From: Inhella gelatinilytica
GTDB taxonomy: Bacteria > Pseudomonadota > Gammaproteobacteria > Burkholderiales > Burkholderiaceae_C
DNA length: 64,000 nucleotides
Assembly: GCF_016093295.1 (NCBI RefSeq)
Contig: NZ_JAEDAL010000001.1
Location: forward strand, 620,001 to 684,000
Direction: 5' to 3'
Positions 1 to 64,000 of the stretch are shown one piece after another (positions within the stretch are counted from its first letter, which is position 1; every line of letters starts with the position of its first letter). Below the pieces are notes generated by a model. That model was not told the origin of the DNA. It searched no databases and was given only the letters and a program-made list of their open reading frames with translations. Both the position numbers and the translations under genes were made by a program.

Positions 1-1
1 C

Positions 2-742
2 TACGGCCGCAGCGAGGCGCGCATCGGCCAGCACCTGGCCCATCGCCGCCGGGACTTTGTGCTGAGCACCAAGTTTGGCTACGGCGTCGAGGGCGTGCCG
101 GATTGGACCTATGACTGCATCGTGCAGGGCGTGGAGCGCGCGCTACGCCTGATGCGCACCGAGGTCATCGACGTCGGCCACCTGCACTCCTGCCCGCTGG
201 ACGTGCTGCAGCGGGGTGAGGTGAGCCAAGCCCTGGCCGACTGCGTTCGCGCCGGCAAACTGCGGGTGGCGGCTTACTCCGGCGAGAACGCCGAGCTGGC
301 CCACGCGCTGGCGGACGACCGCTTCGCCGCCGTGCAGTGCAGCCTGAGCCTGGTGGACCGGGCCAACGCCCCGCAGGTGGCCGCCACGCCCAAGGGTGTG
401 CTGGTCAAACGCGCCCTGGCAGGCCGCGCCTGGGCCCGGCCCCAGCGCCCGGAGGACTTTTGCGAAGGCCAGTACTGGGACCGCTGGCAGGCCTTGGGGC
501 TGAGCGCGGGTCAGGCGGCTGATCTGGATGCTGATCTGAAGGCGGATTGGCCCGCGCTGGCCCTGCGCTTTGCAGCCTTCGCGCCGGGCGTCAGCAGCGT
601 GCTGGTGGGCAGCCAGCGCCTGGACAACCTGCGCGCGCTGCAGGCCGCCTGGGCCCAGGGGCCGTTGCCTGCGGCCTGGCTGCAGGACTCGGAGGCCCGC
701 TGGCGGTCGGCCGGCGGCCCTCACTGGCCCGGCCTCGTCTAA
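2..742 (+). CDS. Aldo/keto reductase, 5'-truncated by window edge
   Basis: The reading frame is open from base 2, so the true start lies upstream of the window; 246 residues are visible. The fragment opens with Y-G-R-S-E, which matches the catalytic-Tyr motif of aldo/keto reductases. It continues with FVLSTKFGYG, carrying the catalytic Lys, then the strand with His (VGHLHS). Near the C-terminus, SSVLVGSQRLDNL matches the usual NADP-phosphate-binding region. The family reduces carbonyls or oxidises alcohols with NADP(H) in the cytoplasm. The substrate cannot be told from sequence. The next gene on the same strand starts 52 bp downstream without a clear terminator between them. Confidence 0.85.
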   Translation, partial: YGRSEARIGQHLAHRRRDFVLSTKFGYGVEGVPDWTYDCIVQGVERALRLMRTEVIDVGHLHSCPLDVLQRGEVSQALADCVRAGKLRVAAYSGENAELAHALADDRFAAVQCSLSLVDRANAPQVAATPKGVLVKRALAGRAWARPQRPEDFCEGQYWDRWQALGLSAGQAADLDADLKADWPALALRFAAFAPGVSSVLVGSQRLDNLRALQAAWAQGPLPAAWLQDSEARWRSAGGPHWPGLV

Positions 743-794
743 CCGCCCCGCTTTTCGGGCAGACTGCCCGCTTCCAACCCGCCCTCACCGCGCA

Positions 795-2048
795 ATGACC
801 CCCTTCGAGCTCTCCGTGCTTCTGTTTATGCAGCTCGCCGTGATCCTGCTGGCCTGCCGCGCCGTGAGTTGGGTGTTTGTGCGCATCGGCCAATCGCCCG
901 TGGTGGCCGAGATGGTGGCCGGCGTGCTGCTCGGGCCCTCTTTGCTGGGGCTGCTCGCGCCCGAGCTGAGCGCCTCGCTCTTCCCCGCGGCCAGCAAGCC
1001 CATCCTCTTCGCGCTGGCCCAGATTGCGCTGGCGCTCTACATGTTCCTGGTCGGCTGCGAATTTGATCTGGAGCTGATGAAGGGCCGCGTCGGCAAGGCG
1101 GCCTCGGTGTCCCTGGCCGGCATCGCCGCGCCCTTTGCCTTGGGCGCGGGCCTGGCTTGGTTCCTGGCCGATCGGCAAGACCTCTTCCCCGCCGCCACCG
1201 AGCCCTTCCAGGCCATGCTCTTCCTGGGTGCGGCCATGTCCATCACCGCCTTCCCCATGCTGGCGCGCATCATTTACGAGCGCGGCCTCACCGGCACCCC
1301 GCTGGGCACGCTGACCCTGGCCGCTGGCGCCGTGGACGATGCCGCTGCCTGGTGCGTGCTGGCCGTGGTGCTGGCCAGCTTCAAGGGGCAGGCCAGCATC
1401 GCCGTGCTGGCGATTGGCGGCTCGGTGCTGTTTGCCGCCTTCGTCATGGGCCCCCTGCGCTGGGTGCTGCCGCGCTGGATCGGCAAGGTGCAGGGCGACT
1501 TGAACAGCGGCCAGCTCGTGTTGGTGCTGGCCCTCTTGATGCTGGCGGCGTGGTGCACGGACATGATCGGCATCTACGCCGTGTTCGGCGCCTTCCTGCT
1601 CGGCCTGGCCATGCCGCGCGGCGACAACGGCGGGGTCCCCAAGGCGCTGGAGCGCCAGCTCATGCCGCTGACCACCAGCCTCTTGCTGCCCTGCTTTTTC
1701 ACCTACTCGGGCCTGAACACGCAGATCAACCTGCTGACCGAGCCCGGCCTCTGGGGCTTGGCCGCCGTGGTGCTGGCCGCCGCCGTGCTGGGCAAGGGCG
1801 GCGCCTGCTACGCCGTGGCCCGCTGGCAGGGCATGAGCCACCCCGAAGCCGCCGCCGTGGGCAGCCTGATGAACGCCCGCGGCCTGATGGAACTCATCAT
1901 CCTGAACATCGGCCTGCAGGCCGGGCTGATCACGCCCACACTGTTCACCGTCATGGTCATCATGGCCATCGTCACCACGCTGATGGCCACCCCTCTCTTC
2001 AACCGCGTGTACGCGAGCCGCTTGAAGGGGGCGGGGTTGGTGGTGTGA
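795..2048 (+). CDS. Kef-type cation:proton antiporter (CPA2 family)
   Basis: This 417-residue, strongly hydrophobic protein has about eleven to twelve membrane segments and belongs to the Na+/H+ exchanger CPA2 superfamily. The AVDDAAAW segment near residue 180 carries the paired acidic residues expected in the ion-binding core, following FLGAAMSITAFPMLARII. The conserved early segment SPVVAEMVAGVLLGPSLLG is present. There is no C-terminal TrkA-N/RCK domain, so it is a short antiporter rather than a full KefB/KefC. I chose the ATG at 795 because the family N-terminus (a hydrophobic helix) begins right there; the frame is open further upstream but with shadow-like sequence. The role is inner-membrane Na+ or K+/H+ exchange; the ion is unknown. 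Confidence 0.88.
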   Translation: MTPFELSVLLFMQLAVILLACRAVSWVFVRIGQSPVVAEMVAGVLLGPSLLGLLAPELSASLFPAASKPILFALAQIALALYMFLVGCEFDLELMKGRVGKAASVSLAGIAAPFALGAGLAWFLADRQDLFPAATEPFQAMLFLGAAMSITAFPMLARIIYERGLTGTPLGTLTLAAGAVDDAAAWCVLAVVLASFKGQASIAVLAIGGSVLFAAFVMGPLRWVLPRWIGKVQGDLNSGQLVLVLALLMLAAWCTDMIGIYAVFGAFLLGLAMPRGDNGGVPKALERQLMPLTTSLLLPCFFTYSGLNTQINLLTEPGLWGLAAVVLAAAVLGKGGACYAVARWQGMSHPEAAAVGSLMNARGLMELIILNIGLQAGLITPTLFTVMVIMAIVTTLMATPLFNRVYASRLKGAGLVV

Positions 2049-2069
2049 GTCGGACGATTGGGTTCAATC

Positions 2070-2492
2070 TCACGGGGACACGTTGGCGATGGTCGCCTGC
2101 ATGAGGGCAACGACCTTGTACGCGTCATCCGTCGATGAGAAGGCACGAACCTCACCGGTGCAAACCGTCAATTGGCGCCCAGCGTTCTGAACGCGGCCGA
2201 TTGCCAAGAAGTGGCTGCCAATCGCCGGGCGGAGCAGATTGATCTTGAACTCGGCTGTTACGACTTCCCGACCGTGCGGCGCCCGCGTGAGCGCCGCGTA
2301 GCCACAGGCGCTGTCCAGAATGCTCGTGATCGCGCCGGCGTGCACGAACCCATGTTGCTGGGACAGGTGCTGCGAAAACGGCAGGGCGATATGAACCTCT
2401 CCATCCTGGACATGCTGCAGGGTGGCCCCCAGTACCTGCATCAGGCCTTGGGCCTGGAAGCTGGAACTGATCCGGTCTTTCATTGGGCTCAT
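2070..2492 (-). CDS. PaaI-family hotdog thioesterase
   Basis: The 140-residue single hotdog-fold protein has the PaaI/YdiI-type motif HGFVHAGAITSILDSACGYA at about residues 47-66. Here the His-Gly pair and the Asp of the helix form the acyl-CoA thioesterase site. The family hydrolyses aromatic or medium-chain acyl-CoAs in the cytoplasm. The ATG at 2492 is supported by a GGAG five bases upstream. It lies 73 bp after the halogenase-like gene on the same strand and could be co-transcribed with it. It converges with the antiporter gene, leaving 21 bp between stops and no visible terminator. Confidence 0.85.
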   Translation of the reverse strand: MSPMKDRISSSFQAQGLMQVLGATLQHVQDGEVHIALPFSQHLSQQHGFVHAGAITSILDSACGYAALTRAPHGREVVTAEFKINLLRPAIGSHFLAIGRVQNAGRQLTVCTGEVRAFSSTDDAYKVVALMQATIANVSP

Positions 2493-2565
2493 GGATGCTC
2501 CGCAAAGTCAAAGCGGGGCCGCTCAATCACCCCGAGAAGCACGCGTACACGCCGCGCTTGATTTT

Positions 2566-4101
2566 TTAGGCGCGCCCCAAAAACTCCGCACTCGCGCAAT
2601 GCTGGCGGATGTAGTCGCGGTGGCTGGGCATGTGCTGCACGCAGCGATCAATGGTGTTCTCGATGTTTTCGAGGAAGTCGCGCACCTTTTGCTCGGGCAG
2701 GGCGTCCACCAGCGGGTGGTAGCTCTGCGGGTAGACGCGCTGGCCGAGCATGACTTCGAGCCAAGAGATCTCCGAGAACATTTCTGAGCCCTCGCGGAAC
2801 ACGCGGCCGTGGGCCTTGAAGACATCCATCTTGTGCTGCAGCGACTCGGGGATGGCCATGTTGCGGCAGTGGCGCCAGAAGGCAGTGTCGTCGCGCTCGG
2901 TGGCCTTGTAGTGCAGGATCAAGAAGTCGCGGATCTTGATGAACTCGAACTCCGACTGGCGGTTGAACTCGTCGATATCGGCCGGGTTGAAGCCTTTGTC
3001 GGGGAACAGACTGGTCAGGCGCGCGATGGTGGCTTGAACCAGGTGGAGGCTGGTGGACTCCAGCGGCTCCATGAAGCCGCTGGCCAAGCCGTTGGCCACC
3101 ACGTTCTTGTTCCACAGCTTCTTGCGCTTGCCAGTGACGAACTTGAGCAGGCGCGGCTCGGCCATGATGCGGCCGTCCAGGTTGGCGGTCAGCACGTCCA
3201 CCGCCGCCTGCTCGGAGATGAAGCTGTCGCAGAAGACGTGGCCATTGCCGATGCGGTGCTGCAGCGGAATGCGCCACTGCCAGCCGGCATCGCGCGCGGT
3301 GGCGCGGGTGTAGGGCAGCAGGGGCTCGACGGAGGCACAGGGCACGGCCCAGGCGCGGTTACAGGGCAGGTAGTGGCTCCAGTCTTCGTAGCCGGTCTTG
3401 AGCACCTCTTCAATCAGCAGGCCGCGAAAGCCCGAGCAGTCGATGAAGAGGTCACCCTCCACGCGGCGACCGTCGGAGAGCACCAAGTCCTGAACAAAGC
3501 CCGTTTCCGGGTGCTGAGTGGCGCCGGCGATCTTGCCTTCCACGCGCTCCACGCCCCGGGCCTCGGCATAGCGGCGCAGGAACTTGGCGTACAGGTGGGC
3601 GTCGAAGTGGAAGGCGTGGGCAATCTCGCCCATGGGCGAGTTGGGCATGTTGGGTTGCGCGCGCACAAAGCGGTGGGCGCGGCTGGCCGCCGTGTTGATG
3701 GAGTAGCGCTCCAGCGGCGCGGCGTAGCCACTGCGACGCCCCTTGAGCCAGTAGTGGTGGAACTTGGTGGCTCCCAGGTCCGGACCCAGAGGGCCGAAGC
3801 CGTGGATGTAGCTGTCGCCCAAGCGGCCCCAGTTCACAAACTCGATGCCCAGCTTGAACGTGGCCTGGGTTTCGCGCATGAACTCGTCTTCGTTGAGCTC
3901 CAGCGCGTTGTTGTAGATCTGGATCAGCGGAATGGTGGCCTCGCCCACCCCCACGGTTCCGATCTCGTCGGACTCGACCAGGGTGATCTTCCACGGGCCG
4001 GTGCACATGCGGGCCAGGGCTGCGGCGCTCATCCAACCGGCGGTGCCGCCGCCCACGACGACGATGTTGCGAATGTGATCGGGGTGCTGGCGAACTTCCA
4101 T
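2566..4101 (-). CDS. Flavin-dependent tryptophan-halogenase-like protein
   Basis: The 511-residue protein belongs to the FAD-dependent tryptophan halogenase family. It starts with a Rossmann GxGxxG (VVVGGGTAGWMSAAALA, residues 13-29). It has GVGEATIP at 51-58, the conserved Lys in ATFKLGIEFVNW (K83, equivalent to catalytic K79 of PrnA), DCSGFRGLLIE at 221-231, and the signature WQWRIP at 274-279. EPLESTSLHLVQ at 345-356 carries the Glu-Ser pair (E348-S349) of the active site. By known members, reduced flavin, O2 and halide would give HOCl bound near the Lys. Its neighbour is a TonB receptor of the class often paired with such proteins in sugar-uptake loci of Caulobacter and Xanthomonas, where the substrate is not established. 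No biosynthetic cluster surrounds it. Confidence 0.88.
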   Translation of the reverse strand: MEVRQHPDHIRNIVVVGGGTAGWMSAAALARMCTGPWKITLVESDEIGTVGVGEATIPLIQIYNNALELNEDEFMRETQATFKLGIEFVNWGRLGDSYIHGFGPLGPDLGATKFHHYWLKGRRSGYAAPLERYSINTAASRAHRFVRAQPNMPNSPMGEIAHAFHFDAHLYAKFLRRYAEARGVERVEGKIAGATQHPETGFVQDLVLSDGRRVEGDLFIDCSGFRGLLIEEVLKTGYEDWSHYLPCNRAWAVPCASVEPLLPYTRATARDAGWQWRIPLQHRIGNGHVFCDSFISEQAAVDVLTANLDGRIMAEPRLLKFVTGKRKKLWNKNVVANGLASGFMEPLESTSLHLVQATIARLTSLFPDKGFNPADIDEFNRQSEFEFIKIRDFLILHYKATERDDTAFWRHCRNMAIPESLQHKMDVFKAHGRVFREGSEMFSEISWLEVMLGQRVYPQSYHPLVDALPEQKVRDFLENIENTIDRCVQHMPSHRDYIRQHCASAEFLGRA

Positions 4102-4170
4102 GGCAAACCTAACAGCGGTACAAGGAACGGGGCTCCAGGGTAGAGGAGTCGGGGGCCCCGTTGAATGGGA

Positions 4171-4203
4171 AAAGCCCCGGTCAGCGTGAGCCGGCCCGGG
4201 GCT
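4171..4203 (-). terminator. Rho-independent terminator after TonB receptor gene
   Basis: Read on the minus strand, AGCCCCGG and CCGGGGCT (8-bp stem) flank a 15-base loop and are followed by TTTTCCC. It lies 25 bp past the receptor stop and 70 bp before the halogenase-like start. It may therefore reduce, rather than abolish, read-through into that gene. Confidence 0.75.
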
Positions 4204-4227
4204 TATGGGAGCAGAAAGCGCGAGGGC

Positions 4228-6954
4228 TTACAGCTTGTAGGTCACGCCCAGCAGGTAGGTTTTGCCGTACTTGATGGTGTCAATGATCTGATCCACCTTG
4301 TCCAGCGTGCCGTTGTAGCGCTGGTACTTGGCGTTGTTCAGGTTGTTGACTTGCAAGAGCGCCGACAGCCCCTTCAGCGGCCCCGACTGGAACTCGTAAC
4401 CGATCTGGGCGTCGATGATGCTTTCCGCCTTGATGTAGGTGTACTCGCGGTTGGCGCCGAAGCCCTGGACTTCACCCAAGAAGTTCGAGCGGTAGCGGTT
4501 CGAAACCCGCGCCTGGAAACCGGCGTTCTCGTAATAGAAGGTCAGGTTGGCCACTTGGCGCGACAGACCCGGCATCGAGCGCGTGTCGCTGTCACCGAAG
4601 GGGTTTACGCGGCTCTTGGTGTCGGCAAAGCTGGCCACCACACCAAAGCCACTCAGCGCATCCGCCAGCTTGTCCAGGGGCAAAGAAGCCGCCAGCTCGA
4701 AGCCTTCAATCGAGCCACCCTTGCCGTTGCGCGGCTGGGTGAAGTTGCCCAGCGGGTTGGTCGGCGTTGGGTTGGTCGTGCTGTTGACGGCACCGCTGAA
4801 GTTGTACTGCGTATCGGTGTAGTCAAAGATGTAGCTTTCCAGGTCCTTGTAGAACGCGGCAGCGCTGAAGTAAGCCTTGGTGCCCCAGTACTTCTCGAAG
4901 CTTAGGTCGAAGGCCTTGGCGCGGAACGGATCCAGCAGGGGGTTGCCACCGCCACCCGACCACTTGCCCTGGTTTACGGTCACCGTGCGGGCGGCGCTCA
5001 TTTGGTCCATTCGCGCACGGGCCAGCACCTTGGCCACACCCAGGCGCAGAGCTTGGTCGTCACCCAGGTCCAGGTTCAGGTTCAGGCTGGGCAGCACGTC
5101 GTTGTACGTCTTGCCCAGGGTGTACGGGGTCACGCCAGCGTAGTCGCCGTTGTTGTTCAGCGCCACTTGGGCAGCCGACGATTCCTGGTCCGTCCGCACC
5201 ACCTGCAGGCCCAGATTGCCGCGCAGCGGCATGCCGTTGAACTCCGTGTCCAGGTTGGCCTTGCTGAACAAGGTCGTCACCTTTTCGCGAACTTCCCAGC
5301 TCTTCAGGGCGATGTCGCGGTGAACGTTGGGCACGAGGTTGTAGTAGCTCGGGTGCACTTGGGCCGGGTCAAAGGCCACGGCTTGGAACTGGTTGCCGCC
5401 GCCCACGTTGACGGTGCCCGTTCCGGCCGGCAGATCCTTGAAGGCGCCAACGCCTTCCTTGAGGATCAGCTTGTACTCGTCGGCCGACTTGGTCTTCTCG
5501 CGATTGGCTTGGTTCAGGCCAAAGCTCAGGTAGTCAAAGACACCGCCGCCCACCGGCGTGCCCAGGGTCAGGCGGCCGGCCTTGATGGTGTCGTTGGTCT
5601 TGATGGTCTTGTCGTAGCCGTTCTGGCCCCAGGATTCCGGGTCCATCAGCTTGACCTTGGTCGGGTCGCCGTAGTTGTACTGCAGCGCCGTGACTTCGTT
5701 GTAGTTCCCTACCGTCACATTGCCCGGCGTCGGGATGGAGGCCTCCATCTCAATGATGCGCTCGTCCCGCTTGGCGTTGGAGTACGACAGGTCGGTTTCC
5801 AGGTTCCAGCCCGTCTTTTCGCCGAACTTGGTATTCCAGCCGAAGGAGCGCAGGTCGTCACGGCGCGGCTCCCAAATGGTCCGCGACAGCGGGTTGACAT
5901 TGGTCCAGGTGCCGCTGATCAAGCGCCCGTTGGTGATGACAGGGTTCAGCAAGCCGGGGTACTGGGGGCTGCTGGCGTTCTTCCAGCTGTCTTCCGGCTG
6001 GATTTCCAAACCGCGCTTGACGGTTTCACGGTCGAACTTCGAGTAGTAGAGATCCAGCGTGCTGCTGAAGTCCTTGCTGGGCTTGTACTCCACCACACCC
6101 ATGGCACCCGTGCGGGTGGTTTCGGTGCTGTCGTTGAAGTACTTGAAGCCACCGGTGTACTGCACCACCGAGCCGGGGGCGCCGCCGTCCCAACCCGGAT
6201 AGACCTTGGAGCCGGTCCACTTGAACGTGTTGTTGTTGTTGTAGGTCTCGGTGCGACCCGTGGTCACATCGGACTTGAGCTGCGCCACACCAAAGGCCAC
6301 ACCCAGGGTGCGGTCGGCGAACTGGTCGATGTAGCTGAAGTTGACGCGCGAACCATTGCCCGTGAATTCCGTGCCCACGCCCGACTTCTCTTTGCGGGCG
6401 TTGGCCGCCAGCACGGACTTCTTGAAGTTCAAGGGACGCACGGTCTGCAGGTCGATGGTGCCGGAGAGGCCCTGGCCCACCAGCTCACCATCCGGGGTCT
6501 TGTAGACCACCACCGACGCCAGCAGCTCCGACGGGTACTGGTCGAACTCGACGCCCCGGTTGTCGCCGGTCGAAACCTGCTCGCGGCCGTTCAGCAGCGC
6601 GGTGGCGAAGTCACCCGACATGCCGCGGATGCTGATGTTCGAGGCGCGGCCGGCCACACGTTGGGCGGCCAAGCCCGGCAGGCGAGCGATGGACTCAGCG
6701 ATGGACGAGTCCGGCAACTTGCCGATGTCTTCAGCCGAGATGGCTTCGACGATGTTGTCCTTGTTCTTCTTGACCGAAATGGCGTCTTCAATGCCCTTGC
6801 GGATGCCGGTCACCACGATGGTGTCCAGCTTAGCCGGCTCTTGCTGTTTTTGCGCTTCTTGCGCCTGGGCGCCCATGCTCATCAGGGCTGCGACGCAGCC
6901 CAGGGTGATGGCGCGCACCTGGAAGGGCTCACGCCGGCCGTTCAACTTCTTCAT
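4228..6954 (-). CDS. TonB-dependent receptor, sugar-locus (Caulobacter/Xanthomonas) type
   Basis: This 908-residue outer-membrane receptor has a signal peptide ending at AQA about 30 residues in. A TonB-box-like DTIVVTG follows, then a plug domain (IGKLPDSSIAESIARLPGL and ISIRGMSGDFATALLNGRE) and a long beta-barrel ending in a short hydrophobic tail, GVTYKL. The plug sequence fits the TonB-Xanth-Caul subfamily, commonly tied to uptake of plant or algal sugars. The ATG at 6954 has GAGGAG eight bases upstream. An in-frame GTG at 6963 would overlap that ribosome site and is unlikely. A HexR-like box lies about 220 bp upstream of the start, and the halogenase-like gene follows past a terminator. 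Substrate is inferred to be an oligosaccharide; it is not shown. Confidence 0.9.
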   Translation of the reverse strand: MKKLNGRREPFQVRAITLGCVAALMSMGAQAQEAQKQQEPAKLDTIVVTGIRKGIEDAISVKKNKDNIVEAISAEDIGKLPDSSIAESIARLPGLAAQRVAGRASNISIRGMSGDFATALLNGREQVSTGDNRGVEFDQYPSELLASVVVYKTPDGELVGQGLSGTIDLQTVRPLNFKKSVLAANARKEKSGVGTEFTGNGSRVNFSYIDQFADRTLGVAFGVAQLKSDVTTGRTETYNNNNTFKWTGSKVYPGWDGGAPGSVVQYTGGFKYFNDSTETTRTGAMGVVEYKPSKDFSSTLDLYYSKFDRETVKRGLEIQPEDSWKNASSPQYPGLLNPVITNGRLISGTWTNVNPLSRTIWEPRRDDLRSFGWNTKFGEKTGWNLETDLSYSNAKRDERIIEMEASIPTPGNVTVGNYNEVTALQYNYGDPTKVKLMDPESWGQNGYDKTIKTNDTIKAGRLTLGTPVGGGVFDYLSFGLNQANREKTKSADEYKLILKEGVGAFKDLPAGTGTVNVGGGNQFQAVAFDPAQVHPSYYNLVPNVHRDIALKSWEVREKVTTLFSKANLDTEFNGMPLRGNLGLQVVRTDQESSAAQVALNNNGDYAGVTPYTLGKTYNDVLPSLNLNLDLGDDQALRLGVAKVLARARMDQMSAARTVTVNQGKWSGGGGNPLLDPFRAKAFDLSFEKYWGTKAYFSAAAFYKDLESYIFDYTDTQYNFSGAVNSTTNPTPTNPLGNFTQPRNGKGGSIEGFELAASLPLDKLADALSGFGVVASFADTKSRVNPFGDSDTRSMPGLSRQVANLTFYYENAGFQARVSNRYRSNFLGEVQGFGANREYTYIKAESIIDAQIGYEFQSGPLKGLSALLQVNNLNNAKYQRYNGTLDKVDQIIDTIKYGKTYLLGVTYKL

Positions 6955-7171
6955 GCTCTGCACTCCTCGCGGGAAAAGAAATGCGCTGCGACCAAGCCCA
7001 CCTTGACGCTGCGCCCATCAACTGCCTTCAACAATCGATTCTGTACTAAAACTAGATTTTGGAAAGACCCTCGTTGCTCGGCATTCACTAGGTCAAACCC
7101 TTGATTCGTCTTGTTTTTTGGCATTTTTGCGACATTCGACTCGCAGACTGGCGAGAGGCTTCTCACAAAAC

Positions 7172-7185
7172 GTAGCCAAACTACA
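7172..7185 (-). promoter_or_regulatory. HexR-type operator, site 1 (GTAGCCAAACTACA)
   Basis: This imperfect palindrome matches the published gamma/betaproteobacterial HexR consensus TGTARTWWWAYTACA closely (TGTAGTTTGGCTAC on the minus strand). It sits just past the stop of the glucokinase gene and about 220 bp upstream of the TonB receptor start, so the receptor is its likely target. It is nearly identical to the sites at 8237 and 8335. Confidence 0.6.
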
Positions 7186-7186
7186 T

Positions 7187-8194
7187 TCAATTCTGAACAT
7201 GGCTCAAGGCCTGCGCGGCGCCATCGAGCGCCGCCAACCCGTCGGTCACAACCGCCGTCGGGATGGCCGCCAGATAGCCTTGGCATCGACCCTTGGCCTC
7301 AAAACGCGCCCGGAAGGCCGAACGGTCCAAGCGGGCCCCCAGGCGCGGCACGATGCCGCCGCCGATGAACACCCCGCCGCGCGCCCCGAAACTCAAGGCC
7401 ACCGAACCCGCAAAACCGCCCAACATGGCGCAGAACACCTCCAGGGTGCGACTGGCGACGGCGTCCGACTCCTCAGCCCCCTCGCCCAGGCCGCGCTCGA
7501 CGATCCAGGGCGCATCCACCCCCACAGCCGCGCGCTGACCCTCGACCGCCGCCACCGCGGCGTACAGGGTCGGCAACCCCAAGCCCGACAACAGGCGCTC
7601 ACCGGACACGTGGGGGAACTCGCGCCGCACCACCCGCAGCAACTCGCTCTCATAGTCGTCAGCCGGCGCCAGCGTGGCATGCCCGCCCTCGCCCGCCACG
7701 GGCAACCACCCCCCAGGGACCGGCATCAGACCCGCCACGCCCAATCCCGTACCCGGCCCAATCACCGCCACCGGCACATCAAAGCGCGGCACACCCTCGC
7801 CCAGCGGGCGCCACTGCGCAGCGCGCAAGCGAGGCAAGGACAGCGCCAGGGCCTCAAAGTCATTCAGCACACACAACTGCCGCAGACCCAACACCGCCTG
7901 CAACTGCTGCTGCGAAAAGCTCCAGGGGTTGTTGCGGAACACCACCGCATCCCCCGTCACCGCCGTGGCCACCGCGATGGCGGCACTGCGCGGCGCCTCC
8001 ACCGGCCCAAGACCCCGCAAGTAGGCGCGAATGGCATCTTCCAGGCTGGCGTGGTCGGCCACAGCCAGCGTGCGCACCGCACTGAGCTCCTGCCCCGGCC
8101 CGGCGACCCAGGCGAAGCGGGCATTGCTGCCCCCCAGGTCAGCCAGCAACCAGGGGTAGGGCGCAATGGAGGCGGAATCGAACACAGGGGACAT
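7187..8194 (-). CDS. glk: Glucokinase (Glk family), stand-alone copy
   Basis: The 335-residue cytoplasmic sugar kinase phosphorylates glucose to glucose-6-phosphate with ATP. It shows the ATP-phosphate motif LLADLGGSNARFAWV near the N-terminus, VLNDFEALALSLPRL (the Asp is the presumed catalytic base), GPGTGLGVAGL and GEGGHATLAP. This is the Glk (PF02685) rather than the ROK signature. I start it at the ATG at 8194; an in-frame TTG at 8209 is possible and neither has a good ribosome site. A HexR-type box lies 42 bp upstream of this ATG. It is divergent from a second glucokinase fused to an RpiR regulator, so the locus has two glucokinase domains. The sequences differ clearly, so this is not a recent duplication. 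Confidence 0.9.
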   Translation of the reverse strand: MSPVFDSASIAPYPWLLADLGGSNARFAWVAGPGQELSAVRTLAVADHASLEDAIRAYLRGLGPVEAPRSAAIAVATAVTGDAVVFRNNPWSFSQQQLQAVLGLRQLCVLNDFEALALSLPRLRAAQWRPLGEGVPRFDVPVAVIGPGTGLGVAGLMPVPGGWLPVAGEGGHATLAPADDYESELLRVVRREFPHVSGERLLSGLGLPTLYAAVAAVEGQRAAVGVDAPWIVERGLGEGAEESDAVASRTLEVFCAMLGGFAGSVALSFGARGGVFIGGGIVPRLGARLDRSAFRARFEAKGRCQGYLAAIPTAVVTDGLAALDGAAQALSHVQN

Positions 8195-8236
8195 GGACGC
8201 GGCGCACAAATGGAGGGCAACTGCAAAGTCAAAACG

Positions 8237-8250
8237 GTAGCAAAACTACA
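8237..8250. promoter_or_regulatory. HexR-type operator, site 2 (GTAGCAAAACTACA)
   Basis: The sequence is a palindromic GTAG-N6-CTAC core with an A-rich centre. It matches the HexR consensus on both half sites and lies between the divergent glucokinase and glucokinase-RpiR genes, 42 bp from the glucokinase ATG. Confidence 0.65.
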
Positions 8251-8334
8251 GCGCAACAGCAAGCAAACCCGTCATTCCCAGTTAAAACCAAGCGTAAACC
8301 CCGACAATTCCCCCTTATATCGATGGTCTTTGAA

Positions 8335-8349
8335 TGTAGTTTCCCTACT
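8335..8349. promoter_or_regulatory. HexR-type operator, site 3 (TGTAGTTTCCCTACT)
   Basis: This is the third copy of the same palindrome, 75 bp upstream of the glucokinase-RpiR fusion gene. It fits autoregulation by the regulator encoded there. Sites 2 and 3 are 84 bp apart start to start (8250 to 8335), close to eight helical turns. Confidence 0.65.
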
Positions 8350-8424
8350 CTTTGGGCAGAAAAACCCTGGGCGCGGAGCCGGGGAGTGCTTTGATAATCC
8401 GGACGCTGCTTCTTTGGTTTGCCC

Positions 8425-10320
8425 ATGTCCGCTCCCTTTGATCGCCCCCGTCTGCTGGCCGATGTCGGCGGCACCTTTGCCCGTTTCGCCCTGGAAACCG
8501 CGCCAGGCGTGTTGGAGCGTGCGGTGTCGCTGCGCTGCGCCGATCACGACGACTTCCACGCCGCGGTGCGCGCCTATCTGGATGCCCTGCCCCAGGACGT
8601 ACTGCCGCCCCAGCATGCGGCGGTGGCCATCGCCAACCCGGTCGAAGGCGATCAGGTGCGGATGACCAATTACCACTGGGAGTTCTCAATCGAGGCCATG
8701 CGCCAACGCCTGGGGCTGGACACCCTGGTCGTGGTGAATGACTTCACTGCCCTGGCCATGGCCTTGCCCCGCTTGGGCGGCGAACACCGTCAGGCCGTGG
8801 GCCAGGGGCAGGCCGTGCCCAACAGTGTGGTGGGGCTGCTGGGCTCGGGGACGGGCTTGGGGGTGTCCGGCTTGATTCCCTCCGGCGGCGGCTGGGTGGC
8901 TTTGGGCACTGAGGGGGGGCACACGAGCTTCTCGCCCCGGGATGAACGGGAAATCGCCATCCTGCGCTACGCCTGGCGCGAACACGCCCACGTCTCGTTT
9001 GAGCGCCTGTGCTCGGGGGCGGGCATGGCCCTGATTTACCGCGCCCTGGCCGACCTGCACGGGATCACGGCGCCGCCGCGGCAAGCCCCGGAGATCACCC
9101 AGGCCGCCCTGGAAGACGGTGACGCCTTGGCGCTGGAAACCCTGGAAGTGTTCTGTGCCTTGCTGGGCACGGCCGCGGGCAATTTGGCCGTGACCCTGGG
9201 GGCCACCGGCGGCATTTACATCGGCGGTGGCATCGTGCCGCGGCTGGGTGCGTACTTTGAGCGCTCGCCCTTCCGGCAGCGTTTTGAGGAGCGCGGGCGC
9301 TTCAGCCGCTATGTGGCGGCCATCCCCACCTACGTGATCACCGCAGAGGACGCGACCTTCCAGGGCGCCTCGGCCATCCTGGAGGCCCAGCTCAAGAAGC
9401 TGCACGGCAACGCGGACACGCTGCTGGCCCAGGTGCGCCGCGCCAAGGCGCAGCTCACGCCCGCCGAACAGCGCGTGGCCGAGCAGGTGCTGGCGCGCCC
9501 ACGCGCCCTGCTGACCGACCCGATCGGCGAAATTGCGCGGCTGGCCGGCGTCAGCCAGCCCACCGTCATTCGTTTCTGCCGCTCGCTGGGCAGCGAGGGC
9601 CTCTCCGACTTCAAACTGCGCTTGGCCTCCAGCCTCACCGGCACCGTGCCCGTCACCCACACCCAGGTGACGGTGGACGACAGCATGGTGGAGCTGGGCA
9701 GCAAGGTGCTGGGCAACACGGCTTCGGCCATCCTGCAGGTGCGCAACCAGCTCAACCGCGACACCATCGACCGCGCCACCGACTGCCTCACCCGCGCGCG
9801 CCGCATCGAGTGTTTTGGCAGCGGCCACTACGCGGTGGTGGCCCAGGATGCGCAGCTCAAATTCCTGCGCGTCGGCGTGCCCGCCAGCAGCCACACCGAG
9901 CCCCGCCTGCAGCACCTGGCCGCCCGCGTGCTGGGCCCCGGTGATGTGGCCCTGATCGTCAGCCCCGGTGGCCGCCTGCCCGAGCTGCTGGATGTGGCCG
10001 ACCAAGCGCGCCAGCGTGGTGCGAAGGTGGTCGCGATCACGGCCCACCAAAGCCCCTTGGCCCGCAAAGCGGACGTGGCACTGCTGGTGGAATCTGCCGA
10101 AGATCCGTCCATTCAACTCCCGATGGTGGGTCGCATCTTGCATTTGCTGGTGATTGACATCCTGGCTGTGGGCTTGGCCCTGCGCCGCGGTGCCCAGCCC
10201 GAGGCCCTGGACCCCCTGGACGAACCCGAAGCGCAGCCGGTGCGCGCCCGCCCAACGGCCCCGGGGGTCAGCCTGGCTGGGCCCATCGCGTCTTTGACAA
10301 CGCACAGCCACGAGCGATGA
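8425..10320 (+). CDS. Glucokinase fused to RpiR/HexR-type transcriptional regulator
   Basis: The 631-residue fusion has two parts. Residues 1 to about 325 are a Glk-type glucokinase (LLADVGGTFARFALE, VVNDFTALAMALPRL, GSGTGLGVSGLIPS, GTEGGHTSFSP). Residues from about 335 form an RpiR regulator. Its HTH has IGEIARLAGVSQPTVIRFCR near 365-384, and its SIS sugar-phosphate-binding domain runs from about 460 to 590 (CFGSGHYAVVAQDAQLKF, ALIVSPGGRLPEL). Fusions of this kind are known in Burkholderia relatives. RpiR/HexR proteins usually release DNA on binding a sugar phosphate such as KDPG. Three matching palindromes nearby are the inferred targets. The ATG at 8425 is preferred over an in-frame TTG six bases upstream. 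Confidence 0.92.
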   Translation: MSAPFDRPRLLADVGGTFARFALETAPGVLERAVSLRCADHDDFHAAVRAYLDALPQDVLPPQHAAVAIANPVEGDQVRMTNYHWEFSIEAMRQRLGLDTLVVVNDFTALAMALPRLGGEHRQAVGQGQAVPNSVVGLLGSGTGLGVSGLIPSGGGWVALGTEGGHTSFSPRDEREIAILRYAWREHAHVSFERLCSGAGMALIYRALADLHGITAPPRQAPEITQAALEDGDALALETLEVFCALLGTAAGNLAVTLGATGGIYIGGGIVPRLGAYFERSPFRQRFEERGRFSRYVAAIPTYVITAEDATFQGASAILEAQLKKLHGNADTLLAQVRRAKAQLTPAEQRVAEQVLARPRALLTDPIGEIARLAGVSQPTVIRFCRSLGSEGLSDFKLRLASSLTGTVPVTHTQVTVDDSMVELGSKVLGNTASAILQVRNQLNRDTIDRATDCLTRARRIECFGSGHYAVVAQDAQLKFLRVGVPASSHTEPRLQHLAARVLGPGDVALIVSPGGRLPELLDVADQARQRGAKVVAITAHQSPLARKADVALLVESAEDPSIQLPMVGRILHLLVIDILAVGLALRRGAQPEALDPLDEPEAQPVRARPTAPGVSLAGPIASLTTHSHER

Positions 10321-11132
10321 GGCCGGATCTGCTTCACCGCCGCAGCCTGCTCGCCCTGGGCGCCTGGGCCACGGGGTTCAGTCCGATCGCCCAGGCGGAA
10401 CCCAAGGTTGTGAAGTTGTGCGCCAACGCGGCCCTGGGCGCGCCGGACAGCGAGGCCACCCCGTACCTGATGCTGCGACGCCTGCAGGACGAGCTGCCCT
10501 TTCTGCGCCTCCAGGTCACGCCCTTGCCCTGGAACCGCTGCCTGCAAGAAGCGGCTCAGGGCCGGTTTGACGGCGTGCTGTCCGCGAGCCACACGCCCGA
10601 GCGCGCCCAAACCCTGCGCTACCCCGCCACAGCGGCGGGCACGCTGGACGACAGCAAGCGCATGTTCCAACTCGGCTACGCCCTGGTGCGACTGCGCGGC
10701 GCCGCTGCCCACTGGGATGGCACCCACTTCACGGGTACCACCCCCAAAGCCGGCGACGCCCTGGGGGCCGAGCGCGGGTTCGCCATCGCCCAGTTCGCCC
10801 GCGAGCGCGGCGCTCATGTCGAAGAACGCAGCCTGATGGGCAATCTGCTGGAAGGGCTGCGGCTGCGACGGGTTCAGGGCATCTTGGTCAACCAGGAATT
10901 CGCCGCCCAATTGCTGGCCCAACCCGAGTGGGCCGGGCAGTTGGAGCTTGGGGGGCCGGCCTTGGCCGTGCGCCCCTACTTTCTGCCGCTGAACAGCGCT
11001 TGGGCGACCCGAGAACCGGCCCTGGCTGAAACCCTCTGGACGGCCGTGGAGCGGGTGCGGCGCACGCCTGCCTTTGCCCAGGCCTACTCCCACTCGCTGA
11101 GCGCGGGCCAGCGCGGCGACTTGAAACCCTGA
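10317..11132 (+). CDS. Periplasmic solute-binding-like protein (SBP_bac_3-like)
   Basis: The 271-residue protein overlaps the glucokinase-RpiR stop by 4 bp (ATGA), so it is translationally coupled. The N-terminus has a twin-arginine-like LHRRSLLALG stretch, then a signal peptide ending at AQA near residue 27. The mature part reads like a family-3 extracellular solute-binding domain: VVKLCANAA at the start, LPWNRCLQEAAQGRFDGVLSA as the second strand-helix unit, and a late hinge-like IVNQEFAAQLL. The ligand cannot be inferred, and there is no ABC permease next to it. An orphan binding protein in a HexR-controlled unit suggests sensing or uptake of a carbon source, but this is inference. Confidence 0.7.
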   Translation: MRPDLLHRRSLLALGAWATGFSPIAQAEPKVVKLCANAALGAPDSEATPYLMLRRLQDELPFLRLQVTPLPWNRCLQEAAQGRFDGVLSASHTPERAQTLRYPATAAGTLDDSKRMFQLGYALVRLRGAAAHWDGTHFTGTTPKAGDALGAERGFAIAQFARERGAHVEERSLMGNLLEGLRLRRVQGILVNQEFAAQLLAQPEWAGQLELGGPALAVRPYFLPLNSAWATREPALAETLWTAVERVRRTPAFAQAYSHSLSAGQRGDLKP

Positions 11133-11201
11133 CGGACGCAAGCCGCGACCGACAAAGGCCTCGCGCGCCACAAGCGCCCCACTTTCAGGCAAGCTGCGCC
11201 C

Positions 11202-12635
11202 ATGCTGTTGGACAACCGATTCGCCCGCGACCTGCCGACCCTGTGCGTGCCCTGCAATCCCGTGGCCGCGCCGGCGCCACAGCTGGTGTTTTTCAACACG
11301 GCGCTCGCGGCCGACCTGGGGCTTCCCCTGCCGCAAGACCCAGCAGCCGGCGCGGCCCTGTGGAGTGGCAACGCCCTGCCGCCCGGCATCACCCCTGTGG
11401 CCCAGGCCTATTCGGGCCACCAGTTCGGCCACTTCTCGCCGGTGTTGGGCGATGGGCGCGCGCTCTTGCTCGGGGAGCGGCAAGACCACGACGGCCAACG
11501 CCGTGACCTCGCCTTCAAGGGCTCGGGGCGCACTCCGTTTTCGCGCCGGGGGGATGGGCTAGCCGCCCTGGGGCCCATGCTGCGCGAGGTGCTGATCGGC
11601 GAAGGCCTGCACGCCTTGGGCATTCCGGCCACCCGGGCGCTGGCCGTCGCGACCACGGGCGCCCCGGTCTACCGCGACGCCGAACTGCCCGGCGCGGTGC
11701 TGACCCGCGTGGCCGCCAGCCACCTGCGCGTGGGCAGCTTCCAGTACGCCGCGGCGCACACCGACCGGCCCACGCTGCAGGCGCTGCTGGAGCACACCCT
11801 GGCCCGCCACGACCCGCAGCAGCTGGGCCGCGCCGATGCCGGCCTGCACCTGCTCGCTGCTGTGGCGGAGCGTCAGGCCCGGCTCATCGCCCAGTGGATG
11901 GGCGTGGGCTTTGTGCACGGCGTGATGAACACCGACAACATGGCGCTGTCGGGCGAAAGCATCGACTTCGGCCCCTGCGCCTTTCTGGACGCCTACGACC
12001 CGGCGCGCGTGTTCAGCTCCATCGACACCCACGGCCGCTACGCCTTCGGCAACCAGCCCGCCATCGCCCAGTGGAACCTCGCCCGCTTGGCCGAAGCGCT
12101 CCTGCCCCTGTGGGACGAAGCCGAGCACGAGCGTGTGGCCGAGGCCGCCACCACCGTGCTGCAGGACTTTGCGACGCGCTTTGAAGCGCACTGGCAAGCC
12201 CTGCAAGCGCGCAAGCTGGGCCTCAGCACGCCCGACGCGGGGCTGGCCCACGACTGGCTGGCGCTCTTGCACGAACACGGCGTGGACCACACGGCCGCCT
12301 GGCGCGCCCTGGCCGACGCCCGCGACCAGCAGGCCCGTCGGCTGCTCGACCTCTTCCCCGACCCAGCCGACGTGGCCCCCTGGCTGGCGCGCTGGCAGGC
12401 CGTGTGCGCGGCCGGGCCCACCGAGCTGCGCGCCGTGAACCCCCGCGTGATCCCCCGCAATCACCGCGTGGAGGAGGCGCTGATGGCCGCCAGTGAAGCC
12501 GGCGACTGGGCGCCCTTCAACGCCCTGCTCGTCGCGGTGCGCCGGCCCTTTGACGACGACCCCGCCCTGGCCCGCTTCGCCGAGCCGCCCCCCGCGGCGC
12601 AAGCGGCGCGCTACCGGACGTTTTGCGGGACCTGA
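11202..12635 (+). CDS. selO: SelO/YdiU family protein adenylyltransferase (AMPylase)
   Basis: The 477-residue protein matches SelO along its length (usual length about 480). Visible motifs are AQAYSGHQFGHFSPVLGDGR, LAFKGSGRTPFSRRGDG (nucleotide-binding loop), GVMNTDNMALSGESIDFGP (catalytic-type Asn/Asp and the DFG-like metal site) and a C-terminal FCGT with Cys where eukaryotic SelO carries selenocysteine. SelO is a pseudokinase that flips ATP and transfers AMP to Ser, Thr or Tyr of redox proteins. It is cytoplasmic in bacteria. It stands as a single gene between an unrelated binding protein and a convergent gene. Confidence 0.93.
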   Translation: MLLDNRFARDLPTLCVPCNPVAAPAPQLVFFNTALAADLGLPLPQDPAAGAALWSGNALPPGITPVAQAYSGHQFGHFSPVLGDGRALLLGERQDHDGQRRDLAFKGSGRTPFSRRGDGLAALGPMLREVLIGEGLHALGIPATRALAVATTGAPVYRDAELPGAVLTRVAASHLRVGSFQYAAAHTDRPTLQALLEHTLARHDPQQLGRADAGLHLLAAVAERQARLIAQWMGVGFVHGVMNTDNMALSGESIDFGPCAFLDAYDPARVFSSIDTHGRYAFGNQPAIAQWNLARLAEALLPLWDEAEHERVAEAATTVLQDFATRFEAHWQALQARKLGLSTPDAGLAHDWLALLHEHGVDHTAAWRALADARDQQARRLLDLFPDPADVAPWLARWQAVCAAGPTELRAVNPRVIPRNHRVEEALMAASEAGDWAPFNALLVAVRRPFDDDPALARFAEPPPAAQAARYRTFCGT

Positions 12636-12648
12636 GCGCGGGTGCCCC

Positions 12649-13749
12649 TCACCCCTGTGGCCGCGCCTCGGCCCGAACGCGCTTGATCCAGCGCTTGGTC
12701 AGCGCCCGGTCGTAAAGCGATTGCAGGTCGCGGTTGGCGAGGTAGACCTCCGCGCGCCAAGCCGCTTGGGCCTGGTTCATCAGGGGGCTGAGCCGCGCAG
12801 GGTCGGGTTGGCGTTCCGGGTTGAGTTGGAACTGGGCGCAAAACTGCACGGCACGCTGGTGCACCTCGCCCTGCAGCTCCTCCAATTGCTCCTGCAGCAC
12901 GGCGTTGAAGTGCTTGAGCTGCGCTTCGCTGGCGCCCTTCAGGTGCTGGGCGTCGATTTGCTCGACTTCGAGTTGCAGGCTGAGAAGCGCCAGCAAATCC
13001 TCGGCGGCGTAGGCGGCGTTCACGCGCTGCATCAGGGCGGTGCGGCGTGTGGCCTCCTCCTCATCGGGCGCCCGGTCGGGGTGCAGGGCGCTGGCCAGTT
13101 TGCGGAAGACCTCGCGCAGGCTTTTTTGCGCCTGGGTCTTGATGGCCTCTTGCTCGGCCGCGCGCCGCGCCTGGGCGGCGGTGGGTTTGCGCTTGGCCTT
13201 GCGTTCGGCCGCAAGCGCTTCTTCTTCATCACGTTCGTCCTGCAACCGGGCGCGGACGTGCTGAAACAGCTCCTGCGGGTCAGCAAAGGCTTCGCCCTCC
13301 AGGTCCAGCCCCGTTTGCTCGGCCAACATGGCCTTCAGCGCTTCCAGGTGCGCAGCCTGCTCGGCCTCCAGCTCGCGATCGGCATGGCGGTCGTGCAGCG
13401 CAGTCCAGCGCGCGCGCTCGGCCTCGGGCAGGTCGTGGCCCTCCAACGCTTCGAACGCAATGTCGCAGGCGATGTCGCGCATCACTTCGCGCTCACCCTG
13501 AGTCCAGGCCTTGGGCTCGGCCAGCCAGGCATCGAGTTGCAAGGCCACCTCGCGCCGCAGCTGCAGAGCCTCGGCACGCAGCGGCAGCACCTGCTGGGCA
13601 AAGGCCGCGGCAAAGGGTGGCACAGCCGCATCCCAGGCGGCGAGCTTCTGGCGCGCGCTGTCGATTTGCTTTTGCAGTTGGTTGAACTTGCGCTGTGCGG
13701 GGGTCAGCACCGCGTTGTGCGGCTGGGGGATGGTGAGAAGGCGGGCCAT
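12649..13749 (-). CDS. Uncharacterised coiled-coil protein with J-domain-like segment
   Basis: The 366-residue, charged, cytoplasmic-looking protein has no signal or membrane segment. Residues 209-256 contain KSLREVFRKLASALHPDRAP followed by a helix with AYAAEDLLALL. This is the helix II-HPD-helix III layout of a DnaJ J domain, with HPD at 223-225. Flanking regions are long, Glu/Ala/Gln-rich helices, probably coiled coils. It lacks the Gly/Phe and zinc-finger domains of DnaJ, so it resembles J-protein co-chaperones of unknown client. It converges with selO with 13 bp between stops. Function is not established. Confidence 0.65.
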   Translation of the reverse strand: MARLLTIPQPHNAVLTPAQRKFNQLQKQIDSARQKLAAWDAAVPPFAAAFAQQVLPLRAEALQLRREVALQLDAWLAEPKAWTQGEREVMRDIACDIAFEALEGHDLPEAERARWTALHDRHADRELEAEQAAHLEALKAMLAEQTGLDLEGEAFADPQELFQHVRARLQDERDEEEALAAERKAKRKPTAAQARRAAEQEAIKTQAQKSLREVFRKLASALHPDRAPDEEEATRRTALMQRVNAAYAAEDLLALLSLQLEVEQIDAQHLKGASEAQLKHFNAVLQEQLEELQGEVHQRAVQFCAQFQLNPERQPDPARLSPLMNQAQAAWRAEVYLANRDLQSLYDRALTKRWIKRVRAEARPQG

Positions 13750-13776
13750 GGCTGGTGATTGTCCGGGCCGGTGACT

Positions 13777-14907
13777 TCACGCCCCCTTAAAGGGCGTGCG
13801 CGCCGCCAAGTCCGCCTCGTACTGGGCAACAGCGGCTTGCTCTGCTTCGGCAAAGCGCGCCACCGCGTCGGCAAAGCGCTCGTCCACCAGCCAGTGGTGG
13901 CTGCGCGTGGGCACGGGCAACAGGCCGCGCGCCATCTTGTGCTCGCCCTGCGCGCCCCCCTCAAACCGCTGCACGCCCTGCTCCAGACACCAGGCCAAGG
14001 GTGCGTAGTAGCACAGCTCGAAGTGCAAGAAGGGCAAGTCCACCACCGCGCCCCAGTGGCGGCCATAGACCGTGGTCCCCGCCGCGTCCATGGCCAACAA
14101 GGCCGCCCCCAGGGGCTCGCCCGCGCGCTCCGCCAGCACCAAGACCCAGCGGTCCCCCGGGCCCAGCGCACCTTGAAAAAAGCCTTCTGGCAAGTAAGGC
14201 GGGTTGCCGCGCAGCGCATAGGTGCGGGCATAGCAGCGGTCAAAGAAAGACCAATCCGCCGCGTCGATGGCCTCGCCCACGCGGACGCGGACCGTCACTC
14301 CTGCCTCGCGGACGTGGCGCCGCTCTTGCTGGATCTTCTTCCGCTTGTCGCGCTTGAGGTCGGCCAGAAAGTCCTCAAACGTGCGCCAATGCGGCGCGCG
14401 CTGCCAGTGGAACTGAGGCTGCTCCCGGTAGGCCCAACCCAAGCTTGCGACGGCAGCTTCGTCCGCGGCGCTGCCAAAGAGCAGGTGCAGGCCCGAGAGC
14501 CCCAACTCACCCGCTGCCTGCATCAGTGCGCCGGCCAGCAAGGCCCGGTTGGCGTCGTCGCGGGCCAGCAGACGGCTTCCGCGCACCGGGGTGAAGGGCA
14601 CGGCCACCACGCCCTTGGGGTAGTAGGGCAGCCCGTGCTGGGCGTAGGCCCGCGCCCAGGCCTGGTCGAACACGAACTCCCCCCAGGAGTGGCTCTTGAT
14701 CCACAAGGGGCAGGCGGCCAGCAGCTCGTCGCCCGCCATCAGGCTCGCAAACTGCGGCGTCCAGCCGGTGCGGGCGCTGGCGGCCCCCGAGTGCACGAGC
14801 GCCTGCAGATAGGCGTGGCGCATGAAGGGCGTCGGGGCGTCACTGGCCGCCAGCAGGGCATCCCAGGCAGCGGCTTCGGGCGGTTCGGGGTGGAGCTCTA
14901 GGTGCAT
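13777..14907 (-). CDS. FemAB/GNAT-superfamily protein (COG3146/DUF482-like)
   Basis: The 376-residue cytoplasmic protein fits the COG3146 group of predicted N-acetyltransferase-fold proteins related to FemAB peptidyl transferases. Typical segments are ASDAPTPFMRHAYLQAL near residues 27-43, the mid-protein KRKKIQQERRHVREAGV, and the late FHFELCYY-like stretch FLHFELCYYAPLAWCLEQG followed by AQGEHKMARGLLP. The family is common in proteobacteria but its substrate is unknown; peptidoglycan-related roles are only inferred. It starts 27 bp upstream of the J-like gene's coding start region and is likely co-transcribed with it on the minus strand. Confidence 0.75.
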   Translation of the reverse strand: MHLELHPEPPEAAAWDALLAASDAPTPFMRHAYLQALVHSGAASARTGWTPQFASLMAGDELLAACPLWIKSHSWGEFVFDQAWARAYAQHGLPYYPKGVVAVPFTPVRGSRLLARDDANRALLAGALMQAAGELGLSGLHLLFGSAADEAAVASLGWAYREQPQFHWQRAPHWRTFEDFLADLKRDKRKKIQQERRHVREAGVTVRVRVGEAIDAADWSFFDRCYARTYALRGNPPYLPEGFFQGALGPGDRWVLVLAERAGEPLGAALLAMDAAGTTVYGRHWGAVVDLPFLHFELCYYAPLAWCLEQGVQRFEGGAQGEHKMARGLLPVPTRSHHWLVDERFADAVARFAEAEQAAVAQYEADLAARTPFKGA

Positions 14908-15025
14908 GTCGGGTCGGGGTCAGCAGCGCGCGCCATCCTGCCATCGGCCGCAACAGCCCCAGAGGGCGCGGGGGCAGCCCGCGGGACCACGCCCCTAAAA
15001 TCCGCCCCTTTTTTCGTTCGGCAGC

Positions 15026-15805
15026 ATGCAAGCAAGGCACCAGCAAGGGGCGCCGCACATCGGCAGCGGCTCGCCGGGTTGGACCGCCAGCCCGGCGCTG
15101 CCGCATGTGCTCCAGCGCTGGGGCTTGCGCCTGCCGCTGCCGGCGCGAGGACCAGTCGGCCCGCAACTGGCGGAAGCCCTCTCCTGGCGCGATGCCGTCG
15201 CCCTGGCCCAAGTGCTCAAAACACCGTCGGCCGAACCGGCCCCCGACGCCGCCCACCGCCGGCTGGCAGCGCGCGAATGGGCCGAGGCCGCGCGGGAGCG
15301 CCTGGTGGCCGAGCTGCAAGCCGGGTTTGCCGACCCCGTGCTGGTGCAGGACGGCCCCGAAGCGCCGGCCCGCGCCGCCCAGGGGCTGGAGGCCGTTGCC
15401 CCCTTCAAGCTGCACCACAGCAGCCAGCAGCGCAGCATGGCCGCCCGCATGGCGACCCTGCGCGGGCGGCTGCGCACCCAGCTGGCGGGCACCACCCCGC
15501 GCTTGGCGCGACTGGCCCAGCTGGATGCCGTGTTCGAACCGGCTTGGGCCGCGCGCGAGCAGCCGGCCCTGGCGGGCCTGCCTTCCATGACGGTTCAGCG
15601 CGGCCTGCGGCTGCAGGCGGCGGCGCCGGAAGCCGCTCAGGACGCAAGGGCCTGGCCCCCCACCGGTTGGCGAGGCCAGCTCTGGACTGAATTGCAAGAC
15701 GTGCTGCACGCCGAGTTGGCCCTGCGCCTGCAACCCGTGCTCGGCCTGATCGAAGCCCTGCAGCACGACGACCCCTGCGGACCGATCCGCATTGAGACGC
15801 CATGA
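15026..15805 (+). CDS. DUF3348 family protein, first gene of motor-like operon
   Basis: The 259-residue protein is rich in Ala, Leu, Arg and Gln, with no signal peptide or membrane segment. It agrees with the DUF3348 family of betaproteobacteria. A central segment, VAPFKLHHSSQQRSMAARM, precedes helices RLRTQLAGTTPRLARLAQLD and a conserved-looking MTVQRGLRLQ. It ends overlapping the next gene by 4 bp (ATGA), so it is coupled to the MotA/TolQ-like protein. Because it precedes that gene and looks cytosolic, it may bind the motor's cytoplasmic tail or act in assembly. That role is inference. The start at 15026 is the first ATG and lacks a strong ribosome site. Confidence 0.8.
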   Translation: MQARHQQGAPHIGSGSPGWTASPALPHVLQRWGLRLPLPARGPVGPQLAEALSWRDAVALAQVLKTPSAEPAPDAAHRRLAAREWAEAARERLVAELQAGFADPVLVQDGPEAPARAAQGLEAVAPFKLHHSSQQRSMAARMATLRGRLRTQLAGTTPRLARLAQLDAVFEPAWAAREQPALAGLPSMTVQRGLRLQAAAPEAAQDARAWPPTGWRGQLWTELQDVLHAELALRLQPVLGLIEALQHDDPCGPIRIETP

Positions 15806-18177
15806 ACCGATTGCTGAACCTGCTCTTCCCTGCGGCCTTTGGGGCCGGCGTGGTGGCCCTGATCTGGGCCGCAACGGCGCAGCCCCAAGGCTTGGCCCTG
15901 GCCATGACGGGCTTGATTGCCGCGTTCTACAGCCTCGGTGCCTGGGAGTTGCGCGGCTACCGACGCGACAGCCAGGGCCTGGCGCACGCACTGGCTCATG
16001 CACTGGCCCACGCCCAGGGCGGCGGCGGCGATGCCGCTGAGACGTGGCTGACGCAGGCCCTGCCGGAGACCTTCCGCAGCAGCCTGCGCTTGCGCTTGGC
16101 CGGCCTGCCCGCGCCGCTGCCAGCCCCGGCCCTGGCGCCCGCGCTGGCCGCGCTCCTGGTGCTGCTGGGCATGCTGGGGACCTTCATCGGCCTGGTGCAG
16201 ACGCTGGGCGGCACGGCCCAAGCCCTGCGCGCGACGGCGGACCTGGTCGCCATGCGCGCGGCCCTGACCACGCCCGTGCAGGGCCTGGGCCTGGCCTTTG
16301 GCTGTTCCGTCGCGGGTGTGGCCAGCTCGGCCATGCTGGGCCTGATGGCCGCCCTGGCGCGGCGGGAACGCCTGGCCGTGGCGCAGCAGCTTGACACGGC
16401 CCTGGCCCACGGCCCGCTGCAGCCCTGGACCGCCGCCGCGCGCGAAGCGGCCCAGCAGGCGGCGCAGGCCCAGGAGCAGCTGCATGCCATGCTGAAGGTG
16501 CAGGAGGCCACCCAGGCGCGCCAGCAGCAGCGGGCCGAGGAGCACAGCGCCTTGATCGCCCAGCTGCGCGCCCTCGCCGACCAACAAGCCCGCGACCAGG
16601 CCGACTTCAAACGGCAGTTCAGCGCCGAATGGCTGGCCGAGCAGCAGCGCTTTCACACGTCGGCCGACCAGCGCTTTGGCGCCCTGGCCGCGGCGGTAGA
16701 GCACAGCCTGAGCAGCGCCCTGCAGCAAGCCCTGACGGCCAGCGCCCAGCACGCGGCTGACACCCTGCGCCCCGCCGTGCTGCAGACGCTGGATGCGCTC
16801 GGGGCTCAAGCCGCCCAAGTGCAGCACCAGTTGGCGGCGCAGTTGCAGCAGCAGCTCCAGGGGCTGGATCAGGCCTTGACGGCCAGTGCGGCCCGCGTGG
16901 AGCAAAGCCTCACGGCCAGCGCCGCGGGCCAGGCGCGCCAGCTGGAAGCGCAGGCGGCGCAGATGGCCACGCACACCCAGGCCTTGGCGGCGCAGGTGCA
17001 GCAGACCCTGGCGCAGCAGACCGAAGGCGCTCGCGAGCAGGCCCAGGCCCTGCAGACGGCGCTCACCCATGCGGCCCACACGGCCAGCCAGCAGCTCAGC
17101 ACCCAGGTTCAACACCACTGCGAGCAACTGAGCACCAGCGCGCTCACCGCCCAAGCCGCCCTGCGCGACGGCGCAGCCCAGGTGCAGGCCAGCCTGCAGG
17201 CCAGCACGGCGCAGCAGCAGGAGGCCCTGACCCACACCCTCGGACAGGCCCAGCACGCCTTGACGCAGGCCCTCGCGGACGTCGCCGCGCAATGGCGCGA
17301 AACCCAGGCCACCAGCCTGGCCCTCAGCCGCAGCGGCGCCGAACACATGGCCGTGCAGTTGCAGCAGCAGAGCGACAGCTTGCTCCAGCGCCTGGAGGCC
17401 CAGCAGCACGCGCTCCAAGCCCAGGCCGCCACCCACGATGGCGAGCGGCTTCAAGCCTGGGCCCAGGCCCTGGCCCAGCAAGGGGCCAGCCTGCAAGCGG
17501 CGTGGCAAGCCAGCAGCCAGGCCCTGCAAGACGCCCAGCAAGCGCAAAGCGAGGCAGTGGCCCGGACGGCGCAAACCGTCGTGGCCCAGGCCGAAGCCCA
17601 GGCGCGCCACACGGTGCAAGAGGTCAGTGCCCTGCTGCAACAGGCCGCTGAGGCCCCGCGCGCCGCGGCCGAGGTGGTCAGCAGCTTGCGCGAGCAGCTC
17701 TCGCGCAGCCTGGCGCAAGACACGGCGCAGCTGGCCGAACGGGCCGAGCTGATGCAAACCCTGCACACGCTCACCACCGCGCTGCAACAGGCCGCCGGCG
17801 AGCAGCGCCAGGCCATCGATCACCTGGTCCAAGGTGCGGCCACCCAGCTCGCCGCCCTGAGCGAGCGCTTCAGCCAGGACCTGGGCGCCACCCGCGAACA
17901 CCTCGCCGAGGCCAGCGTTCAACTGGCGGGCAGCGCCGCCGAGCTGGGCAGCTTGGGCGAGGGCTTTGCGGCCGCCGTCACGCAGTTCCAGGGCGTCAGC
18001 GAAACCTTGAGCGCGCAGCTGGCCCGCTTGCACGAGGGGCTGACACAGGCGCAGGCCCGCAGCGACGACCAATTGGCCTACACCGTGGCCCAGGCGCGCG
18101 AGCTGATCGAGCTCTGCCTGCTCCAGCAAAAGCAGGTGCTGGACGCGCTGCAGGGCGCCGCCGCAGAGGGGGCTTAA
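15802..18177 (+). CDS. DUF802 protein: MotA/TolQ/ExbB-like stator with ~600-residue coiled-coil tail
   Basis: The 791-residue protein has four predicted membrane segments (about residues 8-25, 31-50, 111-134 and 158-185). The third contains LLGMLGTFIGLVQTLGG, the MotA/TolQ/ExbB signature. The fourth follows ALTTPVQGLGLAFG, which corresponds to the pore-lining TolQ/ExbB segment. From about 190 to the end the protein is an Ala/Gln/Leu-rich, cysteine-poor helical tail, predicted as extended coiled coil with DUF802-type repeats. The layout (membrane stator plus long cytoplasmic tail, followed by a MotB/OmpA-like gene) mirrors ZorA of the Zorya defence system. It overlaps the upstream gene by 4 bp and the next starts 3 bp after its stop. 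An ion-driven motor is inferred; the output is unknown. Confidence 0.85.
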   Translation: MNRLLNLLFPAAFGAGVVALIWAATAQPQGLALAMTGLIAAFYSLGAWELRGYRRDSQGLAHALAHALAHAQGGGGDAAETWLTQALPETFRSSLRLRLAGLPAPLPAPALAPALAALLVLLGMLGTFIGLVQTLGGTAQALRATADLVAMRAALTTPVQGLGLAFGCSVAGVASSAMLGLMAALARRERLAVAQQLDTALAHGPLQPWTAAAREAAQQAAQAQEQLHAMLKVQEATQARQQQRAEEHSALIAQLRALADQQARDQADFKRQFSAEWLAEQQRFHTSADQRFGALAAAVEHSLSSALQQALTASAQHAADTLRPAVLQTLDALGAQAAQVQHQLAAQLQQQLQGLDQALTASAARVEQSLTASAAGQARQLEAQAAQMATHTQALAAQVQQTLAQQTEGAREQAQALQTALTHAAHTASQQLSTQVQHHCEQLSTSALTAQAALRDGAAQVQASLQASTAQQQEALTHTLGQAQHALTQALADVAAQWRETQATSLALSRSGAEHMAVQLQQQSDSLLQRLEAQQHALQAQAATHDGERLQAWAQALAQQGASLQAAWQASSQALQDAQQAQSEAVARTAQTVVAQAEAQARHTVQEVSALLQQAAEAPRAAAEVVSSLREQLSRSLAQDTAQLAERAELMQTLHTLTTALQQAAGEQRQAIDHLVQGAATQLAALSERFSQDLGATREHLAEASVQLAGSAAELGSLGEGFAAAVTQFQGVSETLSAQLARLHEGLTQAQARSDDQLAYTVAQARELIELCLLQQKQVLDALQGAAAEGA

Positions 18178-18180
18178 GCC

Positions 18181-18894
18181 GTGGCCCTGGACCTGCTCAG
18201 CGACGACAGCAGCGGCGGCCAACCCGCCTCGGTCTGGGCGGCTTTTGCCGACCTGATGGTGGGCGTGCTCGGCGCCTTTGTGCTGATCTTGGCCCTGGCC
18301 TTGGTCACCCAAATGGACCTGGCCAGCCGGCTCGAAGAAGAAACCCGCCAGCGCCAGCTCGAAGCCCAGCGGCGCGAGCTCTTGGAGCGCGCCCTGGCCG
18401 GCCCCCTGGCGAGCGGCTTGATCCAGCTGAATGAAGGCCGCATCGGCATCAGCGGCAATGTGCTGTTCGCGCCCGGCTCGGACCAGTTGCACACCGAGGG
18501 GCGCGCGCTTTTGCGCAGCCTGGCCGAACCGCTGGCCGGCTATTTGGCGGCCCGCGACGAGGTGCTGATGGTCAGCGGCTTCACCGACGACCGGCCGGTG
18601 CGCAGCGGCAATGGCCGGTATGCCGACAACTGGGAACTCTCGGCCTTGCGAGCCCTCACCGTCACCCGTACCCTGCTGGCCGATGGCCTGCCGTCCGGCG
18701 CGGTGTTTGCGGCCGCTTTCGGGCCGGAACAACCCGTGGCCTCGAACGACGACGCGGCCGGCCGGGCGCTGAATCGCCGCGTGGAGTTGGCGCCGATGCC
18801 CAAGCGGGCCCGCGCCGAAAGCGGCCGTGCCGGCGAGACCGCGGCATCGGGCGTCGCCCCTGGTGCGGCCGCCCGCGCCGCCTCCACCCCTTGA
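18181..18894 (+). CDS. OmpA/MotB-like peptidoglycan-binding stator partner
   Basis: The 237-residue protein starts at a GTG 3 bp after the previous stop. A single N-terminal membrane helix (about residues 20-42) begins with FADLMVGV. Its Asp24 sits where MotB and ZorB carry the proton-binding Asp. A charged coiled coil follows, then an OmpA-like domain from about 80 to 205 (GNVLFAPGSDQLHTEG, VSGFTDDRPV, ELSALRALTVTR, LNRRVEL). OmpA domains of this type anchor to peptidoglycan in the periplasm. Together with the upstream DUF802 protein it makes a MotA5-MotB2-like stator by analogy. The C-terminus (after 205) is Ala/Arg-rich and probably disordered. Confidence 0.88.
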   Translation: MALDLLSDDSSGGQPASVWAAFADLMVGVLGAFVLILALALVTQMDLASRLEEETRQRQLEAQRRELLERALAGPLASGLIQLNEGRIGISGNVLFAPGSDQLHTEGRALLRSLAEPLAGYLAARDEVLMVSGFTDDRPVRSGNGRYADNWELSALRALTVTRTLLADGLPSGAVFAAAFGPEQPVASNDDAAGRALNRRVELAPMPKRARAESGRAGETAASGVAPGAAARAASTP

Positions 18895-19511
18895 GCGCTC
18901 AGCCGCCCGCCATGGAACTGGATCTGGACGCCCTGCACGCTGAACTGGCCCCGGCCCCCGCCGCGCACCGGGCCCGCCTGTTGGGCTTGGCGCAGCGCGC
19001 CGCCGCCGCGCCCGCCGGGAGCACCTTGCAGGCCTGGCTGGTTCGGCGGCTCACCGCGCTGCGACAAATGCCCCCGCCGGTGCCCGTGGCCGCAGTTCCG
19101 CCTGTCGTGCCGGTGCCCACCGCGCGCGCCCATCCGCTGGCCGCCCTGCGCGCTGCCCTGCCGCAGCGCGACCCCGCTGCCGAGCCCCTGGTGCTGCAGA
19201 CCGACCGGCGCCGCTGGACCCGCCTGCGCCTTGCGCAGCGCCTGCAAGCGCCGGCCCCCCCGGCCGCCGACGCCCCGCAACTCGGCCCGCTGCACGCGCA
19301 AGTGCTGGTGCCCGCCGCGCTGGCCGAACTCGCCGCCCTATCGCCCGAGTACCTCGCCCGGCTGCTGGCGCAATGGGATCAACTGGCCGCACTGGGCAGT
19401 GACATCGCGCCCGAGGCGCCTAGGGCGCCCAAAGCGGCCCGCAGCCCGACCCGGAAGCCTGCAGCCTCCAGCCCGTCCTCCAGCAAACCCACCCGCAAAC
19501 CCACCCGCTGA
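18891..19511 (+). CDS. DUF2894 family protein, last gene of motor-like operon
   Basis: The 206-residue protein overlaps the OmpA-like gene by 4 bp (TTGA; TTG start at 18891). A downstream in-frame ATG at 18912 is an alternative. It shows DUF2894 features: an N-terminal helical segment (MELDLDALHAELA), a Pro-rich linker near 70-90, a conserved-looking RRRWTRLRLAQRL region, and LSPEYLARLLAQWDQLAAL near the end. The tail is Lys/Ser/Pro-rich (KPAASSPSSSKPTRKPTR), likely disordered. No signal or membrane helix is seen. Its fixed position after a MotA/MotB-like pair suggests a cytoplasmic partner. Function is unknown. Confidence 0.8.
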   Translation: MSAQPPAMELDLDALHAELAPAPAAHRARLLGLAQRAAAAPAGSTLQAWLVRRLTALRQMPPPVPVAAVPPVVPVPTARAHPLAALRAALPQRDPAAEPLVLQTDRRRWTRLRLAQRLQAPAPPAADAPQLGPLHAQVLVPAALAELAALSPEYLARLLAQWDQLAALGSDIAPEAPRAPKAARSPTRKPAASSPSSSKPTRKPTR

Positions 19512-19536
19512 GCCCACTGCTGCGGTGGGGCCTCAC

Positions 19537-20265
19537 TCACGCTTCGACCGGGTGACGCATCCAGTAATTGGGGTCTTCGTACCGGCCGGTATCGCGCTCG
19601 CAGTCGATGTGGACCGGCTGCAAGGCGCCGGGCACGACATAGGGGCCGGTCTCGGGGAAGGTCAGGCCCGTCCACGCCTCCCAGTCCGCCACGCGGCCCT
19701 GCACCGTCAGGGTGCTCGGCGCCACGGCCAGCCCCTGGGCTCCCAGCTTCTGGTGCACGCGCAGCCAGGGGTCGAGCAGGTCGCCATCGGCCCGCCGCCA
19801 AGTGACGTATCGGTCCATCGGGGCGAGGGGGTAGCGGGCCTTCCAGGTGGGGCGCACCGGGGCGATCAGATGAGCGTAGCCGTGACGGCGCGCCACGGCC
19901 TTCATGGCCAGCAGCACCGCACGGCTCAAGCCCTGCCCGCGCTGCTCGGGGTCCACCATCGCGGCCAGCGCCGAGAACGCCGTGGCGCCGTCCTCCCGCG
20001 ACCGCGCCAGGATGGCCTCGATGGTCGGCGGCAAGTCCGCCACCGAGCCGTCCCACACCAGCGGCACCAGGTGGCCCACCGCCAGCAGCCGGTCCGCCGT
20101 GTCGCACAGCAGCACCTGATGGTGGGCGAATTCGCCGAACAAGCGGTCCCAGCCCGGCACGCCATTCATCAAGAAGCGCGGCCAGGATTGAACGCTCAGC
20201 CGGTCGATGTCGGCCAGCCGGTCGGGGCGCTCGGCCAGGGTGTGGACCCGAAGCTGCGGCGCCAT
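19537..20265 (-). CDS. GNAT-fold N-acetyltransferase
   Basis: The 242-residue protein has a GNAT acetyl-CoA-binding motif VDPEQRGQGLSRAVLLAMKA near residues 109-128, preceded by a strand ending in AMVDP. The rest gives LIAPVRPTWKARYP and a C-terminal NYWMRHPVEA. The substrate is not apparent. The ATG at 20265 is 5 bp after the upstream membrane gene's stop, so the two are one unit. The longer frame upstream reads in shadow-like composition and is not used. Confidence 0.75.
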   Translation of the reverse strand: MAPQLRVHTLAERPDRLADIDRLSVQSWPRFLMNGVPGWDRLFGEFAHHQVLLCDTADRLLAVGHLVPLVWDGSVADLPPTIEAILARSREDGATAFSALAAMVDPEQRGQGLSRAVLLAMKAVARRHGYAHLIAPVRPTWKARYPLAPMDRYVTWRRADGDLLDPWLRVHQKLGAQGLAVAPSTLTVQGRVADWEAWTGLTFPETGPYVVPGALQPVHIDCERDTGRYEDPNYWMRHPVEA

Positions 20266-20269
20266 CGCG

Positions 20270-20869
20270 TCAAACTCGGGCTGCCGTGCGGGCCTCGTCC
20301 ACGCCCCCATGGGCACGCGGCTCGGCACGCCCCGGCCGCACCACGGCCTCCCCCAGCACAAGGCCAAACGCCACCTCCACCGCCCCGCCCAGCGCAGCGG
20401 CCCAGGCGGGCGCCAGGCCCACGAAGAACGCGAGTGCCGCCGCGCCCCACAGCGCCGCTCCGAGGGCCCAATAAACCCGCAGGCCGTACAGGCTGGCGAA
20501 GACCAGGTAGCGGCACGCAATCGTCGCCATCATGGCGGGGAAGAAGAGTTCGGGCTTCAAGCGGTAGAGCCCATAGGCCATGGCGCACCCGAGGATCAGC
20601 CAAACGGTCGAGGCCAGGGCGAGCGCGTTGAGTCCGTTGTCGACCCCCGCCTTCCCCGAACGTCCCAGCAGCTTCAAAACCACCAAGCTCAGGGGGTAGA
20701 TCTGCGCGCCGCCGATGAGCAGCGTCCACACGCCCTGGCTGACGCCCCACTGAAAGCACACCAGCGCCGCCAACAGCCAGACAAGGCCGGAGACCAAGAC
20801 GCCCGCGGCGCCGTCCCCGTGCGCTGCACGCATGTCCGCCTGGTGGGTGTGGGTAAGGGTCAGGTTCAT
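20270..20869 (-). CDS. Multi-pass membrane protein, DUF7010-like
   Basis: The 199-residue protein has about six hydrophobic segments (for example VLVSGLVWLLAALVCFQWGV and ASTVWLILGCAMAYGLY). The conserved-looking MMATIACRYLVFASLYGLR resembles the DUF7010 family. The C-terminal 25 residues are hydrophilic. It sits just upstream of the GNAT gene on the same strand. No transport or catalytic residues are recognisable; function unknown. Confidence 0.65.
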   Translation of the reverse strand: MNLTLTHTHQADMRAAHGDGAAGVLVSGLVWLLAALVCFQWGVSQGVWTLLIGGAQIYPLSLVVLKLLGRSGKAGVDNGLNALALASTVWLILGCAMAYGLYRLKPELFFPAMMATIACRYLVFASLYGLRVYWALGAALWGAAALAFFVGLAPAWAAALGGAVEVAFGLVLGEAVVRPGRAEPRAHGGVDEARTAARV

Positions 20870-20923
20870 GCCGTTCTCCCGAAGTCGTGATGATTCATGG
20901 CTTCACGAAACGGGTCGGCCCAG

Positions 20924-20945
20924 CCGGCCCCGCAAAGCGGGCCGG
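20924..20945 (-). terminator. GC-rich hairpin after the depolymerase-like gene
   Basis: CCGGCCC and GGGCCGG form a 7-bp stem around an 8-base loop, 58 bp past the depolymerase stop on the minus strand. There is no clear T-run after it, so the terminator call is weak. Confidence 0.3.
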
Positions 20946-21002
20946 ATCATGCATGACGCGCGGGCCAGGGGGTCTACGGAAAGGCCCGGGGGGCCGAGCC
21001 CC

Positions 21003-21965
21003 TCAGCGTCGGGCCGCCAGCCGGTCCAGCATGCCCACGATGGCCTGCTGCTGCGGCCCTTCGCGGCCGGCAAAACGGGCGTCGGCATAGCCCCACCAGT
21101 CCCAACAGCCATTGACGGCGCCCGTGCCCGTCTGCGGGTAGAGCACCACCAGCCGGTTGGCCGCCGCCCAGGCGTTGAGGCCGCTGCCGCGGGCAAAGGC
21201 GTCGCCCACCGCCGCCCCATTCATGCGGCAACCGTGCAGGGCCACGTGGACGCGACAGCCCCCCGCCTCGCAAGCGCTGGGAATGAAGAGGTAGCCGGTG
21301 TCCGCCAGATCGGCGCCCGCGTGGAAGGGGCGCTGGTCAAAGGCCAGCAAGCGGCCGGATGCCCCTTCTGTGGGCGCCTGCAGCGGCCCCAGAAGGTGTT
21401 GCAGCAGGCTGCCGGCCAGGTCAAAGCCACAGGCCAGCAGGTAGGGCGGCTGCATCTGGTCGCAAGCACTGCCCGTGCCCACGGTCACCCAGCCATGGCC
21501 GGCGGGCACCTGGGTCTGCACCTGCAGGGCCAACTCGGGCCGCAGGCCTTGCAACTGGGTGGCCAAAGCCGCCGTGGTGCGGGGCGCCACGACCGCATCC
21601 TTGGCCCCCGCAAACAAATAGGCCCGCCCCTGGCGCGGCTGGGCGGGCAGCGCGCCCGCCGTGATCGCCGCTTGCGCGCGCTGCGCCAGCGTGGCCTCGT
21701 CCAGCGCCTGGCGGCCGAGGCAGGGCCCCAGGGCCTCAAACACGGATTGCGCACAGGCATAGGGCCCGCCGGCCACCGTGGCCAGCCCGCCCTCAAACCG
21801 CGGCGCCTGCGCCAGCCACAACTGCACCGCCATGTAGGCCCCCGACGAGACGCCCGACACCGAAGCCGGGCCTTCGGTCTGCAGGGCCGGCAGGGGCGCG
21901 CGGTCCTGCGCCTGGGCGGTCAGGCTGAAGCCCAGTAGCAACAGGGCGAGAAGGGGGCGAATCAT
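21003..21965 (-). CDS. Secreted PHA/PHB depolymerase-like esterase (type 2 catalytic domain)
   Basis: The 320-residue protein begins with a signal peptide (LLALLLLGFSLTAQA, cleavage near residue 19). A lipase-type box GVSSG follows almost at once (Ser40). An early box is characteristic of type 2 extracellular short-chain-length PHA depolymerases. Later segments FIPSACEAGGCRVHVALHGC, ANRLVVLYPQTG and NGCWDWWGY match the family's oxyanion and C-terminal signatures. Several Cys probably form disulfides. It ends after the catalytic domain, without a substrate-binding domain, so activity on insoluble polymer is uncertain. It is divergent from dinG, with 52 bp between the two starts. Confidence 0.82.
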   Translation of the reverse strand: MIRPLLALLLLGFSLTAQAQDRAPLPALQTEGPASVSGVSSGAYMAVQLWLAQAPRFEGGLATVAGGPYACAQSVFEALGPCLGRQALDEATLAQRAQAAITAGALPAQPRQGRAYLFAGAKDAVVAPRTTAALATQLQGLRPELALQVQTQVPAGHGWVTVGTGSACDQMQPPYLLACGFDLAGSLLQHLLGPLQAPTEGASGRLLAFDQRPFHAGADLADTGYLFIPSACEAGGCRVHVALHGCRMNGAAVGDAFARGSGLNAWAAANRLVVLYPQTGTGAVNGCWDWWGYADARFAGREGPQQQAIVGMLDRLAARR

Positions 21966-22017
21966 GGCGGCTCCGCGAATTGGCGCAGGGCATTTCAGCA
22001 CAGACAATCCGCCCCCC

Positions 22018-24174
22018 ATGCCCGCGCTCCCCGACCTCCCCGACGAACTCGAAGCCCTGTACGAGACCCTGCTGGGCACGGCTGCGGGCTCGGTGGCGCG
22101 GGCCGGGCAGCGCGAGATGCTGCACGCCATCGGCGCGCACCTGGCCGATGCCAAGTTCGAGCCCGACGTGGAGCCGCGCGTCTGCGTGGTGGAAGCCGGC
22201 ACGGGCGTGGGCAAGACGCGGGCCTACCTGGCCGCCGGCATCACGCTCGCCCGACGCGCCAGCGTGAAGCTGGTGGTCTCCACCTCCACCATCGCGCTGC
22301 AAGAGCAGGTGTTGAACAAAGACCTGCCCGAGCTGGCGCGGGCGCTGGAGGTGCCGCCCACCATCGCCCTGCTCAAGGGCCGCGGGCGCTACCTGTGCCC
22401 CGTCAAGCTGGACCAAGCCTGCAGCGGCGAGCAGACCCCCATGACGCTGGAAGACGGCAGTGCCCTGCAGGCCCCGCCGCTGGAGCGCTTTCAGGCCCTG
22501 GCCACGCGCTGGGCCAGTGGCAGTTGGAACGGCGAGCGCGACAGCCTGGGCCCCGAGGACCTGAAGCTGTGGAGCCACCTGGCGGCCGACCGCCACGCCT
22601 GCACCAGCCGCCACTGCCCGCAGTTCAACCACTGCCCTTACTTCGACGCCAAGCGCGCCGCCAGCCGCGCCGACATCCTGGTGGCCAACCACGACCTGGT
22701 GCTGGCCAGCCTGCGCTCGGATGCCTCCGCCCTGCCCAATGGCGAGCGCGCGATTTACATCTTCGACGAAGCCCATCACCTGCCCGCGACGGCGCTTTCG
22801 CACTTCGCCTGTGAAGCGTCTTTGAGCGACCGCCGCTGGCTGCAGCGGCTGGACAAGGCGCTGGATCAGGCGGCGCGCAGCCTGCGCTACCCGCTGCCCC
22901 TGGAGGGCAGCACCAGCCTCTTGAACCAGAGCCTGGACGACCTGCTGCGCGGCGTGATGGCCACTCAGGGCAACGAGGCCATCGGCCAATTGCACGAAGC
23001 GGCCGAGGCGGCCGAATCCAAGGACCTGGGAGCGGCTTCGGCCCCCGGCCAGCCCAGCACGCGCATCCGCTTCCCACAAGGTGTGCTGCCGGACGAGCTG
23101 GTGCCGCTGTGGCAGGCCGTGGAGCAGCAGGCGCAGCGCCTGCACGCCAAGGCCACGGAGCTGAGCGCGTGGATGAAGGAACTGCGCGGCGAGGACGAGG
23201 CCCTGGCCCCGGTCATCGCCCTGCACGTCACCGAGATCGGCGGGCCGTTCAAGCGCCTGAGCGACCTGCTGGAGACCGCAGAGCTGATGCTGGACAACGG
23301 CGACCCGCCCGCCGCCAAGTGGCTGGACTTCAGCGTGGGGGGCGGCAGCCTGCGCGTGGTGGCGCGCGCCTGCCCGCTCTTCGCCAGCGGGGTGCTGCGG
23401 CGCGAGCTGTGGCCGCGCATGAGCGCCGTGGTGCTGACCTCGGCCACGCTGCGCGCCCTGGGCAACTTCGACTTCTTCCTGCGCGACAGCGGCCTGCACG
23501 GCCGCCCGCATGTGCAGGCCCTCAGCGTGGCCAGCCCCTTCAACTACGCCGCCCAGGGTCGCTTCACCGTGGTGCAAACGCGCGCCAGCCCCAAGCAGCC
23601 TGCCGAGCACAACGCCGAGGTGGCACGACTCCTGGCCGAGGACCTGAAGCAAGTCGAGGCCGGCGCGCTCCTGCTGTGCGCCAGTTGGGCGCAACTGCAC
23701 ACGCTGATGGCGGCCCTGCCGGCCAGCCTCAAACGCCAATGCAAAGTGCAGGGCGAACTGGCCCGGGAGACCCAGCTGCGCGAGCACCGCGCGGCCGTGG
23801 AGCGTGGCGAGCGCAGCATCCTCGTGGGCCTGCAAAGCTTCGGTGAGGGCTTGGACCTGCCCGGCAGCTTGTGCGAGTGGGTCTTCATGCCCAAGCTGCC
23901 CTTCATGACGCCGGACGACCCGGTGCAGGAGGCCCGTGCCGAGTGGCTGGACGGCCACGGCCGCAGCAGCTTTGTGGAACTGGTCGTGCCCGCCACCGGC
24001 GTGCGCCTGAACCAGTGGGCCGGCCGCGGCATCCGCAGCGAGGCCGACCACGCCCACATCGTCTGCTACGACCCCCGCCTGGCCACCACGCCCTTCGGCA
24101 AACAACTGATGGCCGGCCTTCCCGGCTTCACCAAGGTGCTGCGGCGGGCGGATGGGAGTGAGCAGGCGCTCTAA
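22018..24174 (+). CDS. dinG: ATP-dependent DNA helicase DinG (XPD-like, Fe-S)
   Basis: The 718-residue SF2 helicase has Walker A VEAGTGVGKT at 58-67 and DEAH at 250-253. Four cysteines at 127, 195, 200 and 206 have the spacing of the E. coli DinG 4Fe-4S site. The helicase C motifs include VLTSATLRALG, LVGLQSFGEGLDLPG, and LNQWAGRGIRSEADHA. DinG unwinds 5'-to-3' on forks, D-loops and R-loops, helping to resolve replication-transcription conflicts. I use the ATG at 22018 because the family-like sequence starts there; an in-frame ATG at 21964 lies inside the divergent gene's start. No LexA box is evident upstream. Confidence 0.93.
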   Translation: MPALPDLPDELEALYETLLGTAAGSVARAGQREMLHAIGAHLADAKFEPDVEPRVCVVEAGTGVGKTRAYLAAGITLARRASVKLVVSTSTIALQEQVLNKDLPELARALEVPPTIALLKGRGRYLCPVKLDQACSGEQTPMTLEDGSALQAPPLERFQALATRWASGSWNGERDSLGPEDLKLWSHLAADRHACTSRHCPQFNHCPYFDAKRAASRADILVANHDLVLASLRSDASALPNGERAIYIFDEAHHLPATALSHFACEASLSDRRWLQRLDKALDQAARSLRYPLPLEGSTSLLNQSLDDLLRGVMATQGNEAIGQLHEAAEAAESKDLGAASAPGQPSTRIRFPQGVLPDELVPLWQAVEQQAQRLHAKATELSAWMKELRGEDEALAPVIALHVTEIGGPFKRLSDLLETAELMLDNGDPPAAKWLDFSVGGGSLRVVARACPLFASGVLRRELWPRMSAVVLTSATLRALGNFDFFLRDSGLHGRPHVQALSVASPFNYAAQGRFTVVQTRASPKQPAEHNAEVARLLAEDLKQVEAGALLLCASWAQLHTLMAALPASLKRQCKVQGELARETQLREHRAAVERGERSILVGLQSFGEGLDLPGSLCEWVFMPKLPFMTPDDPVQEARAEWLDGHGRSSFVELVVPATGVRLNQWAGRGIRSEADHAHIVCYDPRLATTPFGKQLMAGLPGFTKVLRRADGSEQAL

Positions 24175-24192
24175 GTGGTTGTTTCTGCTTGT

Positions 24193-24214
24193 GTTTCGGC
24201 ATGTTTTCCGAAAC
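24193..24214. repeat. Inverted repeat GTTTCGG-N8-CCGAAAC between dinG and parE
   Basis: This is a perfect 7-bp inverted repeat with an 8-base loop, between the convergent stops of dinG and parE. The surrounding 60 bp are AT-richer than the neighbours. There is no T-run in either direction, so it is a weak terminator candidate or a remnant of something else. Confidence 0.4.
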
Positions 24215-24263
24215 CGCTGGTTCTACCGAAAACTTCAGTCCCGTTCGCCAGCCCGTAGGAGCC

Positions 24264-24593
24264 TCACATCCCCTCGGGCTCCTGCATCCACGTCGGAATG
24301 TCCCGCTGGGCGTGCAGCACACGCCACACATCCAGGTGCTCCGCCTGCTCGACGTAAAAAACCAAGTAGGGGTAGCGGGTCAAGGGCCAGGTGCGCAGGC
24401 CAGGCAGGTTGAGTTCGTGGGCGTAGCGCGGCGAGCCCGTGGCGCCATGACGGGCGATGTGGGCAAAGGCCGCCTCCAGTGCGTCGACAAAGCCCAGCGC
24501 CACCGCTTCGCCTGCCTCCTGTAGGTAGTGGGCAAGCGCCTCGTCAACGTCCCGGTTGGCCTGCTCACGCGGGATGACGGGCTTGGCCTTCAC
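24264..24593 (-). CDS. parE: ParE-type toxin of a type II toxin-antitoxin pair
   Basis: The 109-residue RelE/ParE-superfamily protein contains RDVDEALAHYLQEAG at the N-terminus, a helix LGFVDALEAAFAHIARH, then LPGLRTWPLTRYPYLVFYVEQ with the basic-aromatic strand of the fold, and DVWRVLHAQRDIP near the end. ParE toxins poison DNA gyrase; RelE toxins cut mRNA. Sequence favours the ParE side, paired with a ParD-like antitoxin. It overlaps the antitoxin gene by 4 bp and comes second, as is usual. Confidence 0.85.
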   Translation of the reverse strand: MKAKPVIPREQANRDVDEALAHYLQEAGEAVALGFVDALEAAFAHIARHGATGSPRYAHELNLPGLRTWPLTRYPYLVFYVEQAEHLDVWRVLHAQRDIPTWMQEPEGM

Positions 24594-24841
24594 TCTTGAG
24601 GACCGGCTTTGGCCAGCTTGCGCACCCGCTCTCGCAAGCCTTCGAAATAGGCTCCATCGGCGGGGGCCGCCGCCGCCGAGGCAGCGCCGGCCACCAGCAG
24701 GCTGCGCAGGTGTTGCCGGTCCTGGTCCTGGCGGATCAATTCGCGCACGTATTCGCTGCTCGTGCCATAGCCGCGCTGACGAACCTGCTCGTCCACAAAG
24801 GACTTCAGGCGATCAGGGAGAGAAATGTTCATCGTGCTCAT
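24590..24841 (-). CDS. parD: ParD-type antitoxin (ribbon-helix-helix)
   Basis: The 83-residue protein opens with MNISLPDRLKSFVDEQV and RGYGTSSEYVRELIRQDQD, the ribbon-helix-helix DNA-binding and dimer region of ParD. A C-terminal tail with YFEGLRERVRKLAKAG would wrap the toxin. It likely represses its own promoter in the upstream gap. Confidence 0.88.
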   Translation of the reverse strand: MSTMNISLPDRLKSFVDEQVRQRGYGTSSEYVRELIRQDQDRQHLRSLLVAGAASAAAAPADGAYFEGLRERVRKLAKAGPQE

Positions 24842-24906
24842 TGCGTCAGCCTAGGGCACCCGAGTCGGTTTGGCAAATTTTGGCAAACCACGCGCAAGCC
24901 ACAGGA

Positions 24907-25482
24907 TCACCGCCGGTACACCGGCCGCATCCCTTCACGCCCCGGCTGGGCGGTGAAGCCGGCGGACTCGAAGGCGGACGGGGTGCCGGTCCAGAGGAAC
25001 ACCGGCGCGGCTTGGGCTTGGTGGGGCTGGACGGGGTAGCCCTCGACGACGCGGGCACCTTGGGAGCAGGCCCAGTCGGCCGCCGCAGCCACCAGGCGGC
25101 CGGACAGGCCCTGACGGCGCCAGGGCTTGGCGATGAAAAGGCAGGTGATGGACCAGACGCCGGCTTCACCGGGTGCGGGCTTGAGCACGCGGCTGCGGCG
25201 GAAGTAGTCGTAGGCCTCGCGCGGGGCCACGGCGCACCAGCCCACGGCTTGGTCGCCTTGGTAGGCCAGCACGCCCAGCGGTGCCTGTTCGGCCCAGAGC
25301 GACTGCAGGGCGGCGCGGTTGCCCTCGCCCTTGTCGGCTTCGAATGCGGCACGCGGGCGGCGCCAGGTCATGCACCAACAGCCGCCGCAGGCGCCGCGCG
25401 CCCCAAAAAGGGTTTCCAGATCGGCCCAGGGGGCCTCGGTGGCCGGCACAAAGCGGCACGACGCGACGGCCGCTTCCGTCAC
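24907..25482 (-). CDS. GNAT-family acetyltransferase
   Basis: The 191-residue protein starts at a GTG overlapping the previous stop by 4 bp. It carries the GNAT strand ITCLFIAKPWRRQGLSGRLV (acetyl-CoA-binding RRQGLS) and an N-terminal Cys-rich stretch, RGACGGCWCMTW. The Cys-containing CWCMTWR pattern is shared by a group of bacterial GNATs with unknown substrates. It is the third gene of the proA unit. Confidence 0.75.
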   Translation of the reverse strand: MTEAAVASCRFVPATEAPWADLETLFGARGACGGCWCMTWRRPRAAFEADKGEGNRAALQSLWAEQAPLGVLAYQGDQAVGWCAVAPREAYDYFRRSRVLKPAPGEAGVWSITCLFIAKPWRRQGLSGRLVAAAADWACSQGARVVEGYPVQPHQAQAAPVFLWTGTPSAFESAGFTAQPGREGMRPVYRR

Positions 25483-26000
25483 CTTTCGGCCTCGCAGCGC
25501 ACGCGGCGGAAGGGGAATTCGATGCGCTTGAGCTGATCCTGACGCTGGCCCTCGATGTGGGCCAGCAAGCGATCCCCGCCCGCGCCGCGCGCCAAGGTGT
25601 AGCCGATGCGCTGGGGGAAGTCGTGCTGTGGGTTCTCGAACAGCACGGACTGTGCGGTCTGCTGCACCAGCCGGAAGGCCGCAGCCGGCTGCCGCGCCGG
25701 CAGGGCCCAGTACTCCAGGCCCCCGCCCGCGGCGGGGCGGATTTGCAGGTATTCGTGGTCCGCGGTACAGCCATTGCGCACGGTGCGGCTCATGCCCAGC
25801 AGGGTGCGCCCGGCCACCGGCATCCACTGCTCTTGGCTGCCGGCCTCGCCGCCCTCGCGCTGCCAGCAGCCGGCCAGCCATTGCAGGTCCGCCAGGGCGC
25901 GGGCGACCTCGTCGTCACCGGGCCCGCTCTGACCCGATGCGGGGCCCGCCAAAAGCAGGGCCAGGATCAGGGCCAGGCCAGGGGGAGAAAAGTGTTTCAT
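25479..26000 (-). CDS. DUF6265-like secreted protein
   Basis: The 173-residue protein has a signal peptide ([15 protein letters not shown]) and the DUF6265 pattern [10 protein letters not shown] near residue 38, [18 protein letters not shown], and later [15 protein letters not shown]. The family probably folds as a lipocalin-like barrel but has no known activity. I start it at the ATG at 26000, which overlaps the proA stop by 4 bp. A periplasmic barrel in a proline-synthesis unit looks incidental. Confidence 0.72.
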
Positions 26001-27268
26001 GTCCGCACCTGCCCCTCGCCCAGCACGATCCATTTTTGGCTGGTCAAGCCCTCCAGCCCGACCGGGCCGCGGGCATGCAGTTTGTCGGTGCTGATGCCGA
26101 TCTCGGCCCCCAGGCCGTACTCGAAGCCATCGGCAAAGCGGGTGCTGGCGTTGACCATGACCGAGGCCGAGTCGACCTCGCGCAGGAAGCGCATCGCATG
26201 GCCATGGTGCTGGGTCAGGATGGTGTCGGTGTGGTGCGAGCCGTAGCGGTTGATGTGGGCGATGGCTTCGTCCAGTCCGCCCACCAGCTTGACGCTGATC
26301 TTGGTGTCCAGGTACTCGGCGGCCCAGTCCGCCTCGGTGGCAGGGAGCGCCCCGGGCAGCAGCGGCAGGCTCTCGGGGCAGGCGCGGAACTCGACGCCTT
26401 TGGGCGCCCAGCGTTCGGCCAGGCGCGGAAGAAAAGCCGCCGCCACGGCACGGTGCACCAAGAGGCTCTCGGTGGCATTGCAGGGGCTGACCTTTTGCGT
26501 CTTGGCGTTGTCCACCACGGTCAGGGCCATGGCCAGATCGGCGTGCTCGTCGACGTAGCAGTGGCAGTTGCCATCCAGGTGTTTGAGCACGGGCACCTTG
26601 GCCTCCGCAGCCACCCGCTCAATCAAGCCCTTGCCGCCGCGCGGGATGAGTAGGTCCAGGTGCTCGGTCGCGGTGCACATCCAGCTCACGGCAGCGCGGT
26701 CGGCATGCGGCACCAGTTGCACGGCCGCAGGCGGCAGGCCTGCCTCCTCGAGCGCCGCCTGCACCAGCGCCACCAGGGCGCGGTTGCTGGCCAGGGCCTC
26801 GGAGCCGCCGCGCAAGATGCAGGCGTTGCCGCTCTTGATGCCGAGACTGGCGACCTCGATGCTGACGTTGGGCCGGCTCTCGAACACCATGCCGAACACC
26901 CCGAGTGGCACGCGCATGCGGCCGACCTGGATGCCGCTCTCGCGGCGCGCCAGCTGACTGATTTCGCCCACGGGGTCGGGCAGGGCGGCGATTTGCTCAC
27001 AGCCCTGGGCCAAGGTTTCGAGGATGGCGGGCGTGAGGCGCAGCCGGTCCACCAGCGGGGCCTCCAGCCCGCGGGCTTGGGCTTGCGCCACATCCTGGGC
27101 ATTGGCCTCGGTCACCTGGGGCTGCGGCTGGCGCAAGCGGCGGGCCAGGGCCAGCAGGGCTTGGTTGCGGGCGGCGGTGGACGATGCGGCCAGCACGCGG
27201 CTGGCGGCACGCGACGCTTGGCCCAGCGTCTCCAATTCGGCAAACAAATCGACGAACAAGGCGGTCAT
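25997..27268 (-). CDS. proA: Gamma-glutamyl phosphate reductase
   Basis: The 423-residue enzyme reduces gamma-glutamyl phosphate to glutamate-5-semialdehyde with NADPH, the second step of proline synthesis. It shows [35 protein letters not shown] and the catalytic Cys in [12 protein letters not shown] (Cys263). Length matches ProA from other proteobacteria. proB is not adjacent, unlike in E. coli. Two small genes follow with 4-bp overlaps. Confidence 0.95.
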
Positions 27269-27298
27269 GGGCCGATTGTCCGGGGAGCCAGCAGGCCC

Positions 27299-29143
27299 TC
27301 AGCCTTCGACGATGGGCAACTCGAGTTCGAAGAAGAACCGGCTGCCCTCTCCCGGCGTGCTGGACACCTGGATCTGGCCGCCCATCAAACGCACCAACTG
27401 CTGGCTGATGGACAGTCCCAGGCCGCTGCCTTCGCGCCGGCGGGGCCCCTCCCCGACCTGCTCAAACGGCTTGAACAAGCGCTCGCGCTGCACTTCGTCC
27501 ATGCCCGGGCCACTGTCCTCGACCTCGATGGCGAAGCGCGCCGAGTGTGCAGTGGAGGGCAAATTTCTCACGGACAAGCGCACAAAGCCCCGATCGGTGA
27601 ACTTCACGGCGTTGGAGAGCAGGTTGAGCAGCACCTGCCGCAAGCGCTGCCCGTCCACCATGACGCGATCGGGCAGGTGCTCGTCCAGCACCAGGCTGTA
27701 GTGCAAGCCTTTTTGCTCGGCGCGGGGGCGCACGATGGCGCTGGAGAGCTCCAACAGCGAGCGCATCTGCACCACCTGCGGCTGCAACTGCACCCGACCG
27801 GCCTCGACGGCCGCCATGTCCAACAGGTCGTTGATCAGAGCCAGCAGGTGTTCACCGCTCTCCTGGATCAGGGCCAGCTTGCGGCGCACCTCAGGGCTGA
27901 GGCTGAGATCCAGGTTCAACAGTTGCGAAAACCCGAGGATCGCATTCAAGGGGGTACGGAACTCGTGACTCATGGTGGCCAAGAAGCGGCTCTTGGCCAG
28001 GCTGGCGGCCTCAGCCCGTTGCTTGGCTTCCACCAGTTCCGCCGTACGGGCGGCCACCAGTTCCTCCAACTGTTCGCGGTGCGCGCTGAGTTCTTGTTCA
28101 GCCCGGCGGCGCTCGGTGATGTCGATGGCCAGCCCTTCCACACGGAGCAAGCCTTGGTCCCCCCGCACCCGGTGCAACGAGAGCTCCAACCACAGCGGCT
28201 TGCCCGCCAGGGTGCGGATCTGAATCGGCCAGCGTTGCACGCCTTGGGGCTGAACCGCCAGCGCTTCAATCAGGGGCGGCCAATCGTCGCGGTTCAGGTG
28301 CATCAGGCGGAACACTGAGCGCGTGCGCGCCAACGCAGCCTCCGACGACGCAAACCCCAGCATGTGGGCCAGCGCCTTGTTCAGATCGAGCAGACGACCG
28401 CGCGAGTCCATCTGAAAAATGCCCTCGCTGGCGTTTTCAAACAGGCTGCGATAGCGGGCCTCGCTTTGCCGGAGGCGGTCGGTGGCGCCCGCGAGCTGCT
28501 CGCTCATGCGGTTGAACTGACCCGTCAACTCCCCGAGCTCGCCTTCCCCCGGAGGCTCCACCCGAATGCCCAGTTCACCCTGGGCGACGCGCCGCGCCAT
28601 TTCCCCGAGGCGGACCACGGGGCCGCGTACCAGCAAGGTGACCCAGCCGTAGCACCCGACCACCAGGGTGGTCAGCACGGCGGTCAACACCCCCGTGAAA
28701 AAGCGCTGATTGGCCTGCAATTCAGCGTCAATGGCGGCAGTGCTCACCACCAAGCGGGCCTGCCCGACGATGCTGCTGTCCGGCGCCTGCCCGTGCACGA
28801 TGTCAAACCGCCGCTCAATCAGCGTGCCTTGTGTCGCGCCTTCGCGCAGGCGGCGCAGGGGCTTGGACCCCAAGCCCACCGGCTGCACCTCCACGCTGTG
28901 CACCTCGGGGTCACTCATCAAGGTGTCCAGCAACGCCCCAGCCACCAGCAGGTCAAGGTTCCACAGCGGGGTGGCCAAGCCATTGGCCGCCACCGCTGCC
29001 AAGCGCATCTGCCGCGCCTCCAGGCCCTGGCGCAGCTTGCGCGCCTCACCGCTGGACCACAGGCCCAGCCCCACCAGACCGATGACAGCCGCCGCCAGGG
29101 TCAAGCCCAGCGCCAGCCGGAAGCGAAGGCTCTTGCCGATCAC
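27299..29143 (-). CDS. Membrane sensor histidine kinase with HAMP and PAS
   Basis: The 614-residue kinase has two membrane helices (about 8-30 and 150-172) around a periplasmic domain of about 120 residues. HAMP lies at about 172-225, PAS at about 228-345, and a short coiled coil precedes HisKA with FLATMSHEFRTPLN (His393). The HATPase domain has NLLSNAVKFTD, VEDSGPGMDE, FKPFEQVGEG and GSGLGLSISQQL. No receiver domain is attached and no response regulator gene is next to it, so it is an orphan. It follows topB on the same strand: its start codon abuts the topB stop within 1 bp. The signal sensed is unknown. Confidence 0.9.
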   Translation of the reverse strand: MIGKSLRFRLALGLTLAAAVIGLVGLGLWSSGEARKLRQGLEARQMRLAAVAANGLATPLWNLDLLVAGALLDTLMSDPEVHSVEVQPVGLGSKPLRRLREGATQGTLIERRFDIVHGQAPDSSIVGQARLVVSTAAIDAELQANQRFFTGVLTAVLTTLVVGCYGWVTLLVRGPVVRLGEMARRVAQGELGIRVEPPGEGELGELTGQFNRMSEQLAGATDRLRQSEARYRSLFENASEGIFQMDSRGRLLDLNKALAHMLGFASSEAALARTRSVFRLMHLNRDDWPPLIEALAVQPQGVQRWPIQIRTLAGKPLWLELSLHRVRGDQGLLRVEGLAIDITERRRAEQELSAHREQLEELVAARTAELVEAKQRAEAASLAKSRFLATMSHEFRTPLNAILGFSQLLNLDLSLSPEVRRKLALIQESGEHLLALINDLLDMAAVEAGRVQLQPQVVQMRSLLELSSAIVRPRAEQKGLHYSLVLDEHLPDRVMVDGQRLRQVLLNLLSNAVKFTDRGFVRLSVRNLPSTAHSARFAIEVEDSGPGMDEVQRERLFKPFEQVGEGPRRREGSGLGLSISQQLVRLMGGQIQVSSTPGEGSRFFFELELPIVEG

Positions 29144-31678
29144 TCAGGCACTCTTTTTGGCCGCCGTCTTGCGCGGGGCCCTCGGCGCACGGGGTTCGAA
29201 CTCAAAGTTCACCTTGCCCGCCTTGGCATCCCAGACGAGTTTGGCTTTGAACTTGCGTCGCGTGCGGTTGGAAACAAAGTTTTCCAAGAAGTCGGTCCCC
29301 CCCTCGTGCAGCAACTTGCCCATCTGCGTGGGCTCGATGGGCTGCGTCAGGATGATCTTGCCACTCTTGAAGTCACAAGTGACATGCTGACCGACCGAAT
29401 GCTCGCACACATAGTTGCTGCCGTGTTCGTAAACGTGGCCCTTGCACTTGGGGCAGGCGCCCAGGGCCGTCTGGGCACTGAAATCCACCGGCGTGCCGTC
29501 GTCTTGGCTCTTGTCATCACCAAAGTCGAACTCGAGGCGCCAGTTTTTGATCTCCTCGTCAAAGATCAGTTGCAGCTCGGCCGTGAACGGGCGCCCCATG
29601 CGTGAGCGGAAGCCTTCGAGCGGGCCGATGTGCTTGTCCTGGATGAACTGTTCCACCTCGGCCAGCTCAAAGCTGCGTCCGCCCGGGATCTTGGTGATGG
29701 AGAACTCACAGGCCGTACACGCAAAGCGACGGTAGTTTTCCTTCACCACGCCGCCACAGTTCGGGCAGGGCGTGGTGAGGGTGGCGTAGTCGCCCGGGAT
29801 GGTGTCGCGGTCGTAGCTCTTGGCCTTGGCCACCACCCGCTCGGCCATCTTGGCAATGGCCGCCATGAAGTCTTCGCGGCTGAGCTTGCCCTTCTCCATT
29901 TGTGAGAGCTCGTACTCCCACTGGCCGGTGAGCTCGGGCTGGGTCAGTTCCTCCACCTCCAGGCCGCGCAAGAGCGTCATGAGCTGGAAGGCCTTGGCGG
30001 TGGGGATGAGGTCGCGCCCCTCGCGCAGCATGTATTTCTCGGTCAGCAGGCCTTCGATGATGCTGGCGCGCGTCGCCGGCGTCCCCAGGCCACGCTCGGC
30101 CATGGCATCGCGGAGCTCATCGTCGTCCACCAGCTTGCCCGCGCCTTCCATCGCGGCCAGCAAGGTGGCTTCGTTGTAACGCGCCGGGGGCTTGGTTTGC
30201 AGGCCCTTGACGTCCACCGACTCGGTGCGCACTTTCTCGCCCGCACGCACCGCCGTGAGCAGGGCTTCGTCGTCTTGGGCTTCTTTGCCGAACACCGCCT
30301 GCCAACCCGGATTGACCAACACCTTGCCCGTGGTTTGGAAGCTGTGCAGCCCGACCTGCGAAATGCGCGTGGTGACTTGGTACTCGGCCGGCGGAAAGAA
30401 CACGGCGAGGAAGCGCTTGACCACCAACTCGTAGAGCTTGGCCTCGGCCTCGCTCAAACTGCCTGGCGCTTGCAGCGTGGGGATGATGGCAAAGTGGTCG
30501 CTGACCTTGCTGTTGTCAAAGACCTTCTTGGTGGGTTTGATCCAGCCGTTCTTCAGCAGCGTGGCGGCGTGCACGCCCAGACCGGCGGGGTTGGCATCGC
30601 GCAGCATCTCGGCCGTTTGCTGGGCCACCTGCAGGTAGTCCTCCGGCAAATGGCGGCTGTCGGTCCGCGGGTAGGTCAGGGCCTTGTGTTTTTCGTAGAG
30701 CGCCTGCGCCAGGGCCAGCGTGGTTTTGGCCGAGAAACCAAAGCGCCCGTTGGCTTCGCGCTGCAGGCTGGTCAGGTCGAACAGGCCCGGGCTGGCTTGG
30801 GTGGTGGGTTTGCTCTCTTCCGTCACCGTGGCGGGCTGGCCCTTGACGGCCGCCGCGATGGACTCGGCCATGGTGCGGTTCCAGAGCCGGTCGGCCCGCG
30901 CATCCCCGTCCTCGCCCTTCTTGAAGTGGGGGTCGATCCACTTGCCTTCGTATTGGCCGGCGATGGCATCGAAGGTGGCGCGCACCTCCCAGTAGTCGCG
31001 GGCCACGTGCTTGCGGATTTTTTCTTCGCGCTCCACCACGATAGAGAGCGTCGGCGTTTGCACCCGGCCCACGGTGGTGAGGAAGAAGCCACCGTCGCGC
31101 GAATTGAAGGCCGTCATGGCGCGCGTGCCGTTGATGCCCACCAGCCAATCGGCCTCGGAGCGGCAGCGGGCGGCGTCGGCCAGCGGCAGCAGTTCCGCAT
31201 CCGAGCGCAGCTTGGAAAAACCCTGACGGATGGCTTCGGGCGTCATGCTCTGCAGCCACAGCCGCTGCACAGACTTTTCAAACTTGCCGCGTGCGGGTTG
31301 CGCGTACTGCACGATCAAGCGAAAGATCAGCTCCCCTTCGCGGCCCGCGTCACAGGCGTTGATCAAGGTGTCGACGTCTTTGCGGCGAATCAGCTTGACC
31401 AGCGCATTGAGCCGGCTCTTGCTCTTGTCGATGGGCTGCAGGTCAAAGTGCGACGGAATCACCGGCAGGTTGGCAAAGCTCCACTTGCCGCGCTTGGGGT
31501 CCACGCCCTCCGGCGCGGCGATCTCCACCAAGTGACCCACGGCGGACGACACGATGTAACGCTCGTTCTCGTGGAACTCATCGTGCTTCTCAAATTTGCC
31601 CGACACGGGCGTCAGGGCCCGCACGATGTCCAGCGCAACAGAAGGCTTCTCGGCAATGACCAGGGTTTTTAACGTCAT
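29144..31678 (-). CDS. topB: DNA topoisomerase III
   Basis: The 844-residue type IA topoisomerase has the TOPRIM domain at the N-terminus (LVIAEKPSVA; DAGREGE at 110-116) and the catalytic Tyr in LTYPRTDSRHLP (Tyr336). A C-terminal CPNC...CTAC zinc ribbon precedes a second Cys-containing repeat (CPKCKGHVYE), and the tail is Lys-rich. It decatenates single-stranded regions and works with RecQ-type helicases. The ATG at 31678 begins the conserved N-terminus. It is divergent from the SET gene, and the gap holds a long alternating purine-pyrimidine tract. Confidence 0.95.
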   Translation of the reverse strand: MTLKTLVIAEKPSVALDIVRALTPVSGKFEKHDEFHENERYIVSSAVGHLVEIAAPEGVDPKRGKWSFANLPVIPSHFDLQPIDKSKSRLNALVKLIRRKDVDTLINACDAGREGELIFRLIVQYAQPARGKFEKSVQRLWLQSMTPEAIRQGFSKLRSDAELLPLADAARCRSEADWLVGINGTRAMTAFNSRDGGFFLTTVGRVQTPTLSIVVEREEKIRKHVARDYWEVRATFDAIAGQYEGKWIDPHFKKGEDGDARADRLWNRTMAESIAAAVKGQPATVTEESKPTTQASPGLFDLTSLQREANGRFGFSAKTTLALAQALYEKHKALTYPRTDSRHLPEDYLQVAQQTAEMLRDANPAGLGVHAATLLKNGWIKPTKKVFDNSKVSDHFAIIPTLQAPGSLSEAEAKLYELVVKRFLAVFFPPAEYQVTTRISQVGLHSFQTTGKVLVNPGWQAVFGKEAQDDEALLTAVRAGEKVRTESVDVKGLQTKPPARYNEATLLAAMEGAGKLVDDDELRDAMAERGLGTPATRASIIEGLLTEKYMLREGRDLIPTAKAFQLMTLLRGLEVEELTQPELTGQWEYELSQMEKGKLSREDFMAAIAKMAERVVAKAKSYDRDTIPGDYATLTTPCPNCGGVVKENYRRFACTACEFSITKIPGGRSFELAEVEQFIQDKHIGPLEGFRSRMGRPFTAELQLIFDEEIKNWRLEFDFGDDKSQDDGTPVDFSAQTALGACPKCKGHVYEHGSNYVCEHSVGQHVTCDFKSGKIILTQPIEPTQMGKLLHEGGTDFLENFVSNRTRRKFKAKLVWDAKAGKVNFEFEPRAPRAPRKTAAKKSA

Positions 31679-31726
31679 GGATTCTTCTTGGGTGATCAAA
31701 AGGCGGGTGCACAATGCGCGCCGCCT

Positions 31727-31765
31727 CGCGTACGCGCGCACCCACACGTATGTGCACGCGCGCGC
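31727..31765. repeat. Alternating purine-pyrimidine tract (Z-DNA candidate)
   Basis: Bases 31727-31741 and 31743-31765 are two perfectly alternating purine-pyrimidine runs of 15 and 23 bases, separated by one out-of-phase C. They are made mostly of CG, CA and TG steps, the best B-to-Z formers. The tract lies in the 99-bp gap between divergent topB and the SET gene. Confidence 0.6.
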
Positions 31766-31777
31766 CCTCGAATATTC

Positions 31778-32269
31778 ATGATACGAATCTCGCCGATGTC
31801 CCCTCGCGCCGTCTCGTCTTCACGCCGCGTTCAGGTTCGCCGCTCCGGCGTGCATGGGCGTGGGGTGTTTGTGACCCAGCCCATTGGCGCTGGAGAGCGC
31901 ATCCTCGAGTACCGGGGCGAGCGCATCAGCAACGACGAGGCCGCCCGGCGCCACCCCGCCAACCCCAACGACCCCAACCACACCTTTTATTTCTCGCTGG
32001 AATCCGGCGACGTGATCGACGGCCGCATTCAGGGCAACAGCGCCAAGTGGATCAACCACAGCTGCGCCCCCAATTGCGAGGCCGAAGAAGTCCGCGGCCG
32101 CGTTTACATCTTTGCGCTGCGCAACCTCGAACCTGGTGAAGAGCTGTTCTACGACTACCACCTGAGCGTGGAAGAACGCCAAACCGCACGACTCAAGCGC
32201 GAGTACGCCTGCTGCTGTGGGGCCACCGAGTGCCGCGGCACCTTGCTCTACCCCAAGAAGCGCCGATGA
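31778..32269 (+). CDS. SET-domain protein-lysine methyltransferase
   Basis: The 163-residue protein is essentially one SET domain plus post-SET Cys region. RRSGVHGRGVFVTQPIGAGE opens it, NHTFYFSL follows, then the SAM/active-site core WINHSCAPNCEAEEVRG and GEELFYDYHLS. The end, YACCCGATECRGTL, supplies the post-SET cysteines. SET enzymes transfer methyl groups to protein Lys; bacterial targets are mostly unknown. The start could be 31778 or the ATG at 31796; neither has a clear ribosome site. birA follows with a 4-bp overlap. Confidence 0.88.
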   Translation: MIRISPMSPRAVSSSRRVQVRRSGVHGRGVFVTQPIGAGERILEYRGERISNDEAARRHPANPNDPNHTFYFSLESGDVIDGRIQGNSAKWINHSCAPNCEAEEVRGRVYIFALRNLEPGEELFYDYHLSVEERQTARLKREYACCCGATECRGTLLYPKKRR

Positions 32270-33039
32270 CGCCCGCACTGGATTGGGCCCTGCCGGCCCT
32301 GGCCCGGGCCCTGGGCCCCGCGGTGGAGCTGCACTGGCAGCCGCGTTGCGGCTCAACCAACACCGAACTACTGGACGCCCTGCGTGCAGGCCTCGCCCAC
32401 CCGCGCCTGCTGGTGGCCGAGCAACAAGACGCGGGTCGGGGCCGGCTGGGCCGCGCCTGGCAAAGCTGGCCGGGCCATTCGCTGACGTTTTCTGTTGCCT
32501 GGCCTTGGACGGGCGCCCCGCTGGACGGCCTTTCCCTCGCGGTGGGGGTGGCCCTGGTTCAGGCCCTGGACCCCCGGTTGCGTTTGAAATGGCCCAACGA
32601 CCTGTGGTGGCAGCAGCGCAAGCTGGGCGGCATCCTGATTGAGACCGTGGGCCAGGGCGGCTTGCCGCGCGGTGTGGTGATCGGCGTGGGTCTGAACGTC
32701 GTCCCCCCCGAATCCGACCCTGGGCAACCGGCCGCCGGCCTTCAGGAGCTGGACCCCACCTGGACCGCCCCCCGCGCCCTGGCCGCCGCCACCCCAGCCC
32801 TCACACGCCTGTTGGACTGCTGGCCCGCCCAGGGCTGGGCGCACTGGCTGCCGCAGTTTGAGGCGGTGGATGGGCTGCGAGGCGCCGCCGTGCGCTGCGG
32901 CACCTTGGAAGGCCAGGCCGAAGGTGTGGACGCCTCGGGCGCTCTGCGCTTGCGGGACGCCCACAATCGCCTCCACACCGTCGCCTCGGGTGAAGCCCAG
33001 GTGCGCCTTGCCCCGCCCCCTTCGGAGGTTCCGTGCTGA
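32266..33039 (+). CDS. birA: Biotin--[acetyl-CoA-carboxylase] ligase (short, no HTH)
   Basis: The 257-residue enzyme activates biotin to biotinyl-AMP and attaches it to the carboxyl carrier protein. It has the biotinyl-AMP loop DAGRGRLGRAW, the strand RLKWPNDLWW and RKLGGILIET. It lacks the N-terminal HTH of E. coli BirA, so it cannot repress biotin genes by that route. It starts at an ATG overlapping the SET stop and itself overlaps the next gene by 7 bp. Confidence 0.92.
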   Translation: MTPALDWALPALARALGPAVELHWQPRCGSTNTELLDALRAGLAHPRLLVAEQQDAGRGRLGRAWQSWPGHSLTFSVAWPWTGAPLDGLSLAVGVALVQALDPRLRLKWPNDLWWQQRKLGGILIETVGQGGLPRGVVIGVGLNVVPPESDPGQPAAGLQELDPTWTAPRALAAATPALTRLLDCWPAQGWAHWLPQFEAVDGLRGAAVRCGTLEGQAEGVDASGALRLRDAHNRLHTVASGEAQVRLAPPPSEVPC

Positions 33040-33752
33040 GAATCTTGCTTCTCCTCGCCCTGGTGGCGGCCAATGGCTGGATGTGGGCCTGGGGCCAAGG
33101 CTTTTGGGGACCGGCGCCCGGTGAGGGGCAGCGGGAACCCGAGCGACTCGCCGCCCAGCTCCATCCCGAACGCCTCAAGCTCATCGAGCCCAAAAAGGCC
33201 GAAGCCCTGCGCAAGGCCCCCCCCCTGTGCCGGCTGCTCGGCCCGTTCGCGGACGACACGGCCTGGCAAGCGGCCGAAGCCACGCTCACCGCCGAATTGA
33301 ACTTGCCCGCAGGTCAGTGGGCCCACGAAACCCATGAACTGCCCGCTCAATGGGGCCTGCTGACCCGCGCGGCCACCAATCCGGCGGATCTGGAGCGCAA
33401 GCGCACTGTGGTGGAGCGGGCCTTGCTAAAGCCGCAGAACTTTGTCGCGCCCCAGGAACAGAGCACCAGCCTGCTGCTGAGCCGGCACGATAGCGAGGCA
33501 GCAGCAGACACCGAACTCGCTCGCCTGCGCGACACCCGTAACTTGCGCGGTCTGCGTGTGCTGCAACTGCGCGGGCCGCAGACCCAGCACTGGCTGCGCG
33601 TGCTCGCCTGGCCCGCCAACAAACTGCAAGCCAAGCACGAGGCCTGGGGGGGTGGCCCGCAGCCCTGCCGCGCCAAGCCCGCGCAGGACGCCGCATCAGC
33701 GGCCTCCGCGGCATCACCGGCGTCGGCAGCTTCGGCCGCCTCAGCACCTTGA
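33033..33752 (+). CDS. Uncharacterised membrane-anchored protein
   Basis: The 239-residue protein starts at a GTG with GGAGG upstream, overlapping birA by 7 bp. A single N-terminal helix (LRILLLLALVAANGWMWAWG) is followed by a probably periplasmic part: AQLHPERLKLIEPKKAEAL, one Cys (PPLCRLLGPF) and WQAAEATLTA. The layout of strand-helix units LGPF and RTNLRGLRVLQ-type segments recalls SPOR-like domains but I cannot confirm it. The last 25 residues are Ala/Ser repeats. Burkholderiales often have such a gene after birA. Confidence 0.6.
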   Translation: MLRILLLLALVAANGWMWAWGQGFWGPAPGEGQREPERLAAQLHPERLKLIEPKKAEALRKAPPLCRLLGPFADDTAWQAAEATLTAELNLPAGQWAHETHELPAQWGLLTRAATNPADLERKRTVVERALLKPQNFVAPQEQSTSLLLSRHDSEAAADTELARLRDTRNLRGLRVLQLRGPQTQHWLRVLAWPANKLQAKHEAWGGGPQPCRAKPAQDAASAASAASPASAASAASAP

Positions 33753-33767
33753 AGCAGGGAGCCCGAC

Positions 33768-34535
33768 ATGCGCGTTCTGATCGTGCTGCTGGCGTGCCTG
33801 ACGGCCTCGGCGCACGCCACCCGACCCTTCCAAGCACAGATCACCTGCCCCGTTGGCGGCGAGCAATTCACCGCCAACCTGATCGGCTCGAGCCATTACT
33901 TCTCGCGTGGCTTGGATCTCCGCCCCATCGGGGGCGGCCCCGCACCTTGGCCCCTCCCCCAGTGCCTCACCAATGGGCTGGTGCTCTACAAAGACAAGTT
34001 CAGCGAGCGTGAGCTTGAGAAACTGCAGGTCCTGGTTCCCTCCGCGGACTACCAGGCGCTGCGAGTCCCGCACACGCAGTACTACCTCGCGGCTTGGCTG
34101 CAACGCCACTTGGACGAATCGCCCGCCTTGATCGCTTCGACGCTGCTGCAGGCCACCTGGCAGGCCAACGCCCAGCAGTATTCAAGCTACGCGCTCGCAG
34201 CCTTGGAGCAATACAAGCTCGTGCTCCGCCAGGCCGAGCTGAGCCCCAAGGCGCGGCTTCGTGACAGCTTGGTTGCCGGCGAGTTGGAGCGTCGATTGGC
34301 CCGCTACGACGACGCCCAGACCCGCTTTTCCAAGCTGAAACAGGAGCTGCCGCCCGACGCGCCCGAGCTGCTGGTCATCGACCTGCAGCTCAAGTTGATT
34401 GCAGAGCGCAATTCCGCCCCGCACGCCATTCCCGCCCAGAAGAAGCCGAGCTCAGCAACACCCGGTGCAGCCCAACCCCTCAGGGACGGCGTCGCCCCAG
34501 TGCAGCCAACGCCGCCACCAGGCCTAGCAGGCTGA
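33768..34535 (+). CDS. Uncharacterised exported protein, distant DUF2225-like N-terminus
   Basis: The 255-residue protein has a short signal peptide (ending ASAHA). Its mature start ITCPVGGEQFTANL with SSHYFSRGLDLRP resembles the start of DUF2225 proteins, but the usual second Cys of each CxxC is missing. A helical repeat-like region follows (YALAALEQYKLVLRQAELSP; LERRLARYDDAQTRFSKL), as in TPR-like folds. The C-terminal 40 residues are Pro/Ala-rich. The last 56 bp overlap the 3' end of the convergent subtilase gene. Function unknown. Confidence 0.6.
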   Translation: MRVLIVLLACLTASAHATRPFQAQITCPVGGEQFTANLIGSSHYFSRGLDLRPIGGGPAPWPLPQCLTNGLVLYKDKFSERELEKLQVLVPSADYQALRVPHTQYYLAAWLQRHLDESPALIASTLLQATWQANAQQYSSYALAALEQYKLVLRQAELSPKARLRDSLVAGELERRLARYDDAQTRFSKLKQELPPDAPELLVIDLQLKLIAERNSAPHAIPAQKKPSSATPGAAQPLRDGVAPVQPTPPPGLAG

Positions 34536-36183
34536 GCGGCCCGGTGAAGCCACCGCCTCCACCAGAAGGTGCTGGCGCAGGGGCAGGGGCGGGGGCTGGA
34601 GCGGGCGCTGGGGCTGGAGCGGCCGGAACCGCCGCCACCGCCGCCCGCGCATCCAACATGCCGGCGCCGCAGGTGGTGGTGGTGCAGTAGCACTCCAGCA
34701 CCTCCACCCCGCTCTTGGGGGCAGGGCACTGCAAGGTGCCCGCATCACTGCCTGTGGTGGGATAGGGGCGGGCCGTCGAGCGCAGCGCGGCCATGATTTC
34801 CGATGGGGTCAAGGCCGCATTGCGAGACAGCATCAACGCCGCCACCCCTGCAACCAACGGGGTCGCAAAGCTGGTGCCCACCGAGGCCTCCTTGTCGCTG
34901 TAGCCGTTGGCCCCCGGACCTTCTGAGCCCTTGTTGGTCGTGCTGAGCATGGGATAAAGGCAATCGCCCGACAGGTTCACGCAGTTGCCCCCCGGGGCAC
35001 CCAGCGTGACTTCGGGGCCCATGCTGGAAAAACCCACCTTGGTCCCGATGTGCCGCAAACCCGTCACCGCAATGGCCCCCGGGCAATTGGCCGGGTTGTC
35101 CACCGGCTCGCCCGCCGAGTTGCCTGCGGCCACGACCACCACCGCACCCTTGGCATTGGCTTCGGCAATCGCCTGGGCATAAAAGGAGGTGTCACAGGCA
35201 CCCACGCCGCCCAAACTCATGTTCAGCACCCGCGCAGGGTTGGGGTTGGTGGGCAGCCCAGGCACCGCCGTGCCCACCGCCCATTTCATGCCGGCGAGGA
35301 TGTCGCTGTCGTAGCCGCCGCACTTGCCCAACACCCGAACCGGCAGGATCTTGCTGCTCCAGCTGGTTCCGGCGATGCCAATGCCGTTGTTGCCCACACC
35401 GGCAATCAGACCCGACACATGGGTGCCATGCCAACTGCTGCTGCCGATGTCGTCTTTGGAGCACGAACCCAAGCGGCCGCTGTCCACATCGGCCTGATTG
35501 ACCCAGTCACCCGGATCGCTGGCATCGGCGTCGGCCAGGTCGCCATCATTCGCCACCGCCAAGCGCACCGACCCGCCACCCCCCGCACCAATCATGTCGT
35601 ACCCCGGCAGCAGGTTGGCCGCCAGGTCCGGGTGGTCGTAGCGAACCCCGGTGTCCAGCACGGCCACCACCACGCTGGCCGAGCCGGTCGTCAAATCCCA
35701 CGCCCCTTCGGCATTGATGGACGAGACCACGGGCGCGGCCGGGGCCTTCAGGTACCACTGACCCTGGCCGGTGCCGCCACTGGCGTAGAGGGCGTCGTTG
35801 GGCACGGCGCTGTGACGGCGAATGCCATCGACGACCACCGCTTCCACGTCCGGGTCCTGGGCCAAACGCTGGCGCAGGGTTCTGGAGTCCAGCCCTGCCC
35901 CGATCACCACATGAGTTCGGTCGTCCAAACTCCGGCCCGCATTCAATCGCAAGCTGCTGCGCTGGGCCAGACGATCCACGCGGCGCTGAGCCGCATCGCG
36001 CACTTCCAACTCGGCCGCGCCTTCACGCCAGGCCTTGATCCGTACCGTGGGCGAGTCTCCCTTGAGGCGCACGATGACGCGCCCCTCCAGGCTGGCTTGC
36101 GCACCGGCCGGCAGGGCCAGCGCGCCCCCAAGCGCCGCAGTCAGGGCGATAAGCAAAGGACGAAGGGCAGGGCGGGTGTTCAT
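34480..36183 (-). CDS. Secreted subtilisin-like serine protease (S8) with C-terminal sorting-like tail
   Basis: The 567-residue preproenzyme has a signal peptide ending near AQA (residue 30) and a propeptide to about 140. The S8 domain has Asp177 (AVLDTGVRYDHPD), His252 (SSSWHGTHVSG), Asn355 (VVAAGNSAGE) and Ser438 (VGTSFATPLVAG). A Pro-Ala repeat linker at about 521-539 leads to SGGGGG, a hydrophobic stretch (LSLLGLVAALAALG) and RRRP. This tail has the GlyGly-hydrophobic-basic form of GlyGly-CTERM signals handled by rhombosortase. The enzyme is thus probably exported and then processed at the membrane. No terminator is visible downstream; the 3' end overlaps a convergent gene by 56 bp. Confidence 0.9.
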   Translation of the reverse strand: MNTRPALRPLLIALTAALGGALALPAGAQASLEGRVIVRLKGDSPTVRIKAWREGAAELEVRDAAQRRVDRLAQRSSLRLNAGRSLDDRTHVVIGAGLDSRTLRQRLAQDPDVEAVVVDGIRRHSAVPNDALYASGGTGQGQWYLKAPAAPVVSSINAEGAWDLTTGSASVVVAVLDTGVRYDHPDLAANLLPGYDMIGAGGGGSVRLAVANDGDLADADASDPGDWVNQADVDSGRLGSCSKDDIGSSSWHGTHVSGLIAGVGNNGIGIAGTSWSSKILPVRVLGKCGGYDSDILAGMKWAVGTAVPGLPTNPNPARVLNMSLGGVGACDTSFYAQAIAEANAKGAVVVVAAGNSAGEPVDNPANCPGAIAVTGLRHIGTKVGFSSMGPEVTLGAPGGNCVNLSGDCLYPMLSTTNKGSEGPGANGYSDKEASVGTSFATPLVAGVAALMLSRNAALTPSEIMAALRSTARPYPTTGSDAGTLQCPAPKSGVEVLECYCTTTTCGAGMLDARAAVAAVPAAPAPAPAPAPAPAPAPAPSGGGGGFTGPLSLLGLVAALAALGRRRP

Positions 36184-36222
36184 GGCAGCACAGCAAGAAC
36201 GTTGGACCCGCCAGTGTGCAAG

Positions 36223-36247
36223 AAAAAACCCCGCCAAAGCGGGGTTT
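36223..36247 (-). terminator. Rho-independent terminator after gapA
   Basis: On the minus strand, CCCCGC-tttg-GCGGGG is followed by TTTTTTCT, 53 bp past the gapA stop and 40 bp before the subtilase start. It ends gapA transcription and separates it from the protease gene. Confidence 0.85.
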
Positions 36248-36299
36248 CGAGTCGGGCGCCGCGCGTTCAGCGGCGCGCCAATCCATCCACAGTGGCCGA

Positions 36300-37367
<1,068 letters not shown>

Positions 37368-39386
37368 TCAGCGCTTTTGCTTCAGCACGGCCTTGACCGT
37401 GGCGGCGACGTTTTCCGCCGTGAAGCCGAAGTGCTTGAAGAGCACGCCGCCGGGGGCGGATTCGCCGTAGCGGTCCAGGCCAATGACGGCGTCGACGCCG
37501 TACTTCCACCAGCCCTCGGTCACGCCCGCTTCGATGGCCACCCGCGGCAAGCCCTTGGGCAGCACAGCGGCCTTGTACTTGGCGTCTTGGCGGTCAAAGA
37601 CCGAGGTCGAAGGCATGGAGACCACGCGCACGGCGATGCCCTCGGTGGCCAACTGCTGCTGCGCGTGCAGCGCCCATTGCACCTCGGAGCCGGTAGCGAC
37701 GATCACCGCCTGGGCCTTTTTCCTCAGGCCGACTTCCTTGGGCTCGGCCAGCACGTAGGCCCCGCGCGCGATGACCGACAGGTCGGCCTTCGGCGCATAG
37801 GGCAGGTTCTGGCGCGAGAGCAACAGCGCCGCCGGGCCGTCCTGGCGGGCGATCGCCGCCGCCCAGGCCATGGCCGTTTCGGCGGTGTCGGCCGGGCGCC
37901 AGACGTCCAGGTTCGGGATCAGACGCAGGCTGGCGGCGTGCTCGATGGACTGGTGCGTGGGGCCGTCTTCCCCGAGGCCGATGGAGTCGTGCGTGAACAC
38001 GTGCACCACGCGGCGCTTCATCAGCGCGGCCATCCGAATGGCGTTGCGCGAGTAGTCGCTGAAGGTCAGGAAGGTGCCGCCGTAGGGGATGTAGCCGCCG
38101 TGCAGGGCCACGCCGTTCATGATGGCGGCCATGCCAAACTCGCGCACGCCGTAGTTGATGTGACGGCCGCCGTTGGGGGCGGCGCCATCAAAGCGCAGTG
38201 CGGGCGTGCTCTTGGTGTTGGTGAGGTTGGAGCCCGTCAGGTCAGCGCTGCCGCCGAGCAGTTCCGGCAGGGCTGCGGTGAAGGCTTCCAGCGCCTGCTG
38301 GCTGGCCTTGCGCGTGGCCACGGTCTCGGCCTTTGCGTCGGTGTCGGCCAGCAGGTCAGCCACCAGCTTGGCATAGGTTTCGGGCAGCTCACCGGCCATG
38401 CGGCGCTGGTAGGCGGCGGCCAGCTCGGGGTGCTTTTTGGCGTAGGCGTCAAACAGCTTTTGCCACTTTTCCTGGGCCTTGGCACCGGCTTTCTTCGCGT
38501 CCCAGTCGGCATACACGCTGGCGGGGATGACGAAGGGCTCGTGGGTCCAGCCGAGCTGCTCGCGGGTCAGCTTGATCTCCTCCGCGCCCAGGGCCTCGCC
38601 GTGCGCCTTGGCCGTGCCGGCGCGGTTCGGGCTGCCTTGGCCGATGACGGTCTTGGCGCGGATCAGCGTGGGCTTCTCGGTGCTGGCCTGGGCCTGGGCC
38701 AGGGCAGCCTGCATCGCGGCCACGTCATGGCCATCAACCGGACCGATGACGTTCCAACCGTAGGCCGCAAAGCGCTGGTTGACGTCGTCGATGTACCAGG
38801 GCGCAACCTGGCCGTCGATGCTGATGCCGTTGTCGTCGTACACGCAGATCAGCTTGTTCAGCTTCCAGGCCCCGGCGAGGGCGCAAGCCTCGTGGCTGAC
38901 GCCTTCCATCATGCAGCCATCGCCCAGGAACACATAGGTGTGGTGGTCCACGATGGCCTGGTTGCCGCGGTTGAACTCCTGCGCCAGCAGCTTCTCGGCC
39001 AGCGCCATGCCCACGGCATTGGCAATGCCCTGGCCCAGCGGGCCGGTGGTGGTTTCCACGCCCGGGGTGATGTCCACCTCGGGGTGGCCCGGCGTCTTGC
39101 TGTGCAGTTGGCGGAAGCCTTTCAGGTCGTCGATGGACAGTGGATAACCCGTCAGGTGCAGCAACGAGTAGATGAGCATGGAGCCATGCCCGTTGGAGAG
39201 CACGAAGCGGTCGCGGTTGCTCCACTTCGGGTCCGCCGGGTTGTGCTGGAGCATCCCGCCCCACAGCGCCACCGCGCATTCGGCCATGCCCATGGGGGCG
39301 CCGGGGTGGCCGGAGTTGGCGGCTTGGACGGCGTCCATCGTCAGCGCACGGATTGCGTTGGCCATCGAGGCGGTGTTCTGCGGCAT
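37368..39386 (-). CDS. tkt: Transketolase
   Basis: The 672-residue thiamine-diphosphate enzyme moves two-carbon units between sugar phosphates in the pentose-phosphate pathway. It shows [20 protein letters not shown] at the N-terminus, the ThDP/metal motif [13 protein letters not shown] near 155-167, and in the second domain [19 protein letters not shown] and [19 protein letters not shown]. It is divergent from the nucleotidyltransferase gene. With gapA next to it, this resembles the tkt-gap-pgk block of many proteobacteria, although pgk is not in this window. Confidence 0.96.
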
Positions 39387-39460
39387 GGTCGAGATTGAAT
39401 TGGGGAAAACGTGAGATTTTAGGGAACCCCGCTCACCCCCCCGCTGCGAAACTAAACGAC

Positions 39461-40186
39461 ATGTTCATTCCTCACGCCTTGATCGCCTGTGCCGGACGCG
39501 GAGAGCGCATGCGCCCGCTCTCGGACCACACGCCCAAACCCCTGCTCCCCGTGCGCGGCAAGCCGCTGGTGGTGTGGCACTTGGAAGCCCTGGCACGGGC
39601 CGGAATCCGCGACGTGGTCATCAACACCGCCTGGCTCGAAGACCAATTCCCAGCCGCTCTGGGCAACGGGAGCCGCTGGGGGTTGCGCCTGCATTACGCG
39701 ATGGAGGGCCGAGCATGGGGCGGCGCCCTGGAGACGGCGGGCGGCATGGCCAATGCCCTGCCACAACTGGCGCGCGAACCGGATGACCCTTTTTGGTTTG
39801 TTTCCGGCGATGTGTTCCTGCCCGGCTTCGCCTTCGACGCCGAAGCGGTTGCGGAGTTTTCAAGCACGCAGGATTGGGCCCATCTGTGGTTGACCGAGAA
39901 CGCCCCTCATCACCCCCAGGGTGACTTTGGACTGGACAGCAGGGGGCGCGTGCGTTCGCGTCTGCAAGGCTATGGCGGGCCCTGTCTCACCTGGGCGAGT
40001 GTGGGCTTGATGCGGCCCGCCCTCATTGCGAGCCTGAAGGCCGGGGAGAAGCAAGCGCTGCGCCCGTGGCTGGAGCGCGGCATCGCAGCCGACCGGGTGA
40101 GCGCCCAGCGGCTGAGCAGCCCCTGGGTGGACGTGGGAAGCCCCGAGCGCTTGCAAGCGCTCAATGAGCAGCCCCAGGAGGTTTGA
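39461..40186 (+). CDS. MurU-like nucleotidyltransferase
   Basis: The 241-residue NTP-transferase has the dinucleotide motif [20 protein letters not shown] (residues 9-28), [11 protein letters not shown] and the metal-binding VSGDVF. The best match by pattern is N-acetylmuramate-1-phosphate uridylyltransferase (MurU), which recycles peptidoglycan sugars. Mannose-1-phosphate guanylyltransferase-like members share these motifs. The kinase partner AmgK is not next to it here. The diguanylate cyclase gene starts immediately at its stop, with AGGAGG as ribosome site inside this gene. Confidence 0.8.
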
Positions 40187-42517
40187 ATGTCGGAGCCCAG
40201 GCCCCCGTCCAACCGGGTTCCGTCCCGGTCGGGACGGCAAGCGGGGGGGTGGCTGGCCGGCCTCGGGGCTGTGTTGTTGTTGACCGGGGCCGTTTGGACC
40301 GGGGCCTGGGCTTGGGCGTGGGGGCTGGGGAGCCTGGCGCTGGGGGCCGCCCTGGGCAGAGCGCGGGTGCGCGAGCAGCGCCTGCGGGACCAACTCGCCC
40401 ACCGGACGGAGGCCATCGAGGCGCTGGACCTGCCGCTCTTGATTCTGGATCGCGACGATCGCCTGCAGTGGTGCAGTCAAGCCTTCTTGAGGCTCTACCC
40501 CAGCGCACAGGGGCACGTCGACCTCGGCACGCCGTACAGCGATCTCGCCGCCCGGGTTTTGGGCAGTGGCGATTTGCAGCTGAGTGCCCAGGAACGCGAC
40601 AGTTGGTTGCAACGGCGCGCGCAAACCCACCAGCAGCACCGGCTGGATTGGATGTTGAGCACCCGCGATGGCCGCCGACTTCAGATGGTGGAACGCCCCA
40701 CCGCGTTGGGCGGCTGGGCCAGCCTGCGCTTTGACGTCACCGAACTGGTGGCGGTGCAATCGGAGCTGAAGCGCACCAACCAGCAATTGCGCGAAGCCCG
40801 CGAGATGTTGGATGAGGCCGTGGAAGCGCTGCCGGCCGGGTTTGAAATTTGGGGGGCAGATGATCGGTTGATCCTGTGCAACCAGCATGTGCGGGACCAA
40901 TACCCGGTGGCCGGCGAATTGCTCAAACCCGGCGTGCCGTTTGAGTCCGTGGTTCGAAGCCTCCTTGAGGCCGGAGCCATTCCCTCCGCCCGCGGCCGGG
41001 AGCGCACGTGGCTGCTGGAGCGCCTGAGTCAGCGCGGGCGTTCAGTGCGTCCTTTCCTGCTGGATTACCAAGGCCACTGGATGTCCATCGCCGAACGGCG
41101 CATGCCTTCGGGTCGCCTGGTATCGGTGCGACAAGACGTCACGGAATTGGTGCAAGCGCGCAACGCCATCACCCAAGCGCGTGAGCTGGCCGAACAGCGC
41201 TTGCACTTGCTGAATCAGGCCATCAACGCCCTGCCCATTGCCTTGGAAATCTGGGAGCCCAGCGGCAAGCTGCTGCTGGTCAATCAGCAGTACCGCCAGT
41301 GGTACCCGGACGTGGATTACGACGCCCTGATCGGTAAGACGTTTGAGGATGCCATCCGCGTGGCCCAGCGCCAAGGCATGCTGCCCGTCGAAGCCCGAGC
41401 CAACGAGGAAGCCTGGATCGCCGAACGGGTCCTGACCCACGGCCAACGGCCCGAAATGCTGGCGCATTTGCCGGATGGGCGTTGGATCCTCACCCGCGAA
41501 AGCCGAACACCAGACGGGTTCACGTTCACTGTGCGCCAGGACCTGACGCAGCTGATGCAGCAGGAACAGGCCCTGCAGTCCAGCCAGGCCCAAATTGACG
41601 CCATCATCCGCACCGCTGGCGCGGCCATCCTGACCGTGGGCGCCAATGGTCGCGTGCGATTCGCCAACCCAGCGGCCGAGTCGCTGTGGGGTCACGGTCC
41701 GGGCAGTCTCGTGGGGCGACGGGTGCTCAAGCTGTTGCAGCGACACGAACGGCAACCCCTGCGAGAGCTCTTCCGTCGGCACCTGGCGGGTCAAAACGTG
41801 GGCCTCATCGGCCCCCGGCGCGAATTGCAAGCCCGGTGCCCCCACGGCTCGGAACGCGCCATCCATGCTGCCATTTCGGAAGTGCACAGCGGCACGGATC
41901 ATTTCTTCGTGTCGGTGGTCACCGACATCTCTGCAGCCAAGCGCCTGGAGCGCGACCTGTTGGCGGCGAATGAGCGCTTAGCCCGTCTGTCCAGCCAAGA
42001 CGACTTGACCCAGTTGGCCAACCGTCGCAGCCTGGAGGAGGGCTTGCGGCAGGTGTGGGCCCATGCGCTGCGCCTGCAACACCCGATCTCCATCCTGATG
42101 GTCGACGTGGATCACTTCAAACCCTACAACGACGCCCACGGCCATGCGGCGGGCGATGGGGCACTGCGCCAAATCGCCCGCGTGCTGCAAGCTGCCGCTC
42201 GGCGGGGGACCGACGTGGTGGCCCGCTACGGCGGCGAGGAGTTCGTGCTGGTGCTGGACCACTGCGCCCCCGAGGCCGCACTGGAACGAGCCGCCAGCAT
42301 CCGAGCGGAATTGGCCGAACTGAACCTGCCGCATGCGGCAGCACCCGAGGGGCGCATCACCCTGTCCATCGGCTTGTGCGGCGGCATTCCTGGACGGGGC
42401 ATGCGCGCCAGCGAGTGGCTTGCCCGGGCCGATGCCGCGCTGTATGAAGCCAAGAAGCGCGGACGCGACCGCGTCGAGGTTCGGCAACCCGCCGCGTCAC
42501 CCGCAACCCCTGCTTAA
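40187..42517 (+). CDS. PAS-containing diguanylate cyclase, membrane-anchored
   Basis: The 776-residue protein has two N-terminal membrane helices (about 20-60), several PAS domains (LDLPLLILDRDDRLQWCSQA, LPAGFEIWGADDRLILCN, LPIALEIWEPSGKLLLVN, ILTVGANGRVRFANPAAESL) and a C-terminal GGDEF domain. The active-site motif is GGEEF at 682-686, preceded by RGTD five residues upstream (RxxD inhibitory site). It is therefore expected to make c-di-GMP from two GTP and to be product-inhibited. The three similar PAS-7-like repeats suggest duplication. It starts at the MurU-like stop with a strong AGGAGG. Confidence 0.92.
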   Translation: MSEPRPPSNRVPSRSGRQAGGWLAGLGAVLLLTGAVWTGAWAWAWGLGSLALGAALGRARVREQRLRDQLAHRTEAIEALDLPLLILDRDDRLQWCSQAFLRLYPSAQGHVDLGTPYSDLAARVLGSGDLQLSAQERDSWLQRRAQTHQQHRLDWMLSTRDGRRLQMVERPTALGGWASLRFDVTELVAVQSELKRTNQQLREAREMLDEAVEALPAGFEIWGADDRLILCNQHVRDQYPVAGELLKPGVPFESVVRSLLEAGAIPSARGRERTWLLERLSQRGRSVRPFLLDYQGHWMSIAERRMPSGRLVSVRQDVTELVQARNAITQARELAEQRLHLLNQAINALPIALEIWEPSGKLLLVNQQYRQWYPDVDYDALIGKTFEDAIRVAQRQGMLPVEARANEEAWIAERVLTHGQRPEMLAHLPDGRWILTRESRTPDGFTFTVRQDLTQLMQQEQALQSSQAQIDAIIRTAGAAILTVGANGRVRFANPAAESLWGHGPGSLVGRRVLKLLQRHERQPLRELFRRHLAGQNVGLIGPRRELQARCPHGSERAIHAAISEVHSGTDHFFVSVVTDISAAKRLERDLLAANERLARLSSQDDLTQLANRRSLEEGLRQVWAHALRLQHPISILMVDVDHFKPYNDAHGHAAGDGALRQIARVLQAAARRGTDVVARYGGEEFVLVLDHCAPEAALERAASIRAELAELNLPHAAAPEGRITLSIGLCGGIPGRGMRASEWLARADAALYEAKKRGRDRVEVRQPAASPATPA

Positions 42518-42586
42518 CCCCGGGGTCGACGGCCTCTCGGGTATGGGATACAACGCCTACAGGTTGAACTTCGGCAAGGGCCTGGC

Positions 42587-43723
42587 ATGGGCTTGGAAGG
42601 GCTGCTGACACAGGTCTTGGCGCTGCTCAGCAGCGTCGCGGCCGTGCTGTGGGCGGTCCTGGCCGGGGGGATGCGGGTATCCCCCCGCGCCAGTGGGCTG
42701 TTCAGCGCCGCCAATGGCCTGCTGGGCCTGAGCCTGTTGCTCACGCTGCAGCGCGATACCGCGCCTGACTGGGTGGTCTGGCCGGTGGCCGACCTCTTGG
42801 GTTTGAGCGCGTACGCCCTGTCCCGCCGTGGCGTGCAGCACTTGTTCAAATTGCCCCACAGCACACGCATCGACCTCATGGTGTGGAGTGCTGTGGCGTT
42901 GGGCTATGCCGTGCTACCGCTGGGCAGCGTGTCGGTGCGCGGGTACACGCTGCTGTACTCCCTGCCCGCGGCGTTCTGGCTCGGCGCCCTGGCGTGGGAG
43001 CTGGGCCGGGCGCTGCAGGCGCAAGAACCCCGAGCCCTGGGTCTGCCCCTGGCTGCGCCCTTTGCGCTGGCCGCCGCCGTGATGCTGGCACGCACCGGCT
43101 GGCTGCTGGACCCGGAGGCGACCGCGACCCCCGACCCTTTAGCGCCGCTGTGGGCCTTTGTGTGTTTGGTGATCTTTTTGAACGTAAGCCTGGCCACCTG
43201 CGTCGTCGCCCGTCTGCTGCAAATCATCCGCCGGCAAGCCTTGATCGACCCCCTGACCGGCGTGGCCAATCGGCGCCACTTCAACGAGCAACTGGCCCTG
43301 GCCTTGGCCCGCCAGCGGCGCAATGGACAGCCTTTGTGTCTGATGCTGCTCGACTTGGACCACTTCAAACCGCTCAATGATCGCCATGGACACGCCGCCG
43401 GTGATGCGGCCTTGGTGCAGGTCGCCCAACGGCTCAAGGCCAGCCTGCGGGAGGTGGATCTGGCCGCGCGGATTGGGGGCGAGGAGTTCGCCTTGCTGCT
43501 CCCGGACACGCCGCTTGCCCAGGCGCTGGAGGTGGCCCAGCGCCTGCGACAGACCTTGCGTGCCACCCCACCGCAATGGGATGGGCAGGCCCTCGTCGTC
43601 ACCGTGAGTGGCGGCGTGGTGCAGGCCCAAGGTAACAGCAGTGCCGAGGGCTTGCTCCAAGCCGCCGATGCCGCCCTCTACCGCGCCAAAGGCGAAGGGC
43701 GGGACCGGGTGGTGGCCGGGTAG
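42587..43723 (+). CDS. Integral-membrane diguanylate cyclase
   Basis: The 378-residue protein has about six membrane helices in the first 205 residues. A GGDEF domain follows, with RQALIDPLTGVANRRHFNEQ, LDHFKPLNDRHGHAAGD and GGEEF at 297-301. REVD five residues upstream of GGEEF is an intact RxxD inhibitory site. It lies 69 bp after the first cyclase on the same strand. It should add c-di-GMP in response to an unknown membrane signal. Confidence 0.9.
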   Translation: MGLEGLLTQVLALLSSVAAVLWAVLAGGMRVSPRASGLFSAANGLLGLSLLLTLQRDTAPDWVVWPVADLLGLSAYALSRRGVQHLFKLPHSTRIDLMVWSAVALGYAVLPLGSVSVRGYTLLYSLPAAFWLGALAWELGRALQAQEPRALGLPLAAPFALAAAVMLARTGWLLDPEATATPDPLAPLWAFVCLVIFLNVSLATCVVARLLQIIRRQALIDPLTGVANRRHFNEQLALALARQRRNGQPLCLMLLDLDHFKPLNDRHGHAAGDAALVQVAQRLKASLREVDLAARIGGEEFALLLPDTPLAQALEVAQRLRQTLRATPPQWDGQALVVTVSGGVVQAQGNSSAEGLLQAADAALYRAKGEGRDRVVAG

Positions 43724-44698
43724 TTACTGGGCGTGCGGCGCGGTCAAGGCCTCCAGCCGCGCCATAACCTCGGGCGTGAGCTTCTCCCGCAGCGCGAGGG
43801 CCCCCAGGTTGTCGCTCAACTGCCGGGCATTGCTGGCGCCCAGGATCACCGTGGATACATTGGGGTTCTGGGTGATCCACGCAATGGCCAGTTGCGCCAG
43901 GCTACCGCCCAGTTCCAGGGCCATCGGTTCCAAGGCCGCCACGGCGGCATTGCGGGCGGGATCGATGAGTTGCGCCCGCAGCCACTCTTGGGTGTCAGCC
44001 CGACTCCCCGCCGGAATGCCTTGCCGGTACTTGCCCGTCAGCAGCCCCGACGCCAGCGGGCTCCACGTCGTCAGCCCCAGACCGATCTCCCGGTACAGGC
44101 GGGCGTACTCTTGCTCGACCCGCTTGCGGTGGAACAGGTGGTACTGCGGCTGCTCCATCAAGGGCTTGTGCAAGTGATGCCGCTCGGCAATTTCATAGGC
44201 GGCCCGGATCTCGTCCGCCGCCCATTCGCTCGTGCCCCAATACAGCGCCTTGCCCTGCTCAATGAGGTTGTGCATGGCCCACACGGTCTCCTCAATGGGC
44301 GTGTGCGGGTCCGGCCGGTGGCAGTAGATCAAGTCAATGAAATCCAGCTGCATGCGCTGCAGGGAGCCGTCCAGCGCCTGCATCAGGTACTTGCGGTTCA
44401 GCGTGTCCTTGCGGTTGATGCCCGCACTATCCCGGTCCAGGCCCCAGAAGAATTTGCTGGAAACGATGTAGTTCAGGCGCGGCCACTTGAGCTTTTTGAG
44501 CGCCTCGCCCATCACCCGCTCGCTCTCGCCCTTGGCATAGACCTCGGCGTTGTCAAAGAAGTTCACGCCCGCATCGAAAGCCTGGGCCATGAGCTCGGCC
44601 GCGCCGCTGGCGTTGACCTGGTTGTGATACGTGATCCACGAGCCCAGCGAAAGGGCGGAGACCTGCAGGCCCGAACGGCCGAGACGGTTGTAGTGCAT
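43724..44698 (-). CDS. Aldo/keto reductase, KCNAB/YghZ-like
   Basis: The 324-residue NADPH-dependent reductase has [14 protein letters not shown] (catalytic Asp and Tyr), [10 protein letters not shown] (catalytic Lys) and [19 protein letters not shown] (catalytic His). [15 protein letters not shown] is the NADP-phosphate segment at the C-terminus. It fits the potassium-channel beta-subunit-like subfamily, which includes E. coli YghZ (methylglyoxal reductase); the substrate here is not shown. It converges with the second cyclase with no gap between stops. A perfect inverted repeat 50 bp upstream may be its operator. Confidence 0.9.
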
Positions 44699-44747
44699 GG
44701 CAACAAAAAGTGAAACGAAGCCTCGGAATTTAGCGGCTAGATCGCGT

Positions 44748-44768
44748 TCAGGTCAGATAGAGACCTGA
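44748..44768. promoter_or_regulatory. Inverted repeat TCAGGTC-N7-GACCTGA upstream of the reductase
   Basis: A perfect 7-bp inverted repeat spans 21 bp, 49 bp upstream of the aldo/keto reductase start and 11 bp past the XRE gene stop. There is no T-run, so an operator fits better than a terminator. The centre-to-centre distance of 14 bp between half sites is unlike a typical TetR or LysR site that I can name. Confidence 0.4.
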
Positions 44769-44779
44769 CAGCCCCGCAG

Positions 44780-45517
44780 TTACTGACGACGCAACGAAGC
44801 AAAGGGCCCAAAGAGCCAACTGCGCGCAGCCACCACCATGGTGTAAGGCCGCTTTTGATCGGGCGGGAGGCGCTGGTCCGTCAGGTGCTGCTGCGCGAAG
44901 TCTTGCGCAACACGCTCCAAGCGTTCGTTAAACGCCACCATGCGGGCGGGGCTGAGCTGGCCGTGCACCAAGAGCAGGCGTTCGCCCTCGCCATCGAAGT
45001 CCGCCTCAAAAAATTCTTGCGCTGCATGGTCGCGGAAGAATCGCATGACCGGCCCGCCGGGACGCCACCGGAAAGTCTTGGACACCAGCAGCCGGTAACG
45101 GTTCAGCGGACGCAATTCAATGACCCCGAGCCGATCCAGTTGGGCCAAATACCGAATCGCCTCCGGTTCGTCCAGGCGGTAGGTGCCCACGATCTGATCA
45201 AAAGACCATTGCGACAGACAGCACAGCGCCATCAGAAGCAACTTGGGGTCGCCCACGACCGCTTGCTCTTGGGCGGCACTCAGTTCGTGCCGCAGCGGCT
45301 GGGCGTCGGCCACGCGGCGCGCCAAATCGGCGAAGTCCATCTTCAGCACCCGCAGCACTTCGTCAATCCGTGACAAGGGCAAATCGCCCTCACTCGCAAA
45401 CATGCGCTTGACGCTGCTCTCGGCCAGCCCCAGGTGCTGGGCCAGTTCGGCGTAAGTGATGCCCGCCAGCTTGAGCTCACTCTTCAGGGCAGCGATGAGG
45501 TCACGGGTGCTTGACAT
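44780..45517 (-). CDS. XRE-family transcriptional regulator with uncharacterised C-terminal domain
   Basis: The 245-residue protein opens with a Cro/CI-type helix-turn-helix, LAGITYAELAQHLGLAESSV (about residues 17-36), followed by SRIDEVLRVLKMDF. The remainder shows LLLMALCCLSQWSFDQIVGT, a winged-helix-like AIRYLAQLDRLGVIELRPLN and a C-terminal mixed domain. Such a layout is frequent in gammaproteobacterial and betaproteobacterial one-component regulators with no known ligand. It may control the divergent amidohydrolase gene cluster or the reductase downstream; both are inference. Confidence 0.75.
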   Translation of the reverse strand: MSSTRDLIAALKSELKLAGITYAELAQHLGLAESSVKRMFASEGDLPLSRIDEVLRVLKMDFADLARRVADAQPLRHELSAAQEQAVVGDPKLLLMALCCLSQWSFDQIVGTYRLDEPEAIRYLAQLDRLGVIELRPLNRYRLLVSKTFRWRPGGPVMRFFRDHAAQEFFEADFDGEGERLLLVHGQLSPARMVAFNERLERVAQDFAQQHLTDQRLPPDQKRPYTMVVAARSWLFGPFASLRRQ

Positions 45518-45635
45518 GGGCACGAGTATCGCCAGATGCGCCCGCCCGGCGCGCCGGGACGACCCCTGAGGCAAACCGCTGGCCTCGTGGCCAACGGGCG
45601 GCCACCATCGCGGCCGTTTCAACCGGAGCCGCGAC

Positions 45636-46886
45636 ATGCCCCACCCCCTCACCCGCCGCCGCCTGCTGTGTTGCGGCGCCCTGGCCGCCGCCGGCCTGTT
45701 CACCGCCCTGGAGGCGCCCGCCCAGCCCCGCGTCGACCCGCGCCTGCAGGACTGGATCCACGACAGCCTGCACGGCCTGGACGCCACCCAGCTCTGGGAT
45801 AGCCACTGCCACCTGCTGGGCACTGGCGACAGCGGGTCCGGTTGCACGCTGCACCCCTCGCTGGACCAGTGGTGGCACCCCCTGGAGTACGGGCGCAAGC
45901 GCGCCATCCTGCACGGCGCCGGGGTGGCGCCGGGGTCGCCGGACGTCGACCGCAGCTTTGTCCAGCAGCTCGTCACCCTCACCCACGACTTCCCCCCCGG
46001 CGCGCGCTGGTTGCTGTTCGCCTTCGAACAGGCCCATGACGCGCGCGGGCGGGCGCTGCCGGAGGCCAGCACCTTTCACGTGCCCAATGCCTATGCCGCC
46101 CAGGTGGCCGCACAGCACCCCGAACGATTTGGCTGGGTGGCCTCGATCCACCCCTATCGGCCCGACGCCCTCGCGGCCCTGGCGCAGGCCGCCGCCCAGG
46201 GGGCGAAAGCCGTGAAGTGGTTGCCCGCCAGCATGGGCATGGACCCGGCCGATCGGCGCTGCCGGCCGTTTTACGACGCGCTGGTGCAGCACGGGCTTCC
46301 GCTCATCGTCCATTGCGGGGACGAGCACGCCGTGCCCGGCCTGGGCCTGCAGGCGCTGGGCAACCCGCTGCGGCTGCGCGTGGCGTTGGAGGCGGGTGTC
46401 ACGGTCATCGTGGCGCACTGCGCCTCCCTCGGTCAGGCGCCCGACTGGGATCGCCGCAGCGCCCCGCCGCGGCCGGCGTTTGAACTCTTCGCCCGTCTGA
46501 TGGACGAGGGCCATGAGCGCCTGCTCGGGGACCTGTCGGCGGTGGCGCAGTTCAACCGCTCGCCGGAGGTGCTGCGCACCCTCATTCGACGGGAGGACTG
46601 GCACGGGCGCCTGCTGCACGGGTCCGACCACCCCTTGCCCGGTTTGGCCCCGATGGTGCAGCTCGGGGCCCTGGCGCGCGCGGGCCTGATCGACGCCGCC
46701 GAACGCCCCGGGCTCACAAGTCTGCGCCGCCACAACCCGCTGCTGTTCGACTTGGTGCTCAAGCGCCGTCTGCGCTGGCAGGGCCAAGCCCTGGCGGCCA
46801 GCGCCTTTGCGACCGCGCGGCACTTTGCGGTCTCGCCCCGCGATACCGCCGGCCTCAGCACCCGCCACCCCGGGCAAAGGCTTTGA
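45636..46886 (+). CDS. Exported amidohydrolase-2-like metal-dependent hydrolase
   Basis: The 416-residue TIM-barrel hydrolase starts with a twin-arginine-like signal (TRRRLLCCGALAAAGLF). The metal-binding DSHCHLLG (residues 55-62) supplies the HxH pair. VKWLPASMG is the Lys-containing strand, LIVHCGDEHA and VIVAHCASLG carry the two metal/His sites, and LLHGSDHPLPG carries the terminal Asp. The family hydrolyses or decarboxylates varied small substrates. A Tat leader is unusual and implies the cofactor is loaded in the cytoplasm. It is the first gene of a cluster of envelope-type small genes. Confidence 0.85.
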   Translation: MPHPLTRRRLLCCGALAAAGLFTALEAPAQPRVDPRLQDWIHDSLHGLDATQLWDSHCHLLGTGDSGSGCTLHPSLDQWWHPLEYGRKRAILHGAGVAPGSPDVDRSFVQQLVTLTHDFPPGARWLLFAFEQAHDARGRALPEASTFHVPNAYAAQVAAQHPERFGWVASIHPYRPDALAALAQAAAQGAKAVKWLPASMGMDPADRRCRPFYDALVQHGLPLIVHCGDEHAVPGLGLQALGNPLRLRVALEAGVTVIVAHCASLGQAPDWDRRSAPPRPAFELFARLMDEGHERLLGDLSAVAQFNRSPEVLRTLIRREDWHGRLLHGSDHPLPGLAPMVQLGALARAGLIDAAERPGLTSLRRHNPLLFDLVLKRRLRWQGQALAASAFATARHFAVSPRDTAGLSTRHPGQRL

Positions 46887-46939
46887 CTGCCGGCCTTCGC
46901 CTGGACACCATCGCCCCACCTCAACTCTGGAGCCCCGAC

Positions 46940-47392
46940 ATGCCCCGCCCCCTTGCCCCCCGACACGACACCCGCGCCTGGCAAATCCAGGTCTGGGTGT
47001 CCTTTGGTGTGGCCGTGCTGCTCTGCGGCTCGGGGCTGGCCTACCTGCCGGTCAGCCCCATCGAGCGCGCCTTTCTGGTGATGGCCTATGTGTTCTGCCT
47101 GTGCACGGTGTTTGCCCTGGCCAAGTTCGTGCGCGACCGCCATGCCAACCTGCCCGAAACGCCGGCCTGGGGCTTGGTGGTCTGGGGCGGCTTCGGGGCG
47201 GCCATGGCCCTGACCGGCTGGGGCCTGTGGGTGTTGGAGATCCCCTCCGCCTTCGCCGCCTACTTGCTGGTGGCCTGGCTGTTCCTGATCTCGGCGGCCT
47301 TCACGCTGGCCAAGACCCTGCGCGACGCCCATGAAGACCGCCTGGCCCTTGGTTTCAACCGCCCCACCCCCACCCCGTCGGAGTCCGTATGA
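46940..47392 (+). CDS. YiaA/YiaB-like inner-membrane protein
   Basis: The 150-residue protein has four hydrophobic segments in two pairs, each pair ending in a Lys/Arg-rich turn (FALAKFVRDRHAN; FTLAKTLRDAHEDR). This repeated two-helix unit is the YiaAB domain. The function is unknown in E. coli as well. It overlaps the next gene by 4 bp. Confidence 0.8.
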   Translation: MPRPLAPRHDTRAWQIQVWVSFGVAVLLCGSGLAYLPVSPIERAFLVMAYVFCLCTVFALAKFVRDRHANLPETPAWGLVVWGGFGAAMALTGWGLWVLEIPSAFAAYLLVAWLFLISAAFTLAKTLRDAHEDRLALGFNRPTPTPSESV

Positions 47393-47811
47393 AAGCCCTT
47401 GTGAAACACGCTCCCTGCTTCGCCCTCAGCGCCCTGCTGAGCCTGACCGGCCCTGCGGCGCACGCCCATGGGGACGCCTCCGAACTCAGTGCCCTGTCCG
47501 CCCTGCCCGTGGCGATCTCGGTTGCGGCGCCGGTGCTGGTGCTGTCGGCCGGGGCCACGCTGAGTGTGGTGGCGCTGGAAGTCAGCGCCGAGGGCACGGT
47601 GTGGGTGCTGGAGCGCGCCAGTGACGGGGCCCGCATCAGCCTGCGCTTTGCGGGGCGTCTGGCACACGCCAGCGTGCACGCCGCCGGCACCCTCGTCACG
47701 GTGACCGTGCTGTCCGCCGGGCATTTGCTGTCGATCGCCGGCCAGGCCATCGCTTTCGTGCCCAATGCCATCGGCCAGGCGCTGCTGCACCACGAAGAGG
47801 TGGCGCGGTGA
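47389..47811 (+). CDS. STM0539-family exported protein
   Basis: The 140-residue protein has a signal peptide ending near AHA (residues 25-27). The mature part is Ala/Val/Ser-rich: SALPVAISVAAPVLVLSAGA, then VWVLERASDGARISLRF and IAFVPNAIGQALLHHEE. This corresponds to the STM0539 family, which commonly precedes a DUF2145 gene. Long hydrophobic stretches without charge suggest membrane association. Its role is unknown. It overlaps both neighbours by 4 bp. Confidence 0.75.
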   Translation: MKALVKHAPCFALSALLSLTGPAAHAHGDASELSALSALPVAISVAAPVLVLSAGATLSVVALEVSAEGTVWVLERASDGARISLRFAGRLAHASVHAAGTLVTVTVLSAGHLLSIAGQAIAFVPNAIGQALLHHEEVAR

Positions 47812-48599
47812 AGCGCTGGTTGCTGGCCCTGGGCCTGATCGCCGTGCTGGGCGTGGCGCAGGCCGGCCGCCGCTGCGACGAGCAAGTGCCCCAAGCCGAC
47901 CGCGTGGCCCAGGGCCTGGCCCTGGCGGAGCGCACAGCCCGGGCGCTGGATGCCACGGGCGGCGACGTGGCCCTGCTGGCACGGGCCGGACAGGACCTGC
48001 GCCAGTACCGCTTGCAGTGGTCGCACCTGGCCTTTGTCTACCGCGTCGCGCCCTCCACGGACGATGCACCCGGCACCTGGCGCGTGCTGCACAAGCTGAA
48101 CCACTGCGACAGCGACCGCGCCGGCTTGTTCCGCCAGGGCGTGGGGGACTTCTTCCTCGACGACCCGCACCGCTTCGAAGCCGCCTTCGTGGTGCTGACA
48201 CCCGAGGCAGCCAGCCGCGTGCGCGCGGTGCTGGAGGACCCCACCCGGCTGCGCGCCTGGCACGAACGCCGCTACAGCGTGGTCAGCTATGCCTGGGGCC
48301 AGCGCTATCAGCAAAGCAACCAGTGGGTGGTTGAGACCTTGGCCGGCGCGCTGGAGCCGCAGGCCACCACGCGTGAGCGGGCGCAGGCCTGGTTGCGCCT
48401 GCGGGGATACGAGCCCACGGTGTTGCGCATCAGCGCCTGGACCCGACTCGGCGGGCGCATGAGCCGGGCCAACGTCGCCTTTGACGACCATCCGAACAGC
48501 GAACGCTTTTCCGACCGCATCGCCACCGTGGGGGCGGACTCGGTGCTGCGCTGGGCGCCGGCTGCGGGCATTTCCGGGCCCGTGCTGACCGTGCGCTGA
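47808..48599 (+). CDS. DUF2145-family exported protein
   Basis: The 263-residue protein starts at a GTG overlapping the previous stop by 4 bp. A signal peptide (LLALGLIAVLGVAQA) precedes a mature part matching DUF2145: LRQYRLQWSHLAFVYRV, WRVLHKLNHCDSDRAGLF, FFLDDPHRFEAAFVVL, and later YSVVSYAWGQRYQQSNQW with a final RFSDRIATVGADSVLRW. A single conserved-looking Cys near residue 100 and several His/Asp (SHLAF, NHCDSD) could be catalytic, as in papain-like or amidase-like folds. No activity is established. Confidence 0.8.
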   Translation: MKRWLLALGLIAVLGVAQAGRRCDEQVPQADRVAQGLALAERTARALDATGGDVALLARAGQDLRQYRLQWSHLAFVYRVAPSTDDAPGTWRVLHKLNHCDSDRAGLFRQGVGDFFLDDPHRFEAAFVVLTPEAASRVRAVLEDPTRLRAWHERRYSVVSYAWGQRYQQSNQWVVETLAGALEPQATTRERAQAWLRLRGYEPTVLRISAWTRLGGRMSRANVAFDDHPNSERFSDRIATVGADSVLRWAPAAGISGPVLTVR

Positions 48600-48635
48600 C
48601 TACCATCGCCCCCTTGTCACCGGAGGACACGCCCC

Positions 48636-50525
48636 GTGAGTGCCGCCCATTCCAACCAGTTCGCCCTGATGGGCCAGCGTCGTTTTGCCCCGTTCTTTTG
48701 GACCCAATTCCTGGGCGCGGCCAACGACAACCTGTTCAAGTTTGCGTTCACGATGATCGTGACCTTCCAGCTCAGCGTGAGCTGGATGCCGCCGGCTCAG
48801 GCGGGCTTGGTGATCGGCGCCGTCTTCATCCTGCCCTTCGTGCTGTTCAGCGCCACGGCCGGGCAGTTGGCGGACAAGCTGGACAAGCGCGGCTTGATGC
48901 GCGCCATCAAGAACCTGGAGGTCTTCATCATGGCGCTGGCCGCCTGGGGGCTCTATACCCAGCAGGTCGCGGTACTGCTGGCCTGCATCTTCCTGCTGGG
49001 CCTGCACTCCACCTTCTTTGGCCCGGTCAAGTACGCCTACATGCCGCAGCACCTGGCCGCGGAGGAGCTGACCGGCGGCAATGGCATGGTGGAGATGGGC
49101 ACCTTCGTTGCCATCCTGGCCGGCAACTTGGTGGGAGGGGCCTTGATCGCCATTCCCGGCGATGGCCCCCACTACGTCGCCTGGGCAGGCTTGGCCTTGG
49201 CGGTCGCCGGGCGCTTGGCGGCGCAGGCCCTGCCGCCCACGCCGGCCAGTGACGCCGGCTTGACGGTGAACTGGAACCCCGTCTCGGAGACATGGCGCAA
49301 CCTCCACATCGCCCACCAAAGCCTGGTGGTGTTCCGCTCGTTGCTGGGCATCTCCTGGATGTGGTTTGTGGGCGCTGTCTTCCTGGGCAACTTCCCGGCG
49401 TTCGCCAAGGACGTGCTGCACGGCAACGAGCAAGTGGCCTCCCTCCTGCTGGCGGTGTTCTCGGTCGGCATCGCGCTGGGCTCACTGGCCTGCGAGATGC
49501 TCTCGCGCCGCATGGTGGAGATTGGTCTGGTGCCGCTGGGCGCCATCGGCATGACGGTGTTTGCGGTGGATCTGTATTTCGCCTGCCAGGGTCTGCCGCC
49601 CGCCCCCGCTGCGGCCTACGGGCTCGGGGCCTTCGTGGCCGCGCCGGGCCACCTGCGCGTCATGGCCGACCTGGCCTTGCTGGCGGCCTGCGCGGGCCTC
49701 TACAGCGTGCCCATGTACGCCCTGATCCAGCTGCGCGCGCAGGCCACGCACCGCGCCCGCATCATTGCGGCTAACAACATCTTGAACGCGCTGTTCATGA
49801 TTGGCGCCTCCTTGAGCGCCGGCCTGCTGCTGAGCCAGGGCGCCAGCGTGCCGGAGCTCTTCCTGTTCGTCGGCCTGGCCAACGCCGTGGTCGGCGCCTA
49901 CATCTTTCTGGTCGTGCCCGAGTACCTGCTGCGCTTCGTCGCCTTCGTGCTCTCTCACACGGTGTACCGGCTGCGCCTGCACGGGGCCGAGCGCATTCCC
50001 ACCGAGGGTGCGGCGCTCCTGGTGTGCAACCACGTGAGCTTCATCGACGCCGTGCTGTTGATGGGGGTGAGCCCGCGTCCCGTGCGTTTTTTGATGGATC
50101 ACCGCATCTTCAAGACACCCGTGCTGGGCTGGCTGTTCCGCCTCGCCAAGGCCATCCCCATCGCCCCGCAGAAGGAAGACCCCCAGGCTTACGAGCGGGC
50201 GTTTGCCGCGGCCGAGCAGGTGCTGCGCGAGGGCGACTTGCTGGCCATCTTCCCGGAAGGCGGCATCACACGCGACGGCACGCTGCAGCCCTTCAAGGGC
50301 GGGCTGATGAAGATTCTGGACGCCCAGCCCGTGCCCGTGGTGCCTATGGCGCTGAAGAACCTGTGGGGCTCGTTCTTCAGCCGCATCGAAGGCGGCCAGG
50401 CCATGGTCAAGCCCTTCCGTCGCGGGCTGTTCAGCCCGGTCGAGGTGGTGGTGGGGGAAGCGGTAGCGCCCAGTTCGGTCACCCCTGAGACCCTGCAGGC
50501 CCGCGTGCAGGAGCTGCTGGCGTGA
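48636..50525 (+). CDS. MFS lysophospholipid transporter-acyltransferase fusion (LplT-PlsC-like)
   Basis: The 629-residue protein joins an MFS transporter (about 1-415; FFWTQFLGAANDNLFKFAF at the start is typical of LplT) to a PlsC acyltransferase domain. The acyltransferase has NHVSFID with the HX4D motif at 466-471 and FPEGGITRDG. It resembles LplT with the acyltransferase half of Aas, but the acyl-ACP synthetase domain is absent. It would flip lysophospholipid inward and re-acylate it, or make phosphatidate from lysophosphatidate. The GTG at 48636 has GGAGGA upstream. Confidence 0.88.
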   Translation: MSAAHSNQFALMGQRRFAPFFWTQFLGAANDNLFKFAFTMIVTFQLSVSWMPPAQAGLVIGAVFILPFVLFSATAGQLADKLDKRGLMRAIKNLEVFIMALAAWGLYTQQVAVLLACIFLLGLHSTFFGPVKYAYMPQHLAAEELTGGNGMVEMGTFVAILAGNLVGGALIAIPGDGPHYVAWAGLALAVAGRLAAQALPPTPASDAGLTVNWNPVSETWRNLHIAHQSLVVFRSLLGISWMWFVGAVFLGNFPAFAKDVLHGNEQVASLLLAVFSVGIALGSLACEMLSRRMVEIGLVPLGAIGMTVFAVDLYFACQGLPPAPAAAYGLGAFVAAPGHLRVMADLALLAACAGLYSVPMYALIQLRAQATHRARIIAANNILNALFMIGASLSAGLLLSQGASVPELFLFVGLANAVVGAYIFLVVPEYLLRFVAFVLSHTVYRLRLHGAERIPTEGAALLVCNHVSFIDAVLLMGVSPRPVRFLMDHRIFKTPVLGWLFRLAKAIPIAPQKEDPQAYERAFAAAEQVLREGDLLAIFPEGGITRDGTLQPFKGGLMKILDAQPVPVVPMALKNLWGSFFSRIEGGQAMVKPFRRGLFSPVEVVVGEAVAPSSVTPETLQARVQELLA

Positions 50526-51094
50526 AACTGACGACCGAGCGGCTGGCCCTGCTGCCCCCGGCGGCGGTGAGCGCCGCCGCGGTGGCGGATTTCACCCGCC
50601 GCAACGCCGTGCACTTCGCCCCTTGGGACCCACCCCGCCCGGCGGCGGTTGAGACCGAGGCCTATTGGGCAGAGAAGCTGCCGGCCCAGCAGGCGGTGCA
50701 AGACCGCGGCGAGGGCTGGCGCTGGTTCTTGGTGAGACCCGAGGCGCCCGATCGCGTGATCGGCAAGGCCGAACTGAGCAGCATCGTCCGCGGCCCGCAC
50801 CACAGCGCCAACCTGGGCTACGCCCTCGATGCCCAGGCCCAAGGCCAGGGTCTGATGACCGAGGCCCTCACCACCATCGTGGCTGCCGCCTTCGGCCCCG
50901 GCATCGCCCTGCACCGCTTGCAAGCCGGCTACCGCCCCGAGAACCAGCGCAGCGGCCGCGTGCTGGACCGGTTGGGCTTTCGCGAGATCGGCCTGGCGCG
51001 GGATTACCTCTTCATCGACGGCGCCTGGCGCGACCATCGGCTGGTGGAGCTGATCAACCCGCAGTGGACAGCGCCGGTGGGGTGGGGTGCATGA
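50522..51094 (+). CDS. RimJ/RimL-type GNAT acetyltransferase
   Basis: The 190-residue protein starts at a GTG overlapping the previous stop by 4 bp. It has the GNAT acetyl-CoA loop YALDAQAQGQGLMTEALTTI, then RLQAGYRPENQRSGRVLDRL and LGFREIGLARDYLFIDGAWR, the common RimJ/RimL ending. Such enzymes acetylate protein N-termini or amino groups of small molecules. The substrate is unknown. Confidence 0.88.
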   Translation: MKLTTERLALLPPAAVSAAAVADFTRRNAVHFAPWDPPRPAAVETEAYWAEKLPAQQAVQDRGEGWRWFLVRPEAPDRVIGKAELSSIVRGPHHSANLGYALDAQAQGQGLMTEALTTIVAAAFGPGIALHRLQAGYRPENQRSGRVLDRLGFREIGLARDYLFIDGAWRDHRLVELINPQWTAPVGWGA

Positions 51095-51894
51095 ACCCGT
51101 GGCGGCTCTTGATCGTGCAAGGGTTCATGCTTCTGGGGATGGTCGCCCCCAGCGCCAGCTGGGCCCTGAGTTGCGTTCCCTTGACCCACCAAGCCGTGCT
51201 GGTCTGCGAGGGCTCACCCGCCCACTGCACGGCGCAGTTCGTGATTCTGGAAGTGCCCGACTTTTATTGCCGGCGCCATCCCCTCATCGTTCCGACCGAA
51301 CCCGGCCTGAGCGCTCAACTGCAGGCTGAGGTGCGGCGCACGGGCAAGTCTTTTTCGGAACCGCGCCTGGTGGTGGCCCATCTGACCTCACCTTATTGGG
51401 AGGCTGCCTTCAATCATCCCGGTGGCACGTTGAATTACGGAGAGATGCTGCGTGCCCATGAGCGAAGGGAGGTGGGCTGGCGTGAAGTGCATCACGGGCC
51501 TACATCGTTTTGGTTTGAAGAGCGAAGTGAATCCCCCTCGCCAGAGCGTCTAGCCACATTGAAACAAGGAGCGGATGCACGCGCCCGCACCCTGCTCAGC
51601 CACGATCGGTGGCACGACATCATCCAATGGGCGCTTCTGGCAGCGATGGCACTGACGCTCATGGGCGGCACATGGCGGTTCATTCGCCAACGCAAGGGGC
51701 CGGTGCGGCACTTGGCAGGCATTGCCTTGACACAGTTCTGTGTCGCGGGGGGCTTGGTTTGGGGTCTGTTTGAAGTCGGCTCGCATTCGCCCGTCACGGG
51801 GTGGGCGGCGTTGGGGGTGCCTTTCGCCGTCCTGGTGACTGCACTGCAAATCGCTTGCTGCGGCTTCGTCGCTTGGCGCCGCCGACACTTTTAG
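51091..51894 (+). CDS. Uncharacterised membrane protein with Cys-rich exported part
   Basis: The 267-residue protein overlaps the previous stop by 4 bp (ATGA). A signal peptide (LLGMVAPSASWA) is followed by a domain with about four Cys (SCVPLTHQAVLVCEGSPAHC, FYCRRH), probably disulfide bonded outside the cytoplasm, then three hydrophobic segments at the C-terminus (WALLAAMALTLMGGTW, GLVWGLFEVGS, VLVTALQIACCGFVAW). I recognise no family. It converges with a TonB receptor with 4 bp between stops. Its base composition is somewhat less GC-rich than the genes upstream. Confidence 0.6.
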   Translation: MNPWRLLIVQGFMLLGMVAPSASWALSCVPLTHQAVLVCEGSPAHCTAQFVILEVPDFYCRRHPLIVPTEPGLSAQLQAEVRRTGKSFSEPRLVVAHLTSPYWEAAFNHPGGTLNYGEMLRAHERREVGWREVHHGPTSFWFEERSESPSPERLATLKQGADARARTLLSHDRWHDIIQWALLAAMALTLMGGTWRFIRQRKGPVRHLAGIALTQFCVAGGLVWGLFEVGSHSPVTGWAALGVPFAVLVTALQIACCGFVAWRRRHF

Positions 51895-51898
51895 GTTC

Positions 51899-53815
51899 TC
51901 ACCAACTCCCCGACACCGTCAGCTCCACCAGTCGGCGCGGCGCTTCGGCATAGAGCCCCGCACCGCGCAATTCGTAATAGTGCCGGTCAGTCGCATTGGC
52001 CACGCGCAGGCGCAGGCTCAGCGGCTGGGCGCCGACGTGCAGCGGGGCGCGCAAGCCCAGGTCCAGCAAGGTGACGGCGGGCAATTCCACCCGGTTGTCC
52101 CGCGTGGCGGCCATCGGCCCGGTGTGCGAGACACCAGCGTCCAGACTCACCCCCTGCAAGGCCGCGGGCGACCACACGGCGTTGAGCTTGAGCTGTCGCT
52201 CGGGTTGACCCAGCGGGCGCTCGCCCACGCGGCCCAGGGTGACGGCCTCGCCGCGCACGCGCGGCTGCATCCACAAGGCCCCCACGAGCAGGCGCAGCTC
52301 CGGCATGGGATGGCCCGCGAGCGAGGTTTCGAACCCGCGGTGGCGCACCTCACCCAGTTGCGTGTAGAGGTTGGCGGCGTCGAGATTGAAGTAGGGCTTC
52401 TGGACCTCAAACACCCCGGCCACCCACCGCAAACGCGGCGCCAGCTGCCAACGGAGGCCTGCATCACGCTGCGTGGTGAGGATGGCGGGCACCGCCTGGT
52501 TGCGGTTGCTGGCGTTGGGCGGGGCGATGCCGCTTTCCTCCAGACCCCGGGTCAGGCCCGCATAGGCCACCAGGTGAGGGCTCCAATGCCAAGCCCCGCT
52601 GAGGTTGCCCAGCACCGGCTGAGAGCGGTCTTCCACCGCGGCCAGGCCCGGACGCTCCAGGCGCTTGCGGTAGGTGGTGCGCTGCACGCCGGCGTTGAGC
52701 TCCCACTCACGACCATCGCGCAATTCGTAGGCCAGGCCCAGCCACTGCTGGCGGATGCGGTCCTGGCTGAGCGGCCCGAAGGCGAAAGCCGGCTCGGGGG
52801 CGCTCACCGGGTCCTCCACCCGGCCGGGGCCCAGGTCCACCCGAGCCGAGCCGCCATACTGCCGCAAACGTTCCCGCCCAGCCCACTGCAGGTGCCAACG
52901 CTGATGCCACTGCGCTCCGCGCCGCGTATGGCTCAGTCGCAGCTCACCGCTGTCTGAGGCGTTGCGGCTCGCGGGGTCGATGGTGAGCTGACGCTGGCCC
53001 AAGCCAGTCGCATCGGCCTGAACAATCAGGTGGCTGGCGCCGCGCTCATCGTCAAATTCGGAGTGGAACAAGCCGGCGCGCAGCTGCCACTCCGGCGCCA
53101 GGGTCTCGCGCCACAAGGCCCCGCGGTTGCGCGCGGTCCCGCGGTAGTAGGACCAATCCGGCCCCTGGAAGCGCCGCTGCGTGTCGAACTGCGGCAAGGC
53201 CGCTGCGGCGGGGCTGACCAAGGCCGCAATTTGGTCGAATGGGGTGTTGTGTTGCGAGAGGAACACCATGGCCTCCCGCTCGGGGCTGGGGCGCCACCAC
53301 AGCGCCAGGCTGCCATTCGCGCCTTGTGCGTGCGTGCCGTTGCCGTAGCGAATGCGCTGCGCCGACAAGCCCCCCGTCACGCCCCAAGCCGTACCCTTGA
53401 TCGGCTGCGAAAAATCGACATCCAGGTAACGCCCGCCCCAGTGGTCGGACGTCAAACTGACCTGCCCCTCCCCTTGCGCACCGGGGCGACGCAACTGGTG
53501 GTCCACGATGCCGGTGGGCGACGGAAACACGAAGCCCTGCGCGCTCAAACCCACTCTCACCTGGCTGGCGGTGCGCAGGCGGGCGCTCACGCCCCAGACC
53601 TGGTCAAAGTACAGCCCGTCAATGCGCACATTGCCCGCGGCGGTGGGCGAAAAACCCCGCACGCTGCCGGTGGTGTACAGCCCAATCGACTCGCGACCCA
53701 CGCTGGTGCCAAAAGCGTCACTGGCGGCTTTAACGGCGTTGTCGTTGGCCTGGGCAGGCTCGGTCAGCACACAGGCGGCTGCAAGGGCAAGGGGAAGGCG
53801 GCGCAGGGCAGTCAC
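51899..53815 (-). CDS. TonB-dependent receptor, second copy
   Basis: The 638-residue outer-membrane receptor has a signal peptide (LALAAACVLTEPAQA) and a plug that begins within 45 residues: ESIGLYTTGSVRGFSPTAAG, VRIDGLYFDQVW. A barrel follows, ending in VSGSW with terminal aromatic Trp. The N-terminal extension and recognisable TonB box are missing or very short, and the plug is smaller than usual. Middle barrel strands include RLRVANATDRHYYELRGAGL, the usual late motif. No transport or siderophore genes lie beside it, so substrate is unknown. Confidence 0.85.
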   Translation of the reverse strand: MTALRRLPLALAAACVLTEPAQANDNAVKAASDAFGTSVGRESIGLYTTGSVRGFSPTAAGNVRIDGLYFDQVWGVSARLRTASQVRVGLSAQGFVFPSPTGIVDHQLRRPGAQGEGQVSLTSDHWGGRYLDVDFSQPIKGTAWGVTGGLSAQRIRYGNGTHAQGANGSLALWWRPSPEREAMVFLSQHNTPFDQIAALVSPAAAALPQFDTQRRFQGPDWSYYRGTARNRGALWRETLAPEWQLRAGLFHSEFDDERGASHLIVQADATGLGQRQLTIDPASRNASDSGELRLSHTRRGAQWHQRWHLQWAGRERLRQYGGSARVDLGPGRVEDPVSAPEPAFAFGPLSQDRIRQQWLGLAYELRDGREWELNAGVQRTTYRKRLERPGLAAVEDRSQPVLGNLSGAWHWSPHLVAYAGLTRGLEESGIAPPNASNRNQAVPAILTTQRDAGLRWQLAPRLRWVAGVFEVQKPYFNLDAANLYTQLGEVRHRGFETSLAGHPMPELRLLVGALWMQPRVRGEAVTLGRVGERPLGQPERQLKLNAVWSPAALQGVSLDAGVSHTGPMAATRDNRVELPAVTLLDLGLRAPLHVGAQPLSLRLRVANATDRHYYELRGAGLYAEAPRRLVELTVSGSW

Positions 53816-53895
53816 GGGGCGGGTCTCTAAAACGGCCGCGCAGTGTAGGCAGGCCGTTCCCCGGTGCCAAAAGCAAGCGAGCTGCGATCACCCCA

Positions 53896-53925
53896 AAAAG
53901 CAAACCCGGCCAAAGGCCGGGTTTG
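53896..53925 (-). terminator. Rho-independent terminator after the SWIB gene
   Basis: An 11-bp perfect stem (CAAACCCGGCC / GGCCGGGTTTG) with a 3-base loop is followed on the minus strand by CTTTTTGGGG. It lies 41 bp past the SWIB gene stop and ends its transcript before the TonB receptor. Confidence 0.85.
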
Positions 53926-53965
53926 CGGGGGTTGAGCAAGCCGACGGTGTGTCAGCTCGTCACCA

Positions 53966-54391
53966 TCACTTCAGGTGGCTGCTGATCAGCTTGGTCATCT
54001 CGAACATCGAGACTTGCGCCTTCTTGAAGATTTCCTTCAGCTTGGCGTCGGCATTGATCATGCGCTTGTTGACTGCGTCTTGCAGCTTGTTCTTCTTGAT
54101 GTACTCCCACACCTTCTTGGTGACTTCGGTGCGGGGCAGGGCCTTGTCGCCAATGATGGCGGCCAGCGCAGCGCTGGGGGTCAGGGCCTTCATGAAGGCG
54201 GCGTTGGGGGTGCGCTTTTTCGCGGGGGCTGCGGCCTTGGTGGCCGGAGCTGCCGCTTTCTTCGCGGGGGCCGCGGCCTTCTTGGCCGGAGCCGCTGCCT
54301 TCTTCGCGGGGGCTGCAGCCTTCTTGGCCGGGGCCGCCTTCTTCGCGGGCGCGGCCTTCTTGGCCGGAGCCGCCTTCTTCGCAGTTGCCAT
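53966..54391 (-). CDS. SWIB/MDM2-domain protein with histone H1-like Lys/Ala tail
   Basis: The 141-residue protein has an N-terminal tail of about 58 residues made of repeats of AAPAKK and AAAPAKK. The SWIB domain begins with PNAAFMKALTPSAALAAI and contains LPRTEVTKKVWEYIKKNKLQ, then MINADAKLKEIF and MFEMTKLISSHL at the end. SWIB domains are chromatin-linked in eukaryotes. In chlamydiae and betaproteobacteria small SWIB proteins are abundant, and the basic tail likely binds DNA. Ribosome site GGAGA lies seven bases before the ATG. Strong terminator and good start suggest high expression; this is inference. Confidence 0.9.
   Translation of the reverse strand: MATAKKAAPAKKAAPAKKAAPAKKAAAPAKKAAAPAKKAAAPAKKAAAPATKAAAPAKKRTPNAAFMKALTPSAALAAIIGDKALPRTEVTKKVWEYIKKNKLQDAVNKRMINADAKLKEIFKKAQVSMFEMTKLISSHLK
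54212..54382 (-). repeat. Degenerate 18-21 bp tandem repeat encoding AAPAKK units
   Basis: About nine near-identical units of GCC-rich sequence encode the (A)AAPAKK array of the SWIB protein. Repeats of this length change copy number by slippage, so tail length may differ between strains. Confidence 0.75.
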
Positions 54392-54637
54392 GTGAATCTC
54401 TCCGTGCGTTGAGGTGATTGCCGGGCTGGGTGAAGGTCGACATCGCCTTCAAATTCTCTCGAGCACCGAGCGCCCGCAATGGTACTGCCGCCCTCTATGA
54501 AAAAGAAGCCGTTTCAGAGGGAAATCATGCTCCCAAACCCTGAAAAACCCCCTCGATGTGCGGCAGGGGAGACAAAACCCCCCAAGCACAGCACTCGCGA
54601 GGAGTCCTCACACCGTCCTCGCTCTATGCTTCACACC

Positions 54638-54973
54638 ATGAAATTGCTGCTGCGCTGGTTGCTCTTGGCCCTCGCCCTCTTGCTGGTTGCCCACGTGGCC
54701 CCCGGCATCGAAGTCAACCATTTGGGCGCGGCCCTGGTGGCTGCGGCTGTGCTGGGGCTGTTCAACACCTTGCTGCGGCCCGTGCTGGTCGTGCTCACAT
54801 TGCCCATCACCATCGTCACGCTGGGCTTGTTCCTTTTCGTGATCAATGCCCTGCTGTTTTGGGCCACCGCATCGGTGTTGGATGGCTTCAGTGTGGCGAA
54901 CTTTGGCGCAGCCCTGCTGGGCTCGCTGATGTACAGCGTGCTGGGGCTGCTCATCGACGCCGTCACCCCCTGA
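54638..54973 (+). CDS. Four-TMS membrane protein of the phage-holin IV-like family (PF04020)
   Basis: The 111-residue protein has four hydrophobic segments: LLRWLLLALALLLVAHVAPGI, HLGAALVAAAVLGLFNTLL, VVLTLPITIVTLGLFLFVIN, and ALLGSLMYSVLGLLIDAV. The LPITIVTLGLFLFVINALLF core is the typical signature of this family. Despite the holin name, chromosomal members are common and not phage-linked; no phage gene is near. I start at 54638; an ATG twelve bases upstream is possible. Confidence 0.82.
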   Translation: MKLLLRWLLLALALLLVAHVAPGIEVNHLGAALVAAAVLGLFNTLLRPVLVVLTLPITIVTLGLFLFVINALLFWATASVLDGFSVANFGAALLGSLMYSVLGLLIDAVTP

Positions 54974-54976
54974 GGC

Positions 54977-56569
54977 TTATTCGAACTCCGGCGGCATGGG
55001 GCGATTCGGGTACAGATCCGACCATAGACGACGGCGCTCGTACAGGACCGCCCGCAATCGGGCGTCGATCACCGAGGCCTCGATCGGATCAGCCCCCGCC
55101 TGACGGGACAAGCGCAAGGCTGAACGCAGGCGCTCCAATCCCCCGCGCGTGTCCCCCCGGGCCACATGCGCTTCGGCCTGCGCACGCAGACTGCGCAGAG
55201 CTTGCCCTTGCACGGCCCAGAGACGGCCGGCCCGCTCCCAAGCCAGTGCATCTTTGGGGTTGAGGGCCAAGTGAGTTTGCAGGGCGTCGAGCACCGATTC
55301 ACGTTGCGCAGCAGTCACCCCGTCAGCCGCCACCGCTTGCGCGCGCAGCATCAAGGCCGCGTAGGTCCGGTCCTCGGCATACGCGCTCAGCGCCTGCCAG
55401 CTGCCCGCGCCGTCCCCCAGGTCCGCCAGCCCTTCGGCACGCAGCCAGGCCAAGTAGCGGGTGACTTGCTGGCGCTCCGCAACGGCCAACGCGTGGCTGA
55501 GTCGAGCGGCGACCTGCAATGACGCCTCGGCGCGATCGCGCTGACGGAGCTTGAAGGCCGCCAGTGCCGCACCGTACCGGGCCGCAATTTGCGCCAGGGG
55601 GTCGGGGTCACGCCCCCCCGCTTCGAACTGGGCCGCCGCCTGCAAGGCTTCAGCGCGCGAGTCGGCCAACACCCGGGCCCGCGCCGCCATCAGCGCATGC
55701 TCCACGGCGCCTTGCGGCAGCGGCTGCGGTTCGTCTTGCTCCACCCGCACGCGGGCATCTGCGATCCGCTCACGGGTCAGGGGATGGGTGCGCAGGTACG
55801 GAAACGCGCCGTTGTCCATCAGGTGCGTGGCCTGCTCCATGCGCTCAAACATGCGCGCCATGCCCTCGGAGCGGAAGCCGGCCCGTACCAAAAAACCATG
55901 GCCGACCCGATCAGCTTCGCGCTCCAGTTCGCGCGAAAAGCTGAGGCGCCGCCGCATGGCCTCGGTTTCGGCGATGGACATCACGCCGTAGCCCACCCCG
56001 GCGTCCCCCGTCTTGGCCATTGCCAAAGCCCCGAGCAACACACCCAGCAAGCGAATCGCCGTTCCCTTGCCTTCATCCGCGACCCCGCGTGCAATGTGTC
56101 GCTGCGTAGCGTGGGCCAGTTCGTGCGCCATCACTGCAGCCAATTCATCCCGCGAGCCACTGAGTGAAATCAATCCCAAATTGAAGATGAAGTAGCCGCC
56201 GGGAAACGCCGCCGCATTCACCGCGCGCTCTTTGATCAGCAGAGGTTCCCAGGCAAAGCGGTCCCAGAGCTCCTCTGTGAGATTGCCCTGCGCCCGCGCC
56301 GCTTCCACCAGTGGCCGCCACAAGCCTCGCACGTACTGCAGCAACAAGGGGTCGTCCAGGGACGCGGGGTCACCGCGGATCTCTGCCGCGATGTAATCCC
56401 CATAGCGGCGCTCGTCGCTCAAACTGACCGTATCGGAGATGGAGTCGCCCAGGTCCGGCAGTTGCGCGCCGCTGGGGGGTTGGGCCATGGGGCTGGCAGC
56501 GGCCAGGCTCAGACACAGCACCCAGGGACGAAGGTTGATGCGGCGCAAGGCCATCGGACGCAGCTTCAT
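54977..56569 (-). CDS. M48 metalloprotease, BepA-like, with TPR-like tail
   Basis: The 530-residue protein has a signal peptide, then a zinc protease domain with [12 protein letters not shown] (HELAH at 149-153) and the downstream Glu in [14 protein letters not shown]. The C-terminal half (about 300-520) is a helical repeat with TPR-like units (for example [20 protein letters not shown]). This is the layout of periplasmic BepA, which helps LptD and other outer-membrane proteins assemble and degrades misfolded ones. It is separated from the convergent holin-like gene by 3 bp. Confidence 0.9.
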
Positions 56570-56650
56570 CGGATCTCACTCAAGCGCCCTCGACGCGCAG
56601 GGCAGCGGCCTATCATCGCCGCGTTTCATTGCTCGAAGGTTTCTGTGCCC

Positions 56651-57133
56651 ATGTCCACTTCTCCCTTGACCCATTTCGATGCCCAAGGGCAGGCGCACAT
56701 GGTGGACGTGGGTGGCAAGGCGCCCACCCATCGCGTCGCTCGGGCCCAGGGCGCCATTCGCATGGCGCCGGCCACGCTGCAACTGGTCTCGCAAGGCCAA
56801 GCCGCCAAGGGTGACGTGTTGGGCGTAGCCCGCATTGCCGCTATTCAAGGTGCCAAGCGCTGTGCCGACCTGATTCCGCTGTGTCACCCCTTGCCCCTGA
56901 CGCGGGTGAGCGTGGAGTTCCAACTCGACGCCGAACACTCCCGCGTGATCTGTGAAGCCCAGGCGGAGACCGTGGGCGTCACCGGGGTGGAAATGGAAGC
57001 GTTGACCGCGGTGCAAGTGGGCCTGCTGACCATCTACGACATGTGCAAAGCCGCCGACAAGCACATGGTCATGGAAGGCATCCGTGTGCTGGAAAAACGC
57101 GGCGGAAAGTCTGGCGACTGGGTCGCGCCTTAA
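56651..57133 (+). CDS. moaC: Cyclic pyranopterin monophosphate synthase
   Basis: The 160-residue enzyme converts the MoaA product to cyclic pyranopterin monophosphate in molybdenum-cofactor synthesis. It shows [36 protein letters not shown] and [20 protein letters not shown] with MCKAADK, the complete family signature. Other mo genes are not in the window. It converges with the PglL-like gene, 17 bp between stops. Confidence 0.96.
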
Positions 57134-57150
57134 CCCCAGCCCCGGCCGGG

Positions 57151-58809
57151 CTAGAACCCGCGCCAATCGTGCGCCCGCTCGGGGGACTGGCAAAACCAGA
57201 GCCCCGCATCCGTTTCACATTCGCTCAGCCATGCACTGCCTTCGCGGCTGCGGAATTCCCGCAGCCGTGCCACGAGGTAGCGCGCCGGATCCGCCTCGCC
57301 CCGAGCGTGCAGCTGCTTGGCCCAGGCCATGAGCAGACGCGCATCAATGAAGTGGTGGGCCGTGCGCTGCGCGGCTTGCAACGCCCCTTCATCACTGACC
57401 AAGGTGGTGGCTGCGGCGTAGTCAGCCTGGGCTGAAAAGAGGCGCGTCCTTTGCCCGGCCTGAATGCGTTCGCGCAGGGAGCGGCCGTCCTCGGCCGGGG
57501 CATAAATGGCCGCCACTTGCTGGTACTCCCAGAGCGCAAACGCACTGCCCAACAACAGCGCCAGTCCCAAGCCCTTGCGCAGGGCGGCCCCACCCGAACT
57601 TGTCGGGCCGAACGAATGCTCAGTCGGCGTCACACACAGGCCCCAGGCAAAGGCTGTGGGCAGCAAGAAGTAGAGGTACCACAGTGGGTACTCCAGCATG
57701 CTGTGTACGCCCACGATCAGAATCACCATCAAGGGCGCCCGACGGTCCACCGCCCCCTCGCCTTGGGCCCGCCCAGCCGCCCGAACCGCCAGCAGCAGGC
57801 CCCAGGCCAACAGCCCCAAGACCAACAGGCCCAGCGGCCACCCCAGTTCCACCAGCAGTTGCAGGGGCAGGTTGTGGCTGTGGTCAAAGAAGGCGATCGG
57901 ACGGTCCGGAAAGACACTCAAGGTCCACGCCCGGTTGAACTCCCCCCAACCCACGCCCGTCCAGGGGTGGGTCTGCAGCAGGGTCCAGGTGTTGAGCAGA
58001 ATCTTGATGCGCGACGGGCTGCCGGCCCCTTCTTCGTCCAAACGGATCTCCGCACCAAAGGCGCCCAAGCCCGCGGCCGACAGGCCATGGAACAGAAGCC
58101 ATGCCCCCAGGGCGTAGAGCGGGGTGGCCGCCAACGCCCAGCGCGCGCCGCGGGGCAACTGCCGATCGAAGAGCCCCCACAGCAGCAGCAGCGGAACCCC
58201 CAAATAGAGCCCGGTTCGTGAGGCAGTGAGCACGACCCCCGCCGTGAAGAGGGCCAACCCTGCGGCCACCTTGGGGGCCGACCAGCGGGCCCGTACGCCC
58301 CACCAAACCCAGCCCACCGCGGCCCAGAGCAGCCAGGTGGCCAAATGGTTCGGCTGACGCAGATTGCCCACCGCCCGGCCTTCGTAGCCCGAGCGGGCGA
58401 TCCAAATCCCATCCACCCACTGCGGGGCGTAAACCTGAATGGCGCCTATCACGACGCCGGCACCACCCGCGATCACAAGACCCAGGGCCAAGCCACGGGG
58501 CGCGTCGTCCCACGCACCGCAACGGCCGGCATGAAAACACACCCAGGCGGCCATCAAGCTGAAGCTGGCCAGCGCCCCCCCGGTCCAGCCCCCCTGCGCC
58601 AGCGCCACGGCCGCCAACAGCAGCAAGACCACCGAAACCGGCCCGCCCCCCGTGCGCGATGTCAATGAGGCCTGACCCACCAGCAGCGCAAAACCCCAAG
58701 CCCCCAGTGCCAACAATTGGTTGTAAATCGTCGAAGACGGACTGGTGTTGAAGGCCAGAAGCGTGGGGAGGGCAGTGGCGAGGGCCACAAGATAAAGGCG
58801 GGAGTTCAA
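57151..58809 (-). CDS. PglL/O-antigen-ligase-like oligosaccharyltransferase for pilin
   Basis: The 552-residue protein has about ten to twelve membrane segments. A large loop contains FFDHSHNLPLQLLVELGWPL with the His-x-His-Asn motif of Wzy_C/WaaL-type enzymes, and the C-terminal region is soluble (Wzy_C_2-like). With a TfpX gene just upstream and a pilin nearby, it is most likely a PglL/TfpO-type transferase that moves a lipid-linked glycan to pilin in the periplasm. The TTG at 58809 is a weak start; a GTG at codon 8 is an alternative. Confidence 0.8.
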   Translation of the reverse strand: MNSRLYLVALATALPTLLAFNTSPSSTIYNQLLALGAWGFALLVGQASLTSRTGGGPVSVVLLLLAAVALAQGGWTGGALASFSLMAAWVCFHAGRCGAWDDAPRGLALGLVIAGGAGVVIGAIQVYAPQWVDGIWIARSGYEGRAVGNLRQPNHLATWLLWAAVGWVWWGVRARWSAPKVAAGLALFTAGVVLTASRTGLYLGVPLLLLWGLFDRQLPRGARWALAATPLYALGAWLLFHGLSAAGLGAFGAEIRLDEEGAGSPSRIKILLNTWTLLQTHPWTGVGWGEFNRAWTLSVFPDRPIAFFDHSHNLPLQLLVELGWPLGLLVLGLLAWGLLLAVRAAGRAQGEGAVDRRAPLMVILIVGVHSMLEYPLWYLYFLLPTAFAWGLCVTPTEHSFGPTSSGGAALRKGLGLALLLGSAFALWEYQQVAAIYAPAEDGRSLRERIQAGQRTRLFSAQADYAAATTLVSDEGALQAAQRTAHHFIDARLLMAWAKQLHARGEADPARYLVARLREFRSREGSAWLSECETDAGLWFCQSPERAHDWRGF

Positions 58810-58877
58810 AGGTCAGGTTGTCCTGCGGTCACACAGAAGAAAACAAGAACGAGACCATCAAGTCAACAGCCATCACC

Positions 58878-59666
58878 TCACCAACCGCTCACCGGAGCAA
58901 AGGCAATGGGTTTAACCGTTTTTCGGTCGAGCACGATCACCCAATTCACCACAGCCTGCTGCTCAAGCGGCAAGTAGCCCAAACCGTCATCAAACTCTGG
59001 CGGCGTCATCTTGGTCACCTTCTGCAACTCCGTACTGAGCGAATCGAATCCTTCGCGTCCCTTCAGTTTAGAAACGGGCAACAAGGCTGTTTTCACATCC
59101 TGGGTGTGTTCTTCATAGGGCTGCCAATTGCTGGGATCAAACGAAGGCGGCTCGCCGGATAGCGTTTTCAGAACGCGCTCGAAGAATCCCGGTTCGCCTC
59201 TCTCTATCATGTGAATAGAAATCAATTTCGGACCCATCCATCCCAGGTTTTTATGGTCGCCACTCACCTTTTTCAAAGCTTCGTCATTAACGTCGACCGC
59301 CCGAACGATTCTGAAACGATCCCCTTCGAAAGCCAAACGGACTGGACGGGTTAAAGCAACGGTATAGACACCGTACGCCAAGGCCGCAATCTGAATGACC
59401 AATATCAAAGCGATGTCAACCAGCCATTTTTTCTTGGTTTTCGCCGGGTTGAAGAGCACCAAAGTGAGCAACGGTCCACACACCACATCCGCAGCGCACA
59501 GCATCAAGAATAACGCCCCGCCACCGGAGATCAAGTAGTAGGGAAATGGAAACCAAACAAAAAATATGAGAAATGCCATCAATGCGGCAACTACGAGTCC
59601 GCCACAAAAATGAATCAAAGCGGCCCTTCCTGCCGCGACCAATCGTCTCTTCACCTGGCACCTCAC
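58878..59666 (-). CDS. TfpX/TfpZ-type type IV pilin accessory protein
   Basis: The 262-residue protein has three to four N-terminal membrane helices (IHFCGGLVVAALMAFLIFFV; YYLISGGGALFLMLCAADVV; LVDIALILVIQIAALAYGVY) and a periplasmic domain, the TfpX/TfpZ family layout. Family markers are LMLCAADVVCGPLLTLVLF and YGVYTVALTRPVRLAFEGDR. These proteins act with specific pilin types in assembly. The GTG at 59666 overlaps the upstream fusion gene by 4 bp (GTGA), so the two are translationally coupled. Base composition is clearly AT-richer than most of the window. Confidence 0.88.
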   Translation of the reverse strand: MRCQVKRRLVAAGRAALIHFCGGLVVAALMAFLIFFVWFPFPYYLISGGGALFLMLCAADVVCGPLLTLVLFNPAKTKKKWLVDIALILVIQIAALAYGVYTVALTRPVRLAFEGDRFRIVRAVDVNDEALKKVSGDHKNLGWMGPKLISIHMIERGEPGFFERVLKTLSGEPPSFDPSNWQPYEEHTQDVKTALLPVSKLKGREGFDSLSTELQKVTKMTPPEFDDGLGYLPLEQQAVVNWVIVLDRKTVKPIAFAPVSGW

Positions 59667-62600
59667 CGTTTTGTCAGCATCTCCAAAATCTGACCAATCG
59701 TGTCCTCTCGAACGGCATTCCCTTTGGGCGTCGAATACTCAAGATAAAGATTATTATCCGTTGAAACAAGATTATTCAATTCGGGATCGAGGCGCCGAAT
59801 AATGGCATCCACGCGGCCTGGAGATGCCACCAGTTTCCGTGGCAAGTCAGATAGATTCATGGCCGAAATAGTATGGCCCTTCATTAGCTTATCGAGCGCC
59901 TTTTCATTTATAAAAGCAGCATCATCATTGCTTGCAACGAGAATGCCCTGCCCCCCGCTCACATACACCCAGACATATTTGAATACAGAGCGTACCGATC
60001 CCAAAACATGCAAGAAATCCAAGGGTCTCATGTGGTGGAGTTGCACCCATTGCTGCAGAACGCCCTGCGGACGCAGTCTGGCATTGGCCAACTCATAGAA
60101 CTCGCGATTATATAAATTAGCTGCGCCCGCAAACCAAATGCTACTTATCTCGAGGCTGATGAGGTCAAATTGCTTAGATTGGGTCAGCAAAAAATTCCGG
60201 CCGTCTGTGTAGTGCATTTTCACGACAGGATGCCTTGAAATGCCCGCATTGATGCTTTCGAAGTGTCTGTCAGCCAACGAAACAATATCCCTCGAGGTTT
60301 CGGCAATCTCCAGTTGTGCAAACCCCTGGTCCTGCAGAACACGGGCGGTCATGCCCGTGCCATAGCCAATCACCAGAGCCGCGCCGCGTTGGGCCGTATG
60401 CATGAGCGGAATCAGCGCAAAGGACTCCTGCGCCACCATCTCGCCCCCCTGCGCGTTATTACCCTGAAACTTGCCATTGGTGAGCAAGGTCAGCTGACTG
60501 CCACCCGTGGAGTCCGGCGCACGCGCCACCGATGTCAACCCCCCCTCGACACTCTCCGCATAGTCGATGACTTCCCCCCACCTTTGCGTTTGGAAGTAAA
60601 CATTGCCGCCTGTGGAAAGGGCCGTGTGGTTCCAATGGGCAGGGAAAAACGTCAAGAGCCCGGCTGCTGCGCCAACAGGTAACCACCGGCGGTGAACTCG
60701 CCTCGGTTCGGTGGTTTGTGCGGACCAAGCCACCAGCCCCGCCAGCACGACCGCTGTGACAGCGAGACCCAACAAGACGTTGCGGGAGCCGAACTCAGGC
60801 AACCACCAAAAGCCCGCCAGCAGCACCCCACCAATATTCCCCATCGTGTTGAGCGCGCTGGCCAAGCCCACACCGCGTACGGCCTCGCCGGCATAGCGAC
60901 GCTGAGCCAGCCAATCTGCCGCCAGCCCCATCGCTGCCGGATAACTCAGCCCGATAAAGAAAGCCGGCGGCAGCATCGCCAAGGTACACACCAAGGCCCG
61001 CACCAGTTCGCGCGCGCCAAAACCAAGCCACACCCACTGTTGCGCTGGGCCGAAGCTGCCCATATAGCTGGCCAGGCCATCCCAAACAAAGGCCGTTAGA
61101 AAGATGCAAAGCGCAATGCCACACTGAGCCGTCAGCACCAAGGTAGATCGACTCCAGCGGCGCATCAAACCCTCACCGACCGTCGATCCCAAGCCCAGGC
61201 CAAGCAAGAACGTCGACAGCATCAGTCCAAAGGCGTACACGCTATTGCCGGCCACCACAGCCAACAAGTGCATGAACACCACCTCCAGTGCCAGCGTGAC
61301 CACGCCGCCAATCGTCAACACCGCCAACGCGGAAAGCCCTTCGCGCGGTCCCACCGTCAAGGCAGGTGCCCCCTGAGAGCCGGGGCGCAGGCCACTTTCC
61401 TGTGCGCCCACTGGGGCCTCAAGCACGCCTCGCTTGATTTTGTCGATGACATACAAAGCCACCATCAGGCTCAGGACCGCAGCGATCAACGTACTGCCCG
61501 TACGCCCCACCGCCGGCAGCAGGGCATAGCCCGCCACTAGGGCCCCCACAGCCGCGCCCAAAACGTTGGCCGCATACAGCGGGGCAATCGCCCGCCCGGT
61601 TGGAATCCCCATCCCCCGCAGGCATTGGAAAACCAGCGGCAGGGTGGCGCCCATCAAGACCGTGGGAACACCAAGCACCGCGGCCCCCAAGCCCATGCGC
61701 AAAGCAGTCAGCCAGCCAGCGTCGGGGGCAGCATCCAGCGCCAAGGCCACGTAAATCTGTTGAACGCCATGAAAGAGCTGGGGGGTCACGGCGGCATAAA
61801 TACCGATCGCCGCCTCGAAGAAGGCGTAAAGCATCAAGGGCTGGCGTGACCGTGCGGCCAGTCCCCCGCCCAACCACGCGCCCAACGCCATGCCCCCCAT
61901 GTAAGTCATCAGCACCGTGTTCGCCGCCAACGCCGTACCGCCGAAGGTCACCCCCAGCGCTTTGGCGTAAACCACTTCGTAAACCAGACCAGCGAAACCC
62001 GAGAAGAAGAAGATACCCACCAGCCACTTCTTGCCCTGAAGTTCATGGGGCAAGAAGTGCGGAGGGGTAAAAGCTTTGACGTGTAAAGAAGGCGCCAACA
62101 ACGCCTCCTGCGTGCTCGCCTCGCTCCAAACCTTGGTCACATGAAGCCCCATCAAGTAGAGGCCGACGCCAACACTCCAAACAGAGAAAACCTGCACCCA
62201 GCCCAAGTTCGCCTGTAGCCAAGCGGGAGCCAACCGCAGCAGGAGCATCCAAACGACAAAGGTCGCACCCGCGCTCCAGACCACCCCCTTCTGCCAGCGC
62301 GGCGCCACCCGCCAAAGCGGAGCTCTCATGAGCAGAATGGCCAGCGCTGGCGCGAAGGGAAGGGCTACCACCAGATCGATCACGTAGTGTTCACCCAGCG
62401 CCAAAGTGGCCCAAGCGGTGCCCAGCACCAGCACCGTGGCAGGGAGCATGAACCCCTTGCGCCGCAAGGCGGCCGCAATCATGAACACAAAAATAGCGCC
62501 CGAAAAATGCATCGACGGCATGGCGTTCCGTGGCGCTGGGATCACCGTCGACAACGCGGCCGTTACATCGGCAGGCGAGGGAACGCCTACGGGGTACTTC

Positions 62601-63382
62601 ATCTGGAAAAGGTAGCTGGGCCCCGAAGCGGGGAGCCATGCGTAGCAACACCAAGCCACCAAAAATGGGGTGAGGAGCATCACCCAGCCATGAAGGGGAG
62701 TCGCCTTACGCTCCCGGTGAAGCAAAGCCAGAAGCGGCAGGAACAACGAGTTCAGTACCGCATAGATAAATACCGTGGATTCACGCATCCAGACGGGCAA
62801 ACTCAAATGCACCGCAGCCACCCGGGCGGCCAAATTGTCATAGGCCAACTCAAGTTTATACAAATGCACGTCATAAGTAGCCGGAAACAATACACCGCTC
62901 AATTTCAGCCAGGCGAGGGCGACCGTGTCGAACGATTTAATAAGAACCGTCAACCAGAAAAATGCGATCAACCAGCCAGGCAAAGCACTCACCGTGCGCC
63001 GACTCTCCCACCACGCCCAAATTGCCCGCGCAAGAAGAAAATAAATAAGCGGCAAGAGCGCAAATTGATACGCCAAGAACCCAATATACCGGCCGCTTCC
63101 AAATATAAACAATAGTGCCACTACTGGCAGTCCCGCCACCACGAGCCCAATCAATAATCTACGCGAGAACGGCAGCCACCCCGCAATCAATAGGAAGAGC
63201 ACAGGAAAGACGAAGACTGTTCCAAAGTGCACGATCCAGCGTTCTGCATCAAAGTCGCCAAGATCAACTAAGGAATTAACGCCAAAGACCACCCATTGCG
63301 CCACCTTCAGGAGAAGGGCACAAACCAACAAAGCTTGCGCCCAGGCACGAATAACGGGGAGGCTGCGATCGAGGTCGTTCAT
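59663..63382 (-). CDS. PAP2-like / spermidine-synthase-like membrane fusion of 1239 residues
   Basis: Three parts can be seen. Residues 1 to about 395 are a multi-helix PAP2/Aur1-like phosphatase-transferase region with PSMHFSG at 289-295 and GEHYVIDLV at 330-338 (His and Asp of the third PAP2 motif). Residues about 450-930 are MFS-like membrane helices (FFFSGFAGLVYEVVYAKALG) of the fused MFS/spermidine-synthase type. Residues about 950-1239 are a spermidine-synthase-like Rossmann domain with LVIGYGTGMTARVLQ and DGRNFLL. Standard aminopropyltransferase residues are not obvious, so the substrate is unknown. It is the first gene of the minus-strand unit with tfpX and the ligase, downstream of the pilin terminator. 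A role in pilin lipid or glycan modification is inferred from context only. Confidence 0.82.
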   Translation of the reverse strand: MNDLDRSLPVIRAWAQALLVCALLLKVAQWVVFGVNSLVDLGDFDAERWIVHFGTVFVFPVLFLLIAGWLPFSRRLLIGLVVAGLPVVALLFIFGSGRYIGFLAYQFALLPLIYFLLARAIWAWWESRRTVSALPGWLIAFFWLTVLIKSFDTVALAWLKLSGVLFPATYDVHLYKLELAYDNLAARVAAVHLSLPVWMRESTVFIYAVLNSLFLPLLALLHRERKATPLHGWVMLLTPFLVAWCCYAWLPASGPSYLFQMKYPVGVPSPADVTAALSTVIPAPRNAMPSMHFSGAIFVFMIAAALRRKGFMLPATVLVLGTAWATLALGEHYVIDLVVALPFAPALAILLMRAPLWRVAPRWQKGVVWSAGATFVVWMLLLRLAPAWLQANLGWVQVFSVWSVGVGLYLMGLHVTKVWSEASTQEALLAPSLHVKAFTPPHFLPHELQGKKWLVGIFFFSGFAGLVYEVVYAKALGVTFGGTALAANTVLMTYMGGMALGAWLGGGLAARSRQPLMLYAFFEAAIGIYAAVTPQLFHGVQQIYVALALDAAPDAGWLTALRMGLGAAVLGVPTVLMGATLPLVFQCLRGMGIPTGRAIAPLYAANVLGAAVGALVAGYALLPAVGRTGSTLIAAVLSLMVALYVIDKIKRGVLEAPVGAQESGLRPGSQGAPALTVGPREGLSALAVLTIGGVVTLALEVVFMHLLAVVAGNSVYAFGLMLSTFLLGLGLGSTVGEGLMRRWSRSTLVLTAQCGIALCIFLTAFVWDGLASYMGSFGPAQQWVWLGFGARELVRALVCTLAMLPPAFFIGLSYPAAMGLAADWLAQRRYAGEAVRGVGLASALNTMGNIGGVLLAGFWWLPEFGSRNVLLGLAVTAVVLAGLVAWSAQTTEPRRVHRRWLPVGAAAGLLTFFPAHWNHTALSTGGNVYFQTQRWGEVIDYAESVEGGLTSVARAPDSTGGSQLTLLTNGKFQGNNAQGGEMVAQESFALIPLMHTAQRGAALVIGYGTGMTARVLQDQGFAQLEIAETSRDIVSLADRHFESINAGISRHPVVKMHYTDGRNFLLTQSKQFDLISLEISSIWFAGAANLYNREFYELANARLRPQGVLQQWVQLHHMRPLDFLHVLGSVRSVFKYVWVYVSGGQGILVASNDDAAFINEKALDKLMKGHTISAMNLSDLPRKLVASPGRVDAIIRRLDPELNNLVSTDNNLYLEYSTPKGNAVREDTIGQILEMLTKR

Positions 63383-63392
63383 TTCATTCGGG

Positions 63393-63426
63393 GAAAAAAA
63401 ATCCCGCAGCCGGTTGCTGCGGGATT
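63393..63426 (-). terminator. Rho-independent terminator after the pilin gene
   Basis: On the minus strand, AATCCCGCAGC-aaccg-GCTGCGGGATT is followed by a run of eight T. It lies 93 bp past the pilin stop and 11 bp before the fusion gene ATG, so the pilin is monocistronic. Confidence 0.9.
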
Positions 63427-63518
63427 TCTTGATTTAACTTCAGGTGCGATTCAATGCGCCTGAACAGCCCAAACCGATTCACACCAGGGAGTAGAATCGA
63501 CTGCTGGCACGAAAAAAA

Positions 63519-63884
63519 TTAAGGGCAACCTTTAACCGTAATACCAGCGGTGTGCGAGCAGGTCCAGGTGATGACGTTGGAGCCACCCGCAGAAGGGAAT
63601 GTTGGGGTCAACGTAGCCGAGATCGTGGCGTCCTTTGATTGCCCAGTCAAGACGCCGGACGCGCAGGTAACGCCACTTACTCCGGTGCAGTAATCAGCCA
63701 CCTCATTGCTCCAATTTTCGGCCACCAACGTCTTGGCGCCTTGTGCCGCGCCCATGGCTTGACCAACTTTGGCCTTCTTTGTGTAGTCTTGATAAGCCGG
63801 CAGCGCGATGGCCGCCAAGATACCAATGATCGCCACAACGATCATCAATTCGATAAGGGTGAAACCCTGTTGAACGCGCTTCAT
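63519..63884 (-). CDS. pilA: Type IV major pilin (type IVa)
   Basis: The 121-residue prepilin has a short leader MKRVQQG cut after Gly7, giving mature Phe1, with Glu5 (FTLIE) needed for assembly. The N-terminal helix, [20 protein letters not shown], is standard. The head has two Cys pairs ([11 protein letters not shown] and [14 protein letters not shown]), the last closing the D-loop-type disulfide near the end (KGCP). AAGGAG lies five bases before the ATG. A sigma-54 promoter stands about 40-60 bp upstream. Upstream DNA continues to the window edge. Confidence 0.96.
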
Positions 63885-63924
63885 ACAAACTCCTTCGGGA
63901 GGTGGGTTGAGGACAACCTGATCT

Positions 63925-63942
63925 ATGCAGGGGTCGTGCCAA
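63925..63942 (-). promoter_or_regulatory. Sigma-54 (-24/-12) promoter of the pilin gene
   Basis: On the minus strand TTGGCACGACCCCTGCAT keeps GG and GC with exactly 10 bases between, matching the TGGCAC-N5-TTGC consensus with one mismatch. It would give a start about 30 bp before the pilin ATG. Pilin genes in Pseudomonas and relatives are driven this way by PilR with RpoN. Confidence 0.8.
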
Positions 63943-64000
63943 GTGTAAGTAGGCCCGAAGGGTGTGGTTTTTCACGCTTTCCCTAGGGCATGGGGCCCCA

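What the first reader, a model, noticed from the sequence alone, without database searches (positions are those of the whole stretch)
15026..19511. ZorAB-like membrane motor operon with DUF3348 and DUF2894 partners and no Zorya effectors
Four genes are packed with overlaps of 4 bp or a 3-bp gap: DUF3348, DUF802 (MotA/TolQ/ExbB-like), an OmpA/MotB-like protein and DUF2894. The second and third have the layout of ZorA (stator plus long cytoplasmic tail) and ZorB (helix with Asp plus OmpA domain). ZorC, ZorD and ZorE are absent. Stator-type protein pairs power flagella, TonB, Tol and Zorya; here the output is not known. The two outer DUF proteins look cytosolic and may be sensors, regulators or the effector. 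This is the strongest candidate for an undescribed ion-driven system in the window.
Basis: partly seen in the sequence, partly recalled or inferred. Interest (0 to 1): 0.85.

Follow-up and report, generated by a model that had tools for sequence, protein, structure and literature searches.

The report
Zorya type III phage-defence motor operon
These four genes are a member of an already described bacterial anti-phage system, type III Zorya, a cell-wall-anchored membrane motor with two helper proteins whose job is still unknown, so the locus is not a new kind of machine but adds clues to how this poorly studied version is built and kept.

Summary
The four genes are real, intact and in one operon, but the system is not undescribed. 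It is Zorya type III, named by PADLOC in 2021, where the cloned Stenotrophomonas nitritireducens operon protected E. coli from phage. All four window proteins match PADLOC's type III models; I fetched that very operon (L130), and identities run from 35% (DUF2894) to 62% (ZorB). The DUF802 label is off: it is a tail repeat in relatives, absent here. The four genes stay together wherever contigs allow a judgement; no fifth gene is conserved; the two outer proteins model as all-helical, with no nuclease fold found. Possibly new details: tandem tail units that keep the coiled-coil register, a conserved distal tail, a basic DUF2894 tail, and presence in 59 of 61 Stenotrophomonas species (ZorB marker) at several sites. 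What type III does after the motor turns remains open.

The parts
15026..15805 (+). DUF3348 protein, 259 aa (called ZorG3 in PADLOC-DB, ZorF in the 2021 paper's text)
   Evidence: PF11828 E 5e-37; PADLOC ZorG3 E 1.3e-43; AlphaFold2 model all-helical, pLDDT 87, pTM 0.81
15802..18177 (+). ZorA3, 791 aa: membrane core plus long coiled-coil tail
   Evidence: PADLOC ZorA3 E 1.1e-165 over residues 2-788; family core profile matches solved type I ZorA 8VVN, E 1e-6
16141..16197 (+). ZorA core helix, residues 114-132, GMLGTF motif
   Evidence: hydropathy peak; lies in the stretch 111-186 aligned to 8VVN 142-215
16303..16359 (+). ZorA core helix, residues 168-186, with invariant Ser169 and Ser176
   Evidence: hydropathy peak; both serines in 74 of 74; aligned to 8VVN
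16447..18174 (+). ZorA cytoplasmic tail, residues 216-791, hendecad-like coiled coil
   Evidence: hydrophobic period 3.66; power 20.9 at 11/3 versus 0.1 at 3.5; 0 of 300 shuffles as strong
17515..18174 (+). conserved distal part of the ZorA tail (last 220 residues); proposed docking region
   Evidence: mean pairwise identity in 74 proteins 0.603 (residues -220 to -110) and 0.576 (last 110) versus 0.337 for mid-tail
18181..18894 (+). ZorB3, 237 aa: one transmembrane helix plus OmpA peptidoglycan-binding domain
   Evidence: PADLOC ZorB3 E 5.4e-96; NCBIfam NF006547 E 6.7e-94; OmpA E 2.2e-15
18250..18252 (+). codon of ZorB Asp24, proposed ion-carrying residue
   Evidence: invariant in 30 of 30 aligned ZorB; same number as the critical Asp24 of type I ZorB (PMC11890865)
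18463..18777 (+). OmpA domain of ZorB, residues 95-199
   Evidence: Pfam OmpA, best stretch 95-199
18891..19511 (+). DUF2894 protein, 206 aa from TTG or 199 aa from ATG 18912 (called ZorF3 in PADLOC-DB, ZorG in the 2021 paper's text)
   Evidence: PADLOC ZorF3 E 6.7e-13; PF11445 23.1 bits, below cut-off
19449..19508 (+). basic C-terminal tail of the DUF2894 protein, net charge +6 in the last 20 residues
   Evidence: net charge +3 or more in 69 of 73 relatives

Best explanation
The operon is a Zorya type III anti-phage system. Five ZorA and two ZorB subunits form an ion-driven motor in the inner membrane, anchored to peptidoglycan by the OmpA domain of ZorB. The ZorA tails bundle into a long rod whose conserved distal part holds the DUF3348 protein (a helical bundle, probably an adaptor) and the DUF2894 protein (two small helical parts and a basic tail). 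Phage entry disturbs the envelope, ion flow turns the rod, and the DUF2894/DUF3348 pair is released or switched to act near the incoming DNA, most likely by binding DNA or by recruiting a host enzyme, since no nuclease was recognised in the cassette. Shown here: gene content, co-conservation, core homology, Asp24, tail periodicity, conserved distal tail, helical models. Shown in print for a relative: phage protection by the cloned type III system; for types I and II, the 5:2 complex and the need for Asp, tail and peptidoglycan binding. Inferred: everything about what the distal tail and the two outer proteins do, and stoichiometry and rotation in type III.
For: All four PADLOC type III models match. 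The operon tested in print was fetched as L130 = NZ_LDJG01000021.1, same gene order; identities to the window: DUF3348 81 of 226, ZorA 307 of 753, ZorB 135 of 217, DUF2894 60 of 170 aligned residues. Co-occurrence: of 120 family genomes DUF3348 in 30, DUF2894 in 31, ZorB3 in 31, ZorA3 at E below 1e-60 in 31, the same genomes but for G102, whose contig starts inside ZorA. Of 80 loci found by ZorB, 75 hold all four in order; the other five are cut by contig ends. ZorA core profile matches 8VVN at 1e-6. Asp24 invariant in 30 of 30. No fifth gene conserved in 73 loci of 34 genus labels. Tail period; distal tail and basic DUF2894 end. Published: PMC8565338, PMC11890865.
Against: I know of no phage assay of this operon. 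DUF2894 here is divergent, under the Pfam cut-off. The cassette is kept rather steadily for a defence system: DUF3348 in 6 of 6 genomes of its own genus, ZorB3 in 59 of 61 Stenotrophomonas species, Zor divergence tracking SelO divergence (r 0.84 and 0.85), no phage record and 26 of 72,556 plasmid records, which leaves room for a second, non-defence role. It does not sit in a defence island here. The DUF2894 model has pTM 0.37. Docking on the tail was not modelled. In B. cenocepacia only the first one or two Zorya III genes changed on infection (PMC12584637, passage).
Confidence: 0.85

Rival explanations
1. The operon is a steadily inherited envelope motor with a housekeeping or stress role in certain proteobacteria, and phage protection in E. 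coli is a side effect of one over-expressed copy.
For: DUF3348 in 6 of 6 genomes of the own genus; ZorB3 in 59 of 61 Stenotrophomonas species, one copy each, with all four genes in 20 of 20 fetched; on the ZorA-ZorB tree Lysobacterales and Rhodocyclales each need 1 change, Burkholderiales 2; Zor and SelO divergence correlate, r 0.84-0.85; 0 of 50,697 phage records; type III Zorya is listed as a highly conserved system (at least 90% of genomes) in Ralstonia solanacearum (PMC13064858, passages).
Against: Patchy at higher rank: 10 of 276 genomes of the class, 31 of 120 of the family, 7 of 11 in another genus; PADLOC's authors also report patchy spread. Location is not kept: neighbours shared in 3 of 190 genus pairs versus 171 of 190 for SelO; 8 site groups in 20 Stenotrophomonas versus 1 for SelO. 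On the tree Lysobacterales lie inside Burkholderiales, and Stenotrophomonas does not stay together. Published plaque and culture protection.
Confidence: 0.15
2. The cassette is a Zorya motor whose real effector is a nuclease encoded elsewhere in the host; the two outer proteins are only recruiters.
For: In type II ZorAB recruits the nickase ZorE to the membrane, and type I ZorD carries a nuclease-like domain (PMC11890865, passages); DUF3348 and DUF2894 models are all-helical and had no PDB match at E 0.001 in Foldseek; no fifth gene is conserved beside the cassette.
Against: The cloned system worked in a foreign host, E. coli BL21-AI, so the enzyme would have to be one that E. coli also has. 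Not directly tested here.
Confidence: 0.3
3. One reading: an undescribed ion-driven system, only superficially like Zorya.
For: No effector model of Zorya types I and II was matched by the window's 43 called proteins.
Against: The gene set equals the published definition of Zorya type III and all four type III models match.
Confidence: 0.02

Closest known systems
Zorya type III (PADLOC 2021; S. nitritireducens DSM 12575 operon, L130)
   Same: Same four families in the same order and strand: DUF3348, ZorA, ZorB, DUF2894; same core and OmpA layout
   Different: Distant member: 36% identity in DUF3348, 41% in ZorA, 62% in ZorB, 35% in DUF2894; no DUF802 repeats in the tail; it shares with a Pelomonas/Roseateles group a long branch of 0.77 changes per column
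Zorya types I and II (ZorABCD, ZorABE)
   Same: ZorA core aligns with type I ZorA 8VVN; Asp in the ZorB helix; OmpA-type domain; long ZorA tail
   Different: No ZorC, ZorD or ZorE model matched in 43 called window proteins; two all-helical partner proteins instead
MotAB, TolQR, ExbBD stators
   Same: Membrane core and single Asp-bearing helix of the partner subunit; OmpA-type domain as in MotB
   Different: No Pfam MotA_ExbB hit is listed for the window ZorA at E 10, and it has a tail of 576 residues; no flagellar, Tol or Ton partner genes in the operon

Membership tests
Zorya type III | ZorA with MotA/TolQ/ExbB-type core and long tail | tested here: met
   PADLOC ZorA3 E 1.1e-165; profile match to 8VVN E 1e-6; tail periodicity
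Zorya type III | ZorB with transmembrane Asp and OmpA domain | tested here: met
   PADLOC ZorB3 E 5.4e-96; Asp24 invariant in 30 of 30; OmpA E 2.2e-15
Zorya type III | DUF3348 gene beside ZorAB | tested here: met
   PF11828 E 5e-37; PADLOC E 1.3e-43
Zorya type III | DUF2894 gene beside ZorAB | tested here: met
   PADLOC E 6.7e-13; Pfam 23.1 bits against a cut-off of 25, 26.7 with neighbours in the frame; same place in the operon as in relatives
Zorya type III | Four genes together as one unit | tested here: met
Zorya type III | Protects against phage | not testable with these tools
   Shown in print for L130's operon (PMC8565338); I know of no assay of this one
Zorya type III | 5:2 ion-driven complex | not testable with these tools
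   Known for types I and II (PMC11890865); no chain named as type III among the matches
Zorya type I | ZorC and ZorD genes | tested here: not met
   No such model among the 19 PADLOC families matched by 43 called window proteins at E 1e-10
Zorya type II | ZorE gene | tested here: not met
   No such model among the 19 PADLOC families matched by 43 called window proteins at E 1e-10
DUF802 proteins (PF05650) | DUF802 repeat | tested here: not met
   No hit in the window ZorA at E 10; hits in the tails of L103, L114, L130, L131, L134
MotA_ExbB (PF01618) | Match over the curated cut-off | tested here: not met
   No hit in the window protein at E 10; sub-threshold hits in L103, L114, L130 and L131

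The most novel reading that the evidence does not exclude
Type III Zorya is a stator motor without a nuclease effector: rotation of a register-locked coiled-coil rod mechanically switches a helical DUF3348/DUF2894 pair on its conserved distal part, whose basic tail then acts on DNA by binding rather than cutting; and in some genera it has become a near-core, constantly kept part of the cell rather than a come-and-go defence gene set.
Probability: 0.25. Interest if true: 0.7.

Novelty: new member of a known kind. Interest (0 to 1): 0.3.

Why it matters
In print, type II Zorya turns its motor towards recruiting a DNA-nicking protein and type I carries a nuclease-like ZorD; type III has the same motor but no nuclease that I could recognise, so it is the natural place to learn what the motor itself contributes. 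The details found here (conserved distal tail, in-register tail units, basic DUF2894 end, presence in nearly all Stenotrophomonas species sampled) turn that into concrete tests. The locus itself is one more member of a known system.

Tried and rejected
Undescribed system: rejected, the gene set is the published Zorya type III. DUF802 as the stator domain: rejected. Fifth gene as hidden effector: of flanking families in 73 loci and 34 genus labels (labels set by me from record titles) only one reached four or more labels (6), at scattered distances on both sides. Defence island: not seen; in 43 called window proteins PADLOC otherwise gave only a DinG helicase, a subtilase and a topoisomerase cross-hit. 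Known fold for the outer proteins: sequence profiles found nothing credible (best E 0.006, a type III export protein, for DUF2894); Foldseek gave no match at E 0.001; VIA-align gave Z 8.3 at best for DUF3348, to generic helical bundles such as designed proteins and MxA stalks, which for helical bundles may mean only a common arrangement; DUF2894 was not given a VIA look. Type I ZorA tail as comparison: the search of 185 class genomes found none, and no control rang, so nothing follows. Promoters and terminators: none found by consensus. DNA repeats: only short imperfect ones in the window operon. The Nature 2025 Zorya structure paper is not held; nothing is taken from it.

Rows dropped: seven of 80 loci (L068, L077, L080, L081, L093, L123, L144) left out of length, tree and conservation counts because contigs are cut or the gene is broken; G057 and G102 of the family draw were counted from search tables but their regions were not fetched; L039 is a 5-kb contig with a cut DUF3348 gene only. 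In the count of 75 of 80, L093 and L123 hold a partial last gene. The five others: L077, L080 and L081 start inside ZorA; L068 starts inside DUF3348 and its ZorA is broken into two frames; L144 ends just after ZorB, and its short DUF2894 hit lies inside ZorB and is not counted. E-values of my own HMMs are inflated because the models were built from the same family; start codons were chosen by rule.
Full report
Observation. The last gene may start at TTG 18891 or ATG 18912. Pfam names the first as DUF3348 (E 5e-37), the third as OmpA (2.2e-15), and the fourth weakly as DUF2894 (23.1 bits, cut-off 25). The second has no DUF802 hit at E 10; in five of five relatives scanned (L103, L114, L130, L131, L134) DUF802 is a 53-residue module, two to five copies, in the cytoplasmic tail. 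So the name DUF802 belongs to relatives and to the tail, not to the stator core.

Identity. PADLOC models give ZorG3 1.3e-43, ZorA3 1.1e-165, ZorB3 5.4e-96 and ZorF3 6.7e-13 for the four genes in order. The PADLOC paper (PMC8565338; [quoted passage not shown] nitritireducens DSM 12575 operon in E. coli BL21-AI. The Nat Commun 2025 paper (PMC11890865; passages, outline and part 1 of section 6) repeats the definition. The 2021 text calls DUF3348 ZorF and DUF2894 ZorG; PADLOC-DB 2.0 has the names the other way round, so I give the DUF each time.

Comparison with the tested operon. My ZorB-profile search of genome contigs (best 80 of 552 relatives kept) returned NZ_LDJG01000021.1 itself as L130. 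Identities to the window: DUF3348 81 of 226, ZorA 307 of 753, ZorB 135 of 217, DUF2894 60 of 170 aligned residues. Same order, same strand.

Co-conservation. In 120 genomes of the family (119 genera): DUF3348 in 30, DUF2894 in 31, ZorB3 at E 1e-40 in 31, ZorA3 at E below 1e-60 in 31 (at E 0.001 the ZorA3 search rang in 55 genomes, the extra ones at 5.8e-9 or weaker). They are the same genomes; the one mismatch, G102, has a contig that starts inside ZorA. In fetched stretches the order DUF3348-ZorA-ZorB-DUF2894 on one strand holds in 31 of 32 loci, the 32nd being a 5-kb contig with a cut DUF3348 gene, and in the window. Of 80 loci found by ZorB, 75 hold all four in order; three contigs start inside ZorA, one starts inside DUF3348 and has a frame-broken ZorA, and one ends just after ZorB. 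No fifth gene is conserved beside them in 73 loci of 34 genus labels, within about 4-5 kb upstream and 7 kb downstream at most.

Anatomy. The profile of 53 ZorA cores (A5) matches one solved chain credibly, type I ZorA 8VVN, E 1e-6; the next is at 0.18 (window sequence alone E 0.018). ZorB Asp24 is invariant in 30 of 30, the number of the critical Asp of type I ZorB. In the core, Thr127, Ser169 and Ser176 are invariant in 74 of 74. ZorA length varies from 595 to 1229 residues in 73 loci while ZorB stays at 211-247.

The tail. The window tail has a hydrophobic period of 3.66 residues (power 20.9 at 11/3, 0.1 at 3.5; 0 of 300 shuffles as strong), and 48 of 73 relatives peak at 3.66: a hendecad-like coiled coil. 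In 19 of 104 ZorA proteins (window not among them) the tail holds tandem units at 50% identity or more (count of proteins). The nine distinct unit lengths (40, 51, 62, 69, 80, 84, 87, 94, 131) lie near whole multiples of 3.635 residues, mean distance 0.052 of a turn, 94 fitting worst; 0 of 5000 random draws did as well with the period re-fitted in each. Lengthening keeps the coil in register. Any continuous coiled coil would favour this, so it speaks for a continuous rod, not for torque. The window's own tail has no strong unit (best offset 84 at 24% identity). Identity is 0.337 in mid-tail, 0.449 in the first 110 tail residues, 0.603 and 0.576 in the last two blocks of 110, and 0.601 in the membrane core. 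The distal 220 residues are therefore a candidate docking region. The words coiled and hendecad do not occur in the main text of PMC11890865, and the listing held nothing on such units.

The outer proteins. DUF3348: AlphaFold2 with 65 sequences, pLDDT 87, pTM 0.81, all helices, long ones from residue 75 to 247; no Foldseek match at E 0.001; VIA-align Z 8.3 at best, generic helical bundles. DUF2894: pLDDT 76, pTM 0.37, all helices, no match at E 0.001. Its last 20 residues carry net charge +3 or more in 69 of 73 relatives, against 0 of 73 for DUF3348, 0 of 73 for ZorA and 43 of 73 for ZorB, so a basic end alone is not unique to it. No nuclease fold was found; this does not prove absence of catalysis.

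Spread. ZorB3 in 10 of 276 genomes of the class, 31 of 120 of the family, 7 of 11 of another genus, and 59 of 61 Stenotrophomonas species, one match each (genus identified because L168 contains a 6-kb stretch of S. maltophilia D457, and all four genes are in 20 of 20 stretches fetched); DUF3348 in 6 of 6 genomes of the own genus. Across 20 genera, flanking genes are shared in 3 of 190 pairs, against 171 of 190 for the control gene SelO in the same genomes. Across 20 Stenotrophomonas the cassette stands in 8 site groups (7, 6, 2 and five single), SelO in one. Yet ZorB and DUF3348 divergence track SelO divergence (r 0.84 and 0.85), which I read as mostly parent-to-offspring inheritance with changes of place in this genus; no formal test against transfer was made. 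The ZorA-ZorB tree (quick, 74 rows, 6 in no group) keeps Lysobacterales (support 99) and Rhodocyclales (93) together, but both lie inside Burkholderiales as drawn, and Stenotrophomonas itself is split, so some transfer is likely. In the window's own genus the site looks partly kept: SelO-like and DnaJ-like neighbours in L038, a DinG-like one in L037, and the gene at window 21003-22214 (no Pfam hit) in L036 and L040. One control gene was used, and thresholds differ. Phage records: 0 of 50,697; plasmids: 26 of 72,556, 7 of them predicted mobilizable, the 15 listed all 0.9 Mb or larger (one DUF3348 query from L103; the window's own gave 25 plasmid records). PADLOC's authors describe the genus-level spread of the systems as patchy. 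The Nat Commun paper already names Stenotrophomonas among the genera in which Zorya III is more frequent, and a 2026 paper lists type III Zorya as highly conserved in Ralstonia solanacearum (PMC13064858, passages). I saw no figure for Stenotrophomonas species in the listings or the passages read; supplements were not read.

Mechanism and verdict. From types I and II (PMC11890865) the pair is expected to be a 5:2 ion-driven complex fixed to peptidoglycan, needing Asp, tail and peptidoglycan binding; in type II it draws its effector to the membrane on infection. For type III I propose that the distal tail holds DUF3348 and DUF2894 and that DUF2894's basic end meets DNA; these steps are inferred. 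The finding is a good member of a known system with an open output. Interest 0.3.

Noticed in passing
window 7187-8209 (-) and 8419-10320 (+): Two divergent glucokinase genes side by side, the second fused to an RpiR-type HTH and SIS domain.
   Followed up: no
window 29144-31747 (-): A bacterial DNA topoisomerase (Pfam Topoisom_bac E 4.5e-114) matches the PADLOC model DpdF at 2.7e-109 over about its first 450 of 1499 positions, a likely false-positive trap of that model.
   Followed up: partly
window 21964-24174 (+): DinG-type helicase matches PADLOC typeIV_DinG at 1.2e-109; no other Cas model was among the matches of the 43 called window proteins, so probably the ordinary chromosomal DinG.
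   Followed up: partly
G057 contig C307 34629-34757: A second, C-terminal fragment match to DUF2894 outside the operon.
   Followed up: no
control genome: Corynebacterium glutamicum rings for DUF2894 over the cut-off; chance or a true relative was not checked.
   Followed up: no
L061 (genome G056): In another genus the cassette also stands within about 2 kb of SelO, as SelO lies near it in the window.
   Followed up: no
L068, 1-2321: A Zorya III locus whose ZorA reads in two frames, a broken gene or a sequencing error.
   Followed up: partly
literature versus PADLOC-DB: The names ZorF and ZorG for DUF3348 and DUF2894 are swapped between the 2021 paper's text and PADLOC-DB 2.0.
   Followed up: yes
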